The notes beneath the pieces were generated by a model, which searched no databases, was not told the DNA's origin, and was given only the letters and a program-made list of their open reading frames with translations. A stretch of 64,000 nucleotides of DNA, taken from NCBI RefSeq assembly GCF_003387075.1, contig NZ_QUMQ01000001.1, positions 8,866,001-8,930,000 on the forward strand, given 5' to 3'. Every line of letters starts with the position of its first letter. The first letter of the stretch is position 1. Of the stretch, positions 1 through 64,000 are shown in pieces. Position numbers and translations under genes: made by a program. The DNA comes from Asanoa ferruginea (GTDB lineage: Bacteria; Actinomycetota; Actinomycetes; Mycobacteriales; Micromonosporaceae).

Positions 1-936
1 CGGCTGCGGGCCACGATGCACGAGCACGCCGGGCGGTCCTGCTACGACCAGGGGCGCTACATCGAGGCCTGCAACCACTTCGAGAAGGCGCTCGACCTGC
101 GCAAGGTCGACGACCCGGAGCTGATCGCGCGGACCGAGCAGGCGCTCGACGCGGTGCTGGCCAAGGTGGCGACGAACGGTCTCGGTCCCTACCCGCGCGA
201 CGAAGACGAGATCCTTCAACTGCACAAACCGCCAAAACCACACTTCAGCGAGAAAGTGCAGCGCTGGGGGTACGTGGACGCGGAGTTCGACTGGGCGATC
301 GCGCCGAGCTACGCCGAGGTGCAGCCGTTCAAGGAAGGTGTCGCCTGGGTGCGGCGGCCGGAGACCGAGCCGTGGGAGCTGATCGACGAGTCCGGTGAGG
401 TGCTGATCTTCGCCTCGCTGGGCTATCTCGGTGTCGGGTCGTTCCACGACGGACTGGCCTGGGTCTCGCACAACGGGCGGGGCAACTGGCTCGCGATCGA
501 GAAGTCCGGCGAGGTCGCGATCAACATCGGCTTCGAGGACGTACGGCCGTTCCGCGGCGGGGTCGCCGCCGTCAAGCGCGGTGCCTGGGGCGCGATCGAC
601 AAGAACGGTCGCACTGTGTTGCCGCCGCAATACAGCGGGTTCTCGACCGCGCTCACCGACGGGCGGTATGTCGACGGGTTCACCGACGAGGGACTGGCCG
701 TCGTGGACTCCGGCGGGCGCAAGGGTGTGGTCGACCGCAACGGCCGGGTGCTCGTGCCGCCGCGCTTCCCCGCGCTGGTCATCCACCCCGTCGCATTCCT
801 CGTCGGCGGTGGTCAGGGGCTGTGGGGCGCGCTCGACCGGCGCGGCGAACCGCTGATCGACATCGTGCACGGCAGCCGGGCCGCGGTGACCGAGGAGATC
901 GACCGGTTGCTCGCCGACACCAAGCCGGTGCTGTGA
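1..936 (+). CDS. WG-repeat protein, 5' end outside window
   Basis: The frame is open from base 1, and an ATG lies at 16, so the true start is probably upstream of the window. The first ~50 residues look like a TPR-type helical pair (ACNHFEKALDLRK). The rest is a chain of WG (KWG) beta repeats: WGYVDAEFDWAIAPSYAEVQPF, GAWGAIDKNGRTVLPPQY, RKGVVDRNGRVLVPPRF and LWGALDRRGEPL are split by turns, each with the W/G...D..G..V.PP pattern. WG repeats form a propeller-like or solenoid scaffold and have no known catalytic role, so the function is unknown. No signal peptide is visible in the part present, so it is probably cytoplasmic. Confidence 0.75.
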   Translation, partial: RLRATMHEHAGRSCYDQGRYIEACNHFEKALDLRKVDDPELIARTEQALDAVLAKVATNGLGPYPRDEDEILQLHKPPKPHFSEKVQRWGYVDAEFDWAIAPSYAEVQPFKEGVAWVRRPETEPWELIDESGEVLIFASLGYLGVGSFHDGLAWVSHNGRGNWLAIEKSGEVAINIGFEDVRPFRGGVAAVKRGAWGAIDKNGRTVLPPQYSGFSTALTDGRYVDGFTDEGLAVVDSGGRKGVVDRNGRVLVPPRFPALVIHPVAFLVGGGQGLWGALDRRGEPLIDIVHGSRAAVTEEIDRLLADTKPVL

Positions 937-975
937 CAAGATCGGCCGCCGATGAGTGACACTCTCGCGTCTGGT

Positions 976-981
976 TAATGT
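976..981 (+). promoter_or_regulatory. -10 element TAATGT of a leaderless promoter
   Basis: TAATGT ends 7 nt before the ATG at 989. There is no purine-rich ribosome binding site, so transcription probably begins at the start codon itself. No clear -35 hexamer is visible. Confidence 0.5.
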
Positions 982-988
982 GTCCCAC

Positions 989-2017
989 ATGGAATTCCGT
1001 CACCTAGGCCGATCCGGCCTGTTGGTCAGCGAGATCTCGTACGGGAACTGGATCACCCACGGTTCCCAGGTCGAGGAGGACGCCGCCGTCGCGTGCGTCC
1101 AGGCCGCGCTCGACGCGGGCATCACGACGTTCGACACCGCCGACGTGTACGCCGGCACCCGCGCGGAGGCCGTCCTCGGTCGTGCGCTGAAGGGTCAGCG
1201 CCGCGAGGGCCTGGAGATCTTCACCAAGGTGTACTGGCCGACCGTCCCCACGGGCCCGGACAGCACCGCCACCCCCGGCCGCAACGACCGCGGCCTGTCC
1301 CGCAAGCACATCATGGCGTCGATCGACGGCTCACTGCGCCGGTTGCAGACCGACTACGTCGACCTCTACCAGGCCCACCGGTTCGACTACGGCACGCCGC
1401 TGGAAGAGACGATGGAGGCCTTCGCCGACGTCGTCCACGCCGGCAAGGCGCACTACATCGGTGTCTCCGAGTGGCGGGCCGAGGAGCTGCGCGCGGCCCA
1501 CAAGCTGGCCCGTGAGCTGCACATCCCGCTCGTCTCCAACCAGCCGCAGTATTCGATGCTGTGGCGGGTCATCGAGACCGAGGTGGTGCCGGCGTCCGAG
1601 GACCTGGGCATCAGCCAGATCGTCTGGTCGCCGATCGCCCAGGGCGTGCTGACCGGTAAGTACCTGCCGGGCCAGCCGCCGCCGGCCGGCTCGCGGGCGA
1701 CCGACGAGAAGTCGGGCGCCAACTTCATCTCCCGGTTCATGACCGACGAGGTGCTGACCGCGGTGCAGAAGCTCAAGCCGCTGGCCGACGAGGCCGGGCT
1801 GACAATGGCCCAGCTCGCCGTCGCGTGGGTGCTCCAGAACCCCAACGTGGCTTCGGCGATCGTCGGCGCGACCCGCCCCGAGCAGGTGCACGACAACGTC
1901 AAGGCGGCCGGCGTGAAGCTCGAGGAGAGCCTCCTCAAGCAGATCGACGAGGCGATCGGCGGGCTGGTCGAGCGCGACCCGGCCAAGACCGAGTCGCCGC
2001 GCGACATCCGCTCCTGA
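989..2017 (+). CDS. Aldo/keto reductase (Kv-beta / YghZ-like group)
   Basis: NADPH-dependent oxidoreductase of the AKR superfamily (TIM barrel), 342 residues from the ATG at 989. A GTG at 956 would add 11 residues that do not fit the family, which starts at MEFRHLGRSGL. The catalytic tetrad is visible: Asp49 and Tyr54 in FDTADVY, Lys80 in IFTK, and His130 in LYQAHRFD. The C-terminal NADP-binding part has SAIVGATRPEQV, the usual dinucleotide phosphate motif. Members act on aldehydes or as potassium-channel beta-like reductases; the substrate cannot be read from sequence. The gene ends at a strong hairpin and is convergent with the protease gene. Confidence 0.88.
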   Translation: MEFRHLGRSGLLVSEISYGNWITHGSQVEEDAAVACVQAALDAGITTFDTADVYAGTRAEAVLGRALKGQRREGLEIFTKVYWPTVPTGPDSTATPGRNDRGLSRKHIMASIDGSLRRLQTDYVDLYQAHRFDYGTPLEETMEAFADVVHAGKAHYIGVSEWRAEELRAAHKLARELHIPLVSNQPQYSMLWRVIETEVVPASEDLGISQIVWSPIAQGVLTGKYLPGQPPPAGSRATDEKSGANFISRFMTDEVLTAVQKLKPLADEAGLTMAQLAVAWVLQNPNVASAIVGATRPEQVHDNVKAAGVKLEESLLKQIDEAIGGLVERDPAKTESPRDIRS

Positions 2018-2028
2018 TGTCACCCGAT

Positions 2029-2058
2029 AGCGGCGCGGCCCACCCGGGCCGCGCCGCT
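2029..2058. terminator. Bidirectional hairpin terminator
   Basis: A perfect 13-bp GC-rich stem (2029-2041 with 2046-2058) closes a 4-nt loop exactly between two convergent genes. Neither side has a strong T-tract, which is usual for actinobacterial I-shaped terminators. Confidence 0.7.
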
Positions 2059-2069
2059 GTCGTCTGGAT

Positions 2070-2861
2070 CTAGCGCTCCCAGAAGCGGATGAGCTCGTAG
2101 CCGATCGCGTAGAGCTGCTGGGGCAGCCCCAGCCCGTCGCCGACCCAGAACACCGCGTCGAAGAAGTAGCGGTTGATCGTGGGCTGCCAGAGCAGGGCGA
2201 ACAGCAGGATGAAGCCGTAGGGCGCCAGCGTGCTGTAGACCTTCTGGGTGTTGGGCTTGAGCCACGGCTGGATCATGTTGCCGCCGTCGAGCCCGGGCAC
2301 CGGGAGCAGGTTGAGCACCGTCGCGGTGAGCTGGAGGAACGCCAGCAGCGCCACGCCGCACCAGAACTCGATGTGCGCGAACACGTTGGGCTCGAACGCG
2401 AACGGGATCACCAGCAGCAGCGTGAACAGCAGGTTGGTGCCGGGGCCGGCCAGGCTGATCAGCGACTTGCGCAGCCGGCCGCGGATCGAGGCGTGGTCGA
2501 CCCAGACCGCGCCGCCGGGCAGGCCGATGCCGCCGAGCAGCAACACGATCACCGGCAGGACGACCGACAGCAGCACGTTGCTGTATTTGAGCGGGTTGAG
2601 CGTCAGGTAGCCACGGTGAGCGACATCACGGTCACCTGACCGGTAGGCGACCAGCGCGTGCGCGTATTCGTGCAGGCACAGCGACACCAGCCAGCCCGCC
2701 ACGACGAACAGGAAGACCGCGAACCGCGGCGTGACCTGGTGCCATGCCATGAAGCCGCTCAGGGCGAACAGCCCCACCAGGCCCAGGAAGATCGGGCTCG
2801 GTCGGAACGCCTCCCTGGGCACGCCCATCACCAGCCGATAGTCGCGGCCCCAGTCGCTCAT
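2070..2861 (-). CDS. Site-2 protease family membrane metalloprotease (M50)
   Basis: Integral membrane zinc protease of the M50/S2P type, 263 residues. The zinc-binding HEYAH (His64, Glu65, His68) lies in an early transmembrane helix. The second conserved motif, NLLPVPGLDGG, supplies the third metal ligand (Asp) near residue 190. About six hydrophobic segments flank these motifs. There is no PDZ domain, so this is the short, minimal class seen in many actinobacteria rather than a RseP/Rip1-type enzyme. Its start overlaps the stop of the upstream small gene by 4 nt (ATGA), so the two are probably translationally coupled. The substrate is unknown. Confidence 0.85.
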   Translation of the reverse strand: MSDWGRDYRLVMGVPREAFRPSPIFLGLVGLFALSGFMAWHQVTPRFAVFLFVVAGWLVSLCLHEYAHALVAYRSGDRDVAHRGYLTLNPLKYSNVLLSVVLPVIVLLLGGIGLPGGAVWVDHASIRGRLRKSLISLAGPGTNLLFTLLLVIPFAFEPNVFAHIEFWCGVALLAFLQLTATVLNLLPVPGLDGGNMIQPWLKPNTQKVYSTLAPYGFILLFALLWQPTINRYFFDAVFWVGDGLGLPQQLYAIGYELIRFWER

Positions 2862-3064
2862 TCGGTCGCCGGTGCCGGCGCCAACGGCATGCGGTATTCG
2901 ACCCGGTCATCTTCGGCGAGGACCACGGTGGCCACGCCGGCTCCGGCGAGGTCGCGCCAGGTCTGACCGATCCAAGACTCGGCATCGGCCTGGCTGCCGA
3001 ACGTCTCGGCAGGGCCGGTCACCGGCTTGCCGTCCGCTCCCTCGTACCGCCAGCTCCACGGCAT
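2858..3064 (-). CDS. Small conserved actinobacterial protein (68 aa)
   Basis: The protein starts MPWSWRYEGADGKPV and contains FGSQADAESWIGQTWRDLAGAGV, split here as an alpha-helical centre followed by a beta strand (VATVVLAEDD). A strong ribosome binding site (GAGGGGAG) precedes the ATG at 3064; longer in-frame extensions lack one. I do not recognise a named domain. The stop overlaps the start of the M50 protease by 4 nt, so the two are probably made from one message. The strong coupling suggests a functional link to the protease, but this is inference only. A TAGGCT -10-like element lies at 3099-3104 on this strand. Confidence 0.7.
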   Translation of the reverse strand: MPWSWRYEGADGKPVTGPAETFGSQADAESWIGQTWRDLAGAGVATVVLAEDDRVEYRMPLAPAPATE

Positions 3065-3145
3065 CGTGTCTGCTCCCCTCGCGATCTGGACCCCACACAG
3101 CCTAGTCGGGCCACCACCGCTACCCCGAGCCATAGCTCGCGCCCG

Positions 3146-3151
3146 TAAGGT
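3146..3151 (+). promoter_or_regulatory. -10 element TAAGGT of a leaderless promoter
   Basis: TAAGGT ends 7 nt before the ATG at 3159 and decides that start over upstream in-frame codons. No cobalamin riboswitch fits between this and the divergent gene. Confidence 0.5.
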
Positions 3152-3158
3152 ACGGGGC

Positions 3159-5270
3159 ATGTCCGTAAGCGGCTGGCGCTCCGTTCTCGTCCTCGGCGGG
3201 ATCCGGTCTGGTAAGTCCGAGTTTGCAGAATCCCTGGTTGGCGAGGGCGGCCCTGTCCGTTATGTCGCAACTGGGCCGTCCGGCACGGCCGGCGACGACC
3301 CCGACTGGGACGAGCGGATAGCCGCGCACCGCGAGCGCCGGCCGACCACCTGGCCGACCGAAGAGGTCGGCGACGACCCCAACCGGCTGCTCGAGCTGAT
3401 CTCCAGCGCCAAAGACGGCGAGACGCTGCTGGTCGACGACCTCGGCGGCTGGGTCACCGGGCTGGTCGACCCCGAGCGGCAGCCGGCCGACGATCTCGCG
3501 ACGATCGCCGACCTGGCCACCGCGATCCGGGAGAGCAGCGCCCGGCTGATCCTGGTCAGCTCCGAGGTCGGGCTCTCGCTGGTGCCGCTGAGTGCGGTCG
3601 GGCGGGTCTACACCGACGCGCTGGGCGCCACCAACCAGGCGGTCGCCGAGGTCGCCGACGGCGTGGCGCTGATCGTGGCGGGCCAGACGGTGTGGCTCAA
3701 GGAGGCGGTCGCGGTCTCGGTCGCGCCGGCGACTGATCGTGTTTCGCCGGCAGTGGTCGTGCCCGCGACGTCGCCAGAGGTGCTCACCCCGGCCCCGGCC
3801 GCCGACGCCCACGCCGCCCCGGCGGGCGTGGTCGACCAGCCGGCCTGGTCGGCACCGACCACGATGCTGCCGGCGATCGCCACGGGCCTGGTCATCCAGC
3901 AGGGCATGGCGCTGCCGATGCCCGACGAGTTCACCCCGGCGCAGGTTCGCGACCGGCTACTCACCCTCGACCTGGGCGGCGCCGGCTTCGGCGGGCTCCA
4001 GTCGGTCGTCGAGTTCGCCGCCGCCACCCAGGCAAGCACGACCCCGCAGCCGTGGCGCGCACCCCGCGTGGTGTTGATCCGCGGCGACCACAACGGCGGC
4101 GCGGCCGCCGGCACGCTGCCGGGCGAGTCCCGGCGCCGGGCCGACCAGGCCCGGGCGGGCGAGGGCCCGATCGCCCGGCTCGCCGCCGACGCGGGCGCCA
4201 CCCTCCAGGTGGTCGACGCACCGGCCTGCGCGGCGATGGAAGAGCGCGCGGTGCTGAGCCAGGAGGAGGTCGAGGCGGCGCTGCGCTATGGCTGGCGGCT
4301 CGCCGAAGAGGCCTCCGACGCCGGCGTCGACCTGCTGGTGATCGGCGCCTGCGGCAGCGGCTCCGAGGCCGCCGCCGCGGCGGTGCTGGCCGCCACCACG
4401 GGCGCCGAGCCGGCCGCCGCGCTCGGCCGGGTGATCGTGCCCGGCAGCGAGATCGACGACGACGCCTGGATGATCCGCACCGCGGCCGTCCGCGACGCGA
4501 TGCACCGGGTCCGGCGCAGCGCCCGCAGCGCCAAGCAGGTCCTGGCCGACGTGGGCGGCGGCGACATCGCCGTGGCCACCGGCCTGATCCTGGGCGCCAC
4601 CGCGCGCCGCCTGCCGGTCCTGATCGACGGCCCGGTCGGCGTCGCCGCCGCCCTGGTCACCCGCGACCTGGCCGGCCAGGCCCGGCACTGGTGCCTGCTG
4701 CCCGACCACGGCCAGGACCCGGCCGTGAAGCTCGGCGCCGACGTGCTCGGCCTCACCCCCGTGCTCAACCTGAAGCTCGGCCTGGGCGAGGGCGCGACGG
4801 CCCTGGCCACCCTGCCGCTGCTCCGGTCGGCAATCGCGCTGGCGGCCACGCTGCCGGTGCACCCGGCGGTGGCACCCGACGACGAGACGCTGGCCGCACA
4901 CGACTCGCTCGACGAGCCGGAGGACCCGGCCACGGTGCCGGCGGCCGGTTGGTCCGACGACGCCGACGCCGACGCGGAGACCACGACCTGGACCGAGCCG
5001 GCGGAGACCGCGCCCGCATGGTCCGAGCCCACCGACCCCGCACCGACCGAGCCGGAATCGGCCGGGACCGTTGACGGCACGGCGCCCGAGCCGGCGCTGC
5101 CCCACGACGCCTCGGCGCCGGATGCGGTTCCCGGGCCGCGGGATGCCGCTGACAACGGCACGGCGCTGGCCTGGCAGCCCGACCCGGAGCCGTCGGCGCT
5201 GGACGCCTGGTTCCAGCCGAAGCCCGCCCGTGACGACAGCGACAAGGACGAGCCCGCCCGCGGTGCCTGA
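3159..5270 (+). CDS. cobU-cobT: CobU-CobT fusion: adenosylcobinamide kinase/guanylyltransferase with CobT-like domain
   Basis: A 703-residue protein of the cobalamin nucleotide-loop pathway. The N-terminal ~190 residues are CobU, with P-loop GGIRSGKS (13-20), HRERRP and LLVDDLGGWVT. After a ~50-residue Ala/Pro linker, residues ~240-580 resemble nicotinate-nucleotide:dimethylbenzimidazole phosphoribosyltransferase (CobT). The catalytic Glu of the C-terminal LGLGEGATALA motif (about residue 544) is kept. The usual GNTT phosphate loop is replaced by VIGACGSGSEAAAAA, so CobT activity is less certain than CobU activity. The last ~120 residues are an acidic Pro/Thr/Glu-rich tail with no domain. cobS follows with an 8-nt overlap, so the two proteins act in consecutive steps of one operon. 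Confidence 0.85.
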   Translation: MSVSGWRSVLVLGGIRSGKSEFAESLVGEGGPVRYVATGPSGTAGDDPDWDERIAAHRERRPTTWPTEEVGDDPNRLLELISSAKDGETLLVDDLGGWVTGLVDPERQPADDLATIADLATAIRESSARLILVSSEVGLSLVPLSAVGRVYTDALGATNQAVAEVADGVALIVAGQTVWLKEAVAVSVAPATDRVSPAVVVPATSPEVLTPAPAADAHAAPAGVVDQPAWSAPTTMLPAIATGLVIQQGMALPMPDEFTPAQVRDRLLTLDLGGAGFGGLQSVVEFAAATQASTTPQPWRAPRVVLIRGDHNGGAAAGTLPGESRRRADQARAGEGPIARLAADAGATLQVVDAPACAAMEERAVLSQEEVEAALRYGWRLAEEASDAGVDLLVIGACGSGSEAAAAAVLAATTGAEPAAALGRVIVPGSEIDDDAWMIRTAAVRDAMHRVRRSARSAKQVLADVGGGDIAVATGLILGATARRLPVLIDGPVGVAAALVTRDLAGQARHWCLLPDHGQDPAVKLGADVLGLTPVLNLKLGLGEGATALATLPLLRSAIALAATLPVHPAVAPDDETLAAHDSLDEPEDPATVPAAGWSDDADADAETTTWTEPAETAPAWSEPTDPAPTEPESAGTVDGTAPEPALPHDASAPDAVPGPRDAADNGTALAWQPDPEPSALDAWFQPKPARDDSDKDEPARGA

Positions 5271-6018
5271 CGGCCTGCGGCTGGCGCTGACCACCTTCAC
5301 CGTCCTGCCGGTCCGCGCCGGCCGGGTCGACCGGTCCAGCGCCGCGACGGCGATGGGCCTGGCCCCGCTGGTCGGCGCCGGCTTAGGCGCAGCGGCCGGC
5401 GGCACCGCCGCACTGCTGCACGCGGCCGGCGCGCCCGGCCTGGTGGGCGGTGCGGCGGGGATCGGGCTGGTCGCCCTGCTAACCCGCGGCCTGCATCTCG
5501 ACGGCCTCGCCGACACGGTCGATGGCCTGGGCTCCTACCGTTCGGGCCCGGCCGCGCTGGAGATCATGAAGCGCCCCGACATCGGCCCGTTCGGCGTCGT
5601 GGCGCTGGTCGTCGTCCTGCTGCTCCAGGCGGGCTCACTAGGTGGCCTCGCCAGCACCAACGCGGTCCTCGCCGGGGTTGCCGCCCTTGCCACCGGCCGG
5701 CTCGCGGTGACCTGGGCCTGCCGACGGGGCGTGCCACCGGCCCGCCCCGACGGCCTGGGCGCGCTGGTCGCCGGCACCGTCCGGGCCCCGGCGTTGATCC
5801 TCGGCACCCTGCTGGTCGGCGCCGTCGCGGTGCCCGCCGTGCCCGGCCGGCCGTGGCAGGGCCCGCTGGCGGTGGCCGCCGGCCTGCTGGCCAGCGCCCT
5901 CCTGGTGCGCCACGCGGTGCGCCGCCTCGGCGGGATCACCGGCGACGTGCTCGGCGCCGCGGTCGAGATCGCCACCACGGTGGCCCTGGTGGTGCTGGTC
6001 AGCGCACCGAAGGCGTGA
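5263..6018 (+). CDS. cobS: Adenosylcobinamide-GDP ribazoletransferase (cobalamin synthase)
   Basis: CobS joins adenosylcobinamide-GDP to alpha-ribazole in the membrane, the last step of the nucleotide loop assembly. The 251-residue protein has the family signature [17 protein letters not shown], the Asp-rich metal site, followed by KRPDIGPFG and several hydrophobic segments. The GTG at 5263 is chosen because it gives the family N-terminus ([16 protein letters not shown]) and overlaps the cobT stop by 8 nt. A GTG at 5230 would add 11 low-complexity residues. The 3' end overlaps convergent gcvT by 20 bp. Confidence 0.9.
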
Positions 6019-7108
6019 CGAACGGCGGCTTGACCACCTTCATCTCGGCGCGCCGGCCGCGGATGTCGACCTCGATGACGTCGCCGTCCTTGACGCCGGC
6101 CGCTGTGTCGATCAGGGCCAGCGCGATGCCGACCTTCTTCGTCGGCGAGAACGTGCCGCTGGTCACCTCGCCGATCGCCTGGTCACCGGCGTACACCGTC
6201 ATGTGTGGGCGTGGGATTGCCCGGCCGACCGCCTCCAGGCCGCGCAGCGTGCGGCGCGGGCCGGCGGCCTTCTCGGCCAGCAGCGGCTCGCGGCCCCAGA
6301 ACTCGGGCTTGTTCCAGCCGACCGCCCAGCCGACCCGACCCTGCACCGGGGTGATGTCGGGGCTCAGGTCCTGGCCGTGCAGGGCGTACCCCATCTCGGT
6401 CCGCAGTGTGTCGCGGGCGCCGAGGCCACAGGGCAGGATGCCGGCGGAGTCGCCGGCCGTGAGCACCGCGTCCCAGACCACGCCCGCGCCGGCGGCCGGC
6501 ACAACCAACTCGTAGCCGTGCTCGCCGGTGTAGCCGGTGCGGCAGACGACCAGGTCGACGCCCTCGAGCGTGGCTTGCTCGAAGCTCATGTAGCCGTGCT
6601 CGGTGGGCAGGCCCAGCGCCGCGAGCACGGCCGCCGACGACGGGCCCTGCACCGCGAAGATCGCGTAGTCCGGGTGCTCGTCGGTCACCGTCAACGCGGG
6701 CGGGGCCACCGCGCGGAGGCGGCGGACGACCTCGGCGGTGTTGGCCGCGTTGGGGATCAGGAAGACATGGTCGTCGGCGTAGCGGTAGGCGATGATGTCG
6801 TCGACCACGCCGCCGGTCGCCGGCTCGCACGCCAGCGTGTATTGCGCCTGACCGGCGCCGATCCGGTCGAGGTCGTTGGCCAGGCAGGCGTTGACGAACG
6901 CGGCCGCGCCATCACCGCGCACCCGGGCCTTGCCGAGGTGTGACACATCGAAGATCCCCACCGCTGTACGCACAGCGGTGTGCTCACGGATCACGCCGCC
7001 GCCGGGGTATTCGAGCGGCATCTCCCAGCCGCCGAACGGCGCGAACTTCGCACCGAGCGCGACATGCCGGTCGTGGATCGGAGAAAGGCGCGGTACGGCG
7101 TCGGTCAT
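5999..7108 (-). CDS. gcvT: Glycine cleavage system T protein (aminomethyltransferase)
   Basis: GcvT transfers the methylene group from aminomethyl-lipoyl-GcvH to tetrahydrofolate, releasing ammonia. The 369-residue protein starts [19 protein letters not shown] and has the conserved [33 protein letters not shown] and [18 protein letters not shown] blocks, so it is full length. The start at 7108 is supported by the family N-terminus and a leaderless -10 element. The other cleavage-system genes (gcvH, gcvP) are not in this window. No glycine riboswitch is seen ahead of it. The window's lipA/lipB and lpdA supply parts of the same lipoate-dependent chemistry. Confidence 0.93.
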
Positions 7109-7115
7109 GGGTGGC

Positions 7116-7121
7116 AACTTA
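7116..7121 (-). promoter_or_regulatory. -10 element TAAGTT for gcvT (leaderless)
   Basis: Read on the minus strand, TAAGTT lies 7 nt before the gcvT ATG. No Shine-Dalgarno sequence is present. Confidence 0.5.
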
Positions 7122-7258
7122 CCGGGACCGGCAACGATGGTTAGCATCGGCGGGACAACCCGTCTCCTGGTCGGTAGGTTTTCGGCCGGAAGAAGTCCAC
7201 CCTTTGATCGGCCGGCCGTTACGAGCGACCGACCCGCAGCCCAGCCCGGAGCCGCCGC

Positions 7259-8827
7259 GTGACCGCGCCCCAGACCACCGCCCTGAGCCTCGTCGACACC
7301 GACCCGGCCGAACTGACCACCGACGCGATCGTCATCGGTGTGCACAGCGTCGCCGACAACGGCGGAGACGGGCCGCCCGGGCTCGCCGGCACCCTGCTGC
7401 TGGCCAGCGGCGCGGAGAGCATCGCCGCGGCCTTCGACGGCAAGCTGACCGAGACGCTGGCCCGGCTGGGCGCGTCCGGCGCACCGGGCGAGGTGACCAA
7501 GGTCGCGACGCTGGGCACCGTGGCCGCGCCGGTGGTGGCCGTGGTCGGTCTCGGCCCCGAGCCGACGGGCGCCGCGCCCGCGCCGGAGACCTTGCGCCGC
7601 GGTGCCGCCGCCGCGATCCGGGCCCTCGCCGGCAACGCCTCGGTGGCCGTCGCGCTGCCGCTGCCCGACGACGAGGACGCGCCGGCCGCGCTGCGGGCGG
7701 TCGCCGAGGGCGCGCTGCTGGGCGCCTACAAGTTCAAGGGCTACAAGACCAAGCCGGCCCTCCGGCTGCCGGTCGGCGAGATCGCCGTGCACGTGCCGGA
7801 CGCCGCCGACAAGACCGCGCTCGACGAGGTCACGCGAGCGCTGGTGGTGGCCGGCGTGGTCGGCCTGACCCGCGACTGGGTCAACACCGCGCCCAACGAC
7901 TTGCGCCCGCCGGACTTCGCCGACGCGGTCACCGCCGCCGCCGGCGCGGCCGGCCTGGAGATCGAGGTCCTCGACGAGGAGCAGCTCCGCGAGGGCGGCT
8001 ACGGCGGCATCCTCGCGGTCGGCCTCGGCTCGGCGGCACCGCCGCGGCTGGTGAAGCTGAGCTACAAGCCGGCGGGTGACGGGCCGCACAAGCGGGTCGC
8101 CCTGATCGGCAAGGGCATCACGTTCGACACCGGCGGCGTCTCCATCAAGCCCGCGCAGGGCATGTGGGAGATGAAGAGCGACATGGCCGGCGCGGCCGCG
8201 GTGGCCGCGACGCTGCTCGCCGTCGCACAGCTCAAGCCCGACGTCGAGGTGACCGGCTACCTGCCGATGGCGGAGAACATGCCGTCGGCCACCGCCTACC
8301 GGCCCGGCGACGTGGTGACCATGTTCAACGGCAAGAAGGTCGAGGTGCTCAACACCGACGCCGAGGGCCGGATGATCCTGGGTGACGCGATCGCGCGGGC
8401 CTGCGCCGACGGGTGCGACTACCTGTTCGAGACCTCGACGCTGACCGGCGGCCAGGTGATCGCGCTGGGCAAGCGGATCGCCGGCGTGATGGGCTCGGCG
8501 GAGATGTGCGAGCGGGTCCGCGACGCCGGCGACGCGGTCGGCGAGCAGGCGTGGCCGATGCCGCTGCCCGACGACGTGCGCACCGGCATGGATTCCGACG
8601 TTGCCGACATCTCGCAGGTCAACGCCGGGATGGACCGGGCCGGGCACATGCTCCAGGGCGGCGTGTTCCTGCGCGAGTTCGTCGCGGATGGCGTGCCGTG
8701 GGCGCACATCGACATCGCCGGGCCGAGCTACCACTCCGGCGAGCCGACCGGGCACTGGACCAAGGGCGGCACCGGTGTGCCGGTCCGTACCCTGCTGGAA
8801 CTGGTCGACCGGATCGCGGCCGAATAG
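7259..8827 (+). CDS. pepA: Leucyl aminopeptidase (M17 family)
   Basis: Cytosolic two-metal aminopeptidase of the M17 family, 522 residues. The C-terminal catalytic half carries [25 protein letters not shown] and the family signature [13 protein letters not shown], which provide the metal ligands and the catalytic Lys/Arg. The N-terminal ~180 residues are the more variable macro-like domain. The GTG at 7259 has a GGAG ribosome binding site 7 nt upstream. It is divergent from gcvT and ends at a strong bidirectional terminator. Role: turnover of peptides, possibly also of glutathione- or mycothiol-type Cys-Gly peptides by family analogy. Confidence 0.93.
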
Positions 8828-8840
8828 GCCTTGCAAAAAC

Positions 8841-8876
8841 GAAAGAGCCCCATCGCGTACGAGATGGGGCTCTTTC
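8841..8876. terminator. Bidirectional hairpin terminator
   Basis: A perfect 14-bp stem (8841-8854 with 8863-8876) has an 8-nt loop. It is flanked by CTGTTT on the plus side and GTTTTTGC on the minus side, so it serves both pepA and the convergent small gene. Confidence 0.85.
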
Positions 8877-8880
8877 TGTT

Positions 8881-9204
8881 TCAGTTGGCGGCGCGTTTGC
8901 GTCGCTCGTTGTAGTCGCGCATCCGCTGCGGGTAGCCGACCAGTCGCACGTCGTAGATCGGGATCGCCAGCTTGTGGGCGAACCGGCGGGCGCCGTCGGG
9001 GCCGTCGATCCGCCGCCGGGTCCACTCGCCGTCGTGTGCGATCAGCATCACTGTGGTCTCCGTGACGGTCGTCTTCGGCTCGATGAACGCTTCGACGCCG
9101 CGACGAGAACGGACAAACCCCTCAAGGTGGTCGAGATCGGCCTGCGCCGCCGGCCTTTCACCTTGTCGACCGGTGGTTGTTCTCCGGCGCCGGAACCAGG
9201 ACAC
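8881..9204 (-). CDS. Conserved actinobacterial hypothetical protein (107 aa)
   Basis: Basic protein starting [10 protein letters not shown], with an alpha/beta core: [20 protein letters not shown] is followed by [19 protein letters not shown] and [18 protein letters not shown]. The GTG start at 9204 has a strong ribosome binding site (AGGGGAGG) 4-5 nt upstream. Small genes of this kind commonly sit between leucyl aminopeptidase and dihydrolipoamide dehydrogenase in actinobacteria; I recall that arrangement but cannot check it here. No catalytic motif is apparent and the function is unknown. The basic N-terminus and compact fold would suit an RNA-binding or regulatory role, but nothing in the sequence proves it. 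Confidence 0.7.
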
Positions 9205-9344
9205 CGACCCTCCCCTACGAAACGGACATCGAAGACTGCGGCAAGCGTACGACCATACGCAACATCGGCGGGTACCTCGTTACGCGGCCAGGCTCCACAA
9301 GTGACAAGATGGCCCAGGTAGCCCGTGCGACCTGGGAGATGACT

Positions 9345-10736
9345 GTGAGCCAGCCGAACGACGCAACCTTCGACGTCGTGATCCTCGGAGGTGGCAGCGG
9401 CGGCTACGCGGCAGCGCTGCGCGCCGCGCAACTCGATCTGTCCGTTGCGCTGATCGAGAAGGACAAGCTCGGTGGCACCTGCCTGCACCGCGGCTGCATC
9501 CCGACCAAGGCGCTGCTGCACGCCGGCGAGATCGCCGACCAGACCCGCGAGGCCGAGTCGTTCGGCGTCAAGGCCGAGCTGCTCGGCGTCGACATGGCCG
9601 GCGTCAACACCTACAAGGACGGCGTCGTCGGCCGCCTTTACAAGGGCCTCCAGGGCCTGGTGAAGAGCGCCAAGCTGATCACGTACGTCGAGGGGCACGG
9701 CACGCTCGTGGCCCCCAACGCCGTCGAGGTCGACGGCACCCGCTACACCGGCCGCAACGTCATCCTGGCCAGCGGCTCCTACTCGCGCAGCCTGCCCGGC
9801 CTCGAGATCGACGGCGAGCGGGTCATCGCGAGCGAGCACGCGCTCCAGCTCGACCGGGTGCCCACCTCCGCGATCGTGCTCGGCGGCGGCGTCATCGGCG
9901 TCGAGTTCGCGAGCGCCTGGAAGTCGTTCGGCGCCGACGTGACCATCCTCGAGGCACTGCCCCGGCTGGTCGCCGCCGAAGACGAAGACCTGTCGAAGGC
10001 GTTGGAGCGGGCCTACCGCAAGCGCGGCATCAACTTCAAGGTCGGCAAGCCGTTCGAGAAGGTCGAGCGCACCGAAAACGGCGTGCGCGCGACCCTCGCC
10101 GGCGGCGAGACCGTCGAGGCGGAGATCATGCTGGTCGCCGTCGGCCGCGGCCCGACGACCGCCAACCTCGGCTACGAGGAGCAGGGCGTCACGCTCGACC
10201 GCGGCTTCGTGATCACCGACGAGCGGCTGCGCACCTCGGTGCCCAACGTCTTCGCCGTCGGCGACATCGTGCCCGGCCTCCAGCTCGCCCACCGCGGCTT
10301 CCAGCAGGGCATCTTCGTCGCCGAGGAGATCGCCGGGCTCAACCCGGCCGTCATCGACGAGGCCGGCATCCCGCGGGTCACCTACTCCGACCCCGAGCTG
10401 GCGTCGGTCGGCCTCACCGAGGCCAAGGCCAAGGAGCGCTACGGCGCCGAGAAGGTCACCGCCTACAACTACAACCTCGGCGGCAACGGCCGCAGCCAGA
10501 TCCTCAAGACCGCGGGCTTCATCAAGGTCGTCCGGGTCGACGACGGGCCGGTTGTCGGGATTCACATGGTCGGCGCACGGGTCGGCGAGTTGATCGCCGA
10601 GGCCCAGCTGATCTACAACTGGGAGGCCTACCCGGCCGAGGTCGCCCAGCTCATCCATCCGCACCCGACGCAGTCGGAGGCGCTCGGCGAGGCACACCTC
10701 GCCCTCGCCGGCAAGCCGCTGCACGCGCACGCCTAG
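9345..10736 (+). CDS. lpdA: Dihydrolipoamide dehydrogenase (E3)
   Basis: FAD-dependent E3 that reoxidises dihydrolipoyl groups of 2-oxoacid dehydrogenases and the glycine cleavage system. The 463-residue protein has FAD-binding VVILGGGSGGYAAALRA, the redox disulfide Cys46/Cys51 in GGTCLHRGCIPTK, the NAD-binding VLGGGVIGVEFAS, the second FAD motif FAVGDIV, and the interface His-Glu pair in HPHPTQSEAL. The GTG at 9345 is preferred because GGGAG lies 6 nt before it; the in-frame ATG at 9339 abuts that site. The lipoyl E2 gene follows after 42 nt, so the two form one operon. Confidence 0.93.
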   Translation: MSQPNDATFDVVILGGGSGGYAAALRAAQLDLSVALIEKDKLGGTCLHRGCIPTKALLHAGEIADQTREAESFGVKAELLGVDMAGVNTYKDGVVGRLYKGLQGLVKSAKLITYVEGHGTLVAPNAVEVDGTRYTGRNVILASGSYSRSLPGLEIDGERVIASEHALQLDRVPTSAIVLGGGVIGVEFASAWKSFGADVTILEALPRLVAAEDEDLSKALERAYRKRGINFKVGKPFEKVERTENGVRATLAGGETVEAEIMLVAVGRGPTTANLGYEEQGVTLDRGFVITDERLRTSVPNVFAVGDIVPGLQLAHRGFQQGIFVAEEIAGLNPAVIDEAGIPRVTYSDPELASVGLTEAKAKERYGAEKVTAYNYNLGGNGRSQILKTAGFIKVVRVDDGPVVGIHMVGARVGELIAEAQLIYNWEAYPAEVAQLIHPHPTQSEALGEAHLALAGKPLHAHA

Positions 10737-10778
10737 CCGACCCGTCCCCGGTCGCACGACAAAGGAGTCCTGAGAGAG

Positions 10779-12659
10779 ATGCCGGTATCGGTCACCATGC
10801 CTCGCCTCGGCGAGAGCGTCACCGAGGGCACGATCACCCGCTGGTTGAAGCAGGAGGGTGACACCGTCGAGGTCGATGAGCCGTTGCTGGAGGTCTCCAC
10901 CGACAAGGTCGACACGGAGATCCCGTCGCCGGCCGCCGGTGTGCTCAGCCGCATCGTCGTCCACGAAGACGAGACGGCCGAGGTCGGCAGCGAGCTCGCG
11001 GTGATCGACGGGGAAGGCTCCGGTGGCGGTGCGCCCGCGGCGGAGTCCGCGCCCGCCGAGGCCGCGGTGCCGTCGGCCGAGGCGGAGACCGAAGCTGACG
11101 CCGAGGCCGAGGCCGCTGAGCCCGAGCCCGCCGCGGAGCCGGAGCCGGCCCCCGTGGCCCAGGCCGCCGAGTCCGGTGGCGGCGAGTCGGGTGGCGGCGA
11201 GTCCACTGTGGTCGCCATGCCGGCACTCGGCGAGAGCGTCACCGAGGGCACGGTCACCCGCTGGCTCAAGGAGGTCGGCGACACCGTCGAGGTCGACGAG
11301 CCGCTGCTCGAGGTCTCCACCGACAAGGTCGACACGGAGATCCCGTCGCCGGTCGCCGGCACGCTGCTGGAGATCAGGGTTCCGCAGGACGAGACCGCTG
11401 ACGTCGGCGCGGCGCTCGCCGTGATCGGCGCGGCCGGTGGTGCTACCGGCGGCTCGTCCGCGCCGGCGCCCGCCCCGACCGAGGCGGCCGCGCCGGCCAA
11501 GGCGGAGCCTGCCGAGGCCAAGCCCGCCGAGGCCAAGCCCGCCGAGGCCAAGCCCGCCGAGACGAAGCAGGAAGCTCCGGCCCCCGAGCCCGCGCAGGCG
11601 CAGCCGGCCAAGGCACCCGCGCCGCGCCAGGCACCGGCCCGTGAGCCGGCCCCGGCAGCCGCCGCGGCCGCGCCGGCCCGCCCAGCGCAGTCGGCCGCGC
11701 CCGGCGGCGACGAGAGCAACGGCTACGTCACCCCGCTGGTCCGCAAGCTGGCCAACGACCAGGGTGTCGACCTGTCGACGCTGAGCGGCACCGGCGTCGG
11801 CGGCCGGATCCGCAAGCAGGACGTGCTCGACGCCGCGGCCAAGGCCAAGGAGGAGGCGGCCGCCCGTGCCGCCGCTCCGGCAGCACCGGCCGCGCCCGCC
11901 GCCGCGCCGAAGGCCGCAGCCGCGCCGAGCCCGCTGCGCGGCCGGGTGGAAAAGCTGACCCGCATCCGCCGCACGATCGCGACCCGCATGGTCGAGTCGC
12001 TCCAGGTGTCGGCTCAGCTCACCACCGTGGTCGAGGTCGACGTGACCCGCATCGCGCAGTTGCGCCAGCGGGCCAAGAACGACTTCCAGCAGCAGCACGG
12101 CGTCAAGCTGTCGTTCCTGCCGTTCTTCGCGCTGGCGTCGGTGGAGGCCCTGCGCACCCACCCGTCGGTCAACTCGAAGATCGACATGGAGGCCGGCGAG
12201 GTCACCTACTACGACGCCGAGCACCTGGCCATCGCGGTCGACACCGAGAAGGGCCTGGTCGTTCCGGTCATCAAGGACGCCGGCGACCTCAACCTGGCGG
12301 GCCTGGCCCGGCGGATCGCCGACGTGGCCGAGCGCACCCGGAGCAACAAGATCAGCCCCGACGAGTTGTCCGGCGGCACGTTCACGCTGACCAACACCGG
12401 CAGCCGGGGCGCGCTGATCGACACGCCGATCATCAACCAGCCCCAGGTCGCGATCCTGGGCACCGGCGCGGTCGTCAAGCGCGCGGTCGTCATCAACGAC
12501 CCCGACCTGGGCGAGGTCATCGTGCCCCGCTCGATGGTCTACCTGTCGCTGTCCTACGACCACCGGATCGTCGACGGTGCCGACGCCGCCCGGTTCCTGA
12601 CCGCGATCAAGGAGCGGCTCGAGGCCGGCAACTTCGAGGCTGACCTCGGCCTCGCCTGA
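10779..12659 (+). CDS. sucB: Dihydrolipoamide acyltransferase E2 with two lipoyl domains
   Basis: E2 core of a 2-oxoacid dehydrogenase, 626 residues. Two nearly identical lipoyl domains (about 3-80 and 145-220) each have the lipoylated lysine in [12 protein letters not shown] (Lys43 and Lys183). Long Ala/Pro/Glu linkers separate them, one with the heptad AEAKPAE repeated. The peripheral-subunit binding domain ([16 protein letters not shown]...GGRIRKQDV) is at ~310-350. The C-terminal catalytic domain ends with [16 protein letters not shown], containing the active-site His and Asp. The 2-oxoglutarate type (sucB/dlaT-like) is most likely in actinobacteria, where one E2 can serve both PDH and ODH complexes. 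Its start has AAAGGAG 11 nt upstream. Confidence 0.92.
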
Positions 12660-12675
12660 CGGTTGTTGTTTCGTT

Positions 12676-12707
12676 GAAGGGCCCGGCGCGTTCGCGCCGG
12701 GCCCTTC
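12676..12707. terminator. Hairpin terminator after the E2 gene
   Basis: Complementary arms at 12676-12688 and 12695-12707 give a 13-bp GC-rich stem with a short TTC-containing loop, 16 nt after the sucB stop. Confidence 0.8.
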
Positions 12708-12770
12708 GCTCTATCGCGTTCGCCGTTTCCGGGCGAGCATGTCGGGGTGCCCGCTGCCGGACCTCCCGCC

Positions 12771-13946
12771 ATGGATCGTCGACTGACGTTCCTGTTCGCC
12801 CTCGCTGCCGGGGTCGCCGTCGGCAACCTCTACCTGGCCCAACCGCTGCTCGACTTGATCGGCCGGGATCTCGGGGCGTCCGCCACCAGCGCCGGGTGGT
12901 TGATCACGGCGACCCAGGTCGGCTATGCCGCCGGCGTGTTGCTGATCGTGCCGCTCGGCGACGTGGTCGACCGGCGGAGGCTGGTGCCCGGCATGTTGCT
13001 GTGCTCTGCGGCGGCGCTGGCGTTCTGTGCGGTGGCGCCGACGATCGGGGCGTTGCTGGTCGCGGTGAGCCTGCTCGGCCTCACCACGGTCTCCGGTCAG
13101 ATCCTCACCCCACTCGCCGGCGACCTCGCCGATGACGCGCGCCGGGGCCGCGTCGTGGGCACGGTGGCGTCCGGGATCCTGACCGGCATCCTGACCTCGC
13201 GCACCATCAGCGGTCTGGTCGCCGACGTGGCCGGGTGGCGGGCCATCTTCGCGGTGGCGGCGGTTGGTGCCGCGGCGCTGGCCGTGTTGCTCTACCGGGC
13301 GCTCCCCCCGCTCCTGCCGAAGACCCGGCTGCCCTATCGCGCGCTGATCGCCTCGGTGGCCGTGCTGGCCCTGCGGGAACGCACCGTGCGCTGGACGCTG
13401 GTGCTGGGCGCGACCGGGTTCGCCACGTTCACGATGTTCTGGACATCGTTGACGTTTCTGCTGAGTGCGCCGCCCTACTCGTACCCCGTCTCGGTCATCG
13501 GTTTGTTCGGTCTCGCGGGGCTGGCCGGCGCGCTCGCCGCACAGCGGGCCGGCCGGCTGCACGACCGCGGCTGGTCGCTGCCCGCCACCGGCATCGCGTG
13601 GCTGGCCGTCCTGGTGTCATTCGTCGTGGCCGGGCTCGCCGACGGTTCGGTCGCGGTGCTGCTGGTCGCGGTCGTGCTGTTGGACGTGGCGTTGCAGGGC
13701 CTGATGATCCTCAACCAGATCCGCGTCTTCGCCGTCTCCCGCGAGGCCCGGAGCCGGATCAACACGGCGTTCGTGGTCTGCAACTTCGTCGGCGCGGCGT
13801 TGGGATCGGCGGCCGCGACAACGCTCTGGTCCCACGGCGGCTGGCCGGCGGTGACGACGACGGGCATCGTGCTGAGCTGCGTCGGCCTGGCCATCTGGGC
13901 GACCGGGCGGCGCAGCGCCCTCGTCGTCGCCACCTCCGGCACATGA
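12771..13946 (+). CDS. MFS transporter, first of three tandem paralogues
   Basis: A 12-helix major facilitator of 391 residues. MFS motif A is seen as GDVVDRRR (63-70), after the second helix. The ATG at 12771 is chosen because it aligns with the starts of both paralogues (MxRRLTxLFAxxAGxAxGNLY); a GTG at 12747 would add 8 residues. The organisation resembles small drug-efflux or sugar-efflux permeases (AraJ/YnfM-like), but the substrate is unknown. The stop overlaps the next start as ATGA. Very close similarity to the second copy across the whole length (for instance PVSVIGLFGLAGLAGA in both) points to local duplication. Confidence 0.85.
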   Translation: MDRRLTFLFALAAGVAVGNLYLAQPLLDLIGRDLGASATSAGWLITATQVGYAAGVLLIVPLGDVVDRRRLVPGMLLCSAAALAFCAVAPTIGALLVAVSLLGLTTVSGQILTPLAGDLADDARRGRVVGTVASGILTGILTSRTISGLVADVAGWRAIFAVAAVGAAALAVLLYRALPPLLPKTRLPYRALIASVAVLALRERTVRWTLVLGATGFATFTMFWTSLTFLLSAPPYSYPVSVIGLFGLAGLAGALAAQRAGRLHDRGWSLPATGIAWLAVLVSFVVAGLADGSVAVLLVAVVLLDVALQGLMILNQIRVFAVSREARSRINTAFVVCNFVGAALGSAAATTLWSHGGWPAVTTTGIVLSCVGLAIWATGRRSALVVATSGT

Positions 13947-15115
13947 CCCGGCGGTTGACGTTCCTCTTCGCGCTCGCCGCCGGTGCGGCCATCGGCAACC
14001 TCTACCTCGCGCAGCCGCTGCTCGATCTGATCGCCCGCGACCTCCGGACGTCGACGTCGTCCGCGGGCTTGCTGGTCACCGCCACACAGGTCGGCTATGC
14101 GGCCGGGGTGCTGCTGATCGTGCCGCTCGGCGATGTCGTCGACCGGCGCCGGCTGGTGCCGGGGATGTTGCTGTGTTCCGCGCCCGCGCTGCTGCTGTGT
14201 GCGGCCGCACCGACGATCGGGGTGCTGCTCGGCGCGGTGGCCGTGCTCGGGCTGACCACCGTCGCGGGCCAGCTTCTGACGCCGCTGGCCGGGGACCTCG
14301 CCGCTGCGGAGCACCGTGGGCAGGTGGTGGGCACCGTGGGCTCGGGAATCCTCACCGGGATCCTGGCGTCGCGAGCGATCAGCGGTCTGGTGGCGTATGC
14401 CGCCGGGTGGCGCGCCATCTTTCTGGCCGCCGCCGCGCTCGCCGTGACCCTCGCCGTGCTGCTGTTCCGGGCTCTTCCGCCGTTGCCGCCCAAGACCCGC
14501 ATGCCCTACCCGGCGCTGATCGCCTCGGTGCCGGTGATGGCGCTGCGCGAACGCTCGGTCCGCTGGACGCTGGTGCTGGGCGCCAGCGGCTTCGCGGCGT
14601 TCGCGATGTTCTGGACGGCGTTGACGTTCCGGCTCAGCGCGCCGCCGTTCTCGTACCCCGTCTCGGTCATCGGTCTGTTCGGTCTCGCCGGCCTCGCCGG
14701 TGCGGTGGCCGCGCAACGCTCCGGTCAGTTGCACGATCGCGGCTGGTCCATGCCGGCCACGGGCGTCGGCTGGATGGTCGTCCTGCTGTCCTTTGTGCTC
14801 GCTGGGCTCGCCGGTCGGTCGATCGCGCTGCTGCTGATCGCCATCGTCACCCTCGACGTGGCGTTGCAGGCGGTGGCCCTGCTCAACCGCATGCGCATCT
14901 TCGCGGTCTCACACGAGGCCAGAAGCAGACTCAACACGGCGTACGTGTTCAGCAACTTCATCGGCGCCGCCCTCGGCTCGGCGGCCGCGACGACGCTGTG
15001 GTCCTTGGGCCACTGGGCGGCTGTCTCCGCGGCCGGTGTGGTGTTGAGCGTGTTCGCCCTCGGCGTCTGGGCCGTGGGCCGGCGGGGCGCCCTGGTCGTG
15101 GCCGCGCCGCTGTGA
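13943..15115 (+). CDS. MFS transporter, second tandem paralogue
   Basis: A 390-residue paralogue of the preceding transporter with the same motif A (GDVVDRRRL) and the same helix pattern. It starts at the ATG that overlaps the previous stop by 4 nt and ends in a GTGA overlap with the third copy. It is therefore translated only as part of the tricistron, unless an internal promoter exists. It differs from copy 1 mainly in helices 5-6 and the cytoplasmic loop, which could alter substrate range. Whether the three proteins act as separate single-chain transporters or associate with one another cannot be told from sequence. Confidence 0.85.
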   Translation: MTRRLTFLFALAAGAAIGNLYLAQPLLDLIARDLRTSTSSAGLLVTATQVGYAAGVLLIVPLGDVVDRRRLVPGMLLCSAPALLLCAAAPTIGVLLGAVAVLGLTTVAGQLLTPLAGDLAAAEHRGQVVGTVGSGILTGILASRAISGLVAYAAGWRAIFLAAAALAVTLAVLLFRALPPLPPKTRMPYPALIASVPVMALRERSVRWTLVLGASGFAAFAMFWTALTFRLSAPPFSYPVSVIGLFGLAGLAGAVAAQRSGQLHDRGWSMPATGVGWMVVLLSFVLAGLAGRSIALLLIAIVTLDVALQAVALLNRMRIFAVSHEARSRLNTAYVFSNFIGAALGSAAATTLWSLGHWAAVSAAGVVLSVFALGVWAVGRRGALVVAAPL

Positions 15116-16278
15116 ACCGCCGCCTGACGCTGCTGTTCGCGGTCACCGCCGGGGTGGCGGTGGGCAACCTCTACTGGGCCCAGCCGCTGCTCGGGCTGAT
15201 CGCCGGTGACCTGGGTGCGTCCGCTGGTTGGGTGGTGACTACGACGCAGCTCGGCTATGCCGTCGGCGTGCTGCTGATCGTCCCGCTTGGCGACGTGCGC
15301 GACCGGCGCACGCTCCTCTCGGGCATGCTGCTGTGCTGCGCGGTGGCCCTGCTGGGTTGCGCGCTGGCGCCGACGATCGGGGTTCTGCTGGTCGCCACGA
15401 CGGCGTTGGGGCTCACCACGGTCGCGGGCCCGATCCTGATGCCGCTGGCCGGCGACCTGGCTTCCGACGCGCACCGGGGTCGGGTGGTCGGCACGGTCGC
15501 CTCCGGTCTGCTGATCGGCATCCTCGGGTCCCGCACGGTCAGTGGCCTGCTGGCCGACGCGGCCGGCTGGCGGGCGGTGTTCGCGGCCGCGGCCGTCGTC
15601 ACGGGTGTCCTCGCGGCGGTGCTGCACCGCGCCCTGCCGTCCCTGCCGCCCAAGGCTTCCATCGGCTATCCCGCGCTGATCGGCTCTTTGCCCGCGCTGG
15701 CCTTCCGCGATCGGGTGGTCCGGCGGACGCTGGCGTTGACGACGCTCGGCTTCGCCGTCTTCAGCATGTTCTGGACCTCGCTGACGTTCCTGTTGAGCGC
15801 CCCGCCGTTCTCCTTCTCCGTCTCGGTGATCGGCCTGTTCGGGCTGGTTGGCCTGGCCGGCGCGGTCGCCGCGCGGAACGCGGGCCGGTTGCACGACGCT
15901 GGCCGGTCGATCCCGGCCACTGGCATGGCGTGGCTGGTCATCGCGCTCGCCTTTGGCACGGCCGCGGTCGCGGGCGGATCGGTCATCCTGCTGGTGGTGG
16001 CGATCGTGCTGCTCGACGTCGCGTTCCAGACGACCGCGATCCTCAACCAGACTCGGATCCTGGCCACGTCGCATGCGGCTCGCAGCCGGCTCAACACGGC
16101 CTTCGTCGTGGCCAGCTTCACCGGGGCCGCTCTTGGCTCGGCCCTCGCGACCACCCTCTGGCCTTCGGGTGGCTGGCCCGCCATCACCACGACCGGCATC
16201 GTGCTGAGCTGCGTGGCGCTGGCGGTCTGGGCAACCATCCGACCGAGGGCTTATCGCCCGGCGCCGGGTGGTCCATAG
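15112..16278 (+). CDS. MFS transporter, third tandem paralogue
   Basis: Third copy, 388 residues, more diverged. Motif A is GDVRDRRTL, the N-terminus is MNRRLTLLFAVTAGVAVGNLYWAQPLL, split at residue 20 by the WAQ that replaces LAQ, and the mid-loop has SLPPKASIGYPALIG. The GTG at 15112 overlaps the previous stop. The NACHT NTPase gene begins only 7 nt after this stop, so the transporter trio and the NTPase may share a transcript. No dedicated regulator is adjacent. Function is predicted efflux of a small molecule; the substrate is unknown. Confidence 0.85.
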   Translation: MNRRLTLLFAVTAGVAVGNLYWAQPLLGLIAGDLGASAGWVVTTTQLGYAVGVLLIVPLGDVRDRRTLLSGMLLCCAVALLGCALAPTIGVLLVATTALGLTTVAGPILMPLAGDLASDAHRGRVVGTVASGLLIGILGSRTVSGLLADAAGWRAVFAAAAVVTGVLAAVLHRALPSLPPKASIGYPALIGSLPALAFRDRVVRRTLALTTLGFAVFSMFWTSLTFLLSAPPFSFSVSVIGLFGLVGLAGAVAARNAGRLHDAGRSIPATGMAWLVIALAFGTAAVAGGSVILLVVAIVLLDVAFQTTAILNQTRILATSHAARSRLNTAFVVASFTGAALGSALATTLWPSGGWPAITTTGIVLSCVALAVWATIRPRAYRPAPGGP

Positions 16279-16285
16279 TCGACGG

Positions 16286-19200
16286 ATGGCACGCAGGCTC
16301 GGCTACGCGGACGCGGCTCGGCTTCTCGGCGGCGGCGAAAGCCCTCTGATCAACGCACTCGACAAGGCGACCGGCGGCCTGATGCTCGGGCTGTCGATCG
16401 CGATTCCAGGGGTGCTGAGCTGGTTCGACGCCAAGGCCGAGTTCATCAGGTTGTCGCACGAGTTGATCCGCGGTGTGTCGGAACGGCGCAGCGGCCTGTC
16501 CCGTTACGACCGCACGCAGCGGTTCGAAGCCGCCCACACCGTCATCGTGGTCGTGGCGTTCTTCGAGGCGATCGAGGCGGCCGCTCTTCCGTTCCAGTTC
16601 GCCGAGCTCGAACTGACACCGGCTGAGCAGCTCACCATCGCGACCGGCACGGCGATGACAGATCCGTTGCGTGATCTGTTCGCGGCCACGCCGCCGGTTC
16701 CCCTGGCCCACGTTGGTCAGGACAGCATGCTCCGGGCGTTGGAGAACTTCTACGACGACATGTGCGAGGACGTGCGCGACTTCATCCGCGGGTTGGCCGT
16801 AACCGACCTGATGTCCGCGGGTGCGCAGCGCCGGTTCCTCGGTCAGCTCGACTCGTGTGTGGACCCGGCCATTCGCCGCTACTCCGAACTGCTGCGCCAA
16901 CTCGCCGTGGAGTTCCCGGAGGTCGGATTCTGGGTCAATCTGGGCGAGCACGCGGCGACCCGCACCGAGGTACGCGCGCTGGGAACCGGTCTCTCGCGGC
17001 TCGAAGAAGCGCTCGCGCGGAGCTCGGCCGGTCACGCTCCCGACACCCGCCGCCGCGGGCTGGCCAGCGCCTACCGGGCGGAGCTGGATCTTCCGGTGGT
17101 CAGCGGCGGTGAGGTGCCCGACGGGCTCCGCGTGCCGACACTCGGCGCCGCCTACCTGGCGCCACGCTTCCGGGTCGGTGACCTCTTCGGGTCGGAGAAG
17201 CCCAACGACGAGGGTTGGTGGGCCGGGCGGGAGGTCCGCGACGACCTCGACGAGTTCCTGGTCGGCCATCTGACGTCGAGTGTCGCCCTCGACGCTCCGT
17301 TGCTCGTGCTCGGCCAGCCCGGCTCCGGAAAATCGGTGCTCACCAAGGTGCTGGCGGCCCGGCTACCGGCGGCCGACTTCCTGCCGGTCCGGGTGCCGCT
17401 GCGCGAAGTGCACGCCGCCGCCGATCTCCAGGAACAGGTGGAACAGGCGATCCGGAAAGCGACCGGCGAACGGCTGGAATGGCCGACCCTGGCGGCCTCG
17501 GCCGGCGACGCCCTCCCGGTCGTGCTGCTCGACGGTTTCGACGAGTTGCTCCAAGCCGTCGGCGTGAGCCACACCGACTACCTCCAGAAGGTGGCGGAGT
17601 TCCAGCGCCGTGAGGCGGTGCAGGGCCGCCCGATCGCGGTCGTGGTGACCAGCCGCACGGCGGTCGCCGACCGGGCGTACGCGCCGTCCGGCACCGTCGT
17701 GCTCCGGCTGGAACCGTTCGACAAGCCCCGGATCGAAGCCTGGCTGCGAATCTGGAACGACGCCAACGCGGCCCCGTTCAAGGCGGCGGGTGTGGCGCCG
17801 CTGTCGGCCGAAGTCGTATTGGCCCAACGCGCGCTCGCCGAGCAACCCCTGCTCCTGTTGATGCTCGCGATCTACGACGCCGACGGCAACGCGTTGCAGA
17901 AGCTCGGCGCGGGCATCGGCCAATACGAGCTCTACGAACGCCTCCTCACCACGTTCGCCCGCCGCGAGATCCAGAAACACCGGCAGGGGTTGTCCGACGC
18001 GGCCTTGGCGCACGCGGTCGAGGAGGAACTGCGGACGCTGTCGGTGGTCGGCTTCGCGATGCACAACCGCGGCACTCTGTGGATCACCGAAGAGCAACTC
18101 GAGGCCGATCTCCCGGCGCTGTTCGGGATCCCCCGCGCTCCGGCGGCGGGCACCGACATGCGGGTGCCGCTGCGCGCCGCCGAACTGATGATCGGCCGGT
18201 TCTTCTTCGTCCACCGCGCCGGCGCTACCACCGGCACCGACGACCGCCGGGAAACCTACGAGTTCCTGCACGCGACGTTCGGCGAGTTCCTGGTCGCCCG
18301 GCTCACCTGCCAGGTGCTGCACGACATGGCGGCCCGCGAGCAGGTGACGATGACGTCGTTGGCCGCCGCCCCGGTCGACGACGACCTGCTGCACGCCCTG
18401 CTCTCCTACTCGCCGTTGACGTTCTCGACCGCCATCCCCGGCTTCATCGAGGAGAGACTCGCGATGGGCGGCCAGGATGAGGTCGCCCGCCTCACGACCA
18501 GGCTCTACAAGGCCGCGGGGGAAGCACCCGCCGCGCGGCGTTTCGGCGGCTACCGACCCCAGCGGCTGCGAGACGCGGCCCGGTTCGCCGCCTACAGCGC
18601 CAACCTCCTGCTCCTCACCCTCTGCGCGACCAGGGAGGTGTTCTACTCCGACCTGTGCGCCGGCACCGACGACGTCGTCGACGCGTGGCGCCGGCAGACG
18701 CTGTTGTGGCGGTCCCAACTGCCGGTCGACCCTTGGGTCGGGTTGGTCTCGGTAATCCGGGTGGAACGCGGCTGGAGCGAGGGAACGCGCTCGATCCGGC
18801 TCACGTGGGGCACGGCCCACTTCGACTATCCGCCCACCGATCTCAACTGGACCTACAACCTCCCGCCCGACCCCAACCGCGAAGGCCACGGCTTCGCCGA
18901 CTCGGGCGACGCTCCTGAGGCGTTTCTGTATCGGGCGAACTTCGAATGCGAGAGGGTCGACGACGTCATCGGCCACGCGATCGAACCGCTGGCCCGCACC
19001 CTCGGCTCCAGCATGAACACCTTCGCCGCCGGGCGGCCCGACATCACCTCGTCCGCCGCGCACGTGCTGCTGGACGCCTGGCTCGCCCCCACGAGACGCC
19101 CTGACCCGGGCGAACGGCGCGAGGTCTACGAGCGCGTGGTCAGAGCCGCCGCCAACGAATGGCCGCAGTGGAATCACCAGGAACGAGTCGCCTTCGCCAG

Positions 19201-19603
19201 CCTTGTTCTCGACCTCCTCGCGACCGACGACCAGGTGCCGCCGGTGCTGGCCGCTGAGCTGATGAAGAACCTGATCAACGCCCGCGGCATCGATTTCGCG
19301 TTGGAGTTGCCCAACCGATTCGTCAAATGCCTGCTGCTCTTCCTCGGCCGGGATCGCGAAACCGACCAGCTGCTGCGTGCCGTGCTCGAGGAAGTCCTCG
19401 AGGAGTCGCTGGCCGAGTCGGCCGACCCTCATCTCGCGGTCGAGGCGATTATTCGATGCCACGAGCTCGGCCTACCGATATTCGGCAAGGGGACGCCGGC
19501 GTGGACACAACCAGCGGTGGAACGCACGCTCGCCAAGCGTCCAGACCTCACCCGCCGGTGGACGGCCCTGAACATCGAGACCGCAACGGCCCCACCGTCA
19601 TGA
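16286..19603 (+). CDS. NACHT-domain STAND NTPase (bacterial NLR-like)
   Basis: A 1105-residue protein. Residues 1-~330 are all-helical and start RRLGYADAARLLGG, followed by SPLINALDKATGGL, DAKAEFIRLSHELIRG and RYDRTQRFEAAH. I recognise this as the N-terminal helical domain (NNH type, probably NNH7) of actinobacterial NACHT proteins. The NACHT core has Walker A GQPGSGKS (343-350) and Walker B VVLLDGFDE (Asp416 region), then a sensor VVTSR. The helical arm ends with YEFLHATFGEFLVARL near 660. The last ~430 residues have no named repeats and are probably the sensor. Related STAND NTPases act in anti-phage defence; that role here is inference. Its stop overlaps the next start by 4 nt. Confidence 0.85.
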   Translation: MARRLGYADAARLLGGGESPLINALDKATGGLMLGLSIAIPGVLSWFDAKAEFIRLSHELIRGVSERRSGLSRYDRTQRFEAAHTVIVVVAFFEAIEAAALPFQFAELELTPAEQLTIATGTAMTDPLRDLFAATPPVPLAHVGQDSMLRALENFYDDMCEDVRDFIRGLAVTDLMSAGAQRRFLGQLDSCVDPAIRRYSELLRQLAVEFPEVGFWVNLGEHAATRTEVRALGTGLSRLEEALARSSAGHAPDTRRRGLASAYRAELDLPVVSGGEVPDGLRVPTLGAAYLAPRFRVGDLFGSEKPNDEGWWAGREVRDDLDEFLVGHLTSSVALDAPLLVLGQPGSGKSVLTKVLAARLPAADFLPVRVPLREVHAAADLQEQVEQAIRKATGERLEWPTLAASAGDALPVVLLDGFDELLQAVGVSHTDYLQKVAEFQRREAVQGRPIAVVVTSRTAVADRAYAPSGTVVLRLEPFDKPRIEAWLRIWNDANAAPFKAAGVAPLSAEVVLAQRALAEQPLLLLMLAIYDADGNALQKLGAGIGQYELYERLLTTFARREIQKHRQGLSDAALAHAVEEELRTLSVVGFAMHNRGTLWITEEQLEADLPALFGIPRAPAAGTDMRVPLRAAELMIGRFFFVHRAGATTGTDDRRETYEFLHATFGEFLVARLTCQVLHDMAAREQVTMTSLAAAPVDDDLLHALLSYSPLTFSTAIPGFIEERLAMGGQDEVARLTTRLYKAAGEAPAARRFGGYRPQRLRDAARFAAYSANLLLLTLCATREVFYSDLCAGTDDVVDAWRRQTLLWRSQLPVDPWVGLVSVIRVERGWSEGTRSIRLTWGTAHFDYPPTDLNWTYNLPPDPNREGHGFADSGDAPEAFLYRANFECERVDDVIGHAIEPLARTLGSSMNTFAAGRPDITSSAAHVLLDAWLAPTRRPDPGERREVYERVVRAAANEWPQWNHQERVAFASLVLDLLATDDQVPPVLAAELMKNLINARGIDFALELPNRFVKCLLLFLGRDRETDQLLRAVLEEVLEESLAESADPHLAVEAIIRCHELGLPIFGKGTPAWTQPAVERTLAKRPDLTRRWTALNIETATAPPS

Positions 19604-20217
19604 CCAGCGGACCGGCGGTTCTGGTCACGTTGACCGGTGGGGCGGGCGCGGGGAAGACGACGCTTGCTCGCGCGCTCGCCGACACCGTGGTGCATCTCGA
19701 CGATTTCTACCACTGCGCGGATAGCGGTCGGGGCGTGTGGATTCCGGATGAGAACGGCACGCCGCGGTTGGACGTGGGCGACCCGCGGTCGATCGACTTC
19801 GTCGGCCTCAATGCCGCGGTGGACAAGGCGTTGACCGACTCGGCCGTGGTCGTGGTCGAGGGCCTGTTCGCCATCGACGTGCGGCCGTCCGAGCCGTGCC
19901 AGCGCCTCGACGTCTTCGTTGACCTCGCGGCGGACCTGCGCCTCGCTCGGAAGATCCATCGGAAGTGTGTCGTCGGCGACTTTCCGGTCGCGGTGTTGCT
20001 GGCCAACTACGTCGACCATCGGCGGGCCGCGCACGAGCGGCACGTGGAACCCGCTCGGGAGCGCTGCGACCTGGTTGTCGACGGGCTGCTCCCCGTCGAT
20101 CAGCTGCGGCGCGCGATCGACGAACTATCGCCCCACAACCGAGGCGACCTGGGTGCGCGAGGAGACGCCGAGCTTGTGGAGGATGTTGCTCACGTGCACG
20201 GCCGCCGTCTTGGGTGA
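19600..20217 (+). CDS. P-loop kinase, uridine-kinase-like, coupled to the NACHT gene
   Basis: A 205-residue small-molecule kinase. P-loop [13 protein letters not shown] is near residue 12, followed by VHLDDFYH, the DDFY signature of uridine kinase/phosphoribulokinase-like enzymes, and [11 protein letters not shown] (Walker B-like). The lid region has [16 protein letters not shown]. The ATG at 19600 overlaps the NACHT stop (ATGA). The last ~30 residues (from about [10 protein letters not shown]) overlap the 3' end of the convergent LAL regulator by 93 bp and look out of character, so the functional domain probably ends near residue 175. It could be a housekeeping uridine/cytidine kinase homologue, or a partner of the NTPase. 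The substrate is not established. Confidence 0.75.
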
Positions 20218-22872
20218 GATGTAGAGGCGGCGGGCCAGTTCTGCGTTGGTGAGGCCGTCGGCGATCAGCAGCGCCACCTCGCGTTCGCGGGGCGTCAGTG
20301 CCGCCGTGCCCGTCACGGAACGGTCGCCTTCGCGCGGGGTCAGGCCCAACTGGTCTCGGACCCGGTCCAGCGCGGCCACCCGCCAGCCGCCCCAACGGGA
20401 CAGCAGCTCGGTGGCCCGGTTGGCCTCGGCGGCGGCAGCTTCGGTGTGGCCGAGGGCGAGCGCGCAGCGGGCCGCGCCCACCGCGGCCGTGCCGCGCACC
20501 GACGGGAACAGGATCTGCGAGCCGCACACCGCCTGGTAGCCGGCCAGCGCCTCGGCCAGCCGGCCGCCGACCTCGGCGAGCTGGGAGTCGACCAGGGTGC
20601 GGTAGTCGTCCCAGACGTTGTCGTCGACCAAGGACCGGGTCAGCTCGATCAGGCGCTCTTCCGGCAGGCCGGCCTCGATGGCCGCGCCCAGCAGGTCGTG
20701 GGCCTGTGAGCCGCTGCGCCAGCTCTGGTCGGCGACCGCGACCAGCACCTCACCGAGCAGGGTCTCGACGTCGCCGTAGCCCGGGCGCCGGCAGGCCAGG
20801 TGGAAGGCCAGGCCCGGCACGGTCAGCGGCTCGATGTTGGGGCCGGAGCGGAGCGACTCGATGATGTCGGCGACGCCGTCGTAGTCGGCGGACTCCAGGT
20901 AGAGGCCCGCCAGGAAGACCGCGTGGTAGTCGGCCCAGCGGCCGCGGCGCAGGTAGCTGCGGTCGCGGTCGCGGCCCTGCTCCAGCGCGGCGATCGCGGT
21001 CTTCAGGTCGCCCTCGCGCATCGCGATGCGGGCCCGGCCCTGGAAGTAGGCCGCCACCGCGAGGGACTCGAAGCCGGCCCGCTCGGCATCGACCCGCATG
21101 CGCTCGAGCAGCTCGGTGTGCTCGGCCGGCGAGTTGGGTGGCACGCCCTGGACCAGCTCGTTGAGCGCGCGCGCGGCGAGCACCCACTCGCCCGCCTTTT
21201 CCGCCTCGTCGATGAGGCCCGACAGGATGGCCTGGCCCTCGGCCGCCGTCGACGGCCACTCGGTCATCGCCAGGCCCTTCTCGACCAGGGCGGCGAGCCG
21301 GGTGCGGGGCAGGTCGAGCTCGTCGGCGAGGGCCAGCGCGCGGTCGGCCCAGGCGATCGCCTCGGCGGTCTCGTCGCGCAGCATCGACGACTGGGCCACC
21401 GCGGTCATCGCCAGGGCCTGGTCGGCGCCCGGTGGCAGCTCGGCGATCAGCAGCTCGACCTCGTGGGTCAGCTCATCCATCTCGGCGAGCTCGTCGGCCT
21501 CCCAGGCGAGCCGGATCATCAGGTAGAGCGCGTCGTTGCGGTCGGTCGCCGAGCGGGCCCGGTCGCGCCAGCGGCGGGCGTAGCCGATCGCGTCGGGCAG
21601 CAGGCCGGCCAGCCAGGCCGCGCGGGCGGCGCCGGCCAGCAGGGACGGGTCTTCGGCGTCTTCGGCCAGGCCCATCTCGGCCAGCTCGAGCGCCTGGTAG
21701 GCGGAGCCGATCGACAGGTAGAGCGCGACGCCGCGGCGGGCCGCCGTGAGCATGTCGTCGTAGCGGCCGGCCGCCTGGGCGTGGTGGGCGACCATCGCCG
21801 GGTCGTGGGGCAGCCGGCCCTCGGTGTCGGCGAGCAGCGCTTCGAGCGCGGCCTCGTGCAGGCGGCGGCGCTGCCGGCCGATCAGGTGGCCGGCGATCGC
21901 CTCGCGGAGCAGCGCGTGGCGGAAGCTGAACTCGTCTTCGCCGGTCTCGACCAGCACGTCGCGGGCGACCAGGGCGCCCAGGGCGCGGATCAGCTCGTCT
22001 TCGCCGGCGGTGGTCACCGCGGCCAGCAGGTCGAAGTGCACCCGGTGGCCGAGCACCGAGGCGGCCTCGACGATGCGGCGTTGCTCGGGCTCGAGGTCGT
22101 CGACCTGGCGGCGGAGCACCTCGGCGAGGCTCCAGGGCAGGGGCTGCTCGTAGACCGCGGCGAGGTCGTCGCCCTCGTGGCCGCGGAGCAGCTCTTCGAG
22201 GAAGAACGGGTTGCCGCCGGTGCGCTGGTGCAGCGCTGCCACGGCCCGCGGCGGCGCCGGGCGGCCGGTCACGGCGGCCAGCAGGGTCGCGGTGTCGGCC
22301 TCGTCGAACGGGTGCAGGTCGAGCCGGGACAGCGAGTGGCGGCGGCCCAGCCGGGCGAGCAGAGCGGTGACCGGGTCGCGGCCGGTCACCTCGGCCGGCC
22401 GGTAGGAGCCGATCAACACCTGCGGGCCCTCGATGTCGGCGATCCGCTCGAAGAGCGCGGCGCTCTCGGAGTCGGCCCAGTGCAGGTCTTCGAAGACGAT
22501 CACGGCCGGCCGCCCGGCGATCAGCTCGGTCACCAGCCGGACGCCGCTGTGCAGCCGCTCGACCGGGCTGCGGGCGGAGTCGCCGAGCTCGGCCAGCAGC
22601 GCGGGATCGACCCCGTCGCGGCCGTCGAGCGCATCCATCAGCACCTCGTAGGGCCGGGACAGCGAACCCGGCTCGGCCTGGCCGACCAGCACGACCGTGT
22701 CGGCGTCGAGCGTGGACAGCAGCTCGCGGACCAGCCGGGTCTTGCCGACCCCGGGCTCGCCGGCGACCATCGCCACGCCGGACCGGCGGGCCGCGACCAG
22801 CTTCCTGAGCTGGCGCAGCTCGCGATCGCGCCCAATCATCACCGGGCTGGCGCCTCCCCGCGTCGTCCGCAC
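20125..22872 (-). CDS. LAL-type LuxR family regulator (AAA ATPase + HTH)
   Basis: Large ATP-binding transcription regulator of the MalT/LAL type, 915 residues. The N-terminal ATPase has Walker A GEPGVGKT (38-45) and Walker [17 protein letters not shown] long TPR-like helical middle part follows. The C-terminal LuxR helix-turn-helix is [19 protein letters not shown] then [20 protein letters not shown]. The GTG at 22872 is chosen because TAGCCT lies 6 nt upstream; a GTG at 22878 and an ATG at 22839 are alternatives. It is divergent from the epimerase gene across a repeat-rich 161-bp gap. The inducer and targets are unknown; a local target such as the divergent gene is possible. Confidence 0.85.
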
Positions 22873-22878
22873 GCGCAC

Positions 22879-22884
22879 AGGCTA
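22879..22884 (-). promoter_or_regulatory. -10 element TAGCCT (leaderless)
   Basis: Minus-strand TAGCCT lies 6 nt before the GTG at 22872, which singles out that codon among three possible starts. Confidence 0.5.
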
Positions 22885-22909
22885 CCCGCGACCACCGACA
22901 ACACCGGAC

Positions 22910-23003
22910 CCGCAGAACGCCGGCCCTGCGGACGCCGGCACCGCGGAAACGCCAGGCCTGCGGAATGCCGGCGCCGCAGAACACCGGCCCAGCCGAACAC
23001 CCA
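22910..23003. repeat. Imperfect ~16-bp tandem repeats in a divergent intergenic region
   Basis: Five to six units of 15-17 bp with consensus CYGCRGAANGCCGGC start at 22910, 22926, 22941, 22958, 22974 and, degenerately, 22990. They lie between the LAL regulator and the epimerase, upstream of both genes. They could be multiple binding half-sites for the regulator or a simple minisatellite. Confidence 0.65.
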
Positions 23004-23033
23004 CGCGGCGCCGGCAGGCCTGAGAATGGAGCC

Positions 23034-23933
23034 ATGCGGATTCTCATGGCCGGCGCGTCCGGCTTTCTCGGCAACCGGCTCATCACCGGCCCGCTGCGCG
23101 GCCACGAGATCGTCCGTCTGGTCCGCCGGGCGCCCAAGGGCCCCGACGAGATCCGCTGGACCCCGGCCTCCGGCCAGCTCGACCCCGAAGCGCTCGACGG
23201 CGTCGACGCGGTGATCAACCTGTCCGGCGCCAACATCGGCGACCAGCGCTGGACCCCGGCCTTCCGGCGGCTGTTGCGGGACAGCCGGGTCGAGCCCACC
23301 CGCACCCTGGCCGAGGCGATCGCCAAGCACGGCACGCCGCGGCCCGCGACCTTCATCAGCGCGAGCGGCATCAACATCTACGGCGACACCGGCGACCGGG
23401 TCGTCGACGAGACCGACACCCCGGGCGAGGGCTTCTTCCCGGACCTCTGCCGGGTCTGGGAGGCGGCGACCCGGCCGGCCGAGGAGGCGGGGGTGCGGGT
23501 GGTTCTGCTGCGCAGCGGCGTACCCCTGGAAAAGGACGAAGGTTTTCTCAAGCCGCAGATGCTCCCCTTCCGGCTCGGCGTCGGCGGCCCGATCGCCGGC
23601 GGCCGGCAATGGGTGCCGTGGATCTCGCTCGACGATTGGCTCAGCGCCGTCGGCTTCCTGCTCCAGGAGCGCACCGATCTCGCCGGCCCGGTCAACGTGA
23701 CCAGCCCGGTGCCGGTCACCAACGCCGCGTTCACCAAGGCGTTCGGTGCCGCCCTGCACCGTCCGGCCGTGCTGCCCATCCCGGAGTTCGGCGTCCGGGC
23801 GGCGGTCGGTGGCGTGGCCGAACTCGCGGTGATGAGCACCCGAGCGGTTCCCGCCGTGCTGAGCCGGGCCGGGTTCCCCTTCCGCCACAACGACGTGAGC
23901 ACAGCACTCAAGGACGCGCTCGAAGATCGGTGA
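23034..23933 (+). CDS. TIGR01777-type epimerase (extended SDR, SulA/YfcH family)
   Basis: Extended short-chain dehydrogenase of the TIGR01777/YfcH type, 299 residues. The Rossmann motif is at the N-terminus (MAGASGFLGNRL), then NLSGANIGDQRW and SASGINIYGDTGD, where Tyr belongs to the active site. A C-terminal DUF1731-like segment is present (RAVPAVLSRAGFPFRHNDVSTALKD, split around AGF). The ATG at 23034 has GGAG just upstream. The cellular substrate of this family is unknown, so the nucleotide-sugar epimerase label is by fold only. It may be controlled from the repeat-rich region shared with the LAL regulator. Confidence 0.87.
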   Translation: MRILMAGASGFLGNRLITGPLRGHEIVRLVRRAPKGPDEIRWTPASGQLDPEALDGVDAVINLSGANIGDQRWTPAFRRLLRDSRVEPTRTLAEAIAKHGTPRPATFISASGINIYGDTGDRVVDETDTPGEGFFPDLCRVWEAATRPAEEAGVRVVLLRSGVPLEKDEGFLKPQMLPFRLGVGGPIAGGRQWVPWISLDDWLSAVGFLLQERTDLAGPVNVTSPVPVTNAAFTKAFGAALHRPAVLPIPEFGVRAAVGGVAELAVMSTRAVPAVLSRAGFPFRHNDVSTALKDALEDR

Positions 23934-23968
23934 CTGCCGATTCGGCAGACTGAAAGACCGCTCGCGAA

Positions 23969-23974
23969 TAGCCT
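23969..23974 (+). promoter_or_regulatory. -10 element TAGCCT (leaderless)
   Basis: TAGCCT ends 6 nt before the ATG at 23981, with no ribosome binding site. Confidence 0.5.
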
Positions 23975-23980
23975 CACCTC

Positions 23981-25696
23981 ATGTCGGCGGCATCGGGCGA
24001 CAACAACGCACTGTCGCTGTTGGCGTGCGTGCTGTTCGTCGTGGGAGTGGTGGTGGTCGTGCTGGCGGTCGCCCGCCGCCGGGCGGCCGACCGTTCCGCG
24101 CCCCGGCACCGCCTCGAACCGGACGCCGGCCACACCGGTCGCCGCCGCCGCAGGAACCCCTTCCGGCGCAACCGGCCCGTGGCCGACAAGAGCAAGAGCA
24201 AGCGGGTCCGGCCCGAGCCGACGGCACCCAGCCGGACGGTCGAGGAGACCCTGGCCGAAGCCGCCCTCGACGAGCCGCCGGCGTCCGCGTGGGCGCCGCC
24301 GGACCAAATCGGCCCGGCCCTGACCAAGCCGCCCCGCACCGCCAGCCCGGCGGGCCCGGCCGAACGCGCCGGACCATCGCCGGTCCCGGACCGCGACGCC
24401 GACACCCTCGATCTCGGCGGCGACCTGTCCACCGCCCGGCTGCTCGCGCAGGCCGACGCGGCTCTGGTCGCCGCCGACAACGCCCTCTGCACGAGCGAGC
24501 AGGAACTCTCGTTCGCCCAGGCCCAGCACGGCCGGGACGCGACGGTGACCTTCGTCGAGGCGGTCACCGCGGCCCGCGCCGACCTCTCGGAGGCCTTCCG
24601 GGTGCGCCAGCACCTCGACGACCACGAGCCGGAAGACGAGTTCAGCCGGCGGCGGGTGCTGCGGGCGATCGTCGAGCACTGCGCCGCCGCGAGCCACCGC
24701 CTCGACGCCCGGGCCGAGCCGTTCGAACTGCTGCGGGCGAGCGAGGAGGCCCGGCTGGCCAGCCGGCTCACCGTGCGCCGCGACGAGGCCCGCGCGCGGC
24801 TGGCGGTGGCGGGAACGAGCTGGAAGGAACTGACCGCGGCGTACGCGGACAGCGCCCTCGCCCCGGTCATCGACAACCTCGCCCAGGCCGGCGCCCGGAT
24901 CGAGTTCGCCAGTGCCGAGATCGAGCAGGACGGCCGCCGGACCGGCCTGCGCACCGCGCAGCAGGCGCTCGGCCAGGCCGAGGCCCTGCTCGACGCGCTC
25001 GACCTCTTCGCCGCCGACCTGGCCACCGCCGAGGACGCGGCCGCCGAGTTGCTCGCCGACCTGCACGCCGAGGTCGCCGCCGGCAAGGCGGTGCTGGCGA
25101 TGGCCGGCCGCCCGCCGGGCAACGCCCGCGGCGACAAGGTGGGCCTGGCCGCCGACGTCCACCGGGCCGACGAGGCCGCCACCGAGCTGGCCACCACGCT
25201 CGCGGTGGCCCGGCCGGACCCGGTCGCCGGGCTGCGCCGGCTGGAGGAGGTCTCCGGGCCGCTGGGCGAGTCGCTGGGCGCCGTGCGTGACCCGTCGTCC
25301 CGGGTGGCGCACGCCCGCGAGCAGCTCGACCAGGCGATGTTCTCGGCCCGCGCGACGATCGACGCGGCGGCGGCGTTCGTGCTCAACCGGCGCGGCGCGG
25401 TCGCCGCCCGGGCCCGTACGCGGCTCTTCGCGGCCCGCTGCGAGCTGGGCCAGGCCGCCGTGGCCACCGAGGCCGAGCCGGTCGAGGCGCTGGCCGCAGC
25501 GCGCGCCGCGCAGTCCCTGGGTAGCCAGGCACTGGCCGCGGCGCGCGCCGACGTGGAGCGTTGGTCACCGGCGGTCGACGGGTTCGAGGCCGTGTTGCTC
25601 GGCGGCATCGTGCACGCTCCGGAGGAGGCAGCGGGCCGGCCCTACGGCAGCCGCTTCGGCGGCCCCGGCACGCGTGACCGGGACCGGGCGGCCTAA
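23981..25696 (+). CDS. Membrane-anchored helical protein, TPM-family-like C-terminal region
   Basis: A 571-residue protein. One N-terminal transmembrane helix (about 10-32, LSLLACVLFVVGVVVVVLA) is followed by a basic/Pro-rich linker to ~130, then long amphipathic, Ala/Glu/Arg-rich helices that are probably coiled coil. The segment with SEAFRVRQHLDDHEPEDEF and RRRVLRAIVEHCAAASHRLD resembles, from memory, the helical half of actinobacterial TPM-domain (TLP18.3/Psb32) proteins. The N-terminal TPM domain of those proteins is missing here. The C-terminus is low complexity. The stop overlaps the convergent esterase stop by 4 bp. Function is unknown; an envelope-associated scaffold is plausible. Confidence 0.7.
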   Translation: MSAASGDNNALSLLACVLFVVGVVVVVLAVARRRAADRSAPRHRLEPDAGHTGRRRRRNPFRRNRPVADKSKSKRVRPEPTAPSRTVEETLAEAALDEPPASAWAPPDQIGPALTKPPRTASPAGPAERAGPSPVPDRDADTLDLGGDLSTARLLAQADAALVAADNALCTSEQELSFAQAQHGRDATVTFVEAVTAARADLSEAFRVRQHLDDHEPEDEFSRRRVLRAIVEHCAAASHRLDARAEPFELLRASEEARLASRLTVRRDEARARLAVAGTSWKELTAAYADSALAPVIDNLAQAGARIEFASAEIEQDGRRTGLRTAQQALGQAEALLDALDLFAADLATAEDAAAELLADLHAEVAAGKAVLAMAGRPPGNARGDKVGLAADVHRADEAATELATTLAVARPDPVAGLRRLEEVSGPLGESLGAVRDPSSRVAHAREQLDQAMFSARATIDAAAAFVLNRRGAVAARARTRLFAARCELGQAAVATEAEPVEALAAARAAQSLGSQALAAARADVERWSPAVDGFEAVLLGGIVHAPEEAAGRPYGSRFGGPGTRDRDRAA

Positions 25697-26892
25697 CAGC
25701 CGACCACCCAGTAGTCCGGGCCGGTCTGGCGCAACCCGTTGGTCTGGAACACGTTGTAGAGACCCATGGCCTGGTTCGAACCGCGCGCGTAGACGTAGCC
25801 GAGTTGTTGATAGGCCCGTCCCGCCACGACGTGCGCGTAGTTGGTCGCCGTCACACAAGGCCCGGTGGTCGGCGGGTTGGTGGTCGGCGGTGCCGTCGTC
25901 GGCGGCGCCGAGGTCGGCGGGGTGGTCGGCCCGCCCGTGTTCAGCCCGAAGAACGTCGCGTCGTAGTAGGCCGAGCAGATCGTGTCGAGGAAGTACGCCG
26001 CCGCCGTGCCGCACTGGTCGGCCGCGCTGCCCGGATCGACCGGCGTGCCGTGCCCCATCCCGGACACCCGGTAGACCCGCACCTGGTCGTTGCCGTAGCG
26101 CTCCTGGGTGGTCCCGCCCGGCAGCGAGGAGGTGCTGGTCGGGCTCGCGGAAATACCCAACACATTGGTCCACTGGTCGCGCGATTCGTTGGCGTTGGCC
26201 GTGGCGACCGTGTAGTCGGCGGTGCCGTGCCAGATCGCCACCTTGGGCCGGGCGCCGGTGTAACCGGGGAACGCACCCCGCACCAGGTCGCCCCACTGCG
26301 CCGGTGTCTTGTCGACGCCCGGGTTCATGCAGGTGAACGCGTTGACCATGCTGGTGGCGCAGCGGTAGGCGATCCCGGCGACGACCGAACCGGCGGCGAA
26401 CACGTCCGGGTAGGTGGCCAGCATGACCGCGCTCATCGCGCCACCGGCCGAGAGCCCGCTGACGTAGACCCGGTCGGCCGCGGTGCCGTAGTTGCTCACC
26501 GCGTACCCGACCATCGACCGGATCGACGCGGCCTCGCCCTGCCCTCGGGTGGTGTCGCCGGTCTCGAAGAAGTTGAAGCACGACGTCGCGTTGTTGCTAC
26601 TGCTCTGCTGCGGGATGATCAGCGCGAACCGCCAGCGGTCGGCGAACGTACGCCAGCCGCTGTTGGTGAAGTAGCCGGTGGCGTCCTGGCTGCAGCCGTG
26701 CAGCAGCACCACGGCCGGCGCGCCGCTGGGCAGGCCGTCGGGCCGGTAGGCGTACATCGCCAGGTTCCCGGGGTTGGACCCGAAGCCGCTGACCGGGCTG
26801 AGCTGCGCCGCCTGGGCGGGCGCGGCCAGCGCGAGCACAGCCGCGATGACCAGCGCCGCCCCGGCGGCGAGTAGGGATATGGACCGTCGCAT
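25693..26892 (-). CDS. Secreted PHB-depolymerase-like / CE1 esterase
   Basis: Secreted alpha/beta hydrolase of the PHB depolymerase/feruloyl esterase group, 399 residues. A Sec signal peptide (MRRSISLLAAGAALVIAAVL..., cleavage near residue 28 after AQA) is followed by the oxyanion motif LLHGCSQ (63-69). The nucleophile elbow is GLSAG (Ser148), and GMGHGTP supplies the His. A Pro/Thr linker (PTTPPTSAPPTTAPP) leads to a ~55-residue C-terminal module with two Cys (GPCVTATNYAH... ending WVVGC) of unknown type, possibly substrate binding. A strong AGGAGG site precedes the ATG. Likely substrates are polyhydroxyalkanoate or acylated plant polysaccharides. Confidence 0.88.
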   Translation of the reverse strand: MRRSISLLAAGAALVIAAVLALAAPAQAAQLSPVSGFGSNPGNLAMYAYRPDGLPSGAPAVVLLHGCSQDATGYFTNSGWRTFADRWRFALIIPQQSSSNNATSCFNFFETGDTTRGQGEAASIRSMVGYAVSNYGTAADRVYVSGLSAGGAMSAVMLATYPDVFAAGSVVAGIAYRCATSMVNAFTCMNPGVDKTPAQWGDLVRGAFPGYTGARPKVAIWHGTADYTVATANANESRDQWTNVLGISASPTSTSSLPGGTTQERYGNDQVRVYRVSGMGHGTPVDPGSAADQCGTAAAYFLDTICSAYYDATFFGLNTGGPTTPPTSAPPTTAPPTTNPPTTGPCVTATNYAHVVAGRAYQQLGYVYARGSNQAMGLYNVFQTNGLRQTGPDYWVVGC

Positions 26893-26987
26893 CGCGACCT
26901 CCTCGCGGGGTTTCCGTGAGGTTACGATCGGCGACTATCTATCTGACATGGTCGGCGATACCACATATCGACGACCGGGAGTGTGGC

Positions 26988-27371
26988 TCAGCAGTCCACG
27001 AGCTCCGGGGTCTGGTTGCGGATCTGCGCCAGCGGCGAGACGAACTCGCGGTAGACGTCGCCGTCCACGGTGGCCGGAGCGAACGCCGCGACCCGGTGGC
27101 AGTTCTGGAACGCGAGCTTGACGCCGAAGTGGCGCTCCAGGGCACCGCGGATCGAGTCGCTGGCCAGCGCGCGCAACAGCTGCCCCCGCTCGGTCTCGCT
27201 GGGCGGCGGCACCGCGTGCTCGGCGAACAGGTCACCGGCCCGGGAGGCGACGTCGGAGACCACGTCCCAGGCGTACGGGAGGGAGGTGCGGACGCACTCG
27301 ACGAACTCGGCGTCGTCGACGGCGCCCTGCTCGGCGCGGGCGAGCAGGTCGGCGGGAACGGTCAGGGACAT
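26988..27371 (-). CDS. SCO5389-type conserved actinobacterial protein
   Basis: A 127-residue protein with no known catalytic motif. I recognise the family from LARAEQGAVDDAEFVECVR, RTSLPYAWDVVSDV, LLRALASDSIRGALERHFG and LAFQNCHRVAAF, which match the Streptomyces protein SCO5389 and its relatives from memory. The N-terminus is MSLTVPADL, and GAGGAG lies 6 nt before the ATG at 27371. It lies 10 nt behind the CooC-like ATPase and is clearly in its operon; the same pairing occurs in Streptomyces as far as I recall. The conserved Cys residues (ECVRTS, FQNCHR, and the terminal ELVDC) might bind metal, which would agree with the Zur-like site ahead of the operon. That is inference. Confidence 0.8.
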   Translation of the reverse strand: MSLTVPADLLARAEQGAVDDAEFVECVRTSLPYAWDVVSDVASRAGDLFAEHAVPPPSETERGQLLRALASDSIRGALERHFGVKLAFQNCHRVAAFAPATVDGDVYREFVSPLAQIRNQTPELVDC

Positions 27372-27381
27372 GTTGATCTCC

Positions 27382-28338
27382 TCAGTGAACGAGTTGGTCA
27401 CCCAGGACGAAGCCCGGGTCGATCTGGGCGGCGAGGTCCTCGCCGGTGCGGTCGTTGGCCCACGCCGTGGCGTTGCGCCGGTGGAACTCGGCGGCCTGCC
27501 GGGCGTAGCGCTGCCAGTCCTTCTCCGTGCTATCCACGGAAGACCGCAGCAGCCGCAGGGCCGCGTGGTTGGCTGGCTCGAGCGCGTCCAGCGGGAGCAC
27601 CTGACCGCGCTCGGCGGCCCGGACCCAGTCGGAGCGGCCGAACCAGGTGAGCAGGTCGGCGCCGACATGCGACCGCAGGAAGTCGACGTCGGACTCGTCG
27701 ACGATCTTGTTGCCGACCACGTGCACCCGCACGTCGTGGTCGCGGGCGTAGCCGAGGTACTGCCGGTAGACGCCGACGCTGCGCACGGTCGGCTCGCAGA
27801 CCAGGAACGTCACGTCGAAGCGGGTGAACAGCCCGGACGCGAACGAGTCGGCGCCGGCCGTCATGTCCACCAGGGCGTACTCCCCCGGGCCGTCGACCAG
27901 GTGGTTGAGCAGCAACTCGACCGCGCCGACCTTGCTGTGGTAGCAGGCGACACCGAGATCCCGCTCGGCGAAGGGCCCGGTCACGGCCAGCCGGACGCCG
28001 CCCACCTCGCGCACCGCGAGGTCGTACACCGGATTGGGTCCGGCCACGGTGAGCAGCCGCGAGCCGCGACCCGGCGGGGTGGTCTTGACCATCGCAGCGG
28101 CCGACGAGATCCGCGGGTTGTCGCCGCGCAGGTAGTCCTTGATCTCCGCCAGGTGGTCGCCCAGCGCGGGCCGCGTCGACCGCTCGTCGGCACCGAGCGC
28201 GGCGGCCAGGTGCTGGTTGATGTCGGCGTCGACGGCGAGCAGCGACGGCCGGTCGGGCGCGGCGGCCAGGTGGCGGGCGAGCAGGGCGGCCAGAGTCGTC
28301 TTGCCGCTGCCGCCCTTCCCGACGAAGGCTATTTTCAT
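27382..28338 (-). CDS. CooC/MinD-like deviant Walker A ATPase
   Basis: SIMIBI-class P-loop ATPase of 318 residues. It has the deviant Walker A GKGGSGKTT (7-15), DADINQHLAAALG (switch I area), TGPFAERDLGVACYHSK, and Walker B-like EYALVDMTAGADSFASG. It resembles nickel-insertion or CODH accessory ATPases (CooC) and ParA-type proteins. The ATG at 28338 fits the family start MKIAFVGKGGSGKTT; an ATG at 28356 lies inside the palindrome and is less likely. No Shine-Dalgarno is seen. The SCO5389-type gene follows after 10 nt. A metallochaperone role is plausible from the fold and the Zur-like box, but unproven. Confidence 0.83.
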   Translation of the reverse strand: MKIAFVGKGGSGKTTLAALLARHLAAAPDRPSLLAVDADINQHLAAALGADERSTRPALGDHLAEIKDYLRGDNPRISSAAAMVKTTPPGRGSRLLTVAGPNPVYDLAVREVGGVRLAVTGPFAERDLGVACYHSKVGAVELLLNHLVDGPGEYALVDMTAGADSFASGLFTRFDVTFLVCEPTVRSVGVYRQYLGYARDHDVRVHVVGNKIVDESDVDFLRSHVGADLLTWFGRSDWVRAAERGQVLPLDALEPANHAALRLLRSSVDSTEKDWQRYARQAAEFHRRNATAWANDRTGEDLAAQIDPGFVLGDQLVH

Positions 28339-28343
28339 ACTGG

Positions 28344-28364
28344 TATTGGAAGTCATTTCCAATA
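28344..28364. promoter_or_regulatory. Zur-box-like palindrome ahead of the ATPase operon
   Basis: Perfect 8-bp arms TATTGGAA (28344-28351) and TTCCAATA (28357-28364) are separated by 5 bp. Read on the minus strand, the 15-bp core TGGAAATGACTTCCA matches the actinobacterial Zur consensus TGAAAATGATTTTCA (recalled) at 12 of 15 positions, with all three differences being transitions. It starts 6 nt upstream of the ATPase ATG. Confidence 0.55.
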
Positions 28365-28409
28365 AGAGTGCAAACAACAGGCGCCTTCTGGGCGTGTCGT
28401 CCCCATTGG

Positions 28410-28415
28410 TAGCCT
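28410..28415 (+). promoter_or_regulatory. -10 element TAGCCT (leaderless)
   Basis: TAGCCT ends 6 nt before the GTG at 28422. The Zur-like palindrome lies 46-66 bp further upstream and could also touch this promoter. Confidence 0.5.
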
Positions 28416-28421
28416 CCGCCC

Positions 28422-30221
28422 GTGTCGATCGCGTCAACCGCTCCCCCGACCGTCGCCGCGGAGCCGCCCGCACGGGCCTCCCGCTGGCGGGCCGACCTGC
28501 TGGTCACCGGCGTCGCGCTGCTGCTCGCGCTGTGGGTGACCAGCGGGCTCTGGATCGACCCGAACGGGCGGGCCATCAAGGTCAACTCCAGCGACCAGGC
28601 CCTGTTCGAGTGGTTGCTGTCCTACGGCGCGCGGGCGATCACCCACGGCGAGAACCCGTTCTTCACCCACCTGATCGGCTTCCCCGACGGTGCCAACCTC
28701 GCCGTCAACACCTCGATCACGGTGTACGCCGTGGTGTTCGCGCCGCTGACCTTCCTGCTCGGCGCCCCGGTCACGTTCGCGGTGATCCTGACGCTGAACC
28801 TGGTCGCCACCGCGTATGCCTGGTTCTGGCTGCTCTCCCGGCACCTGGTGAGCTCGCGCCTGGCCGCGGCGACCGGCGCGCTGTTCATCGCGTTCGCGCC
28901 GAGCATGGTCTCGCACGCCAACGCGCACCTGAACTGGACGGCGGGCTGGCTGGCGCCGCTGGTGGTCTGGCGGGTGATCCGGCTGCGCGACGGGCGCTGG
29001 CTGCGCGACGGCGCACTGCTCGGCGTGCTGGTGGCGATCACCTTCTCGATCGCCGCCGAGGGCCTGTTCTTCATCGCCCTGGCCTGCCTGGTCTTCCTCG
29101 CCACCTGGTCGGCGGCCAAGGTCACCCGGGCCGAGGCGCGGGCCGCGCTGCCGGCCATGCTGCGCGGCCTCGGTGTCACCGCGGTCGTCGCGTTCGCGCT
29201 GCTGTCGTACCCCATCTGGATGCATTTCTTCGGTCCGCAGCGATTCGCCGGCACCGGTTTCGACGCGCGCGTGCACAGCGAGGACGTCGCCGGCTATTTC
29301 GCGTTCCCGCAGCGCTCGCTGGCCGGGATCGCCGGGTTGGACACGTCACTGGCGCCTAACGAGACGGAGGAGAACTCGTTCTTCGGTCTCCCGCTCGTGC
29401 TGCTGGCGGTGGCCTCGTTCTGGTATCTGTGGCGGGTCGCCACGCCGGGGCGGCGGGCCACGCTGCGCGCGCTCGGCATCACCGCGCTGGTGTTCACCGT
29501 GCTGTCCTGGGGGCCGGCGGTGAAGATCTTCAAGAACTACACCGACGTGCCGCTGCCGTACGCGCTGCTCAATCCGCTTCCGGTCTTCAACGCGGCGCTG
29601 CCGCAGCGGCTGGCCCTGGTTGTCACCCCGATCGTCGGGCTGCTGCTGGCGTTCCTGGTCGACGCGCGGCCGCGGGGCCGGGTCTGGCCCGTCGCGTTCG
29701 CCGTCGCCCTGGTGCCGCTGTTGCCGGTCAACCTGCTGACGGTGGCGCGCGAGCCGATCCCGACGTTCATCACGTCCGACGACTGGGCGTCGGTGGTGCC
29801 GGCCGGCGGGGTCATCGCGACCGTCCCGTTCACCCTCGACACGGTTCCGGACGGGCAACGCTGGCAGGCGTACGCGTGGACGCACGGCCAGGGCGAGTTC
29901 TCGCTGGTGTCCGGGTTCTATCTCGGCCCTGGCGGGCCGGACGGGCGCGGCCGGATCGGGCCCGTTCCGCGTTATATGGACGGGATGCTCTACGACGTCG
30001 CCAAGACCGGGGTCATCCCGGCGATCGGGCCGGCGGAGCAGGCCGCGGCGCGCGCCGACCTGGCCTACTGGCGGGTCGACGCGGTGGTGCTGGCCGACCG
30101 GATCCACGGCGCCAAGTGGCCCGTGCAGCACGACGCGCTGCTCACCGCGACCCGGCAGTTGCTCGGGCCGGGCGAGCGGATCGATGACGTCTGGGTCTGG
30201 CGGGTCACCAGAGGTAGCTGA
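28422..30221 (+). CDS. Polytopic membrane protein, GT-C glycosyltransferase-like
   Basis: A 599-residue protein with roughly ten to twelve transmembrane helices. A large first extracytoplasmic loop contains [18 protein letters not shown] and [18 protein letters not shown], and a ~170-residue soluble C-terminal portion is probably extracytoplasmic. Such topology, with an acidic residue in loop 1, is typical of GT-C lipid-linked glycosyltransferases. Homologues are commonly annotated that way in Micromonosporaceae. No donor or acceptor can be inferred. The 3' end overlaps the convergent CopD-like gene by 17 bp. Confidence 0.7.
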
Positions 30222-30645
30222 TCACGAAGGCGGCGCCGACCAGGCCGAACATCGCGAGCGCGACGGCCCGGAACTGGCGCTGGAGTGCCGGGATCTCCGC
30301 CGGGAGGGCGAAGACCCTTCTGGGCCAGGCGCGCCACGAGATCCACCAGAAGAGGGCGGTGGCGGCGGCGAGCAGGGCCGCTTTGACGCTTGTTGGGCCC
30401 AGGTGTCCCGGCTCCCTGACGGCGAGCGCGGTGCCGGTGACCCAGAGCACGGTGATCAGGGCGACCACCCGCCAGCGGTTGCCGTGCGCCAAGATCCGCT
30501 GGGCGTCTTCGGTGTCGTCCCGCCCGACCATCGCGGCCAGCTTCGGCTGCACCGTGAACAGGCTGTAGGCCATCGATCCGAGCCAGAGCGCGGCGACACC
30601 GGCGTGCACGAGGACCAGCGCCCGGGTCACCATGACGCGCATCAT
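30205..30645 (-). CDS. Four-helix membrane protein, CopD-like
   Basis: A ~146-residue membrane protein with four predicted helices: [53 protein letters not shown] and [18 protein letters not shown]. The first helix has the H..G...W.G pattern of CopD/DUF4149-like proteins, in which His may bind copper or haem. Start codons at 30645, 30642 and 30633 are all possible and no good ribosome binding site decides. It is divergent from lipB, whose -10 element lies 30 bp upstream. A role in metal handling or as a haem-binding membrane protein is possible but not shown. Confidence 0.7.
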
Positions 30646-30674
30646 GTCACCGGGTCGGTTCGCGCCGCGAGGGC

Positions 30675-30680
30675 TACGCT
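30675..30680 (+). promoter_or_regulatory. -10 element TACGCT for lipB (leaderless)
   Basis: TACGCT ends 7 nt before the lipB GTG. The identical hexamer and spacing recur ahead of lipA. Confidence 0.55.
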
Positions 30681-30687
30681 TTTGGGC

Positions 30688-31326
30688 GTGACCAGCGTGC
30701 TTCCCAAGCTCACCGCCCGCCGCCTCGGCATGATCGACTACCAGGCGGCCTGGGACGAGCAGCGCCGCCTCCACGAAGAGGTCGCCGACGGTGTCACTCC
30801 CGACACCGTGCTGCTCCTCGAGCACCCCTCCGTCTACACCGCCGGCAAGCGCACCGAAGAGTCCGACCGGCCGACCGACGGCACCCCGGTGATCGCCGTC
30901 GACCGCGGCGGCAAGATCACCTGGCACGGGCCGGGTCAGCTCGTCGGCTACCCGATCCTGCGGCTGCCGGCCCCGATCGACGTGGTCGCCTACGTGCGGC
31001 GCACCGAGCAGTTGCTGATCGACACCTGCGCCGAGGTGGGGCTGTCGACGACCCGCATCGAGGGGCGCAGCGGGGTCTGGGTGCCCGACGACGACCGCGG
31101 GCCGGCCCGCAAGGTCGCCGCGATCGGCATCCGGGTCTCCCGGGGCGTGACCCAGCACGGCTTCGCGATCAACGCCAACTGCGACCTGGGCGCCTACGAC
31201 CACATCATCGCCTGCGGCATCCGTGACGCCGGGACGACCTCGCTGACGGCCGAACTGGGCCGGCAGGTCACCGTCGACGACGTGTTGCCGATCGTCGAGC
31301 GGCGCCTGCCGACCCTGCTGGGTTGA
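30688..31326 (+). CDS. lipB: Lipoyl(octanoyl) transferase
   Basis: LipB moves octanoate from acyl carrier protein onto the lipoyl domains of E2 subunits and GcvH, the first step of de novo lipoylation. The 212-residue protein has [33 protein letters not shown], and the catalytic dyad Lys142 ([10 protein letters not shown]) and Cys176 (IIACGI). The GTG start at 30688 is fixed by the leaderless -10 element. LipA, which completes lipoate synthesis, lies 1.6 kb downstream on the same strand, with the antisense AspRS gene in between. Targets in the window include the two-lipoyl E2. Confidence 0.95.
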
Positions 31327-31329
31327 TCT

Positions 31330-32589
31330 CTACGGCGTAAGCCGGTGCAGGTCGCGGGGGAACACCGCGACCTCGCGCACGTTGGTCGCGCCGAGCAGGC
31401 GGGCCACGAAGCGCTCCAGGCCGATGGCGAAACCGCCGTGCGGCGGCATGCCGTGCCGGAACGCCTCGACATACGTCTCGACGCCGGTCAGGTCACCCTT
31501 GAGCGCGGCGACGTAGTCGGCGTACTCGTGCAGCCGCTGCCCGCCGGTGACCATCTCCAGGCCGCGGAACAGCAGGTCGAACGAGTTGGAGTGGGTCGGG
31601 CGGCCCGGCTCGGGATGCGTGTAGAACGGCCTCTTGCGCATCGGGTAGCCGGTCACGAAGAGGAAGTCCGAGCCGTGCTCGCGGACGGCCCACTCGCCCA
31701 GCGCCCGCTCGTGCGCGGGTGCCAGGTCGGGCTCGTCGGCCGGCGCGCCGGCGATCTCCAGCGCGGTCGTGAAGTGGATCGCCGGGATCTCGGCGGGCAC
31801 GTCCGGCATCTTGACGCCCGGCAGCCGCTCGGCGACCGTGTCGGTCATGCCGGCCACGACGTCGCGCAGCACCGCCATCACGTCGCGGTGGTCCTCGATG
31901 AAGCCCAGCTCGACGTCGAGCGACGTGTATTGGGCCAGGTGCCGGGCGGTGTCGTGCGGCTCGGCGCGGAACACCGGGCCGACCTCGTAGACCTGCTCGA
32001 AGACGCCGACCATGAGCTGCTTGTAGAACTGCGGGCTCTGGGCCAGGTAGGCCCGGCTGCCGAAATAGTCGATGCCGAACACGTTGGCGCCGCTCTCGGT
32101 GGCCGAGGCGACGATCTTCGGCGTGAAGATCTCGGTGAAGCCCCGGTCGTCGAGCGTCGCCCGGAACCCCTCGGCGGCGGCCGCGGCCGCCGTGACCGCA
32201 CGGCGCCGGGTCGCGTGCCGCAGGGCCACCGACGCGTGGTCGAGCTGCGTGGGCAGGGTGGCGGTGAGCAGCGGCCGGTAGAGGTCGAACGGGGGCGGTG
32301 CGGCCGGCGCGCTCAGTTTGCGTACGACCGGCTCGGTTATCTCCACGCCCAGGGGTGCTCCGCTGTTGATCGTCACCAGGCCGGTGACCTCGACGACGGT
32401 CTCCTCGGTCAGCTCCTCGAGCTGCTCGCGCACCTGCGGGTCGGTGATGACGACCTGGACCAGGCCGGCCCGGTCGCGCAGGATCAGGAAGGCGACGGCC
32501 TTGAGCACGCGCCGGCGATGGACCCAGCCGGCGACGGTGACGGTGCTGCCGGGATGGGCGGGCAGCTGGCTGGACAGGATGCGTTGCAT
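31330..32589 (-). CDS. aspS: Archaeal-type aspartyl-tRNA synthetase, probably non-discriminating
   Basis: Class IIb synthetase of 419 residues, much shorter than bacterial AspRS (~590) because the GAD insertion is missing. The N-terminal OB-fold (VTVAGWVHRRRVLKAVAFLILRD, split at KAVAF) binds the anticodon. Motif 2 is in VFRAEPHDTARHLAQY, and motif 3 is FAIGLERFVARLL near the C-terminus. This archaeal form usually charges both tRNA-Asp and tRNA-Asn in species using the GatCAB amidotransferase; that is family knowledge, not shown here. AGGAGGT lies 6 nt before the ATG. A T-box leader precedes it. It is encoded antisense between lipB and lipA. Confidence 0.92.
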   Translation of the reverse strand: MQRILSSQLPAHPGSTVTVAGWVHRRRVLKAVAFLILRDRAGLVQVVITDPQVREQLEELTEETVVEVTGLVTINSGAPLGVEITEPVVRKLSAPAAPPPFDLYRPLLTATLPTQLDHASVALRHATRRRAVTAAAAAAEGFRATLDDRGFTEIFTPKIVASATESGANVFGIDYFGSRAYLAQSPQFYKQLMVGVFEQVYEVGPVFRAEPHDTARHLAQYTSLDVELGFIEDHRDVMAVLRDVVAGMTDTVAERLPGVKMPDVPAEIPAIHFTTALEIAGAPADEPDLAPAHERALGEWAVREHGSDFLFVTGYPMRKRPFYTHPEPGRPTHSNSFDLLFRGLEMVTGGQRLHEYADYVAALKGDLTGVETYVEAFRHGMPPHGGFAIGLERFVARLLGATNVREVAVFPRDLHRLTP

Positions 32590-32816
32590 TGGTGGACCTC
32601 CTCGTCGGTCGCAACGCGATCCCCGGGAGGTGTGGGCGAGCGGGTTCCTCGCGGTGCCACCACACCTTCACCCCGGCTGACCGGGGCCTCATTGGTCGCG
32701 CTGCGGCTCGGGAGTGTCTTCGCGACCGGTGCCGGGCCACCATCACAGCAACTGGTGGCTCTCTCGGCCGGCAGGGTCGATCGCTACTTGGTTCCGTCTG
32801 CGCCGTTGCGGCCGAG
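32590..32816 (-). promoter_or_regulatory. T-box riboswitch, translational type, ahead of AspRS
   Basis: On the minus strand the leader shows every late T-box element. A stem GCCACC/GGTGGC follows AGAGAG (GAGAGAGCC near 32765-32757). The antisequestrator has arm AGGTGTGG (32667-32660) pairing with CCACACCT (32635-32628), the 7-nt bulge TGGCACC (32659-32653) and a second helix GCGAG/CTCGC. TGGC can pair with a tRNA 3' GCCA end, fitting G73 of tRNA-Asp. ACCTCC (32631-32626) can instead pair with the ribosome binding site GGAGGT (32601-32596), giving the off state. A GAC specifier (Asp codon) is at 32778-32776. TAATCT at 32820-32815 may be the -10, which would leave only a very short Stem I. Confidence 0.85.
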
Positions 32817-32852
32817 ATTACCGGATCCCGCCGGCGGAAGGCGATCGTGAGC

Positions 32853-32883
32853 GGGTTCACAGACGCCGCGCACATGTGAACCC
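32853..32883. repeat. Perfect 9-bp inverted repeat between aspS leader and lipA
   Basis: GGGTTCACA (32853-32861) and TGTGAACCC (32875-32883) are exact complements with a 13-bp spacer. It sits ~36 bp upstream of the lipA -10 and ~33 bp upstream of the possible aspS -10, so it may be an operator for one or both. Confidence 0.6.
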
Positions 32884-32918
32884 CGTCGCCCTGTATGTAG
32901 GAAGGATGAACACCGGGA

Positions 32919-32924
32919 TACGCT
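32919..32924 (+). promoter_or_regulatory. -10 element TACGCT for lipA (leaderless)
   Basis: TACGCT ends 7 nt before the lipA GTG, the same arrangement as lipB. No -35 consensus is visible. Confidence 0.55.
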
Positions 32925-32931
32925 CGGATTC

Positions 32932-33861
32932 GTGACGATCGCTCCAGAAGGCCGCCGGCTCCTGCGCGTCGAGGCGCGGAATGCCGAGACGCCGATCGAG
33001 CGCAAGCCGCCGTGGATCAAGGTCAAGGCCAAGATGGGCCCTGAGTTCACCTCGCTCCACGGTCTGGTTCAGCGCGAAGGCTTGCACACCGTGTGCCAGG
33101 AGGCTGGCTGTCCCAACATCTACGAGTGTTGGGAAGACCGCGAAGCCACCTTCCTGATCGGCGGCGACCAGTGCACCCGGCGCTGCGACTTCTGCCAGAT
33201 CGACACCGGCAAGCCGGCCGAGTTCGACGCCGACGAGCCCCGCCGGGTCGCCGAGTCGGTCGCCACGATGGGCCTGCGCTACGCGACGGTCACCGGCGTG
33301 GCCCGCGACGACCTGCCCGACGGCGGCGCCTGGCTCTACGCCGAGACGGTCCGCCAGATCCACGCCCTCCAGGAGGGCTGCGGCGTCGAGCTGCTCATCC
33401 CCGACTTCAACGGCACCCCCGCGCTGCTGCGCGAGGTCTTCGAGTCGCGCCCCGAGGTGCTGGCGCACAACGTCGAGACCGTGCCGCGGATCTTCAAGCG
33501 GATCCGGCCGGGGTTCCGCTACGACCGGTCGCTGGATGTCATCACGCAGGCGCGCACTTTCGGCCTGGTGACCAAGTCCAACCTGATCCTGGGCATGGGC
33601 GAGGAGCGCGCCGAGATCTCGCAGGCGCTGCGCGACCTGCACGCGGCCGGGTGCGAGCTGGTGACGATCACGCAGTATCTGCGCCCGTCGCCGCGGCACC
33701 ACCCGGTGGAGCGCTGGGTCAAGCCGGAGGAGTTCGTCGAGCTGGCGAAGGAGGCCGAGGAGATCGGCTTCGCCGGCGTGATGAGCGGCCCGCTGGTCCG
33801 GTCCAGCTACCGGGCGGGCCGGCTCTACCAGCAGGCACTGGCCGCGCGTACGCCCGCCTAG
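32932..33861 (+). CDS. lipA: Lipoyl synthase
   Basis: Radical SAM enzyme that inserts two sulfurs into protein-bound octanoate. The 309-residue protein has the auxiliary cluster cysteines Cys55, Cys60 and Cys66 ([12 protein letters not shown]), the radical SAM triad Cys81, Cys85 and Cys88 (CTRRCDFC), and the terminal RSSYR motif whose Ser ligates the auxiliary cluster. It is complete. The GTG at 32932 is fixed by the -10 element. It follows lipB in function. The stop overlaps the convergent HEAT-like gene's stop by 4 bp (CTAG). Confidence 0.96.
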
Positions 33862-34145
33862 GTTTGATTCAGCAGTTTCAGGCCCTGCGTCGCGCAGTCA
33901 CGCAACGATTCGTCGTCGCTGCGCGCCTGGGCGGTCAGCAGGTCGTGCGCGCGCGGCGAGCGGGCCTCGGCGATCAGCTCGAGCAGCCAGCAGCGGACAC
34001 CGTGGTCGGTCTCGCGCCGGAACTCATCGATCAACGCGTCGACATGCTCGGCCGCGATGCCACGCAGCCGCTGGAAACCGTCTTCGGCCAACTGCGGGTC
34101 ACGGCGCCGCATCAGCCGCAGGGCCCGCGCGAACTCGTCCGCCAT
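33858..34145 (-). CDS. Small HEAT-repeat-like protein (95 aa)
   Basis: An all-helical protein, with [39 protein letters not shown] and [17 protein letters not shown] reading as two to three HEAT-type helix pairs. These repeats typically bind proteins, and there is no catalytic motif. The ATG at 34145 has TAGCCT 6 nt upstream and no ribosome binding site. Function is unknown. Sel1-like and other small scaffold genes lie beside it, which suggests a cluster of interaction modules rather than enzymes. Confidence 0.75.
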
Positions 34146-34151
34146 CGTCGC

Positions 34152-34157
34152 AGGCTA
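34152..34157 (-). promoter_or_regulatory. -10 element TAGCCT (leaderless)
   Basis: Minus-strand TAGCCT lies 6 nt before the ATG at 34145. Confidence 0.5.
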
Positions 34158-34184
34158 GACCCCGACGGGCCCGCTAGGCGAGAG

Positions 34185-34769
34185 TTAGTTCGAGTCGCCG
34201 CGTTGGCCGCGGAGGCTGCCGAGGTTGATCAGCGCATGGTGGTCACCGGCATCGGCGGCGCGTTGATACCACTGCTCCGCCGCGGTCACGTCGCCGAGTT
34301 CCTCGGCCAGGACGCCGAGACTGAACATGCCCGTCGCGTTGCCGGCGTCGGCCGCCTGCTGGAACCAGCGCCGGGCCGCGGCCGGGTCGCCGTCGGTCTG
34401 GGCCAGCACACCGAGACTGACCAGCGCGTCGGTCTCACCGGCCTCGGCGGCCAGCCGCAACCAGTGCTCGGCACTGACCCGATCTTCGCGCTCGGCCTGG
34501 AGGCCGGCGAGGTTGAGCATCGCGTCGGTGTCGCCGGCCTCGGCCGCCTGCTGATACCAGAGCTCGGCGTTGGCCACGTCACCGCGCATGGTGAGCAGCA
34601 CGCCGAGGTTGACCATGGCACCGGTATGCCCGGCGTCGGCCGCGCGCTGGTACCACTCCTCCGCCTCGGCCAGGTCCCACCGGTCCTGCAGGATCTGCCC
34701 GACAGCGGCCATCGCGTCGCTGTCGCCGGCTTCCGCGGCGCGCCGGTACCACCGCTCCGCACCGGTCAT
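34185..34769 (-). CDS. Sel1-like / TPR repeat protein
   Basis: A 194-residue protein made of about five and a half Sel1-like repeats of 36 residues with the pattern AExWYxxAAxAGDxxAMxNLGxL. The repeats begin AERWYRRAAEAGDSDAM, then AEEWYQRAADAGHTGAM, AELWYQQAAEAGDTDAM, AEHWLRLAAEAGETDAL, ARRWFQQAADAGNATGM and AEQWYQRAADAGDHHAL. It has no signal peptide and no partner domain, so it is a cytoplasmic protein-interaction solenoid. A GGCGGAG ribosome binding site lies just before the ATG. Function is unknown; the repeats could gain or lose copies by recombination. Confidence 0.82.
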   Translation of the reverse strand: MTGAERWYRRAAEAGDSDAMAAVGQILQDRWDLAEAEEWYQRAADAGHTGAMVNLGVLLTMRGDVANAELWYQQAAEAGDTDAMLNLAGLQAEREDRVSAEHWLRLAAEAGETDALVSLGVLAQTDGDPAAARRWFQQAADAGNATGMFSLGVLAEELGDVTAAEQWYQRAADAGDHHALINLGSLRGQRGDSN

Positions 34770-34817
34770 GTCTCCGCCTTCGATCTCACGGTTGAAACAT
34801 AGCGGTGGGCCACGCCG

Positions 34818-35114
34818 CTACGCCTGCGGCAGTCGACCCAACCCCTGCCGCACATCATCGGGCGTCATGGCGGGGGCGAAGTCAATCTTGGCGTTCAGCC
34901 CACTGAAGAACGGCTCGGCGATCTCGATCATCCGCACCTCGGCGTCGAGGTCGAAGACGATGTAGATGGTCCGGTTCCCGTGGTGGGTGGAGAAGTAGAC
35001 GGCCTCGGGGCGGAACCGCTCCATTGTCGATTCCACCAACGTGGACATGGTGCCGTCATGGATGGCCCGAGTGGTCGCCTCGGTATCCATCTGGACGGTC
35101 ATGAGCATGCGCAT
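34818..35114 (-). CDS. Small alpha/beta protein, ferredoxin-like fold suspected (98 aa)
   Basis: A conserved-looking small protein with MRMLMTVQMDTEATTRAI at the start, then an alpha helix, AVYFSTHHGNRTIYIVFDL, and DDVRQGLGRLPQA at the end. The strand-helix-strand order and length resemble DUF3303/Dabb-type single-domain proteins, but I cannot name the family with certainty. GGGGGA lies upstream of the ATG at 35114. It is not in an obvious operon. Function is unknown. Confidence 0.65.
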   Translation of the reverse strand: MRMLMTVQMDTEATTRAIHDGTMSTLVESTMERFRPEAVYFSTHHGNRTIYIVFDLDAEVRMIEIAEPFFSGLNAKIDFAPAMTPDDVRQGLGRLPQA

Positions 35115-35520
35115 CGCGGTTCCCCCGTTGTGGAGCCTCTGTTGGCGTCCACAGTTTCCCGCTTACGACCGGTTCGCGTGGGCGATTTGACCGGTTCGAC
35201 AACTTCGGTCCAGGACGGCACACCCGCCGGCGCAACCCGAGTGGCCTTCGCCCTGTTGGTCCTGGTGTTGGTGTCCGAGAGCCAAGGCTTGGCGCTGTTC
35301 TCGTGAGATGGGCGGGTGTTGACGTGCACGTGTTCGGTGCGCCGCGAGGTGCCGGTGTAGGTGCGCCAGGTGCCGAGGCCCCAGGACCGGTTATTGACCC
35401 GCCGGTTGTAGATGATTCGTCTTCCGGGGTGCTCGTCGGCTTCGTGGTCGTCGCGTGCGTGATTGTCTACACGGCCGGCTGCGCCTATGGCTTGGGCTTC
35501 TGGCCGTAGGCGAAGACGAA
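35115..35520. other. Intergenic stretch without a confident gene
   Basis: No coding frame shows the usual third-position GC bias throughout. One short plus-strand frame (35303-35509, 68 codons) encodes a Gly/Pro-rich N-terminus followed by a credible transmembrane helix (VLVGFVVVACVIVYTAGCAYG, broken near VACVIV), but it has no ribosome binding site. The region is somewhat lower in GC than its neighbours. Confidence 0.5.
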
Positions 35521-35555
35521 GCGACCAGGACCGCCACGGAGGCGGCCCTGGTCGC
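35521..35555 (-). terminator. Terminator of glnA1
   Basis: GCGACCAGGACCGCC pairs with GGCGGCCCTGGTCGC (one mismatch) around a 5-nt loop, followed on the minus strand by the T-rich TTCGTCTTCG. It lies just after the glnA1 stop. Confidence 0.75.
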
Positions 35556-35570
35556 TGGTGCGCGTAACTG

Positions 35571-36995
35571 TCAGACGTCGTAGTACATGGCGAACTCGTG
35601 CGGGGTCGGCCGCAGGCGGACCGGGTCGACCTCGTTCTCGCGCTTGTAGTCGACCCACGTCGAGATCAGGTCCGGCGTGAAGACGCCGCCCTCGAGCAGG
35701 TAGTCGTGGTCGGCTTCGAGCGAGTCGAGAACCTCGGGCAGCGAGCCCGGGACCTGCTTGACCGAGTTGTATTCCTCCGGCGGCAGGTCGTAGAGGTCCT
35801 TGTCGATCGGCTCCGGCGGCTCGATCTTGCTCTTGATGCCGTCGAGGCCGGCCATCAGCATCGCCGAGAAGGCGAGGTAGACGTTGGCCGACGGGTCCGG
35901 CACGCGGAACTCGACGCGCTTGGCCTTCGCGTTGCTGCCCGTCACCGGGATGCGGGTGCAGGCGGAGCGGTTGCGCTGCGAGTAGACCAGGTTGACCGGG
36001 GCCTCGAAACCGGGCACCAGACGACGGTAGGAGTTGACCGTCGGGTTGGTGAACGCCAGCAGCGACGGGGCGTGGTGCAGCAGGCCGCCGATGTACCAGC
36101 GGGCCATGTCGGACAGCCCGGCGTAGCCGGTCTCGTCGTAGAACAGCGGCTCGCCGTTGAGCCAGAGGCTCTGGTGGGTGTGCATGCCGGAGCCGTTGTC
36201 ACCGAACAGCGGCTTGGGCATGAACGTCGCGGTCTTGCCCGCGGCCCAGGCGGTGTTCTTGACGATGTATTTGAAGAGCTGGAGCTGGTCGCCGGCGTGC
36301 AGCAGGGTCGAGAACTTGTAGTTGATCTCGGCCTGGCCGGCGGTGCCGACCTCGTGGTGCGAGCGCTCGACGGTGAAGCCCGAGTCGATCAGGTTGCGGA
36401 CGATGCTGTCGCGCAGGTCGGCGTAGTGGTCGACCGGCGGCACCGGGAAGTAGCCACCCTTGTAGGCGGTCTTGTAGCCGCGGTTGCCGCCCGGCTCCTC
36501 CTTGCCCGTGTTCCACCAGCCCTCGACCGAGTCGATGTAGTAGAACGCCTGGTTGGAGCTCGTCTCGTGGCGGATCGAGTCGAAGATGTAGAACTCGGCC
36601 TCGGGCCCGAAGTAGGCGGTGTCGGCGATGCCGCTCGCCGCCAGGTAGGCCTCGGCCTTCTTCGCCACGTTGCGCGGGTCACGGGAGTAGGCCTCACGCG
36701 TGAACGGGTCGTGGATGAAGAAGTTGAGGGCGAGGGTCTTCTGCGCCCGGAACGGGTCGATGAACGCGGAAGCCACGTCCGGCAGCAGCAGCATGTCGGA
36801 CTCGTGGATCTGCTGGAAACCACGGATCGACGAACCGTCGAACGCGAGGCCGGTGGTGAAGATGTCGTCGTCGATCGACTCGACCGGGGCGTTGAAGTGC
36901 TGCATCACGCCGGGCAGGTCGCAGAACCGGACGTCGACGAACTTCACGTCCTCGTCTTTGAGGTATCGCAGGAGTTCCTCGGGATTGGCGAACAA
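35571..36995 (-). CDS. glnA: Glutamine synthetase type I (GlnA1)
   Basis: The main ammonium-assimilating glutamine synthetase: glutamate + NH3 + ATP to glutamine, a dodecamer. The protein is 474 residues from the TTG at 36995, which gives the family N-terminus ([18 protein letters not shown]) and has AGGAGG 5 nt upstream; an ATG at 37022 would add nine residues. Landmarks are GSSIRGFQ, the ATP-binding [16 protein letters not shown], and NRSACTRIP. The adenylylation loop [12 protein letters not shown] keeps the Tyr that GlnE modifies. A GlnR-type box lies upstream and a terminator downstream. It is monocistronic. Confidence 0.95.
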
Positions 36996-37073
36996 CACGT
37001 CCTCCTGGCACGTCGCTTTCATGGCTTGCGGTTATCTCTCAAGCAAGGCTGGCAGCGACGGTATGGCTGAGCC

Positions 37074-37111
37074 GTTGCCCGAGCGTGTCGCAAAAGTTTC
37101 TGCCGTGTTAC
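37074..37111 (-). promoter_or_regulatory. GlnR box of glnA1
   Basis: On the minus strand the four half-sites read GTAAC-n6-GAAAC-n6-GACAC-n6-GCAAC, exactly the spacing of the actinobacterial GlnR box (gTnAC-n6-GaAAC twice). The first pair is perfect and the second has one mismatch in each half. A TACCGT -10-like element follows at 37063-37058. This fits nitrogen control of glnA by GlnR. Confidence 0.75.
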
Positions 37112-37220
37112 GTCACCCTCGGGCCGCCAGGAATGCCCGATTGGCCGGCGCTCCTACCGACCAAAACCGAACATATACCCCAAGACCGGCACGTTGTACG
37201 GACTCGCCGGGCAACGAGAA

Positions 37221-37247
37221 AGCCGAGACCAGGCCCTGGTCTCGGCT
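37221..37247 (-). terminator. Terminator of the DUF4191 gene
   Basis: AGCCGAGACCA pairs with TGGTCTCGGCT around a 5-nt loop (13 bp if drawn tightly), 19 nt beyond the DUF4191 stop. Flanking AACGAGAA and TTCTCGT extend it imperfectly. Confidence 0.75.
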
Positions 37248-37265
37248 TCTCGTGAGGTGCTCGGC

Positions 37266-37961
37266 TCAGCGGCCGCGGGTCTGGCGGAACGCGCCCTTGG
37301 AGGGGCGCATGTTCTTGGGGATGGCGCCCTTGGGCATCTGCGGACGGGCCGCGGACAACGCCGTCAGGCGCTTGTCGAGGGCGTTGACGTCTTTGCCGGT
37401 CAGCGCGCGCGGGAGCTTGGTCAGCGTCATCCGCAGCTTGCGGATCGGCACCTCGTCGTCGCCGTTGCCGATCACGTAGTCGTGCAGCGGCGCGTTGCCG
37501 ATCACCTTCGCGAGGCGGCGCTTCTCCTGGCCGAGCAGGCTGCGGACCCGCTGCGGGTTGCCCTCGGCGAGCAGGATCACGCCGGGCTTGCCGACGACCA
37601 GGTGGACCATGTCCATCGCCGTCGTGGAGCTCACCGCCGGGCGGACCCGCCAGTCACCGCGCATGTTCTCGATGATCGAGGCGGCGGCGCCCGGTTGCCC
37701 TTCGGCCGCGTTCATCATCGCCCGGTTGGACCGCAGGTTGAGCACGATCAGCAGCGCGAGCAGGGCGATCAGGATGCCGATCGGGATGAAGATCAAGCCC
37801 AGACCGACGACGACCGCGAGCGCGGCGAGCAGCAAAGGGATCATAACCGCGCCGACCGCCAACGGGACAAACATCTTGTCCTGTTTGGCGGTGAACGAGA
37901 ACACCATCCCGATCTGCTTCAGGCGTCCAAAGAACGACACCTTCTCTTCTGCCTTGGCCAT
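37266..37961 (-). CDS. DUF4191 family membrane protein
   Basis: A 231-residue actinobacterial protein. Two adjacent N-terminal transmembrane helices (KMFVPLAVGAVMIPLLLAAL then VGLGLIFIPIGILIALLALL) are preceded by MAKAEEKVSFFGRLKQI. A ~140-residue cytoplasmic domain follows (SSTTAMDMVHLVVGKPGVILLAEG, split after MDMV) and a basic C-terminus. The ATG at 37961 is fixed by TAGACT seven nt upstream. DUF4191 genes are usually found beside lipA and glnA in actinobacteria, as here. The function is unknown; conservation suggests an envelope role. Confidence 0.87.
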   Translation of the reverse strand: MAKAEEKVSFFGRLKQIGMVFSFTAKQDKMFVPLAVGAVMIPLLLAALAVVVGLGLIFIPIGILIALLALLIVLNLRSNRAMMNAAEGQPGAAASIIENMRGDWRVRPAVSSTTAMDMVHLVVGKPGVILLAEGNPQRVRSLLGQEKRRLAKVIGNAPLHDYVIGNGDDEVPIRKLRMTLTKLPRALTGKDVNALDKRLTALSAARPQMPKGAIPKNMRPSKGAFRQTRGR

Positions 37962-37968
37962 GGCACGC

Positions 37969-37974
37969 AGTCTA
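37969..37974 (-). promoter_or_regulatory. -10 element TAGACT (leaderless)
   Basis: Minus-strand TAGACT lies 7 nt before the DUF4191 ATG at 37961 and excludes the longer 246-residue reading. Confidence 0.5.
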
Positions 37975-40900
37975 CGGTCCGGATGCCGGTGTCTGTCCGC
38001 CGGCAATCATGTCGGCGCCGAGCAGCCCGAGCCGGTGGGCGACTGCTGCCGCTTCGATCCGATTCGTGACCTCGAGCTTGGCGATGATGCGGGAGACGTG
38101 CACGCTGACCGTTTTCGGCGATAGGTAGAGCTCGGTGGCGATCCGGCTGTTGCTGTGCCCCACCGCCACCAGCCGCAACACCTCGCGCTCGCGGGCGGTG
38201 AGCACGTCGGGCCCGGCTCCCACGGCCCCGCGCAGCCCGACCCGGCGGGCCAGCCGGGCCACCTCGTCACGCAGCGGCCGGGCGTCGAGGTCGGCCGCCA
38301 GCGCGCCGGCCTCTTCGAGCGCCTCGCCCGCGGCCGCCCGGTCGCCCACCGCGGCCAGCGCCTCGGCGAACGCCACCAGCGCGCGAGCGAGCGCGTAGGG
38401 CTGGCCGTCGGTCCGCCACGCCTCAACCGCGGTCGCCCAACTCCGCCGCGCGGCGGCTGCCGTCTCCGGTGCGCCGCGCTGGCCTGGCACCGCGGACCCA
38501 GCGACACGAGATCCCGACGCGGCGCCAGCCGCCGCCCCCACGCCCGCGGCGCCTGCGGCGCCCGGCGCTGCCACGGCCGAACCCGCACCCAACGAGCCAC
38601 CTGGCGCGGTCGAACCCGCACCCAACGAGCCCACCCCAGCGCGGTCGAACCCGCACCCAACGAGCCACCCGGCGCCGCCGAACCCGCACCCAACGAGCCA
38701 CCCGGAACTTCGACGGCGGAGCCGGCCGCGCGTGCCCCCGCGACCGCGGAGCCGGGCGGGGCCGCGGCGAAGCTGGCGTGGGTCTGTGCGGCGTAGGCGC
38801 GGTCTGCGGGGTATAGGCATTCGAGCTCCGCGGCGAGCGCCTCGATCGACGACCGCAACCCGGCGTCGTCGGCCGCCACCGCGGCGCGGGCCGAGACGGC
38901 GAGCAGCGGCCAGGTGTAGCGCGGGTTGCCGATCAGATCCGAAGCGGAGAGGCCGCCATGGGCGGCCGAAGCCGCAGCGGCCGCGTCGCCGACGGACAGC
39001 GCGGCCTCCACCTGGAGCACCAGCAGGGGCAGGCGGTGCTGGGCGCTGACGTAGGGCCGCCGGAGGAAGGCCAGCGCCCGCCCGATCACCTCAGGCGCCG
39101 AAGCATCGCCGCGGGCGAGGCGGAGGTTGGCCCGGATCTGGAGCCAGTGCAGGCCGAGATGGCCGGGCGGGTCGAAGCGGGCGGACTCGGCGCAGATCGC
39201 CTCGGCCTCGTCCCAGCGACCAAGGGCGACCAGCGCCTCGGCGTGGTTGGAGCGCAGGAACGCGCCGCTCGACCGGTCGACGCCGACCTTGGCGGCGTCT
39301 CTGGTTCCGGCGGCCGCGGTCTTCGCGGAGCCCGCGTAGTCGCCGACCTCGAACAACGCGTCGGAGATGTTGACCTGGGCGTGCACCAGTTGCTCGACGT
39401 CGCCGATGGACCTGGCGCGCTCCTCTGCCTCGCGCAGCTCGGCCAGGCCGATCTCGCCCGCGACCAGGCGGCTGCACACCCGACCCAGCGTCAGCGTGGC
39501 GTTGACCGCGGCGGCGACATCGCCCAGCGACTCGGCCGCGGCCCGTGCCAGCGAAGCGATCCGCGCCCCTTCGGCGCGGTCGATCCGGCTGATCTGATAG
39601 GCGATGTCGGCCAGGAGCTGGGCCCGGGCCGCGTCGTCGGTTGCCGTCTCGGCGAGGACGACGGCCTCCCGCAGCTCGTGCGTGCCGTCGCTCTTGCCCA
39701 ACGAACCGAGCAGCTTGCCGCGCCGGGTCAGCAGCCGTGCGGCGCGCAGCGGCTCGACCGACTGGTCGACGGCGGCCAGCGCGGCCCGGTTGAGGCTCAG
39801 CGACCGCTTGAAGTCGCCCGCCGTGTAGGTGGCGACCATCGTCTCTTCGAGCAGCGTGAGGTGGTCGAGGCCGAGCCGCTCGCCGGCGTCGGGGATCTGC
39901 TCCCACAGGTCGAGCACCCGCTCCAGCAACCGGGCCTGCTCGGCGTGCGCGTAGCGCTCACCCGCCGCGACCGCCGCCGCCCGGGAGGTGACGAGGGCGC
40001 GGGGGTGGTCGTGGGCCGCGTACCAATGATGGGCTGTCTCTGCTGGTGCGCGCCCGGCGGCGACCAGCGTCGGGTCGGCCTCGATGGCGGCGGCATAGCG
40101 GGCGTGGAGGCGCGCGTGCTCGCCGGGCAACAGGTCGTCGTGCACCGCCTCGCGGACCAGCGCGTGCCGGAACTCATAGCCGCCGTCGGAGTCGGCCACC
40201 AGCAACTGGGCGGCCACCGCGGCGCGCAACGCCGTGTCGAGCGCGGTCTCCGGCAGGCCGGCGACGGTGGCGAGCAGGTCGTGCCCGATGCGGTTGCCAC
40301 CGGCGGCCGCGATGCGCAGCACCGGCTGAGCCGACTCGGGCAGCCGGTCGACCCGGGCGAGCAGCAGGTCGCGCAGGCTCTCCGGGATGTCTGCGCAGGC
40401 CATCGGGTCGCCGGACGCGGCCAGCTCCTCGACGAAGAACGGGTTGCCCTGTGCCCGCATGTGCACCTTGTCGATCGACCGCTGGGCCGGCTCGCCGCCG
40501 AAGATGCTGGCCAGGATCTCGGCGGTGCCGTCGCGGTCGAGCCGGCCGAGATCGAGGCGCTCGACGCCGCGGGCCCGGTCGAGCTCGGCCACGAACGCCC
40601 GCAGCGGGTGGCCGCGGTGCAGCTCGTCGGTGCGGTAGGTGCAGATCATCAGCACCCGCGCGGTGCGGGCGCCGCGGACCAGGAACTCGATGAGGTCGCG
40701 GGTGGACCGGTCGGCCCAGTGCAGATCTTCGAGCACGACGACCAGCGGCCGGTCGGCGGCCAGCCGGGTCAGCAGCGTCGCGACCCGGTCGAAGAGCACG
40801 CCGCGGTCGGCGTCGTGCGAGACGGCGCCCAGCTCCGGCAGGAGCCGGGCGAACTCGGCCTCGTGACCGTCGAGGACCGCGACGCCCTCGGCACGGACCA

Positions 40901-41186
40901 GCTCGCGCAGGATGCCGGCGAACGGCGCGTAGGGCAGGCCTTCCTCGCCGAGCTCGAGGCACTGGCCGGTGAGGAACCTCGCGCCGCCCCCGTGGCGGCG
41001 GAACTCCTCGATCAACCGCGTCTTGCCGACGCCCGCCTCGCCGCCGACCAGCACCATCGCCGGCTCGTCGGTGCGGACCCGTTTGAGTGCTTCGCGCAGC
41101 CCGGCGATCTCGGCGTCACGGCCGACGAACGCGGTGTTGCGGGCACGAGTGGTCACGCCATCGAGAATGCCATGCGGGTACGACAT
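37972..41186 (-). CDS. LAL-type LuxR regulator, reading frame shifted inside a tandem repeat
   Basis: Large ATPase-type LuxR regulator of about 1070 residues if the frame is restored. Walker A GEAGVGKT is at 49-56 and Walker B is VVVLEDLHWADRST. A TPR-like middle leads to LECLYPADRAYAAQTHASF. A Gly/Ser linker with GSLGAGS repeats follows. The rest, including the HTH (LTAREREVLRLVAVGHSNSR then IATELYLSPKTVSVHV), lies in another frame. The shift is at 38630-38637, where one repeat unit is 35 nt instead of 33. As it stands, translation ends at 38007 with no HTH. The start may be the GTG at 41156. Sequencing error, pseudogene and phase variation are all possible. Confidence 0.75.
38579..38700 (-). 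repeat. GSLGAGS-coding tandem repeat carrying a +2 frameshift
   Basis: Four copies of a ~33-bp unit start at 38579, 38612, 38647 and 38680, all sharing the 20-mer GAACCCGCACCCAACGAGCC on the plus strand. Spacings are 33, 35 and 33 bp. The 35-bp unit has two extra bases (CCC and CCCC at 38630-38632 and 38634-38637), which switches the frame of the LAL gene. Confidence 0.85.
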
Positions 41187-41209
41187 GACGCCGCCGAGAT
41201 TTCCCGCGC

Positions 41210-41380
41210 TCAGGCCGACCGCCGGCGCAGTGCCCGCCGTGCCGGCGTCCCTTCCGTGGCGTCCGTCGAGGACGCGTGGCGACGCAACGCACGGGCCAGC
41301 CGGCCGCCACGGGCATCGGCGGTCAGCGATTCGACGTGGGCGCGGTGCAGTTCCAGGGTCAGGTACGGGTCGTTGATCAC
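41210..41380 (-). CDS. Small basic protein (56 aa)
   Basis: It begins VINDPYLTLELHRAHVESL and continues as a basic, helical peptide rich in Ala and Arg (GGRLARALRRHASSTDA). A strong ribosome binding site (GAGGAG) lies 5 nt before the GTG at 41380, which is the main reason for calling it. Small proteins of this composition are common in actinobacteria. Function is unknown. It is divergent from the HTH gene and shares an inverted-repeat-rich region with it. Confidence 0.6.
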   Translation of the reverse strand: MINDPYLTLELHRAHVESLTADARGGRLARALRRHASSTDATEGTPARRALRRRSA

Positions 41381-41471
41381 TGTGGCTCCTCGGCCGTCGT
41401 TTTGCTGTCGACGTTGACGATTCGCGCGCAGGTACCCGCCGCGCACCCGTCGCCCGCCCTAATCCCGCCTG

Positions 41472-41517
41472 CCTTACCGAGGCTCAGCCCGCCGCTGAGG
41501 CAGGTAAGGTACCTCAG
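41472..41517. promoter_or_regulatory. Nested inverted repeats upstream of the HTH gene
   Basis: CCTTACC...CTCAG (41472-41487) is mirrored by CTGAG...GGTAAGG (41495-41509), and CTGAGG (41495-41500) is also complementary to CCTCAG (41512-41517). The arrangement suggests an operator in the 179-bp divergent region, possibly for the HTH protein itself. Confidence 0.45.
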
Positions 41518-41559
41518 CCGTCAATGATCCGTTGACAACCTGTCCAACCGCCCCGCACC

Positions 41560-42114
41560 ATGACCGGCGTGGACAAGCTCGAGCAGGACGTACGCACCCT
41601 GCTGGCCGCCGGCGACGACCCGGGAGCGGCTCTCGACGCCCTGCCCCTGCTGCGCACCATCCGCGACCGGATCGACGCCACCGAAAGCGCCCTGATCGAG
41701 TCGGCCCGCCTAGGCGGCGCGAGCTGGGCCACCATCGCCGGCGCCCTGGGCCTGGCCACTCGCCAGGCGGCCGAGCAGCGATACCTGCGCCTGACCGGCG
41801 ACCAGTCCCGCGACGTCCGGCCCACCCGCCAGACCCGCCAACGTCAGCGCTCCGTTGACACTCAGCATGGCCCAGCCATCGCCCACCTCCGCGCCACCGC
41901 CCGCACCCTCCTCCGCCGAATCGAGGCGGACGCGGCCTGGCCCGACCGCTTCCCCCGCGCCACCCTGGCCCACGACACCCTCAAACTCGCCGCGGACGCT
42001 CCCCCAGGCGCCCTGTTTTCCCTGGCCACCAGCGTGATCGACGACCTGGGACCGGCGCACCTCCCGGAGCCGATTCAAAAGGCCGCCGACGACCTACGCA
42101 CCGCCCTGAGTTGA
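41560..42114 (+). CDS. Helix-turn-helix protein of the HSP18 transcriptional regulator type
   Basis: A 184-residue protein. N-terminal helices (LLRTIRDRIDATESALIESAR) lead into GASWATIAGALGLATRQAAE and QRYLRL, a helix-turn-helix-like motif. The middle is basic and the C-terminal half helical (HLRATARTLLRRIEADA). The block GASWA.IA.ALG..TRQAAEQRYLRL matches proteins annotated as HSP18 transcriptional regulators in Streptomyces, as I remember them. No typical heat-shock gene is adjacent, so the target is not clear. No ribosome binding site is evident. Confidence 0.65.
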   Translation: MTGVDKLEQDVRTLLAAGDDPGAALDALPLLRTIRDRIDATESALIESARLGGASWATIAGALGLATRQAAEQRYLRLTGDQSRDVRPTRQTRQRQRSVDTQHGPAIAHLRATARTLLRRIEADAAWPDRFPRATLAHDTLKLAADAPPGALFSLATSVIDDLGPAHLPEPIQKAADDLRTALS

Positions 42115-42136
42115 GCCCCGAGAACTCAATCATGGG

Positions 42137-42166
42137 TTGACACCACCCACACCCGTCCCACAGGAT
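42137..42166 (+). promoter_or_regulatory. Sigma-70-like promoter of the MFS gene
   Basis: A perfect -35 TTGACA (42137-42142) is followed after 18 bp by CAGGAT (42161-42166). The implied leader of about 30 nt holds a GGGGAGG ribosome binding site. Confidence 0.5.
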
Positions 42167-42202
42167 CTGAGCCACAACGACTCAAGGTCCTGGGGAGGAC
42201 GG

Positions 42203-43468
42203 GTGGCGTACCCGATAAGTGCGCGGTTCGCGGTGTTGCGACTGCGCGATTTCCGCATCTTCGTCGCGGGCCACGCGACCTCCACCCTCGGCACCCAGAT
42301 GGCCGGCGTAGCTCTGGTCTTCGCGGTCCTCGACAGCGGCGGCTCCCCGGCGACCCTCAGCTACGTACTCGCCGCCCGCATCGTCCCGATGGTCCTCGTC
42401 CTACCCCTGGCCGGCGTGCTGGGCGACCGACTCCCCCGCCGGTTCGTGATGCTCAGCGCCGACTGCCTGCGCGCCGCCGCCCAAGCCGCGATCGCCGTGC
42501 TGTTCTTCGCCGGCACGCCCGATCTCTGGCTGCTGCTCACCCTGGCAGCGCTCAGCGGCCTGGGCGAGGCCACCTTCCGCCCGTCCTTCGACGGCCTGGT
42601 GCCGCAACTGGTCCCCGCCGACCGCCGCCACGAGGCCAATACCTTCGTCGGCCTGATCCAGTCGATCGCCACCGTGGCCGGCCCGGCCCTGGCCGCCGTC
42701 CTGGTCGTAGCCACCTCACCCGCGACCGTCCTCCTCATCGACGCGATCACCTACGTGCCGAGCATCCTGGCCCTGCTCTGGCTGCGCGTCCCCGACCCGC
42801 CCCGCGCCGGCCACACGTCAATGCTCCGCGAGATGCGCGAGGGCTGGCGCGTCTTCGCGGCCCTACCGTGGCTATGGACCATCACCCTCCAGTTCACCCT
42901 CTTCAACCTGCTGCTCTGGGCGCCCTACCTGGTCCTGGGCCCGATCTCCGCCAACCGCTTCTACGGCGGCGCCGCAGCCTGGGGCGCGATCAGCGCGGTC
43001 TACGGGGCCGGCGCCATCCTCGGGGGCGTCGTGATGCTCGCCTGGAAGCCGACGCGCCCGCTCCTGGTGGCCACCGCCGCCACGATCCTCTGGGCGTCCC
43101 CCTCGGCCGCGCTCGCCGCCCAGGCCCCACTCGCGCTGGTCTGCGCGGGAGCCCTGCTGGCCGGCATCGTCGGCACCTTGTGGATGACCACGATCCACCA
43201 ACGCGTCCCCACCGAGGCGATGTCGCGAGTCAACTCCTATGTGGTCTTCGGCTCCTTCTCGGTAGGCCCGATCGGCCTCGCCCTGGCCGGCCCCGCCGCC
43301 ACCGCGACGAGCATCCCCACCATCCTGCTCATCGGCGTCGCGTGGCAGATCATCTCGGCATCACTCCTACTCGCCCTCCCCGCCATCCACCGCGTCCGCC
43401 GCACGGAATCCGCGACCGAGGCCGCACCGGGTGAAGCACGGCCCGCACATTCAGGCGCAACCGCGTAG
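42203..43468 (+). CDS. MFS transporter (EntS/MFS_3-like)
   Basis: A 12-helix major facilitator of 421 residues. The GTG at 42203 has GGGGAGG 4 nt upstream and gives the family start (RFAVLRLRDFRIFVAGH). Motif A is GVLGDRLPRRF after helix 2. The organisation matches the enterobactin exporter/macrolide efflux branch (MFS_3), so efflux of a natural product or siderophore is the best guess. No biosynthetic gene is adjacent. It is unrelated in detail to the trio at 12.8-16.3 kb. A 3-copy tandem repeat starts just after its stop. Confidence 0.85.
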   Translation: MAYPISARFAVLRLRDFRIFVAGHATSTLGTQMAGVALVFAVLDSGGSPATLSYVLAARIVPMVLVLPLAGVLGDRLPRRFVMLSADCLRAAAQAAIAVLFFAGTPDLWLLLTLAALSGLGEATFRPSFDGLVPQLVPADRRHEANTFVGLIQSIATVAGPALAAVLVVATSPATVLLIDAITYVPSILALLWLRVPDPPRAGHTSMLREMREGWRVFAALPWLWTITLQFTLFNLLLWAPYLVLGPISANRFYGGAAAWGAISAVYGAGAILGGVVMLAWKPTRPLLVATAATILWASPSAALAAQAPLALVCAGALLAGIVGTLWMTTIHQRVPTEAMSRVNSYVVFGSFSVGPIGLALAGPAATATSIPTILLIGVAWQIISASLLLALPAIHRVRRTESATEAAPGEARPAHSGATA

Positions 43469-43470
43469 AT

Positions 43471-43640
43471 CCACTGCGGTCCCGAGCCCGTCGTGAGGCG
43501 CGACCGCCGCTTCCAGCCGGAAACTAGAGCCACTGCGGCCCCGGGTCCGTCCTGGGGCGTGACCGCCGCTCCCGCCGAAAACTAGAGGCACTGCGGTCCC
43601 GGGTCCGTCGTGGGCACGACCGCCGCTCCCGCCGGGGACC
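43471..43640. repeat. Three tandem copies of a ~59-bp repeat
   Basis: Units with shared start CACTGCGG begin at 43472, 43531 and 43589 (periods 59 and 58). Each continues with a CCCG-GTCCGTC core, GACCGCCGCT and, in the first two, AAACTAGAG. The copies are about 80-90 percent alike by eye. They follow the MFS stop directly. Confidence 0.75.
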
Positions 43641-44339
43641 GGGCCGGGCCCGAGGGGGCCCGTCCCTGCCAGGCCCGCCGCCGGACGCGGCTAGACCCGA
43701 TCCCGTTCCACGGCGGGTGTTCCGGTCTGCCGCACGCGCGGCGGCAGGCAACGCCTCTGGATCCGCCCATGCCCATGATCATGTGCAGCAGATCAGCAAG
43801 ATCCCCGACCTCCACCATGATCATGTGTGCCAGACCTGCACGACACACCGCAGCGATTGTCGATGGGCTGCAAACGATCGAGCAGATCGCGGTCACCGAT
43901 GTCGACCAGGCACAAACGATCACCGATCCGCACATCAGACCAAGTCGAAACGCGGCCAGCCGCAACCGGCGACGAAGGCCAACGAACTCGAGAGCTCGCT
44001 GGCGCCTACCGGGCGCACACGATCACCGACCCCGGCTGGCAGCGCACGGCGACCTCGATGGCCGACTGACGGCCGAAGGTGTGGTCGGCATCGCCGCGTC
44101 GACACCCGGCGCTGCGCCGCGCCGGACCAGACTCGAGCCGCCGAAGCCACACCAAGCGGCGACCGCTCGTCGGGGCCGCGCGGCACAACCCGGAGCTGCG
44201 CCACGCGACGACTCTCGTCGGGTTGCCCCAACAACCCGACGCCATGCAACGCCAGCGACATAGTCGCCGCGGCGCGGGCTAGCGGTGGGGGTCGCCGGGT
44301 TCGACGGAACGAGGCGGGGCACTGGAGCGTCTACTTCTC
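43641..44339. other. Non-coding or degenerate stretch of ~700 bp
   Basis: No reading frame keeps actinobacterial codon bias, and possible peptides are Arg/Thr-rich on all strands. Short repeats are present: CATGATCATGTG at 43774-43785 and 43817-43828, and ACGATCACCGA at 43916-43926 and 44019-44029. It may be a decayed gene or an RNA-bearing region; neither can be supported further. Confidence 0.5.
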
Positions 44340-44876
44340 ATGGGCTTGCGGATCAGTCGGCTGACGGTGATCGCCGTCGCCGCGCTTTTGGCCGTCGGCG
44401 GGTGCGGTAAGGCGTTCGGCGGTCGGGTTGTTTACCAGGGCGACTACCCCTCCTACCAGAGCCTTGCGGAACTGACGGAGAAGGCGACCCTGATCATCGA
44501 GGCGACGGTCTCCGGGCCGCGGGTCGACAAGCTCTACGCCTCACGCGACGACGGCACCGAGCCCAACGACGACACCGGCATCGTCATCACCGTCTGGTCC
44601 GCCAGCGTCAAGGCCGTCCACAAGGGATCGAGCAAACCCGGCGACGTGGTCGCCGTGAAGCAGACAGGCGGGCAGCTCGACGGCGTGGTCTACGAGGAGG
44701 CCGGCGGCGTGCCGCTTCGCGAGGGCACGACCTACCTGCTCTTCCTGGAGACCTACCCCGACGCGGCCGCCTCCCTGCTCAACCCCACCCAGGCGCAATA
44801 CGAGGTCGCGCAGGACGGCACCTACCGCCCGGTCAGCGAAGACAACCTCATCACAATCAACCGCGACGACCTCTAA
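44340..44876 (+). CDS. Putative lipoprotein (178 aa)
   Basis: A signal peptide (MGLRISRLTVIAVAALL) ends at a lipobox LAVGGC, so Cys22 is the likely lipid-modified residue and the protein is anchored outside the membrane. The mature part reads as a beta-rich domain: DYPSYQSLAELTEKATLIIE, VSGPRVDKLY, VVAVKQTGGQLDGVVYEE and TTYLLFLETYPD. This resembles, from memory, actinobacterial envelope proteins of unknown function with an OB-like or cupin-like fold. The stop overlaps the decarboxylase stop by 4 bp. Confidence 0.75.
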   Translation: MGLRISRLTVIAVAALLAVGGCGKAFGGRVVYQGDYPSYQSLAELTEKATLIIEATVSGPRVDKLYASRDDGTEPNDDTGIVITVWSASVKAVHKGSSKPGDVVAVKQTGGQLDGVVYEEAGGVPLREGTTYLLFLETYPDAAASLLNPTQAQYEVAQDGTYRPVSEDNLITINRDDL

Positions 44877-46273
44877 CGCAGCGCCGCCGCCAGCTCGCGC
44901 ACCACCGACACGAACAATTGCACATCCCGCGATGTCGTACGCCAGTTGACGATCGCCGGCCGCAGAGCGACCCGACCCTCGTAGACCGTGGTCCCCGCGA
45001 AGACCCGGCCGTCGTCGAGGAGCGCCTCACCGACGCGCCTGTTGAGGTCGTCTAGCTGCGACTCCGGCACCCCGGGTGGCCGCACCCGGAAACAGACGAT
45101 GCACAGCGGCACCTCCGCCAGCCGCTCCAGGTCGGGCGCGGCATCGACCAACGACGCCAGCTCCTGCGCCAGGTCGAGGTGCCGCTCCACCATCGCCTGA
45201 TAGCCCGACCGCCCATACGCCGCCAGCGTCGCCCAGATCGGCAGTGACCGGGCCCGCCGCGACGACTCCGGCCCCAGTAGGCCATAGCCGCCGCGCGGCG
45301 AGTCGGCGCCGGGGAGGTACGGCGCGCCCGGCATCCCGAACGCCGCCCCCAGCCGCGCCGGTTCCCGCAGGAACGCGAACCCGCTCTCGTAAGGCACGTT
45401 GAGCCACTTGTGCCCGTCGCACGCGATCGAGTCGGCCTGCGCGAGGCCCGCCACCAGGTGCGCCGTGCGCGGCGACAAGGCCGCGAACAGCCCGAACGCC
45501 CCGTCGACGTGCAGCCACGCGTCGTGCCGGGAAACCAGGGCGGCCAGATCCGCAAGCGGGTCGAAGTCGCCCGCATTGACCTCGCCCGCGTTCGCGATCA
45601 CCACAGCGGGGCCCGACGACGCCAACGCACGGTCCAACGAGGACAGGTCCACCCGGCCGGAACCGTGCACCGACACCGACTCCCGCCCGTGCCCGAGCAT
45701 CTGCAACGCCTTGCGCGCGGACGCGTGCACATACCCACCCGAGAACACCGGCATCCGCGGCAACCCGGCCAGTCCCGCGGCCGCCACGTCGACCCCGTGG
45801 CGCGACGCCCACCAGTGCGTCGCCGCGCCCAGCGCGGTGAAGTTGGCGAACGTCGCGCTGCCCACCAGCGCGCCGCCGAACGACGACGGCAGCCCGAACA
45901 GCGACGTCAGCCAGGACAACGCGACCGTCTCCACGGACGTGGCGAACTCCGAGGCCGCCCGCGAGAACGCGTTCTGGTCGAGCAACGAGACGGTCCAGTC
46001 AGCGGCCAGCGCCGCCGGTGTCACGCCCCCGGTGACGAAATGGAAGAAGCGCGGCCCGGCCGAGTGGGTGGCGGACGACGTACCCACGGACAACAGCTTG
46101 TCCACAACGGACGCCGCACCCGAACCAACAGCGGGCAGCTCGCCGCCCAGCGACTTGACCTCCGACGAGCCGGAGTAGACCGGCCGGTCGGCGAGCGACG
46201 CGAGGTAGGGACCGGCCGCGTCGAACACCGCGCGCAGCGCGTGCTCGGTGCCGTCGTCGTGCAAGGGATCCAT
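44873..46273 (-). CDS. PLP-dependent group II decarboxylase
   Basis: A pyridoxal-phosphate enzyme of the aromatic-amino-acid/glutamate decarboxylase fold, 466 residues. Visible are SRAASEFATSVETVALSWL at the N-terminal dimer interface, the GSATFANFTALGAA region, WLHVDGAFG with the Asp that contacts the PLP nitrogen, and CDGHKWLNVPY with the Schiff-base Lys. Substrate specificity cannot be read; tyrosine, DOPA, glutamate and 2,4-diaminobutyrate decarboxylases share the fold. The ATG at 46273 shares one base with the glnE stop, so it is translated behind glnE. Why it is coupled to the nitrogen regulator is unknown. Confidence 0.87.
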   Translation of the reverse strand: MDPLHDDGTEHALRAVFDAAGPYLASLADRPVYSGSSEVKSLGGELPAVGSGAASVVDKLLSVGTSSATHSAGPRFFHFVTGGVTPAALAADWTVSLLDQNAFSRAASEFATSVETVALSWLTSLFGLPSSFGGALVGSATFANFTALGAATHWWASRHGVDVAAAGLAGLPRMPVFSGGYVHASARKALQMLGHGRESVSVHGSGRVDLSSLDRALASSGPAVVIANAGEVNAGDFDPLADLAALVSRHDAWLHVDGAFGLFAALSPRTAHLVAGLAQADSIACDGHKWLNVPYESGFAFLREPARLGAAFGMPGAPYLPGADSPRGGYGLLGPESSRRARSLPIWATLAAYGRSGYQAMVERHLDLAQELASLVDAAPDLERLAEVPLCIVCFRVRPPGVPESQLDDLNRRVGEALLDDGRVFAGTTVYEGRVALRPAIVNWRTTSRDVQLFVSVVRELAAALR

Positions 46274-49215
46274 CAGCCCTCCAGGACGCGCTCCATGGCC
46301 GCCCGCGCCCGGCGCGCGGTGCGGAGATATTCGTCGATGAACTCCCCGGCGTCGTCGCGGCCGAGCAGCCGGACCACCGCCGCCAGCTCGACGCCGTGCC
46401 GGGGCAGTTGGTCGCCGGGGCGGCCGCGGACGAGCATCAGCGCGTTGCGCACGCGGGCCGCCTGCCGCCAACCCGCGGCCAGCGCGGTGGCGTCGGCCGG
46501 GTCGAGCAGGCCGGCCTCCTCGGCGGCGGCAAGAGCGTCGACGGTACGTGTGGTCCGCAGCGAAGGATGCGCGCCCGCGTGCCGCAGTTGCAGCACCTGG
46601 GCCGCCCACTCGACGTCGGACAGCCCGCCGCGGCCGAGCTTCACGTGAGTGGCCGGGTCGGCGCCGCGGGGCAGCCGCTCGTTCTCCACCCGCGCCTTGA
46701 TCCGGCGGATCTCCACGTGCTGCGTCTGGCTGAGCCCGGCCGCCGGGTAGCGGTAGCTGTCGGCCATCGTCACGAACCGCTCGCCCAGGTCGATGTCGCC
46801 GGCCACCGGCCGGGCCCGCAGCAGCGCCTGCGCTTCCCAGACGTGTGACCAGCGGGCGTAGTACTGCGCGTACGCGGCCAGGCTGCGCACCAGCGGACCC
46901 TGCCGCCCCTCGGGGCGCAGGTCGGCGTCGACGCCGAGCGGCGGGTCGGGCGCCGGCATGCCGAGCAGTCGCCGCAACTCCTCGGCGACCGCGTGCGCCG
47001 CCGCGCTGGAATCGCCATCCGGGTGCCCCGGCGGTGGGTCGTAGACGAACAGCACGTCGGCGTCGGACGAGAAGCCCATCTCCGCGCCGCCCAGCCGGCC
47101 CATCCCGATGATGGCGAAGGTCAGCCCGGCCGGCAGCGGATAGGCCCGGGCCGCCGACCGCAGCGCCGCCCCCAGCGTCGCGTCGGCCACATCGGACAGT
47201 GCGGTGCCGACGCCGCGCACGTCGAGCACCGGCGACGGGGCCAGCGAGCCGTGGCTGAGCGCGTCGGCGCAGGCGATCCGGAACAGCTCCCGGCGGCGCA
47301 GGCCGCGGACCGCGCGGATCGCCTCGCCCGGGTCCTCGTGGCGGTCGGCCGCGGCGCCGAAGCCGTCGCGGAGCACGTCGCCGGGGCGCGGGGTCAGCTC
47401 GGCGTCCTCGGCCAGCAGCCGCAGCGCCTCCGGGTCGCGGGCGAGCAGGTCGGCGGCGTAGCGGGACAGGCCGAGCACCCGGGCCAGCCGGCGGGCCACC
47501 GGGCCCTCGTCGCGGAGCAGCCGCAGATACCAGGGTGTGGCGCCGAGCTTGTCGGAGACCTGGCGATAGCTGAGCAGGCCGCGGTCGGGCTCGGCGGCGT
47601 CGGCGAACTCCTGGAGCAGCACCGGGAGCAGGGTGCGCTGGATCGCGGCGGTCCGGGTGACGCCGCCGGTCAGCGCCTCCAGGTGACGCAGCGCGCCGGT
47701 GGGGTCGGCGAAGCCGAGCACCTCGAGCTGGCGGCGCGCCGCCTCCGGAGTGAGCCGCAGCGCCTCGGCCGGCACCCGGGCGACCGCCTCCAGCAGCGGC
47801 CGGTAGAGCAGCTTGACGTGTAGCCGGCGGACCTCGCTGGCGTGCGCCACCCAGTCGGCCCGGAACGACTCGACGGCGTCGCGGCCCGGCAGTGCGGTGT
47901 AGCCCAGGGCCGCGGCCAGCCAGCGCAGCCCGGCCGGGTCGGCCGGCACCGTGTGGGTCCGGCGCAGGGCCTGGAGCTGAAGGCGGTGCTCGACCGTACG
48001 CAGGAAGCGGTAACCACGCAGCAGCGTCTCGCCGTCGGCCCGCCCGACGTAGCCACCGCCGACCAGCGCCCGCAGGGCCGGCATCGTGCCGGTGACCCGC
48101 AGTGTCTCGTCGACCCGCCCGTGCACGAGTTGCAGGAGCTGCACCGCGAACTCGATGTCGCGCAGCCCGCCCGGCCCACGCTTGATCTCCCGCTCGAGCT
48201 CGCGGGCCGGCACGTTGTCGACGATCCGCCGGCGCATCGCCCGCACGTCGTCGACCGCCTCGGGGCGCTCCGCGGCGTGCCAGACCAGCGGCGCCAGCAG
48301 GTCGATCCACTCCTGGGCCAGCGCGGTGTCGCCCGCGGCCGGGCGGGCCTTGAGCAGCGCCTGGAACTCCCACGTGCGGGCCCAACGCTGGTAGTAGGCC
48401 TGGTGGCTGGCCAGCGTGCGGACCAGCGGGCCACGACTGCCCTCCGGGCGCAGCGCGGCGTCGACCGGCCAGGCGACCAGCCCGCAGATCTCGATCAGCC
48501 GGGTGGCGATGCCGGTGGCGGCGGGCAGGTCGTCGTCGGTCGCGGCGACGAAGATGACGTCGACGTCGGAGACGTAGTTGAGCTCGTTGCCGCCGCACTT
48601 GCCGAGCGCGACCACGCCAAGCCGCGGCTCGGCACCCACCTCGGACGCGGCGATCGCGTAGGCGGCCCGCAGCGTCCCGTCGGCCAGCGCCGACAGGGCG
48701 GCCATCGTCTGCTCCAGGCCGCGACCACCGGTCAGATCCGCCGCAGCGATCTTCAACAGGGCGAGGCGGTACGCCAGCCGCAGCGAAGCCACCGCGTTGG
48801 GCGCGTCGACCGCCTCCAGCACCCCGGTCGCGCCCGGCGCCTGCCCGTTGACAGTCCGCAGCGCCAGCCACTGGGCCGGGTTGGCGACCAGGTGGTCGCC
48901 GAGCGCTGACGACGCGCCCAGCACCGCGACCAACCGCCGCCGCAGGCCGTCGTCGTCGAACAGCGCATCAAGAAGCAGGGAGCCGGAGTCGGTGCGGTTG
49001 AGCGACTCGACCAACCGGTGCAACTGACGCAGCGCCAGGTCGGGATCGCCGGCCCGGGACAGTGCGCCGATCAGCTCGGCCGCCGGCTCCCCGACCGGCT
49101 CACCCGTAGCCGGGTCCCAGAGCCCCAGCCCGCCCGGGCCGAGCTGCTCGACGGCGCGGTCGCCGAACCCGAACCGGGCCAGCCGGTTCGTGCGCTCACC
49201 GGTCGGCCGGCCCAC
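46273..49215 (-). CDS. glnE: Glutamine synthetase adenylyltransferase/deadenylyltransferase
   Basis: GlnE modifies GlnA1 by adding or removing AMP on a Tyr in response to PII and glutamine. The protein has 980 residues, typical length, with two nucleotidyltransferase domains. The N-terminal one is marked by GKCGGNELNYVSDVDVIFV and the C-terminal one by GRLGGAEMGFSSDADVLFV, which carry the metal-binding Asp pairs. The GTG at 49215 gives the family start GRPTGERTNRLARFGFGD and lies 4 nt after the amidotransferase stop. glnA1 lies 9 kb before it and glnA2 7 kb after it. Confidence 0.95.
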   Translation of the reverse strand: MGRPTGERTNRLARFGFGDRAVEQLGPGGLGLWDPATGEPVGEPAAELIGALSRAGDPDLALRQLHRLVESLNRTDSGSLLLDALFDDDGLRRRLVAVLGASSALGDHLVANPAQWLALRTVNGQAPGATGVLEAVDAPNAVASLRLAYRLALLKIAAADLTGGRGLEQTMAALSALADGTLRAAYAIAASEVGAEPRLGVVALGKCGGNELNYVSDVDVIFVAATDDDLPAATGIATRLIEICGLVAWPVDAALRPEGSRGPLVRTLASHQAYYQRWARTWEFQALLKARPAAGDTALAQEWIDLLAPLVWHAAERPEAVDDVRAMRRRIVDNVPARELEREIKRGPGGLRDIEFAVQLLQLVHGRVDETLRVTGTMPALRALVGGGYVGRADGETLLRGYRFLRTVEHRLQLQALRRTHTVPADPAGLRWLAAALGYTALPGRDAVESFRADWVAHASEVRRLHVKLLYRPLLEAVARVPAEALRLTPEAARRQLEVLGFADPTGALRHLEALTGGVTRTAAIQRTLLPVLLQEFADAAEPDRGLLSYRQVSDKLGATPWYLRLLRDEGPVARRLARVLGLSRYAADLLARDPEALRLLAEDAELTPRPGDVLRDGFGAAADRHEDPGEAIRAVRGLRRRELFRIACADALSHGSLAPSPVLDVRGVGTALSDVADATLGAALRSAARAYPLPAGLTFAIIGMGRLGGAEMGFSSDADVLFVYDPPPGHPDGDSSAAAHAVAEELRRLLGMPAPDPPLGVDADLRPEGRQGPLVRSLAAYAQYYARWSHVWEAQALLRARPVAGDIDLGERFVTMADSYRYPAAGLSQTQHVEIRRIKARVENERLPRGADPATHVKLGRGGLSDVEWAAQVLQLRHAGAHPSLRTTRTVDALAAAEEAGLLDPADATALAAGWRQAARVRNALMLVRGRPGDQLPRHGVELAAVVRLLGRDDAGEFIDEYLRTARRARAAMERVLEG

Positions 49216-49219
49216 GGCG

Positions 49220-49981
49220 TCAGCGTCCCAGCAGCGGCAGCGTCGCCCGGGGCAGGTCGAGGTCACCCTGCGCCAGCGACGCGAACCGGATGGCGAACGG
49301 TTGCCAGACGTCTTCGAGGTCGGGCAGCACCGACGCGCAGGCGCCGACCACCGCCTCCTCGGACAGCCCCAGCTCGGCCAGCTCGGTGGAGCCGGCCGCC
49401 CAGTCGGCGATCATCGCCTCGTCGCACTCGATGTGGAACTGGAGGCCCCAGGCCCGCTCCCCCAGCCGGAACGCCTGGTTGGGGTAGTAGGTCGAGGCGG
49501 CCAGCAGGGTCGCGCCGCGGGGCAGCTCGGTGACTTCGTCGCTGTGCCACTGGAGCACGTCGGGCGCGATCGGCACGAAGCGGAACAGCGGGTCACGGTC
49601 GGCCGCGTCGCGTTTGGCGACCAGGGCCGGGCCGATCTCGGGGCCGGAGGCGCTGCGCTCGACCGTGCCGGCGTGCGCGGTCGCGAGGAGCTGGGCGCCC
49701 AGGCAGACGCCGAGCGTCGGCAGCCCGGTGCGGACCGCCTTGCGCAGCAGGCCCTCGACCTTGGGCAGCCACCAGCCGTCGTAGCCCCCGTCGTCGTCGG
49801 GGTAGGCCCGCTGCTCGCCGCCCATGACCACGAACGCGTCGTAGCCGCTCAGGTCGTCGGGCAGCTGGTCGTCGTCGTAGGGGCGGAGCACCACCTGCTC
49901 CAGGCCGCCCTCGGTGAACCAGTCGCCCAGCCGGCGCAGGTCGTCGGTGGGGTCATTTTCGATCACGAGCGCGGTAGCCAC
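49220..49981 (-). CDS. Class I glutamine amidotransferase-like protein
   Basis: A 253-residue GATase1 domain. The nucleophile elbow is GVCLGAQLL (Cys near 94), and the His-Glu pair is in GLQFHIECDEAM. The start MATALVIENDPTDDLRRLG also fits. It has no synthetase domain, so it resembles the GuaA-type stand-alone amidotransferases used in glutamine or gamma-glutamyl hydrolysis. It heads the glnE operon (4-nt gap) and is therefore probably linked to glutamine metabolism. The GTG is preceded by TAAGGT at 6 nt, and the divergent LD-carboxypeptidase begins only 32 bp away. Confidence 0.88.
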   Translation of the reverse strand: MATALVIENDPTDDLRRLGDWFTEGGLEQVVLRPYDDDQLPDDLSGYDAFVVMGGEQRAYPDDDGGYDGWWLPKVEGLLRKAVRTGLPTLGVCLGAQLLATAHAGTVERSASGPEIGPALVAKRDAADRDPLFRFVPIAPDVLQWHSDEVTELPRGATLLAASTYYPNQAFRLGERAWGLQFHIECDEAMIADWAAGSTELAELGLSEEAVVGACASVLPDLEDVWQPFAIRFASLAQGDLDLPRATLPLLGR

Positions 49982-49987
49982 AGCTCG

Positions 49988-49993
49988 ACCTTA
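49988..49993 (-). promoter_or_regulatory. -10 element TAAGGT of the amidotransferase-glnE operon (leaderless)
   Basis: Minus-strand TAAGGT lies 6 nt before the GTG at 49981. Its -35 region would fall inside the coding sequence of the divergent gene. Confidence 0.5.
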
Positions 49994-50001
49994 TCGGGAG
50001 C

Positions 50002-50007
50002 TAGGCT
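50002..50007 (+). promoter_or_regulatory. -10 element TAGGCT (leaderless)
   Basis: TAGGCT ends 6 nt before the GTG at 50014. The opposing -10 is only 8 bp away, so the two promoters are nearly superposed. Confidence 0.5.
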
Positions 50008-50013
50008 CCGCTC

Positions 50014-50934
50014 GTGCACGCGATCAAGGCACCTGCCCTGCAACCCGGCGACGCCGTGATGCTGGTCTCACCGTCGGGCCCGACCCGCCCGGAACGGCTC
50101 GACCGGGGGCTCGAACTGCTGGCCGGCTGGGGGCTGCGGGCGGTGCCCGGGCCACACGCGTACGCCCGCGATGGTTATCTCGCCGGCAGTGACGCGGACC
50201 GCGCGGCCGACCTCAACGCCGCGTTCGCGGACCCGGAAATCCGGGGTGTGCTGTGCACCCGGGGCGGCTACGGCGCCCAGCGGATGGTCGACGCGATCGA
50301 CATGGCCGCCGTCCGCCGCGACCCCAAGGTCGTCGCCGGCTTCTCCGACATCACCGCGCTCCAGTTCGCGCTCTGGCGCGGCGCCCGGCTCGCCGCGGTG
50401 CACGGCCCCGGTCTCGCCTGGAACGACGAGCGCACGCCGGCCGCGTCGGCGGAGTCGCTGCGCGCGGCGCTGATGACCACCGACCCGGTGACGGTCAAGA
50501 CCATTGAAACGGAAGACACGGCGGGGGTACGGGTGCCCGGCATCGCCGCCGGCCCGCTGCTCGGCGGCAACCTCTGCCTGATCACCTCGTCGATCGGCAC
50601 AGCGGACCTGCCCGACCTGACCGGCGCGGTGCTGCTGGTCGAGGAGGTACAGGAACCGCTCTACAAGATCGACCGGATGTTCACCCACCTGCGCCGGTCC
50701 GGCGCGCTCGACGGCCTCGCCGGCGTCGCGCTCGGCCAGTTCACCGACTGCTCCGACGACTGGGGCACCGGGCTGGTCCCGATGCTGCTCGACCGGCTGG
50801 GCGACCTGGGCGTGCCGGTGCTCGGTGGGTTGCCGATCGGCCACGGCCCCGGCCAGCTCAGCGTTCCGGTCGGCGCACTGGCCACGGTGGACGCCACCGC
50901 GGGTGTGCTGACGGTCGAGGCCGCGGTCGGCTGA
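50014..50934 (+). CDS. Muramoyltetrapeptide LD-carboxypeptidase (S66)
   Basis: Serine peptidase of the S66 family (LdcA), which removes the terminal D-Ala from cytoplasmic muramoyl-tetrapeptides during wall recycling; some members give microcin C-type self-immunity. The 306-residue protein has the nucleophile in VVAGFSDITAL, the Glu in LVEEVQEPLYKIDRM, and the His in GGLPIGHGPGQLS, the expected Ser-Glu-His triad. It starts with a GTG fixed by the -10 element. It is single, with a promoter shared back-to-back with the amidotransferase. A recycling role is more likely here because no microcin-type gene is nearby. Confidence 0.9.
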   Translation: MHAIKAPALQPGDAVMLVSPSGPTRPERLDRGLELLAGWGLRAVPGPHAYARDGYLAGSDADRAADLNAAFADPEIRGVLCTRGGYGAQRMVDAIDMAAVRRDPKVVAGFSDITALQFALWRGARLAAVHGPGLAWNDERTPAASAESLRAALMTTDPVTVKTIETEDTAGVRVPGIAAGPLLGGNLCLITSSIGTADLPDLTGAVLLVEEVQEPLYKIDRMFTHLRRSGALDGLAGVALGQFTDCSDDWGTGLVPMLLDRLGDLGVPVLGGLPIGHGPGQLSVPVGALATVDATAGVLTVEAAVG

Positions 50935-51051
50935 ACGGCCCTTATCGTCCCGCGCGTAAACGGACGGGTCCCCACGTCCTTGATCGACGTGGTGGAATGC
51001 CCGGGGCCCGATTCGCGGTGCCCGCGAGCGCCCGAACGGGAAGGCAACGGC

Positions 51052-52200
51052 ATGAGCGAGCGGCCGACAACGACGGGTTCGCCGTCGCGGGCATCCATCT
51101 GGGCGAAGGTGGGCCTGGTCATGGTCCTGCCGGTCGCCGCGACGGCGGTGCTGGTCACCAACGGGCTGCTCGACCACGCCGACACCGCGAAGCAGGCCGA
51201 CCAGGCCGCCCGGCTCGCGCCGGTGGTGCAGGCGTCCGGTCAGCTCGTCGAGGGCCTGCAGGACGAGCGTGCGAAGGCGGCCCTGCTGCTCGCGTCGCCG
51301 TCGGCCGGGCAGACCCGCGCCGAGGGCGCCTACGACGAGGCGCGCTCCGCCGTCACCACGGCGGCCGCTGACTACACGGCCCGGCGCACCGCGGTCGGCG
51401 AGGTGCCCGCCGACCTGCTGATCACGCTCGACCGGATCGACAGCGGGCTGCGCACCCTGCCCGACCTGCGCACAGCCATCGCCACGTCCAAGGTCGCCTT
51501 CACCGACGCCACCCGCGGCTACGACGCCATCGTCGAGAACCTGCTGCGGCTTCGCGACAGAGCGGCCCAGGTGGCTGTCGACCCCGCGCTCAACCAGCGG
51601 ATGCGGGCGGCGGCCGCCATCGCGCGCGGCAAGGAACACCTCTCGCAGGAACGGGTGACCGTCCTGCAGGGCTACTACTCCGCCGGCCTGTTGAACCCCA
51701 ACCTCAAGACCCGGTTCATCGCCGCGCAGACGGGCTGGACACAGGCGATGGAGGCGTTCTCCGCGAACGCCACCGAAGACGAGATGAACCAGTTCAAGGA
51801 CACCGTCACCGGGTCCAAGCTGCGCGAGGCGGCCGCGTTCGCCGGCTGGGTCGCCGCCAGCATGCCGGCCAGCGGCGATCTGTCCGGTGCGCCGTTCAAC
51901 ATCGACATCTGGGACAGCGCGCTGTTCAACAACGGCACGCTGGTCCGTCAGGTCGAGCGGCAGCTCGACAGCGCGGTCGTCGACGGCGCGGCCACGGCCC
52001 GCGACGACGGGAAACGCCAGGCGCTGGTCGAGGCCGGCGTGCCGCTGGCGATCCTGCTGCTGGCCATCCTGCTCGCCGTGTTCGTCGCCCGGTCGATGAC
52101 CCGGTCGCGGCGCGACCCGAGCGACGGCGCCGTCGTCGCGGACGGCCCGGTCGACCCGGACCGCCCGTTGGCCACGACGGCGTCCAGCAACCGCGGCTAG
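51052..52200 (+). CDS. NIT-domain membrane protein without kinase
   Basis: A 382-residue protein with an N-terminal transmembrane helix (about 16-36, VGLVMVLPVAATAVLVTNGLL), a ~270-residue helical extracytoplasmic domain, and a second helix near 325-345 (LVEAGVPLAILLLAILLAVFV). The domain begins QADQAARLAPVVQASGQLVEG then LQDERAKAALLLASP, which is the start of nitrate/nitrite-sensing NIT domains of actinobacterial kinases. Here there is no HAMP or kinase; only a short tail follows helix 2. It may be a decoy, a stand-alone sensor or a regulator of another kinase. GAAGG precedes the ATG. Confidence 0.75.
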   Translation: MSERPTTTGSPSRASIWAKVGLVMVLPVAATAVLVTNGLLDHADTAKQADQAARLAPVVQASGQLVEGLQDERAKAALLLASPSAGQTRAEGAYDEARSAVTTAAADYTARRTAVGEVPADLLITLDRIDSGLRTLPDLRTAIATSKVAFTDATRGYDAIVENLLRLRDRAAQVAVDPALNQRMRAAAAIARGKEHLSQERVTVLQGYYSAGLLNPNLKTRFIAAQTGWTQAMEAFSANATEDEMNQFKDTVTGSKLREAAAFAGWVAASMPASGDLSGAPFNIDIWDSALFNNGTLVRQVERQLDSAVVDGAATARDDGKRQALVEAGVPLAILLLAILLAVFVARSMTRSRRDPSDGAVVADGPVDPDRPLATTASSNRG

Positions 52201-52622
52201 GCGATGCAGGCGGCGACGATCAGCGCGACGCCGAAGTGGCTGGCCGCGCTGACCTTGGCCGCCGGGTGCGGCTGCTCGTCACAGATGATCTCGCCGAGGT
52301 TGCCCGGCGTCAGCATGTCGAGCACCAGGAACGCGACGCCCATCAGGACGATACCCAGGATTCCGAAGAGGACGGTCGAGGCGAGGCCCTGGCCGAAGTC
52401 GGTGTAGCTGGTGATGATCGCGGTGAACACGATCACCGCGATGCCGAGCTGGTTGGCGGCGAGCAGCAGCGACGCGTTGCTGTTGCGCTGTAGCCAGATC
52501 AGCTCGCGCAGCTTGCCCGGGGTGAGCATGTCGACCAGCATGAAGCCGGCCGCCATCAGGCCGATCCCGACCATGCCGTAGACGATGCTGTGCCAAGCGC
52601 CGGTGAACAGGTCCTCCCACAT
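52197..52622 (-). CDS. DUF350 membrane protein
   Basis: A 141-residue four-helix membrane protein that is an internal duplication: GIGLMAAGFMLVDMLTPGKL in the first half corresponds to GIVLMGVAFLVLDMLTPGNL in the second. This is the DUF350 layout. Function is unknown, although DUF350 genes often lie beside potassium-channel or stress genes, from memory. It has a GAGAGGA ribosome binding site. Its stop overlaps that of the NIT protein by 4 bp (CTAG). Confidence 0.85.
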   Translation of the reverse strand: MWEDLFTGAWHSIVYGMVGIGLMAAGFMLVDMLTPGKLRELIWLQRNSNASLLLAANQLGIAVIVFTAIITSYTDFGQGLASTVLFGILGIVLMGVAFLVLDMLTPGNLGEIICDEQPHPAAKVSAASHFGVALIVAACIA

Positions 52623-52730
52623 GGTGCGCGTCCTCTCCGGTCAGCGAAACCAGGGCCGTCGATGCCACCGACGTGGCGTCGAAGGGACGATAGCGCGATC
52701 ATGCAAGTCAGGAAATGCCCGACCGGGCCG

Positions 52731-53354
52731 TCACAACCAGCCGTTCTGCTCCGCGATCCGCACGGCTTCGGCCCGGGTACGCGAGCCGGTCTTGCCGATC
52801 GCCGCCGAGAGATGGTTGCGCACGGTGCCCTCGGACAGATGCACGACACCGGCCAGGTCGGCGACCGTGCCACCGTCGCGCGCGGCCCGCAACACGTCGG
52901 TTTCCCGTGCGGTGAGCGGGCTGCGACCGGCGACCAGGGTCTCCGCGGCCAGCGACGGGTCGACCACGCGCAGGCCGGCGTGCACCCGGCGGACCGCCTC
53001 GGCCAGCTGCCGGGCCGGGGTGTCCTTGACGACGAAGCCGCTGGCGCCGGCCTCCATCGCCCGCCGGAGGTAGCCGGGTCGCCCGAACGTGGTGACCACC
53101 AGCACCCGGCAGCTGGGCACCGCGCCGGCCAACTCCGCCGCCGCGGCGATCCCGTCGCCACCGGGCATCTCCACGTCGAGCAGGGCCACGTCGGGTGCGG
53201 TGCGCCGGGCGGCGTCGACCACCTCGTCGCCGCGGCCCACCTCGGCGACGACCTCCAGGTCGGGTTCGAGCGACAGCAAAGCGGCCAGGGCGCCGCGGAC
53301 CAGGGCCTGGTCGTCGGCGATCAGCACCCGGATGGGTGCCTCGCGGTCGGTCAC
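52731..53354 (-). CDS. NarL/DesR-type response regulator
   Basis: A 207-residue two-component regulator. The receiver domain has VLIADDQALV with the acidic pocket, phosphoacceptor Asp in VALLDVEMPGGDG, Thr in VTTFG, and Lys in FVVKDTPARQL. The LuxR-type HTH is SPLTARETDVLRAARDGG then TVADLAGVVHLSEGTVRNHL. The GTG at 53354 overlaps the kinase stop by 4 nt, so the two are co-translated. It probably controls the ABC transporter upstream and itself; the TGACA-type palindrome at 56408 is a candidate site. Confidence 0.92.
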   Translation of the reverse strand: MTDREAPIRVLIADDQALVRGALAALLSLEPDLEVVAEVGRGDEVVDAARRTAPDVALLDVEMPGGDGIAAAAELAGAVPSCRVLVVTTFGRPGYLRRAMEAGASGFVVKDTPARQLAEAVRRVHAGLRVVDPSLAAETLVAGRSPLTARETDVLRAARDGGTVADLAGVVHLSEGTVRNHLSAAIGKTGSRTRAEAVRIAEQNGWL

Positions 53355-54589
53355 GCGGGCACGCTCACACGCAGCACGAAACCGGAGCCGGACCCGTCGG
53401 CGGCGCGACCGACGGAGAGCTGGGCGCCGCACGCCTCGGCCCGCTCGCGCAGGCCGCGCAGCCCGGAGCCGCCGTGCTCGCCCTCTTCGCTCGGACCGCG
53501 GCCGTTGTCGGAGATCTCCACCCGGTCGGGGCGGACGCTGATCACGCAGCGGGTCGCGCCGCTGTGCCGCACCACGTTGGTGACGCCCTCGCGGACCGCC
53601 CAACTGAACAGCGTGCCGCGCGGCTCCGGGACGTCGGCGACCGAGCGCGGGAGCTTCGCGTCGATGCCGGCCGCGGACAGGGCCGACCGGGCGCTGGCCA
53701 GCTCCTCCTCGAGGCACACCTCGCGGTAGGCGCCGACCGTGCGGCGGATGTCGGCCAGCGCCTGCCGGGCCAGCTTCTCCAGGTCGTTGATCTCGGCCTC
53801 GGCGCGCTCCGGGGCGACTGGCAACAGCCGGCCGGCGAGCTCGGCCTTGATGGTGATGACAGTCAGCGAGTGGCCGAGGATGTCGTGCAGGTCGCGGGCG
53901 GCGCGGGCGCGCTCCTCCGCGACGGCGAGCCGGGCGATCTCCCGGTTGGCCGCGGTCAGCCGCTGGTTGTGGTCGATCATCCGGGTCACGCCGAACATCG
54001 CGAACGCGGCCAGCACGATCGAGAAGAACAGCGCGTTCTCCGGCTTCCAGGCCGGCACCAGCTCGGGCAGCACCAGCGGCAGGGCGGCGCACCCGCCGAC
54101 TACCGCCACCGCCGCGCGGGGCGGCAACACCATGATCGACGCGGCCGCGATGTAGACCAGGCCCACCATCCAGTCGCCGCCGGCGGCCGGGATCGTCGCG
54201 AGCGCCAGCGCGAACATCACCGCCAGCCAGGCCAGCGCCTTGCGCAGCCCGCCGTCGCGCTGTTCGAGCCGCATCCGGCGCATCCAGAGGAACACCAGGA
54301 TGTAGCTCAGGCCGAACGCCACCTCCGCGCCCAGGCTGAACCACTTCGCGAACCCGTCGGGGTGGCGCAGGATCGTGCCCAGAGGCTGGCTGAGGTAGAA
54401 CAGCCAGATGCCGCCGAGCACCCAGCCGAAGCCGCGCTGGAAGAACGGGCTCGGCAGCGGCACCCGAGGGCCGTAGGTGTGCATCCCGGGGACCTCGGCC
54501 GGCCGCAGCCGCCGCTCGTCGTCCTCGTCCGGACGCGCCGACGCCGGCCCGGCAGGAGCCGGGCCGGTCGTCGGGGACGTCGCAGTCAT
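53351..54589 (-). CDS. DesK-type sensor histidine kinase
   Basis: A 412-residue kinase. An acidic/Pro-rich N-terminus is followed by five to six transmembrane helices (about 50-180), then HisKA_3 with AARDLHDILGHSLTVI, where His is phosphorylated, and HATPase_c with AVREGVTNVVRHSGATRC and DNGRG/GLRGLRERA boxes. The ATG at 54589 is chosen because TAGCGT ends 7 nt before it, which also shows the pair can be transcribed separately from the transporter operon. Such kinases sense membrane state or antibiotics; the signal here is unknown. Confidence 0.9.
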   Translation of the reverse strand: MTATSPTTGPAPAGPASARPDEDDERRLRPAEVPGMHTYGPRVPLPSPFFQRGFGWVLGGIWLFYLSQPLGTILRHPDGFAKWFSLGAEVAFGLSYILVFLWMRRMRLEQRDGGLRKALAWLAVMFALALATIPAAGGDWMVGLVYIAAASIMVLPPRAAVAVVGGCAALPLVLPELVPAWKPENALFFSIVLAAFAMFGVTRMIDHNQRLTAANREIARLAVAEERARAARDLHDILGHSLTVITIKAELAGRLLPVAPERAEAEINDLEKLARQALADIRRTVGAYREVCLEEELASARSALSAAGIDAKLPRSVADVPEPRGTLFSWAVREGVTNVVRHSGATRCVISVRPDRVEISDNGRGPSEEGEHGGSGLRGLRERAEACGAQLSVGRAADGSGSGFVLRVSVPA

Positions 54590-54596
54590 GCCAGAC

Positions 54597-54602
54597 ACGC
54601 TA
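54597..54602 (-). promoter_or_regulatory. -10 element TAGCGT of the kinase-regulator pair (leaderless)
   Basis: Minus-strand TAGCGT lies 7 nt before the ATG at 54589, between the permease stop and the kinase. Confidence 0.45.
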
Positions 54603-54609
54603 GCTCCGC

Positions 54610-55401
54610 TCAGACCCGCGCGGTATCCCGGCGGAACAGCAGCGCGGCGCCGAGGCCGAAGCCGGCCGTCCAGAGCACCACGTTGAGCACCGCCACCCAG
54701 CTGAAGTCGTGCGTGAGGGGGCTGCGGGCGATCGAGCCGACGCCGTACACCGGAGTGAACTTGGCGATCGTCTGCATCACGTGTGGCAACACCTCGAGCG
54801 GCACGAACAGGCCGCCGAAAAGCGCGAGCAGCGCGAGGATCGGGCCCATGAATTGCATCACGTTCTCCGCCGGGGCCAGATAGCCCACGAAGAGCCCGAG
54901 GGCGGCGAAGACCAGGGAGCCGAGCCAGGCGCCGAGGCCCGCCAGCAGCCAGACGTGTGCGGGCATCCGCACGCCGCCGATCCCGCCGACGATGAACTCG
55001 ACGACCACCGAGAGCAGGCTCAGCGAGAGCGCGGAGAGGACCTTGGTGGCCACGTATGCCGGCGGGCGCAGCGGGGTCAACCGGAGCTGGCGGCTCCAGC
55101 CCTGGGCCCGCTCCACGGCCACCGCGCCACCGGTCGCCGTCGAGGCGGTCATCGCGCCGTACACGGCCAAACTGATCATGATGTACGCGATCGCCGCGGC
55201 GCTGTTGGCCTGGTCGATGTTCTGGCCCTTCTGCGGCAGGCCGAAGAGCAGGAAGAACACGGCCGGCATGACCAGGATGAAGAAGAGGCTGCGACGGTTA
55301 CGCAGCACCCGGCGGATCTCCAGGGCCAGGTAGGTCAGCGAGAACCCACCCATCGGCGGGCGCCGGTCGACATCCGTGCGGGTCAGGGTGGCGGCGGTCA
55401 T
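54610..55401 (-). CDS. ABC-2 type transporter permease
   Basis: A 263-residue ABC-2 permease with six helices. The conserved N-terminal LEIRRVLRNRRSLFFILVMP is broken at RNRR by the amphipathic elbow, and helices 5-6 enclose LLALFGGLFVPLEVLP. The ATG at 55401 overlaps the ATPase stop (ATGA). With the adjacent ATPase it forms an exporter of the DrrAB/NatAB class. The DesKR-like two-component system lies directly downstream, the usual order for antibiotic- or lantibiotic-sensing efflux modules. Confidence 0.88.
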   Translation of the reverse strand: MTAATLTRTDVDRRPPMGGFSLTYLALEIRRVLRNRRSLFFILVMPAVFFLLFGLPQKGQNIDQANSAAAIAYIMISLAVYGAMTASTATGGAVAVERAQGWSRQLRLTPLRPPAYVATKVLSALSLSLLSVVVEFIVGGIGGVRMPAHVWLLAGLGAWLGSLVFAALGLFVGYLAPAENVMQFMGPILALLALFGGLFVPLEVLPHVMQTIAKFTPVYGVGSIARSPLTHDFSWVAVLNVVLWTAGFGLGAALLFRRDTARV

Positions 55402-56348
55402 CGGGCTTTCCCTTCCAGGTCGACGTCTTCGCCGCTGGTCAGGGCCAGGAAGGCGTCCTCGAGGTTGCGCGAGGTGATCTCCAGATCGCGGGCCGGCGTC
55501 TGGGTGAGCAGGTAGCGGGCGACCCCGTCGGAGTCGCTGGTGTGCAGCAGCACCGTGTCGCCACGCACCTCGGCGCGGTCGACGCCGGGCAGCGCGGCCA
55601 GCCGCACCTCGTCGGCGTCGGGCAGGGTCGCCCGCACCTGGCGGCCGGCGGCCAGCGCCTTGACCTCGCTGGCGGTGCCGTCCGCGACCACCTGGCCCTT
55701 GCGGATCAGCACGATCCGGTCGGCGTACGCGTCCGCCTCTTCCAGATAGTGGGTCGCGAACAGCACCGTGCGGCCGGCCTGGGCGTCGGCGCGGATGGCG
55801 TTCCAGAAGTCGCGCCGCCCCTCGACGTCCATCCCCGTGGTCGGCTCGTCCAGCACCATCAGGTCCGGATCGGGCAGCAGCGCCAGCGCGAACCGGAGCC
55901 GTTGCTGCTGGCCGCCGGAGCACTTGGCCACCCGGCGGTCGGCGATGTCGGCGATGCCGGCCCGCTCCAGGACCTCGGCCACCGGCCGGGAGGTGCTGAA
56001 GAAGGACGCGGTCATCCGGACGATCTCCTCGACCGTGACGTCCTTGAGCAGGCCGCCGGTCTGCATCACGGCCGCGATCTTGCCGCGGTTGATCGCCTCG
56101 GTCGGCGTGTGCCCGTAGACCTCGACCGTGCCCTCGGTGGGGCGGGCCAGGCCGAGCATCATGTCGATCGTCGTGGTCTTGCCGGCCCCGTTCGGGCCGA
56201 GAAACGCGACCACCTCGCCCTGCTCGATCCGCAGATCGAGCTGGTTGACGGCGGTCACCGCGCCGAACTTCTTGGTCAACCCCCGCAGGAGTACGGCCGG
56301 AGCGCGGGTCCCCGTGGACTGGCTCGCCGCCAGCGTTTGCGTTTGCAT
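55398..56348 (-). CDS. ABC transporter ATP-binding protein
   Basis: A 316-residue DrrA-type ATPase with Walker A GPNGAGKT, Q-loop VMQTGGL, signature CSGGQQQRLRFAL, Walker B LMVLDEPTTGMD, and switch His in FATHYLEEADA. The ~80-residue C-terminal extension after the NBD is typical of DrrA/NatA. No ribosome binding site is clear ahead of the ATG at 56348. It pairs with the ABC-2 permease in a 4-nt overlap. Two inverted repeats upstream (AGATCACTG/CAGTGATCT and TGACA/TGTCA) may be regulatory. Confidence 0.92.
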   Translation of the reverse strand: MQTQTLAASQSTGTRAPAVLLRGLTKKFGAVTAVNQLDLRIEQGEVVAFLGPNGAGKTTTIDMMLGLARPTEGTVEVYGHTPTEAINRGKIAAVMQTGGLLKDVTVEEIVRMTASFFSTSRPVAEVLERAGIADIADRRVAKCSGGQQQRLRFALALLPDPDLMVLDEPTTGMDVEGRRDFWNAIRADAQAGRTVLFATHYLEEADAYADRIVLIRKGQVVADGTASEVKALAAGRQVRATLPDADEVRLAALPGVDRAEVRGDTVLLHTSDSDGVARYLLTQTPARDLEITSRNLEDAFLALTSGEDVDLEGKAR

Positions 56349-56407
56349 GAGATCACTGTTGTCGGTGGCACCGCTTGGGGCTCGGGCCGCGCGTCACGAT
56401 GCCACCG

Positions 56408-56419
56408 TGACAAATGTCA
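56408..56419. promoter_or_regulatory. TGACA-AA-TGTCA palindrome upstream of the ABC operon
   Basis: A perfect 5-bp-arm palindrome (56408-56419) lies 60 bp upstream of the ATPase start. AGATCACTG (56350-56358) and CAGTGATCT (56418-56426) also form a distant inverted repeat. It is a candidate site for the DesR-type regulator encoded downstream. Confidence 0.5.
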
Positions 56420-56424
56420 GTGAT

Positions 56425-57777
56425 CTAGAGGGCGCCGAGGTAGCGCTCCCGCTCGTAGGGGGTGACCTCGCGGCGGTATTGCTCCCACTCGGCCCGCTTG
56501 TTGCGCAGGAAGTAGTCGAAGACGTGCTCGCCGAGCACTTCGGCCACCAACTCCGAGCCGGCCATCACGTCGATCGCCTCGGACAGGTTTTCCGGCAGCG
56601 TCTCGTAGCCGGCCGCGCGGCGCTCCGCGTTGGACAGTGCCCACACATCGTCTTCGGCGCCCGGCGGCAGCTCGTAGCCCTCTTCGATGCCCTTGAGGCC
56701 GGCGCCCAGCATGATCGCGAAGGCCAGGTAGGGGTTGGCCGCCGAGTCGATCGACCGCACCTCGACCCGGGCCGAGTTGGGCTTGCCGTAGGCCGGGACC
56801 CGGACCAGCGCGGAGCGGTTGAGGTGACCCCAGCACACGTACGCCGGTGATTCGGTGATCCGGTCTGGCAGTGCCTGCGGGAACAGCCGCTTGTAGGAGT
56901 TGACCCACTGGTTGGTCACGGCGGTGTATTCGCGGGCGTGCACCAGCAGGCCGGCGATGAACGCGCGGGCCACCTTGGACAGCTTCATCGGGTCGCTGGC
57001 GTCGTGGAACGCGTTGCGCTCGCCCTCGAAGAGCGACAGGTGCGTGTGCATCCCGCTGCCGGGCTGGTCGGTGAACGGCTTGGGCATGAAGGTGGCCTGG
57101 ACGCCGTGGCTGAGCGCCACCTCCTTGACCACGTGGCGGAACGTCATCACGTTGTCGGCGGTGGTCAGCGCGTCGGCGTAGCGCAGGTCGATCTCCTGCT
57201 GCCCGGGCGCGACCTCGTGGTGGCTGAACTCGACCGAGATGCCGATCCGCTCCAGCGCCAGCACCGCCTGGCGGCGGAAGTCGCGGGCGACCGCGTGGGT
57301 GGTGTGATCGAAATAACCGCCGGCGTCGACCGGGACCGGCACCGAGCCGTCGTTGGGGCCGTCTTCGAGCAGGAAGAACTCGATCTCGGGGTGGGTGTAG
57401 AAGGTGAAGCCCTTCTCCGCCGCCCGGGACAGCGCCCGCCGCAGCACGTGGCGCGGGTCGGCCCAGGACGGGGTGCGGTCGGGCAGCAGCACGTCGCAGA
57501 ACATCCGGGCGCTCTCACCGCTGACGCCGCCCTCGAAGGGGAAGACCTGGAAGGTCGTGGGGTCGGGCATCGCGATCATGTCGGACTCGAAGACCCGGGC
57601 GAAGCCCTCGATCGCGGAGCCGTCGAACCCGATGCCCTCGTCGAAAGCGGATTCGAGCTCAGCCGGCGCGACCGAGACGCTCTTGAGGGTGCCGAGCACG
57701 TCGGTGAACCACAACCGGACAAACCGGATGTCGCGCTCCTCCAGCGTACGGAGCACGAACTCCTGCTGACGATCCAC
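56425..57777 (-). CDS. glnA2: Glutamine synthetase-like protein GlnA2
   Basis: A type I glutamine synthetase homologue of 450 residues. The GTG at 57777 gives DRQQEFVLRTLEERDIRFV, as in mycobacterial GlnA2, and has AGGGG 6 nt upstream; a TTG at 57783 is the alternative. GFDGSAIEGFARV, MPKPFTDQPGSGMHTH and LNRSALVRVPAYG are present. The adenylylation Tyr of the GlnA1 type is replaced by DDVWALSNAE, so GlnE should not regulate it in the usual way. GlnA2 in streptomycetes has been linked to gamma-glutamylation of polyamines; whether that applies here is inference. The order glnA1-glnE-glnA2 is ancestral in actinobacteria. Confidence 0.93.
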   Translation of the reverse strand: MDRQQEFVLRTLEERDIRFVRLWFTDVLGTLKSVSVAPAELESAFDEGIGFDGSAIEGFARVFESDMIAMPDPTTFQVFPFEGGVSGESARMFCDVLLPDRTPSWADPRHVLRRALSRAAEKGFTFYTHPEIEFFLLEDGPNDGSVPVPVDAGGYFDHTTHAVARDFRRQAVLALERIGISVEFSHHEVAPGQQEIDLRYADALTTADNVMTFRHVVKEVALSHGVQATFMPKPFTDQPGSGMHTHLSLFEGERNAFHDASDPMKLSKVARAFIAGLLVHAREYTAVTNQWVNSYKRLFPQALPDRITESPAYVCWGHLNRSALVRVPAYGKPNSARVEVRSIDSAANPYLAFAIMLGAGLKGIEEGYELPPGAEDDVWALSNAERRAAGYETLPENLSEAIDVMAGSELVAEVLGEHVFDYFLRNKRAEWEQYRREVTPYERERYLGAL

Positions 57778-57929
57778 GGTCAACCCCTCTGAGCTGCATG
57801 TGTGCTAGCCGACCAGTGTTGCTCGGTCTCGTTACGCCAACGTTACGGTAGGACGATGCCCGCCGATGCACAGCCCTCTACGGGTTTGCGGGTCCGGACG
57901 GCCGTGCTCGCGGATGGGAGGATTGAGGC

Positions 57930-59720
57930 ATGCCCACGCTGCGCATAGCGCTCGCCCAGGTCAATCCGACCGTCGGCGACCTCACCGGCAACGCCGGCAT
58001 CGTCCGGTCCACGACCCGCGCCGCCCGCGACGCCGGCGCGCGTCTCGTGGTGTTCCCGGAGATGATGCTCACCGGCTACCCGGTCGAGGATCTGGTCTTC
58101 CGCCAGTCGTTCGTCGCCGCCTCCCGGGCCGCGCTGGAGCGGCTGGCAGCCGATCTCGACGGCGACGGGCTGGGCGATACCCCCGTCGCGGTGGGCTTCC
58201 TCGACGCCGACGGCCCGCCCGCGGTCAACTCGCCGACCGACCCGTCGGCCGGCGCCCGCAACGCGCTCGCGGTCCTGCACCGGGGCCGGGTCGTGGCCCG
58301 CTACTTCAAGCACCACCTGCCCAACTACGGCGTCTTCGACGAAGACCGCTACTTCGTGCCCGGCAACACCCTGGTCGTGGTCCGGATCGACGGCATCGAC
58401 GTGGCGCTGACCATCTGCGAGGACATGTGGCAGGTCGGCGGCCCGTTCGCGGCCGCCCGGCGGGCCGGGGTGGGCCTGGTGCTCACCGTCAACGGCAGCC
58501 CGTTCGAGCTGCACAAGGACGACACCCGGCTGGCCCTGGTCCGCCGCCGGGCGGCCGAGGCCGACGCGACGATCGCCTACCTCAACATGGTCGGCGGCCA
58601 GGACGAGCTGGTCTTCGACGGCGACTCCATGATCGTCGCCCCCGGCGGCGAGGTGCTGGCCCGCGCGCCGCAACTCGCCGAGCACCTGCTCATCCACGAC
58701 CTCGACCTGCCGCTCGGCCTGCTCCCGCCGCCACCGTCGACGCCGGCGCTGGCCGCGCACAGCAAGGCCGAGCTGGTCGGCGACGAGATGGGCATCGAGC
58801 GGGTGCACGTCTCCGACCCGCACCCGGCGCTACCGGCGACCCCGCTCCAGGGCGGCCTAGCCGGGCGACTCTCCGACGAGGCCGAGGTCTGGAATGCCCT
58901 GGTGCTGGGCCTGGGCGACTACGTGCGCAAGAACGGCTTCCGGCAGGTCGCGCTCGGCCTCTCGGGCGGCATCGACTCGTCGGTGGTGGCGGCGATCGCG
59001 GTCGACGCGATCGGCCCCGACGCGGTGATCGGCGTCTCGATGCCCAGCCAACACTCGTCGGCACACTCCCGCGAAGACGCGGCCGAGCTGGCGAAGCGCA
59101 CCGGCCTGGAATACCGCGTCCACGAGATCCAGCCGATGGTCGACACGTTCCTGACCGGGATGTCACTCTCGGGCCTGGCCCTGGAAAACCTGCAAGCCCG
59201 CGTCCGCGGCGTGATCCTGATGTCGATCTCCAACCAGGAGGGCCCGCTGGTCCTGACCACCGGCAACAAGAGCGAGCTGGCGGTCGGCTACTCCACCCTC
59301 TACGGCGACTCGGTTGGCGGCTTCAACCCGCTCAAGGACGTGCCGAAGACGCTGGTCTGGAAACTCGCCCGGTGGCGCAACGACGAGGCCCTGCGCACGG
59401 GCGAGGAACCACCGATCCCCGAGCGTTCGATAGAGAAGCCGCCGAGCGCGGAGCTACGCCCCGGTCAGCTCGACAGCGACTCGCTGCCCGACTACGACGA
59501 ACTCGACTCGATGCTGCTGTCCTACGTCGACGGCGACCAGGGCCGCGCCGACCTGGTGGCGGCGGGCCACGAACCAGAGGTCGTCGACCGCGTCCTACAC
59601 CTGGTCGACCTGGCCGAATACAAACGCCGCCAGTCGGCACCCGGCACCAAGATCTCCATCAAGGCCTTCGGCCGCGACCGCCGCCTCCCCATCACCAACC
59701 GCTGGCGCGAAACCGGCTGA
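57930..59720 (+). CDS. nadE: Glutamine-dependent NAD+ synthetase
   Basis: Two-domain NAD synthetase of 596 residues. The N-terminal nitrilase-type glutaminase has Glu44 (VFPEMMLTGY), a Lys in RYFKHHLPNYG, and the nucleophilic Cys in ALTICEDMW. The C-terminal synthetase domain begins near 340 with the ATP-loop LGLSGGIDSSVVAAI and contains TTGNKSELAVGYSTLYGD. It makes NAD+ from nicotinic acid adenine dinucleotide. The ATG at 57930 has GGGAGGATTGAGGC upstream. It is divergent from glnA2 and overlaps the convergent Pro/Ala-rich gene by 29 bp at its 3' end. Confidence 0.95.
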   Translation: MPTLRIALAQVNPTVGDLTGNAGIVRSTTRAARDAGARLVVFPEMMLTGYPVEDLVFRQSFVAASRAALERLAADLDGDGLGDTPVAVGFLDADGPPAVNSPTDPSAGARNALAVLHRGRVVARYFKHHLPNYGVFDEDRYFVPGNTLVVVRIDGIDVALTICEDMWQVGGPFAAARRAGVGLVLTVNGSPFELHKDDTRLALVRRRAAEADATIAYLNMVGGQDELVFDGDSMIVAPGGEVLARAPQLAEHLLIHDLDLPLGLLPPPPSTPALAAHSKAELVGDEMGIERVHVSDPHPALPATPLQGGLAGRLSDEAEVWNALVLGLGDYVRKNGFRQVALGLSGGIDSSVVAAIAVDAIGPDAVIGVSMPSQHSSAHSREDAAELAKRTGLEYRVHEIQPMVDTFLTGMSLSGLALENLQARVRGVILMSISNQEGPLVLTTGNKSELAVGYSTLYGDSVGGFNPLKDVPKTLVWKLARWRNDEALRTGEEPPIPERSIEKPPSAELRPGQLDSDSLPDYDELDSMLLSYVDGDQGRADLVAAGHEPEVVDRVLHLVDLAEYKRRQSAPGTKISIKAFGRDRRLPITNRWRETG

Positions 59721-60753
59721 CCGCCGGTGCGCGGGCACGCTTCGCGTGCCTTCGCACCAACGACCCCAGGCGTTGGAAACCCACGGCGAAGCGCGAGTCC
59801 GCCCTTTGTCGGGCCGCCGTCTGGCGGTGGATTGCCATTCTCATGGGCGGCCTCGCCGGCCGTGGTCTCAAATAGGTTCCGGGATGGTGGGTAAACCAAG
59901 GCCGCGAGCGCGCCGGAACCGGAATCGGAACCGCGGCAGCAGCGAACGCCGGGGCCGGGGTTGGAACCGGGGGCGGGGCTGAGGTTGGAGTCGGGGCTGA
60001 GATCAGGGCCGGGGCTGAGGTTGGAGTCGAGGCCGAGGCCGGGGCTGGGACCAGGGCCGGAGCTGCGGCTGGAATCCGGGCCGAGGCCGGGACCGCCGCC
60101 AGGGCCGGGGCTGAGGTTGGAATCTGGGCCGGAGCCGGGACCGCCGCCAGGGCCGGGGCTGAGGTTGGAATCTGGGCCGGAGCCGGGACCGCCGCCAGGG
60201 CCGGGGCTGAGGTTGGAATCTGGGCCGGAGCCGGGACCGCCGCCAGGGCCGGGGCTGAGGTTGGAATCTGGGCCGGAGCCGGGACCGCCGCCAGGGCCGG
60301 GGCTGAGGTTGGAATCTGGGCCGGAGCCGGGACCGCCGCCAGGGCCGGGGCTGAGGTTGGAATCTGGGCCGGAGCCGGGACCGCCGCCAGGGCCGGGGCT
60401 GAGGTTGGAATCTGGGCCGGAGCCGGGACCGCCGCCAGGGCCGGGGCTGAGGTTGGAATCTGGGTCGGGGCCGGGGGCGCTGCCTGGGATGGGCTGTCGG
60501 GGGGTGACGCCGGGTGGTCGTCGTCTTTGTTGGCGGTCTCTTGGCGGCAGTTTTTCTGCGTATTCTCGCCTTTGGCAGAGGAATCGCGACGGAGGCGGCG
60601 TAGTCGCTCGTTATGGCGTTTGATCAGCCCCCACGCGCGGTGGCGCTCGTGCTCGCGGCGGAACTCGACCCCCGCGGGCGAATAGTTACGTGCGGCAGTC
60701 TGGTCACGCATTCCAGCCAATTCGGCCGAGGTGAACAACTGTAACTGCCGCAT
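59692..60753 (-). CDS. Pro/Ala-rich repeat protein with conserved N-terminus
   Basis: A 353-residue protein. The first ~55 residues ([20 protein letters not shown], then a basic helix with [20 protein letters not shown]) look conserved and nucleic-acid-friendly. A long low-complexity segment follows: [16 protein letters not shown] is repeated about eight times (48-bp identical units), then degenerate Pro/Ala/Ser runs, and a basic C-terminus. This strand is preferred because its N-terminus is non-repetitive and starts without overlap; the opposite strand also lacks stops here. The tail overlaps the nadE end. It may act as a flexible spacer or wall-associated arm. The conserved part might belong to a Micromonosporaceae-specific family. 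Confidence 0.6.
60085..60464. repeat. 48-bp tandem repeat array (minisatellite)
   Basis: Seven identical 48-bp units start at 60111, 60159, 60207, 60255, 60303, 60351 and 60399, with partial copies at both ends. Each unit is CTGAGGTTGGAATCTGGG followed by a GC-rich core. Being 48 bp, changes in copy number keep the frame (16 residues per unit). Confidence 0.95.
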
Positions 60754-60991
60754 GCGATAATTGTCCCCCAGCCCACCGACAAATTAGTGCCCTCCATTGA
60801 TGTTCGAGCATGCCGAAATTGCAGAGAGCACAAAGGAGGCCCGGCGGGTGCGACGCATCGAGGAGGGCGCGCCACTGACCTCTGGTGTGAAAGATTCCAC
60901 GCTCGTCTCTCCCCCGGGGGCTGGCGGTGGGACCATCGGAGGGTGCCCAGGGACCGCACCGGAGCGGCCTTGAGGCGAGAGGAGAGCCGCG

Positions 60992-61822
60992 ATGTCTGAG
61001 CAACCGTCCCTCTACGGCGGGCCCCCCAACCGCCGGGTTCGCACGCGTGAGCTGATCGCCGCCAAAGAGCGTGGCGAGAAGTGGCCCATGCTGACCGCCT
61101 ACGACCAATACACCGCGGCGATCTTCGATGAGGTGGGCATTCCGGTGCTGCTCGTCGGTGACTCGGCCGCCAACAACGTGTTCGGCTACGAGACCACCGT
61201 GCCGGTGACCGCTGAGGAGCTGCTGCCTCTCGTCCGGGCCGTGGTGCGGGCCACAAAGCGCGCTCTCGTCGTGGGTGACCTGCCCTTCGGCTCCTACGAG
61301 GAAGGGCCGACCCAGGCCCTGCGCACCGCCGTGCGGTTCATGAAGGAAGGCGGCTGCCACGCCGTCAAGCTCGAGGGCGGGCGGCGCACCGCGGCGCAGA
61401 TCGAGGCGATCACCTCGGCCGGCATCCCCGTGATGGCGCACATCGGGTTCACGCCGCAGAGCGAGCACGCGATCGGCGGCTACCGGGTCCAGGGCCGGGG
61501 TGACGCGGCCGACGAGGTGATCGCCGACGCGCACGCGGTCGCCGAGGCCGGGGCGTTCGCCATCGTGCTGGAGATGGTGCCGGCACACGTCGCCAAGCGG
61601 ATCACCAACGAGATCGCCGTGCCGACCATCGGCATCGGTGCGGGGCCCGAGACCGACGCCCAGGTGCTGGTCTGGCAGGACATGGCCGGGATGCGCACCG
61701 GCAAGCTGCCGCGCTTCGTGAAGCGCTACGCCGACCTGCACGGCGTGCTGCGCGACGCCGCGGCGCAGTTCGGCGACGAGGTGCGCGGCGGGCAGTTCCC
61801 GACCTCAGAGCAGAGCTTCTGA
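60992..61822 (+). CDS. panB: 3-methyl-2-oxobutanoate hydroxymethyltransferase
   Basis: PanB makes ketopantoate from 2-oxoisovalerate and methylene-tetrahydrofolate, the first committed step of pantothenate synthesis. The 276-residue TIM barrel has [20 protein letters not shown] (split around the Asp that binds metal), [39 protein letters not shown] and [26 protein letters not shown] precedes the ATG. A small frame (60787-60999) overlapping the start is rejected. Other pan genes are not adjacent. The end overlaps the convergent binding protein gene by 18 bp. Confidence 0.95.
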
Positions 61823-62551
61823 CAGCACCGCGCGCGCCGAGGCCAGCGATGGTCCATACCAGGTCAGGTGCCGACCGCTGATCAGCGCGTACGGAAGGCC
61901 CGGAAACGCCGATGGCCCGTCCGAGGCGCTGAACGCGTAGGGCTCGTCCGGCAGCACCAGTAGGTCCGCGCCCGCCGCCCGCAACTCGGCCAGCGGCGGG
62001 CGCGGATACCGCTCCGGCGCCGTCGCGTAGACGTTGTCGACGCCGAGCCGGGCGAGCACGTCGCCGGCGAACGTGTCGGCGCCGAGCACCACCCAGGGGC
62101 GCCGCCAGACCGGGATGAGCGCGCGGCGGCGTACCCCCGTGAAAGGCTCTGACCAGGCCTCTCGCGCGGACCGCAACCACGGCGGGTCGGCCCCGCCCAA
62201 GGCCGCCAGCAACCGCGCCAGCGAGGACAGCGCCGCGTCCAGGGTCCTCGGATAGGTCACCCAGACCGGCACGCCCGACGCCCGCAGGGCCTCGACGTCT
62301 TCCCGGCGGTTCTCCTCGGCATTGGCCAACACGAGATCGGGTACGGCGGCCCTGACCTGGGAGAGGTCCGGATATTTCGTGCCGCCGACCCGGAGCACGT
62401 CGAGGCCGGCCGGCTCCACACACCAGTCGGTGGCGCCCACCAGCACGTCTGGCACGGTCAGGGCGACCGCCTCGGTGAGCGACGGCACCAGCGAGACCAC
62501 CCGGCGCGGCGGCCGCGTCAGCTCGACGGGCGTGCCCAGGTCGTCGTTCAG
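61805..62551 (-). CDS. BtuF-like helical-backbone substrate-binding protein, CTG start suspected
   Basis: A protein of 248 residues from a CTG at 62551, or 231 from the GTG at 62500. The core is the class III periplasmic-binding fold of BtuF/FhuD (cobalamin or siderophore): [21 protein letters not shown], split at SLTE, then [40 protein letters not shown] and [11 protein letters not shown]-type blocks. No signal peptide is visible, and family members begin at [16 protein letters not shown], so the N-terminus supports the CTG, which would overlap the upstream stop as CTGA. Whether it is a cytoplasmic vitamin B12 or corrinoid-binding homologue is open. Confidence 0.75.
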
Positions 62552-63240
62552 ACGTCGGTCACCCGGAACCCGGCGTGCGCCTTGTAGCGCCGGTTGATCG
62601 CGATCAGGTTGGCGGTCAGCGCCTCGACCTGGTGCGCGTTGCGCAACCGGCCGGCGTAGATGCCGCGCATCCCGGGGATCCGCGCCGCCAGCGCCGCGAC
62701 GACGCCGGCCAGGTGCCGGTCTTCGGTGCAGATCATCACGTCGAGGTCCATCGACTCGACCGCCGGGTCGGCCAGCAGCGGCGCGCTCACGTGGTTGAAC
62801 GCGGCCGCGACCGTCGACTCGGGCAGCAGCGCGGCCGCCTGCTGGACGGCGCTGCCCTCGTCGACCAGCAGCGGGAACGGGCCGTGGCTGTCGAAGCCGA
62901 TCGGGTTGACGCAGTCGACGACCAGCTTGCCGGCCAGCGGCTTGCGCAGCGCGGACACGGTGTCGCGGTGGCCGGCCCACGGCACCGCGATGATCGTGAG
63001 GTCGGCGGCGGCGGCCACGTCGGCGTTGGCGCCGCCCTCGACCGGGCGGGTGACGCCCGGCAGCGCGGAGATCTCCTCGGCCGAGGCGGTCGCCCGGGCC
63101 GCCTGGCGGGAGCCGATCAGCACCCGCTGACCCGCACACGCGAGCCGGTAGGCCAGGCCCCTGCCCTGGTCGCCGGTGCCGCCGATGATGGCGACCGACA
63201 AGGCGGAAACGTCGGGCAGCGCGCTGGGGTCGTAGGCCAT
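62548..63240 (-). CDS. npdG: NADPH-dependent F420 reductase
   Basis: A 230-residue Rossmann enzyme of the NpdG/FNO type, which transfers hydride between NADPH and the deazaflavin F420. It shows VAIIGGTGDQGRGLAYRLA (NADPH loop), VLIGSRQAARATA, IIAVPWAGH, VVDCVNPIGFDSHGPFPLL and AAFNHVSAPLL. The ATG at 63240 gives MAYDPSALPDVSALS and has no clear ribosome binding site. It links F420 redox to NADP and is expected in Micromonosporaceae. It lies 20 nt behind the RNB ribonuclease gene and is followed, in CTGA overlap, by the BtuF-like gene. Confidence 0.88.
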   Translation of the reverse strand: MAYDPSALPDVSALSVAIIGGTGDQGRGLAYRLACAGQRVLIGSRQAARATASAEEISALPGVTRPVEGGANADVAAAADLTIIAVPWAGHRDTVSALRKPLAGKLVVDCVNPIGFDSHGPFPLLVDEGSAVQQAAALLPESTVAAAFNHVSAPLLADPAVESMDLDVMICTEDRHLAGVVAALAARIPGMRGIYAGRLRNAHQVEALTANLIAINRRYKAHAGFRVTDV

Positions 63241-63260
63241 GCTGGCATCGTCCCAAAAGA

Positions 63261-64000
63261 TCACTTCCGGGTGAACAGCACCGTCCGTTTCACCGGGTCG
63301 GCGGTGACCAGGGTCACCCGGACCCGCTCGCCGAGCGGGAGGTCGCCGGTGCAGCGGGCGCGGACCGGCGGGTCGTCGAGCGCGACGGTGCCGCCCGGCT
63401 CGCGGCCGTTCGGCGCGGCCGGGGCGGGCGCGGTGCGGCGCGGGCTGTCGACGTCGGTCACCGCGGCGTCGAACGTCTCGCCGACCCGGTCCCGCAGCAA
63501 CACGGCCTCCGTCAGGTCGACGGCGCCCCGGGCGGCCGCGTTCGACACCCGGTCGGTGCCGGTCATCGTCTTCGGCAGCTTCGGCAGCGCCTCCCGGGCC
63601 CACTCTGGCACTCTGACGCCGGCGGTGAGGGCCAGACAGACCTCCGTGGCATAGCGGTCGGCCAGCCGGCGCAGCGGGGCCGTCACGTGGGCGTACGGCG
63701 CCCCTACGCCGCCGTGCCCGGGCTGCTCCGGCGGGGCGCCATCGAACGCGGTGTAGCCGGCACCGCGCATGAGCTCGGCCGCCTGGTCGAGGAAGGCGGC
63801 GCCGCGCGGGTCGGCCGCGTCGACGCCGGCGATCACCCGGCCCACCGCCGCGCCGTCGGGCCACGGGATGCCCAGCGCGTCTGCCGCGGTGCGCAGGCGG
63901 CCGACGGCCTCGGGATCCGGCGCCGGCATCGTGCGGAGCAGGCCGATCCGGCCGGCGAGCATGATGCCCGCGGCGGCCACCCCGGTCAGCAGCGAGATCT
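63261..64000 (-). CDS. RNB-domain (RNase II/R-like) protein, 5' end outside window
   Basis: The visible C-terminal ~245 residues belong to an RNB exoribonuclease. The frame stays open through base 64000 and reads ISLLTGVAAAGIMLAGRIGL, then LLRTMPAP, the usual RNB block. HVTAPLRRLADRYATEVCLA is the other conserved RNB motif. The end is a small beta-rich domain (GERVRVTLVTADPVKRTVLF). Streptomyces-type RNB proteins of this short form are common. Catalytic Asp residues would be further upstream and cannot be seen. It probably heads the operon with npdG and the BtuF-like gene. Confidence 0.85.
   Translation of the reverse strand, partial: ISLLTGVAAAGIMLAGRIGLLRTMPAPDPEAVGRLRTAADALGIPWPDGAAVGRVIAGVDAADPRGAAFLDQAAELMRGAGYTAFDGAPPEQPGHGGVGAPYAHVTAPLRRLADRYATEVCLALTAGVRVPEWAREALPKLPKTMTGTDRVSNAAARGAVDLTEAVLLRDRVGETFDAAVTDVDSPRRTAPAPAAPNGREPGGTVALDDPPVRARCTGDLPLGERVRVTLVTADPVKRTVLFTRK

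Follow-up and report, generated by a model that had tools for sequence, protein, structure and literature searches.

T-box leaders of Actinobacteria are placed before ileS in PMC1262725 and PMC2494555, as far as those accounts go, which agrees with the statement of an earlier note on this DNA that the known ones are mostly ileS leaders. In the second account, 12 of 19 actinobacterial genomes together have 32 T-boxes; Symbiobacterium accounts for 18 of these, and the genes behind the remainder are named only partly (PMC2494555). For the Nocardia ileS T-box, Stem II and Stem IIA/B have been stressed (PMC10651847). Translational ileS T-boxes (PMC1262725), represented in the genome of the soil actinobacterium Asanoa ferruginea by L001, its only other T-box match, share with the leader reported here the T-box sequence, the putative logic of an antisequestrator opposed to a sequestrator and the lack of a terminator. 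No description of an Asp T-box in Actinobacteria was found in the literature searched, mostly by title and the start of the abstract; TBDB scanned Actinobacteria (PMC7778990), and its entries may already list leaders of the type described here.

T-box control of an additional synthetase gene has precedents in Firmicutes. One of three aspS genes of Clostridium acetobutylicum is under a T-box (PMC2494555), and in Bacillus cereus a T-box precedes lysK, a class I LysRS gene and thus a second, archaea-type synthetase beside the bacterial one, and responds to both tRNA-Lys and tRNA-Asn (PMC2916919). Extra AspRS genes have been placed chiefly in Actinomycetales, in an account that, as far as it was available, makes no mention of a T-box (PMC4206432). 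The AspRS2 of Thermus and Deinococcus (1n9w, 3kfu; PMC4206432) is likewise a second AspRS and is the best solved relative of the enzyme considered below, but these species are described as also encoding AsnRS, unlike the A. ferruginea genome, in which none was found above the family cut-off. The A. ferruginea leader differs from that of C. acetobutylicum in having an Asp specifier, and its gene lies between genes on the opposite strand. The clostridial T-box of aspS and amidation we take to be Asn-linked, and T-box control of tRNA-dependent amidation was reportedly described by Saad in 2012.

A permissive scan of positions 32500-33000 of the window, by which we mean the whole 64,000-nucleotide stretch of A. 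ferruginea DNA that was analysed, gave a sole match to the Rfam T-box model RF00230, at 32629-32809 on the minus strand (52.9 bits, E 8e-11, model positions 1-219). This score is lower than the Rfam gathering score of 93, so that Rfam scanning at default settings gave no hit in the window. The features of the locus are as follows.

32815..32820, minus strand: TAATCT directly upstream of the T-box, a weak candidate for a -10 element picked out by eye
32629..32809, minus strand: T-box riboswitch leader (Stem I, Stem III, antisequestrator), from the RF00230 match and covariation in 32 leaders
32711..32795, minus strand: Stem I, long form, from the Rfam alignment; helices 1-4 of the counted structure, with 87-100% of cells paired
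32785..32788, minus strand: AGTA, forming the 5' side of the specifier loop; it corresponds to AGUA in RF00230 and is invariant across the 32-leader alignment
32743..32764, minus strand: AGAGAG distal bulge and apical loop, the tRNA-elbow-binding part of a long Stem I, aligned to AGAGAgcu...GgUUGGUG of RF00230
32716..32718, minus strand: specifier codon GAC (Asp) in the context GAA-GAC-A, with the register from the Rfam alignment
32671..32686, minus strand: Stem III hairpin CCCCGG/CCGGGG, from the Rfam alignment, with RNAalifold pairs changed on both sides
32628..32667, minus strand: antisequestrator AGGUGUGG/CCACACCU around UGGCACC and the hairpin GCGAG/CUCGC, counted as helices 5 and 6 in the covariation analysis
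32653..32659, minus strand: T-box bulge UGGCACC (TGGCACC, 32659-32653), its UGGC complementary to the GCCA of tRNA-Asp (G73)
32626..32631, minus strand: anti-Shine-Dalgarno segment ACCUCC, which shares positions with the 3' strand of the antisequestrator and has a 6-bp Watson-Crick match to the Shine-Dalgarno sequence
32596..32601, minus strand: Shine-Dalgarno GGAGGU of aspS2, 6 nt from the ATG at 32589
31330..32589, minus strand: aspS2, archaeal-type AspRS (aspartate--tRNA(Asn) ligase), 419 aa, by NF003483

The elements from which the earlier note had proposed a T-box (the antisequestrator, TGGCACC, AGAGAG, GAC, ACCTCC and GGAGGT) were all found on the minus strand, and the Rfam search that it had suggested returned RF00230 over the full model length, though below the gathering score. 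The antisequestrator pairs AGGTGTGG (32667-32660) with CCACACCT (32635-32628), enclosing an inner hairpin of GCGAG (32652-32648) and CTCGC (32640-32636), all on the minus strand. AGAGAG, at 32764-32759 on that strand, is invariant in the 32 leaders. Between the antisequestrator and the Shine-Dalgarno sequence, GGGG and CGCGTTGC (window 32624-32611) recur in many of the leaders listed, and a pairing of CGCGTTGC with the 5' end of the leader was seen by eye in some genera only. No consensus sigma-70 site was found when the leader region was scanned; hexamers similar to TAATCT occur, by eye, at a comparable place in some relatives.

One element of the earlier reading has to be replaced, namely a very short Stem I. 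As the AGUA/GAA specifier loop and the AGAGAG/apical loop align to RF00230, Stem I is long and includes the elbow-binding distal motif, and an ultrashort form was ruled out for this leader by the same alignment. The missing part is Stem II, as Stem I and Stem III are separated by only about 17 nt. In other genera, aspS2 can be preceded by a leader with ultrashort Stem I. The leader therefore shares with Class I T-boxes (RF00230) a long Stem I with both loops and a full-length match, but it differs from them in that it appears to be translational, falls short, at 52.9 bits, of the gathering score of 93 and has little sequence at the place of Stem II.

To the covariation alignment were admitted 32 of the 41 leaders with the window's architecture, leaving out near copies, leaders with a badly placed 5' end and unlisted ones. 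Both sides had changed in 13 of 35 pairs, compared with an average of 8.3 in shuffled alignments (1 of 500 as high), and in 51 cells compared with 16.5 (0 of 500 as high); controls in which the structure was slid gave 1-5 pairs and 2-9 cells. Since relatedness is not taken into account by the shuffles, and the structure that was counted had been derived from one aligned sequence, which favours it, this covariation of the antisequestrator and other stems, for which the earlier note had proposed looking, is support rather than proof. RNAalifold recovered the same main stems when no structure was supplied. The outermost A-U pair of the antisequestrator fails in 8 of the 32 leaders, and the outermost pair of the apical helix is unpaired in 28.

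Folding of the whole leader gave as the minimum-free-energy structure a third arrangement that is not the T-box fold (z -1.5, with 14 of 200 shuffles folding as well), and plain whole-leader folding was dropped as uninformative. When the 3' half was folded in isolation and without tRNA, the antisequestrator was predicted at -55.3 and the sequestrator at -49.9 kcal/mol, 5.4 kcal/mol apart, and folding thus lends no support to OFF as the default state. Such a result would agree with a vestigial T-box that keeps its sequence but has ceased to switch, as would the missing Stem II and the loss of parts in a few relatives. The compensatory changes, together with the presence of the T-box in nine families of the class sample, imply selection on it and make this reading improbable.

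A translational mode of action, as the earlier note had put forward, is consistent with both the complementarity of the segment at the end of the antisequestrator to the Shine-Dalgarno sequence and the outcome of a simple pattern scan, which found no terminator-like hairpin in 32500-33000. Among 174 leaders (L118, L172 and L209 being left out of the count), the longest Watson-Crick helix between the masking segment and the Shine-Dalgarno region was at least 6 bp in 99; in 75 the longest perfect helix did not exceed 5 bp, and among the longer helices some miss the Shine-Dalgarno sequence itself. Over 142 distinct pairs the mean helix length was 5.58 for the true partners and 5.23 for mixed partners, a value for the former that none of 500 shuffles reached. 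A transcriptional T-box acting through a terminator would agree with the long Stem I, which is typical of transcriptional T-boxes, although a few translational ones are described as having it too (PMC7583486). Given the lack of a terminator-like site in the simple scan, on which ground transcriptional attenuation was rejected, and a segment after the antisequestrator that is complementary to the Shine-Dalgarno sequence, this is the most improbable of the readings considered.

The product of aspS2 is an archaeal-type AspRS, as had been claimed for it: it scores 509.7 bits with NF003483 (cut-off, 353) and 342.2 bits, under the cut-off of 368.4, with TIGR00458, and its best solved relative is AspRS2 (1n9w/3kfu, E 4.3e-107). 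The closest homologues found are in four Asanoa species (93-96% identity). The genome also encodes a bacterial AspRS (NF001750, 832.4 bits), to which AspRS2 is 35% identical over the best piece, and a GatB (462.9 bits); matches to AsnRS were found in the genome only below the family cut-off. AspRS2 has a His in the motif GWVH and a Pro in APLG, which it shares with 1n9w and 1wyd, where 3nel/1b8a have Trp and Lys instead; the His is present in 79 of 80 AspRS2 homologues, and the Pro in all 73 of the 80 whose motif was listed. These two residues we take to be marks of non-discriminating enzymes, and charging of tRNA-Asn by AspRS2 is putative.

Both tRNA-Asp genes read have the anticodon GUC and G73, a base described as the bacterial Asp identity base (PMC9976931). 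The base after UGG in the UGGC of the bulge is complementary to this discriminator G73 in both, in accordance with the fit to tRNA-Asp proposed from the leader. At locus L092 (577-3003; genome C1, near 385.6 kb), fifteen tRNA genes lie within 2.4 kb on one strand in what looks like a tRNA array, and the tRNA-Asp there differs from that of L236.

To examine conservation, a set of 179 leaders was compiled from 80 homologue loci, 80 own-family leaders, the window and 18 class-level leaders (17 at 60% identity or more, one at 40%), leaving out L211, whose gene start is elsewhere, and loci L219-L231 and L233. Within the organism's own family, the gene was present at the E 1e-60 threshold in 113 of 150 genomes, and 80 leaders were fetched from these 113. 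The two own-family collections share species; when compared over 165 nt, 168 of 177 leaders proved distinct. Of the 179 leaders, the window included, 177 retain the T-box bulge. In 173 of these 177 all inner seven antisequestrator pairs form when G-U is accepted and the best partner is chosen, and compensatory forms include GGTGCGG/CCGCACC (12 leaders) and AGTGCGG/CCGCACT (7 leaders). UGG is followed by C in 153 leaders and by U in 24, and the UGGU of the latter suits A73 better than G73. The two leaders lacking a T-box, L029 and L117, gave no Rfam match at E 1, and in L035 Stem I has been lost. L029, where the T-box is gone, and L035 each contain a palindromic, MITE-like repeat of 52 bp; a similar element was seen by eye in L011.

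The GAC specifier named in the earlier note agrees with the register of the Rfam alignment and was also recovered when the codon was left open in the parse: a long Stem I was parsed in 131 of 161 own-family leaders, of which 130 read GAC. The sole exception, L153 (CGG), is a slip of the pattern, and this leader also holds GAAGACCCT; the T-box of L069 was misplaced in the parse. An Asn specifier was a candidate that this parse did not read, and it was rejected, with no AsnRS found above cut-off in the genome. A further pattern placed 146 of 177 leaders in the long form but itself contains GAC and is not a test of the codon. Of the remaining 31, L035 is without Stem I and 30 are without the long form; ultrashort leaders number about 30. 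Leaving out L103 and L109 (copies of L007 and L009), a UGAC-purine loop was present in 23 of 28 among the hairpins listed, and GAC occurred in some hairpin loop in 26, compared with 24 for TGA, 23 for ACG and 19 for CCG, in a loose test that accepts any hairpin within a 135-nt stretch and in which TGA and ACG overlap GAC. L130 and L137 fail this test, and L124 and L205 have GAC outside a clear specifier hairpin.

By simple motif rules, the 161 own-family leaders comprised 80 with a long Stem I and a Stem II motif, 14 with a long Stem I and a long gap but no Stem II motif, 41 with a long Stem I and no Stem II, which is the window's type, 24 without a long Stem I (five with a Stem II motif, including L035) and 2 without a T-box. 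L135 and L154 lack the upper Stem I, and no Stem II could be seen in them by eye, but GAC is in a hairpin loop and the antisequestrator is intact. With Rfam, L154 is matched in its 3' part alone (25.2 bits, E 0.021), and L135 gives no match at E 1.

For comparison, L001 and 20 family leaders chosen among the T-box matches listed were examined. TIGR00392 (ileS) was the best family for all 21 genes, 20 of which scored above the cut-off, with the incomplete L001 below it, and all 21 leaders carried UGGU and an AUCAC motif. As aspS2 leaders have GAC and mostly UGGC, the specifier and the T-box base vary with the gene; the window leader thus differs from ileS T-boxes in having GAC instead of AUC and UGGC instead of UGGU. 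By eye, L001 has an ultrashort Stem I and a Stem II S-turn motif, in contrast to the long Stem I and missing Stem II of the aspS2 leader. No T-box targets beyond aspS2 and ileS emerged, 20 other own-family matches, chosen among those listed, all being before ileS. A long Stem I was seen in 13 of the 21 ileS leaders (L173-L181, L183, L184, L188, and L192). Some genomes have a long-type ileS beside a second ileS with an ultrashort Stem I, and L190 resembles a shortened long type.

In the class sample, 29 of 394 genomes had a homologue at E 1e-60 or better, 21 at 60% identity or more and eight at 37-40%. The former were distributed over nine families (f1, f2, f3, f10, f11, f17, f19, f29, and f39). 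Outside the organism's own family, 17 of the 18 leaders of genes with at least 60% identity have a T-box; in the 18th (genome G156), the T-box precedes the start of a gene that is interrupted after about 90 codons. At the G156 locus (L232, 55-3440, contig 895), the T-box and the first ~90 aspS2 codons are followed by about 3 kb of other sequence and then by the rest of the gene. At E 1, Rfam matched 10 of the 18 leaders as fetched, the exceptions being seven without a long Stem I and that of G156. Among the eight homologues at 37-40% identity, from which G483 was not included in the leaders examined, G330 has a strong T-box (69.8 bits), and six fetched leaders of 37-39% homologues had neither a T-box motif nor an Rfam match at E 1. 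Within the own family, the 40% homologue in G041 is also preceded by a T-box with GAC. The archaeal-type AspRS genes at loci L213-L218 (f39; 37-39% identity) are without a T-box and perhaps encode the main AspRS there. No RF00230 match reached the gathering score of 93 among the matches listed for the 150 family-level genomes or in the 394 class-level genomes; thus, default annotation would miss the T-boxes in the genomes searched, including those of ileS.

The identity of the leader as a T-box and its assignment to Asp are well supported, and we infer from its sequence that it responds to tRNA. Taken as a whole, the locus is very probably a translational T-box that would sense the charging of tRNA-Asp and control a second, archaeal-type AspRS. 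By the known T-box mechanism (PMC7583486, PMC7778990), GAC in Stem I, which can pair with the anticodon GUC of tRNA-Asp, would select this tRNA, and the distal part of Stem I should grip its elbow. The GCCA end of uncharged tRNA-Asp would then pair with UGGC of the bulge and stabilise the antisequestrator, ACCUCC would be withheld from the ribosome-binding site and aspS2 would be translated. A tRNA carrying aspartate could not form this pairing, so that ACCUCC would pair with GGAGGU and translation of aspS2 would be expected to drop.

With a bacterial AspRS and GatB encoded in the genome and no AsnRS above cut-off, we hypothesize that AspRS2 is most likely a spare enzyme, produced as Asp-tRNA-Asp becomes depleted, for instance when aspartate is scarce or the main AspRS is blocked. 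Two versions of the purpose of the switch were considered. In the first, the Asp-specific T-box is real and AspRS2 is non-discriminating, is induced at low aspartate and feeds GatCAB with Asp-tRNA-Asn. The naming of NF003483 as an aspartate--tRNA(Asn) ligase, the His and Pro named above as non-discriminating marks and the presence of GatB point this way, but when the codon was not fixed beforehand, 130 of 131 leaders read GAC rather than AAC. Several solved bacterial AspRSs, presumably of mycobacterial origin, are named Asp/Asn ligases, suggesting that a main-type AspRS may charge both tRNAs, and if it does, the second enzyme brings no new chemistry. Supply of asparagine, the main rival of the spare-enzyme role, is possible rather than probable.

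In the second version, which we rate higher though at somewhat less than an even chance, AspRS2 is an inhibitor-resistant spare and the T-box senses that a natural product, for example a nucleoside sulfamate or a microcin-C-like compound, has blocked the main AspRS. Some second IleRS enzymes are inhibitor-resistant spares, and in several genomes of the family two ileS genes occur, both of them preceded by a T-box (e.g., L176/L187 and L188/L189). AspRS2 is also of a different lineage from the bacterial AspRS, as reflected in the 35% identity of their best piece. Dealanylascamycin from Streptomyces is reported to hijack the AspRS of Plasmodium; however, that inhibitor work, as far as the account goes, concerned Plasmodium enzymes (PMC12262901).

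A wider proposal, which is speculative and which we hold with less conviction than either version above, is that Asp-sensing translational T-boxes and spare AspRS genes form an actinobacterial unit that answers blockage of the main AspRS, and in which Stem I has been reduced from the long to the ultrashort form. If this is true, L135 and L154, with neither the elbow-binding part of Stem I nor Stem II, would be smaller than current models of tRNA binding allow. As aspS2 leaders occur with long and with ultrashort Stem I, and with and without Stem II, they offer a natural series for defining the parts needed in tRNA binding. An Asp switch that precedes the same gene in each of nine families of the class sample widens T-box control there beyond the ileS leaders named in the accounts cited, and the aspS2 T-box gives a possible reason for the extra AspRS that PMC4206432 describes in Actinomycetales.
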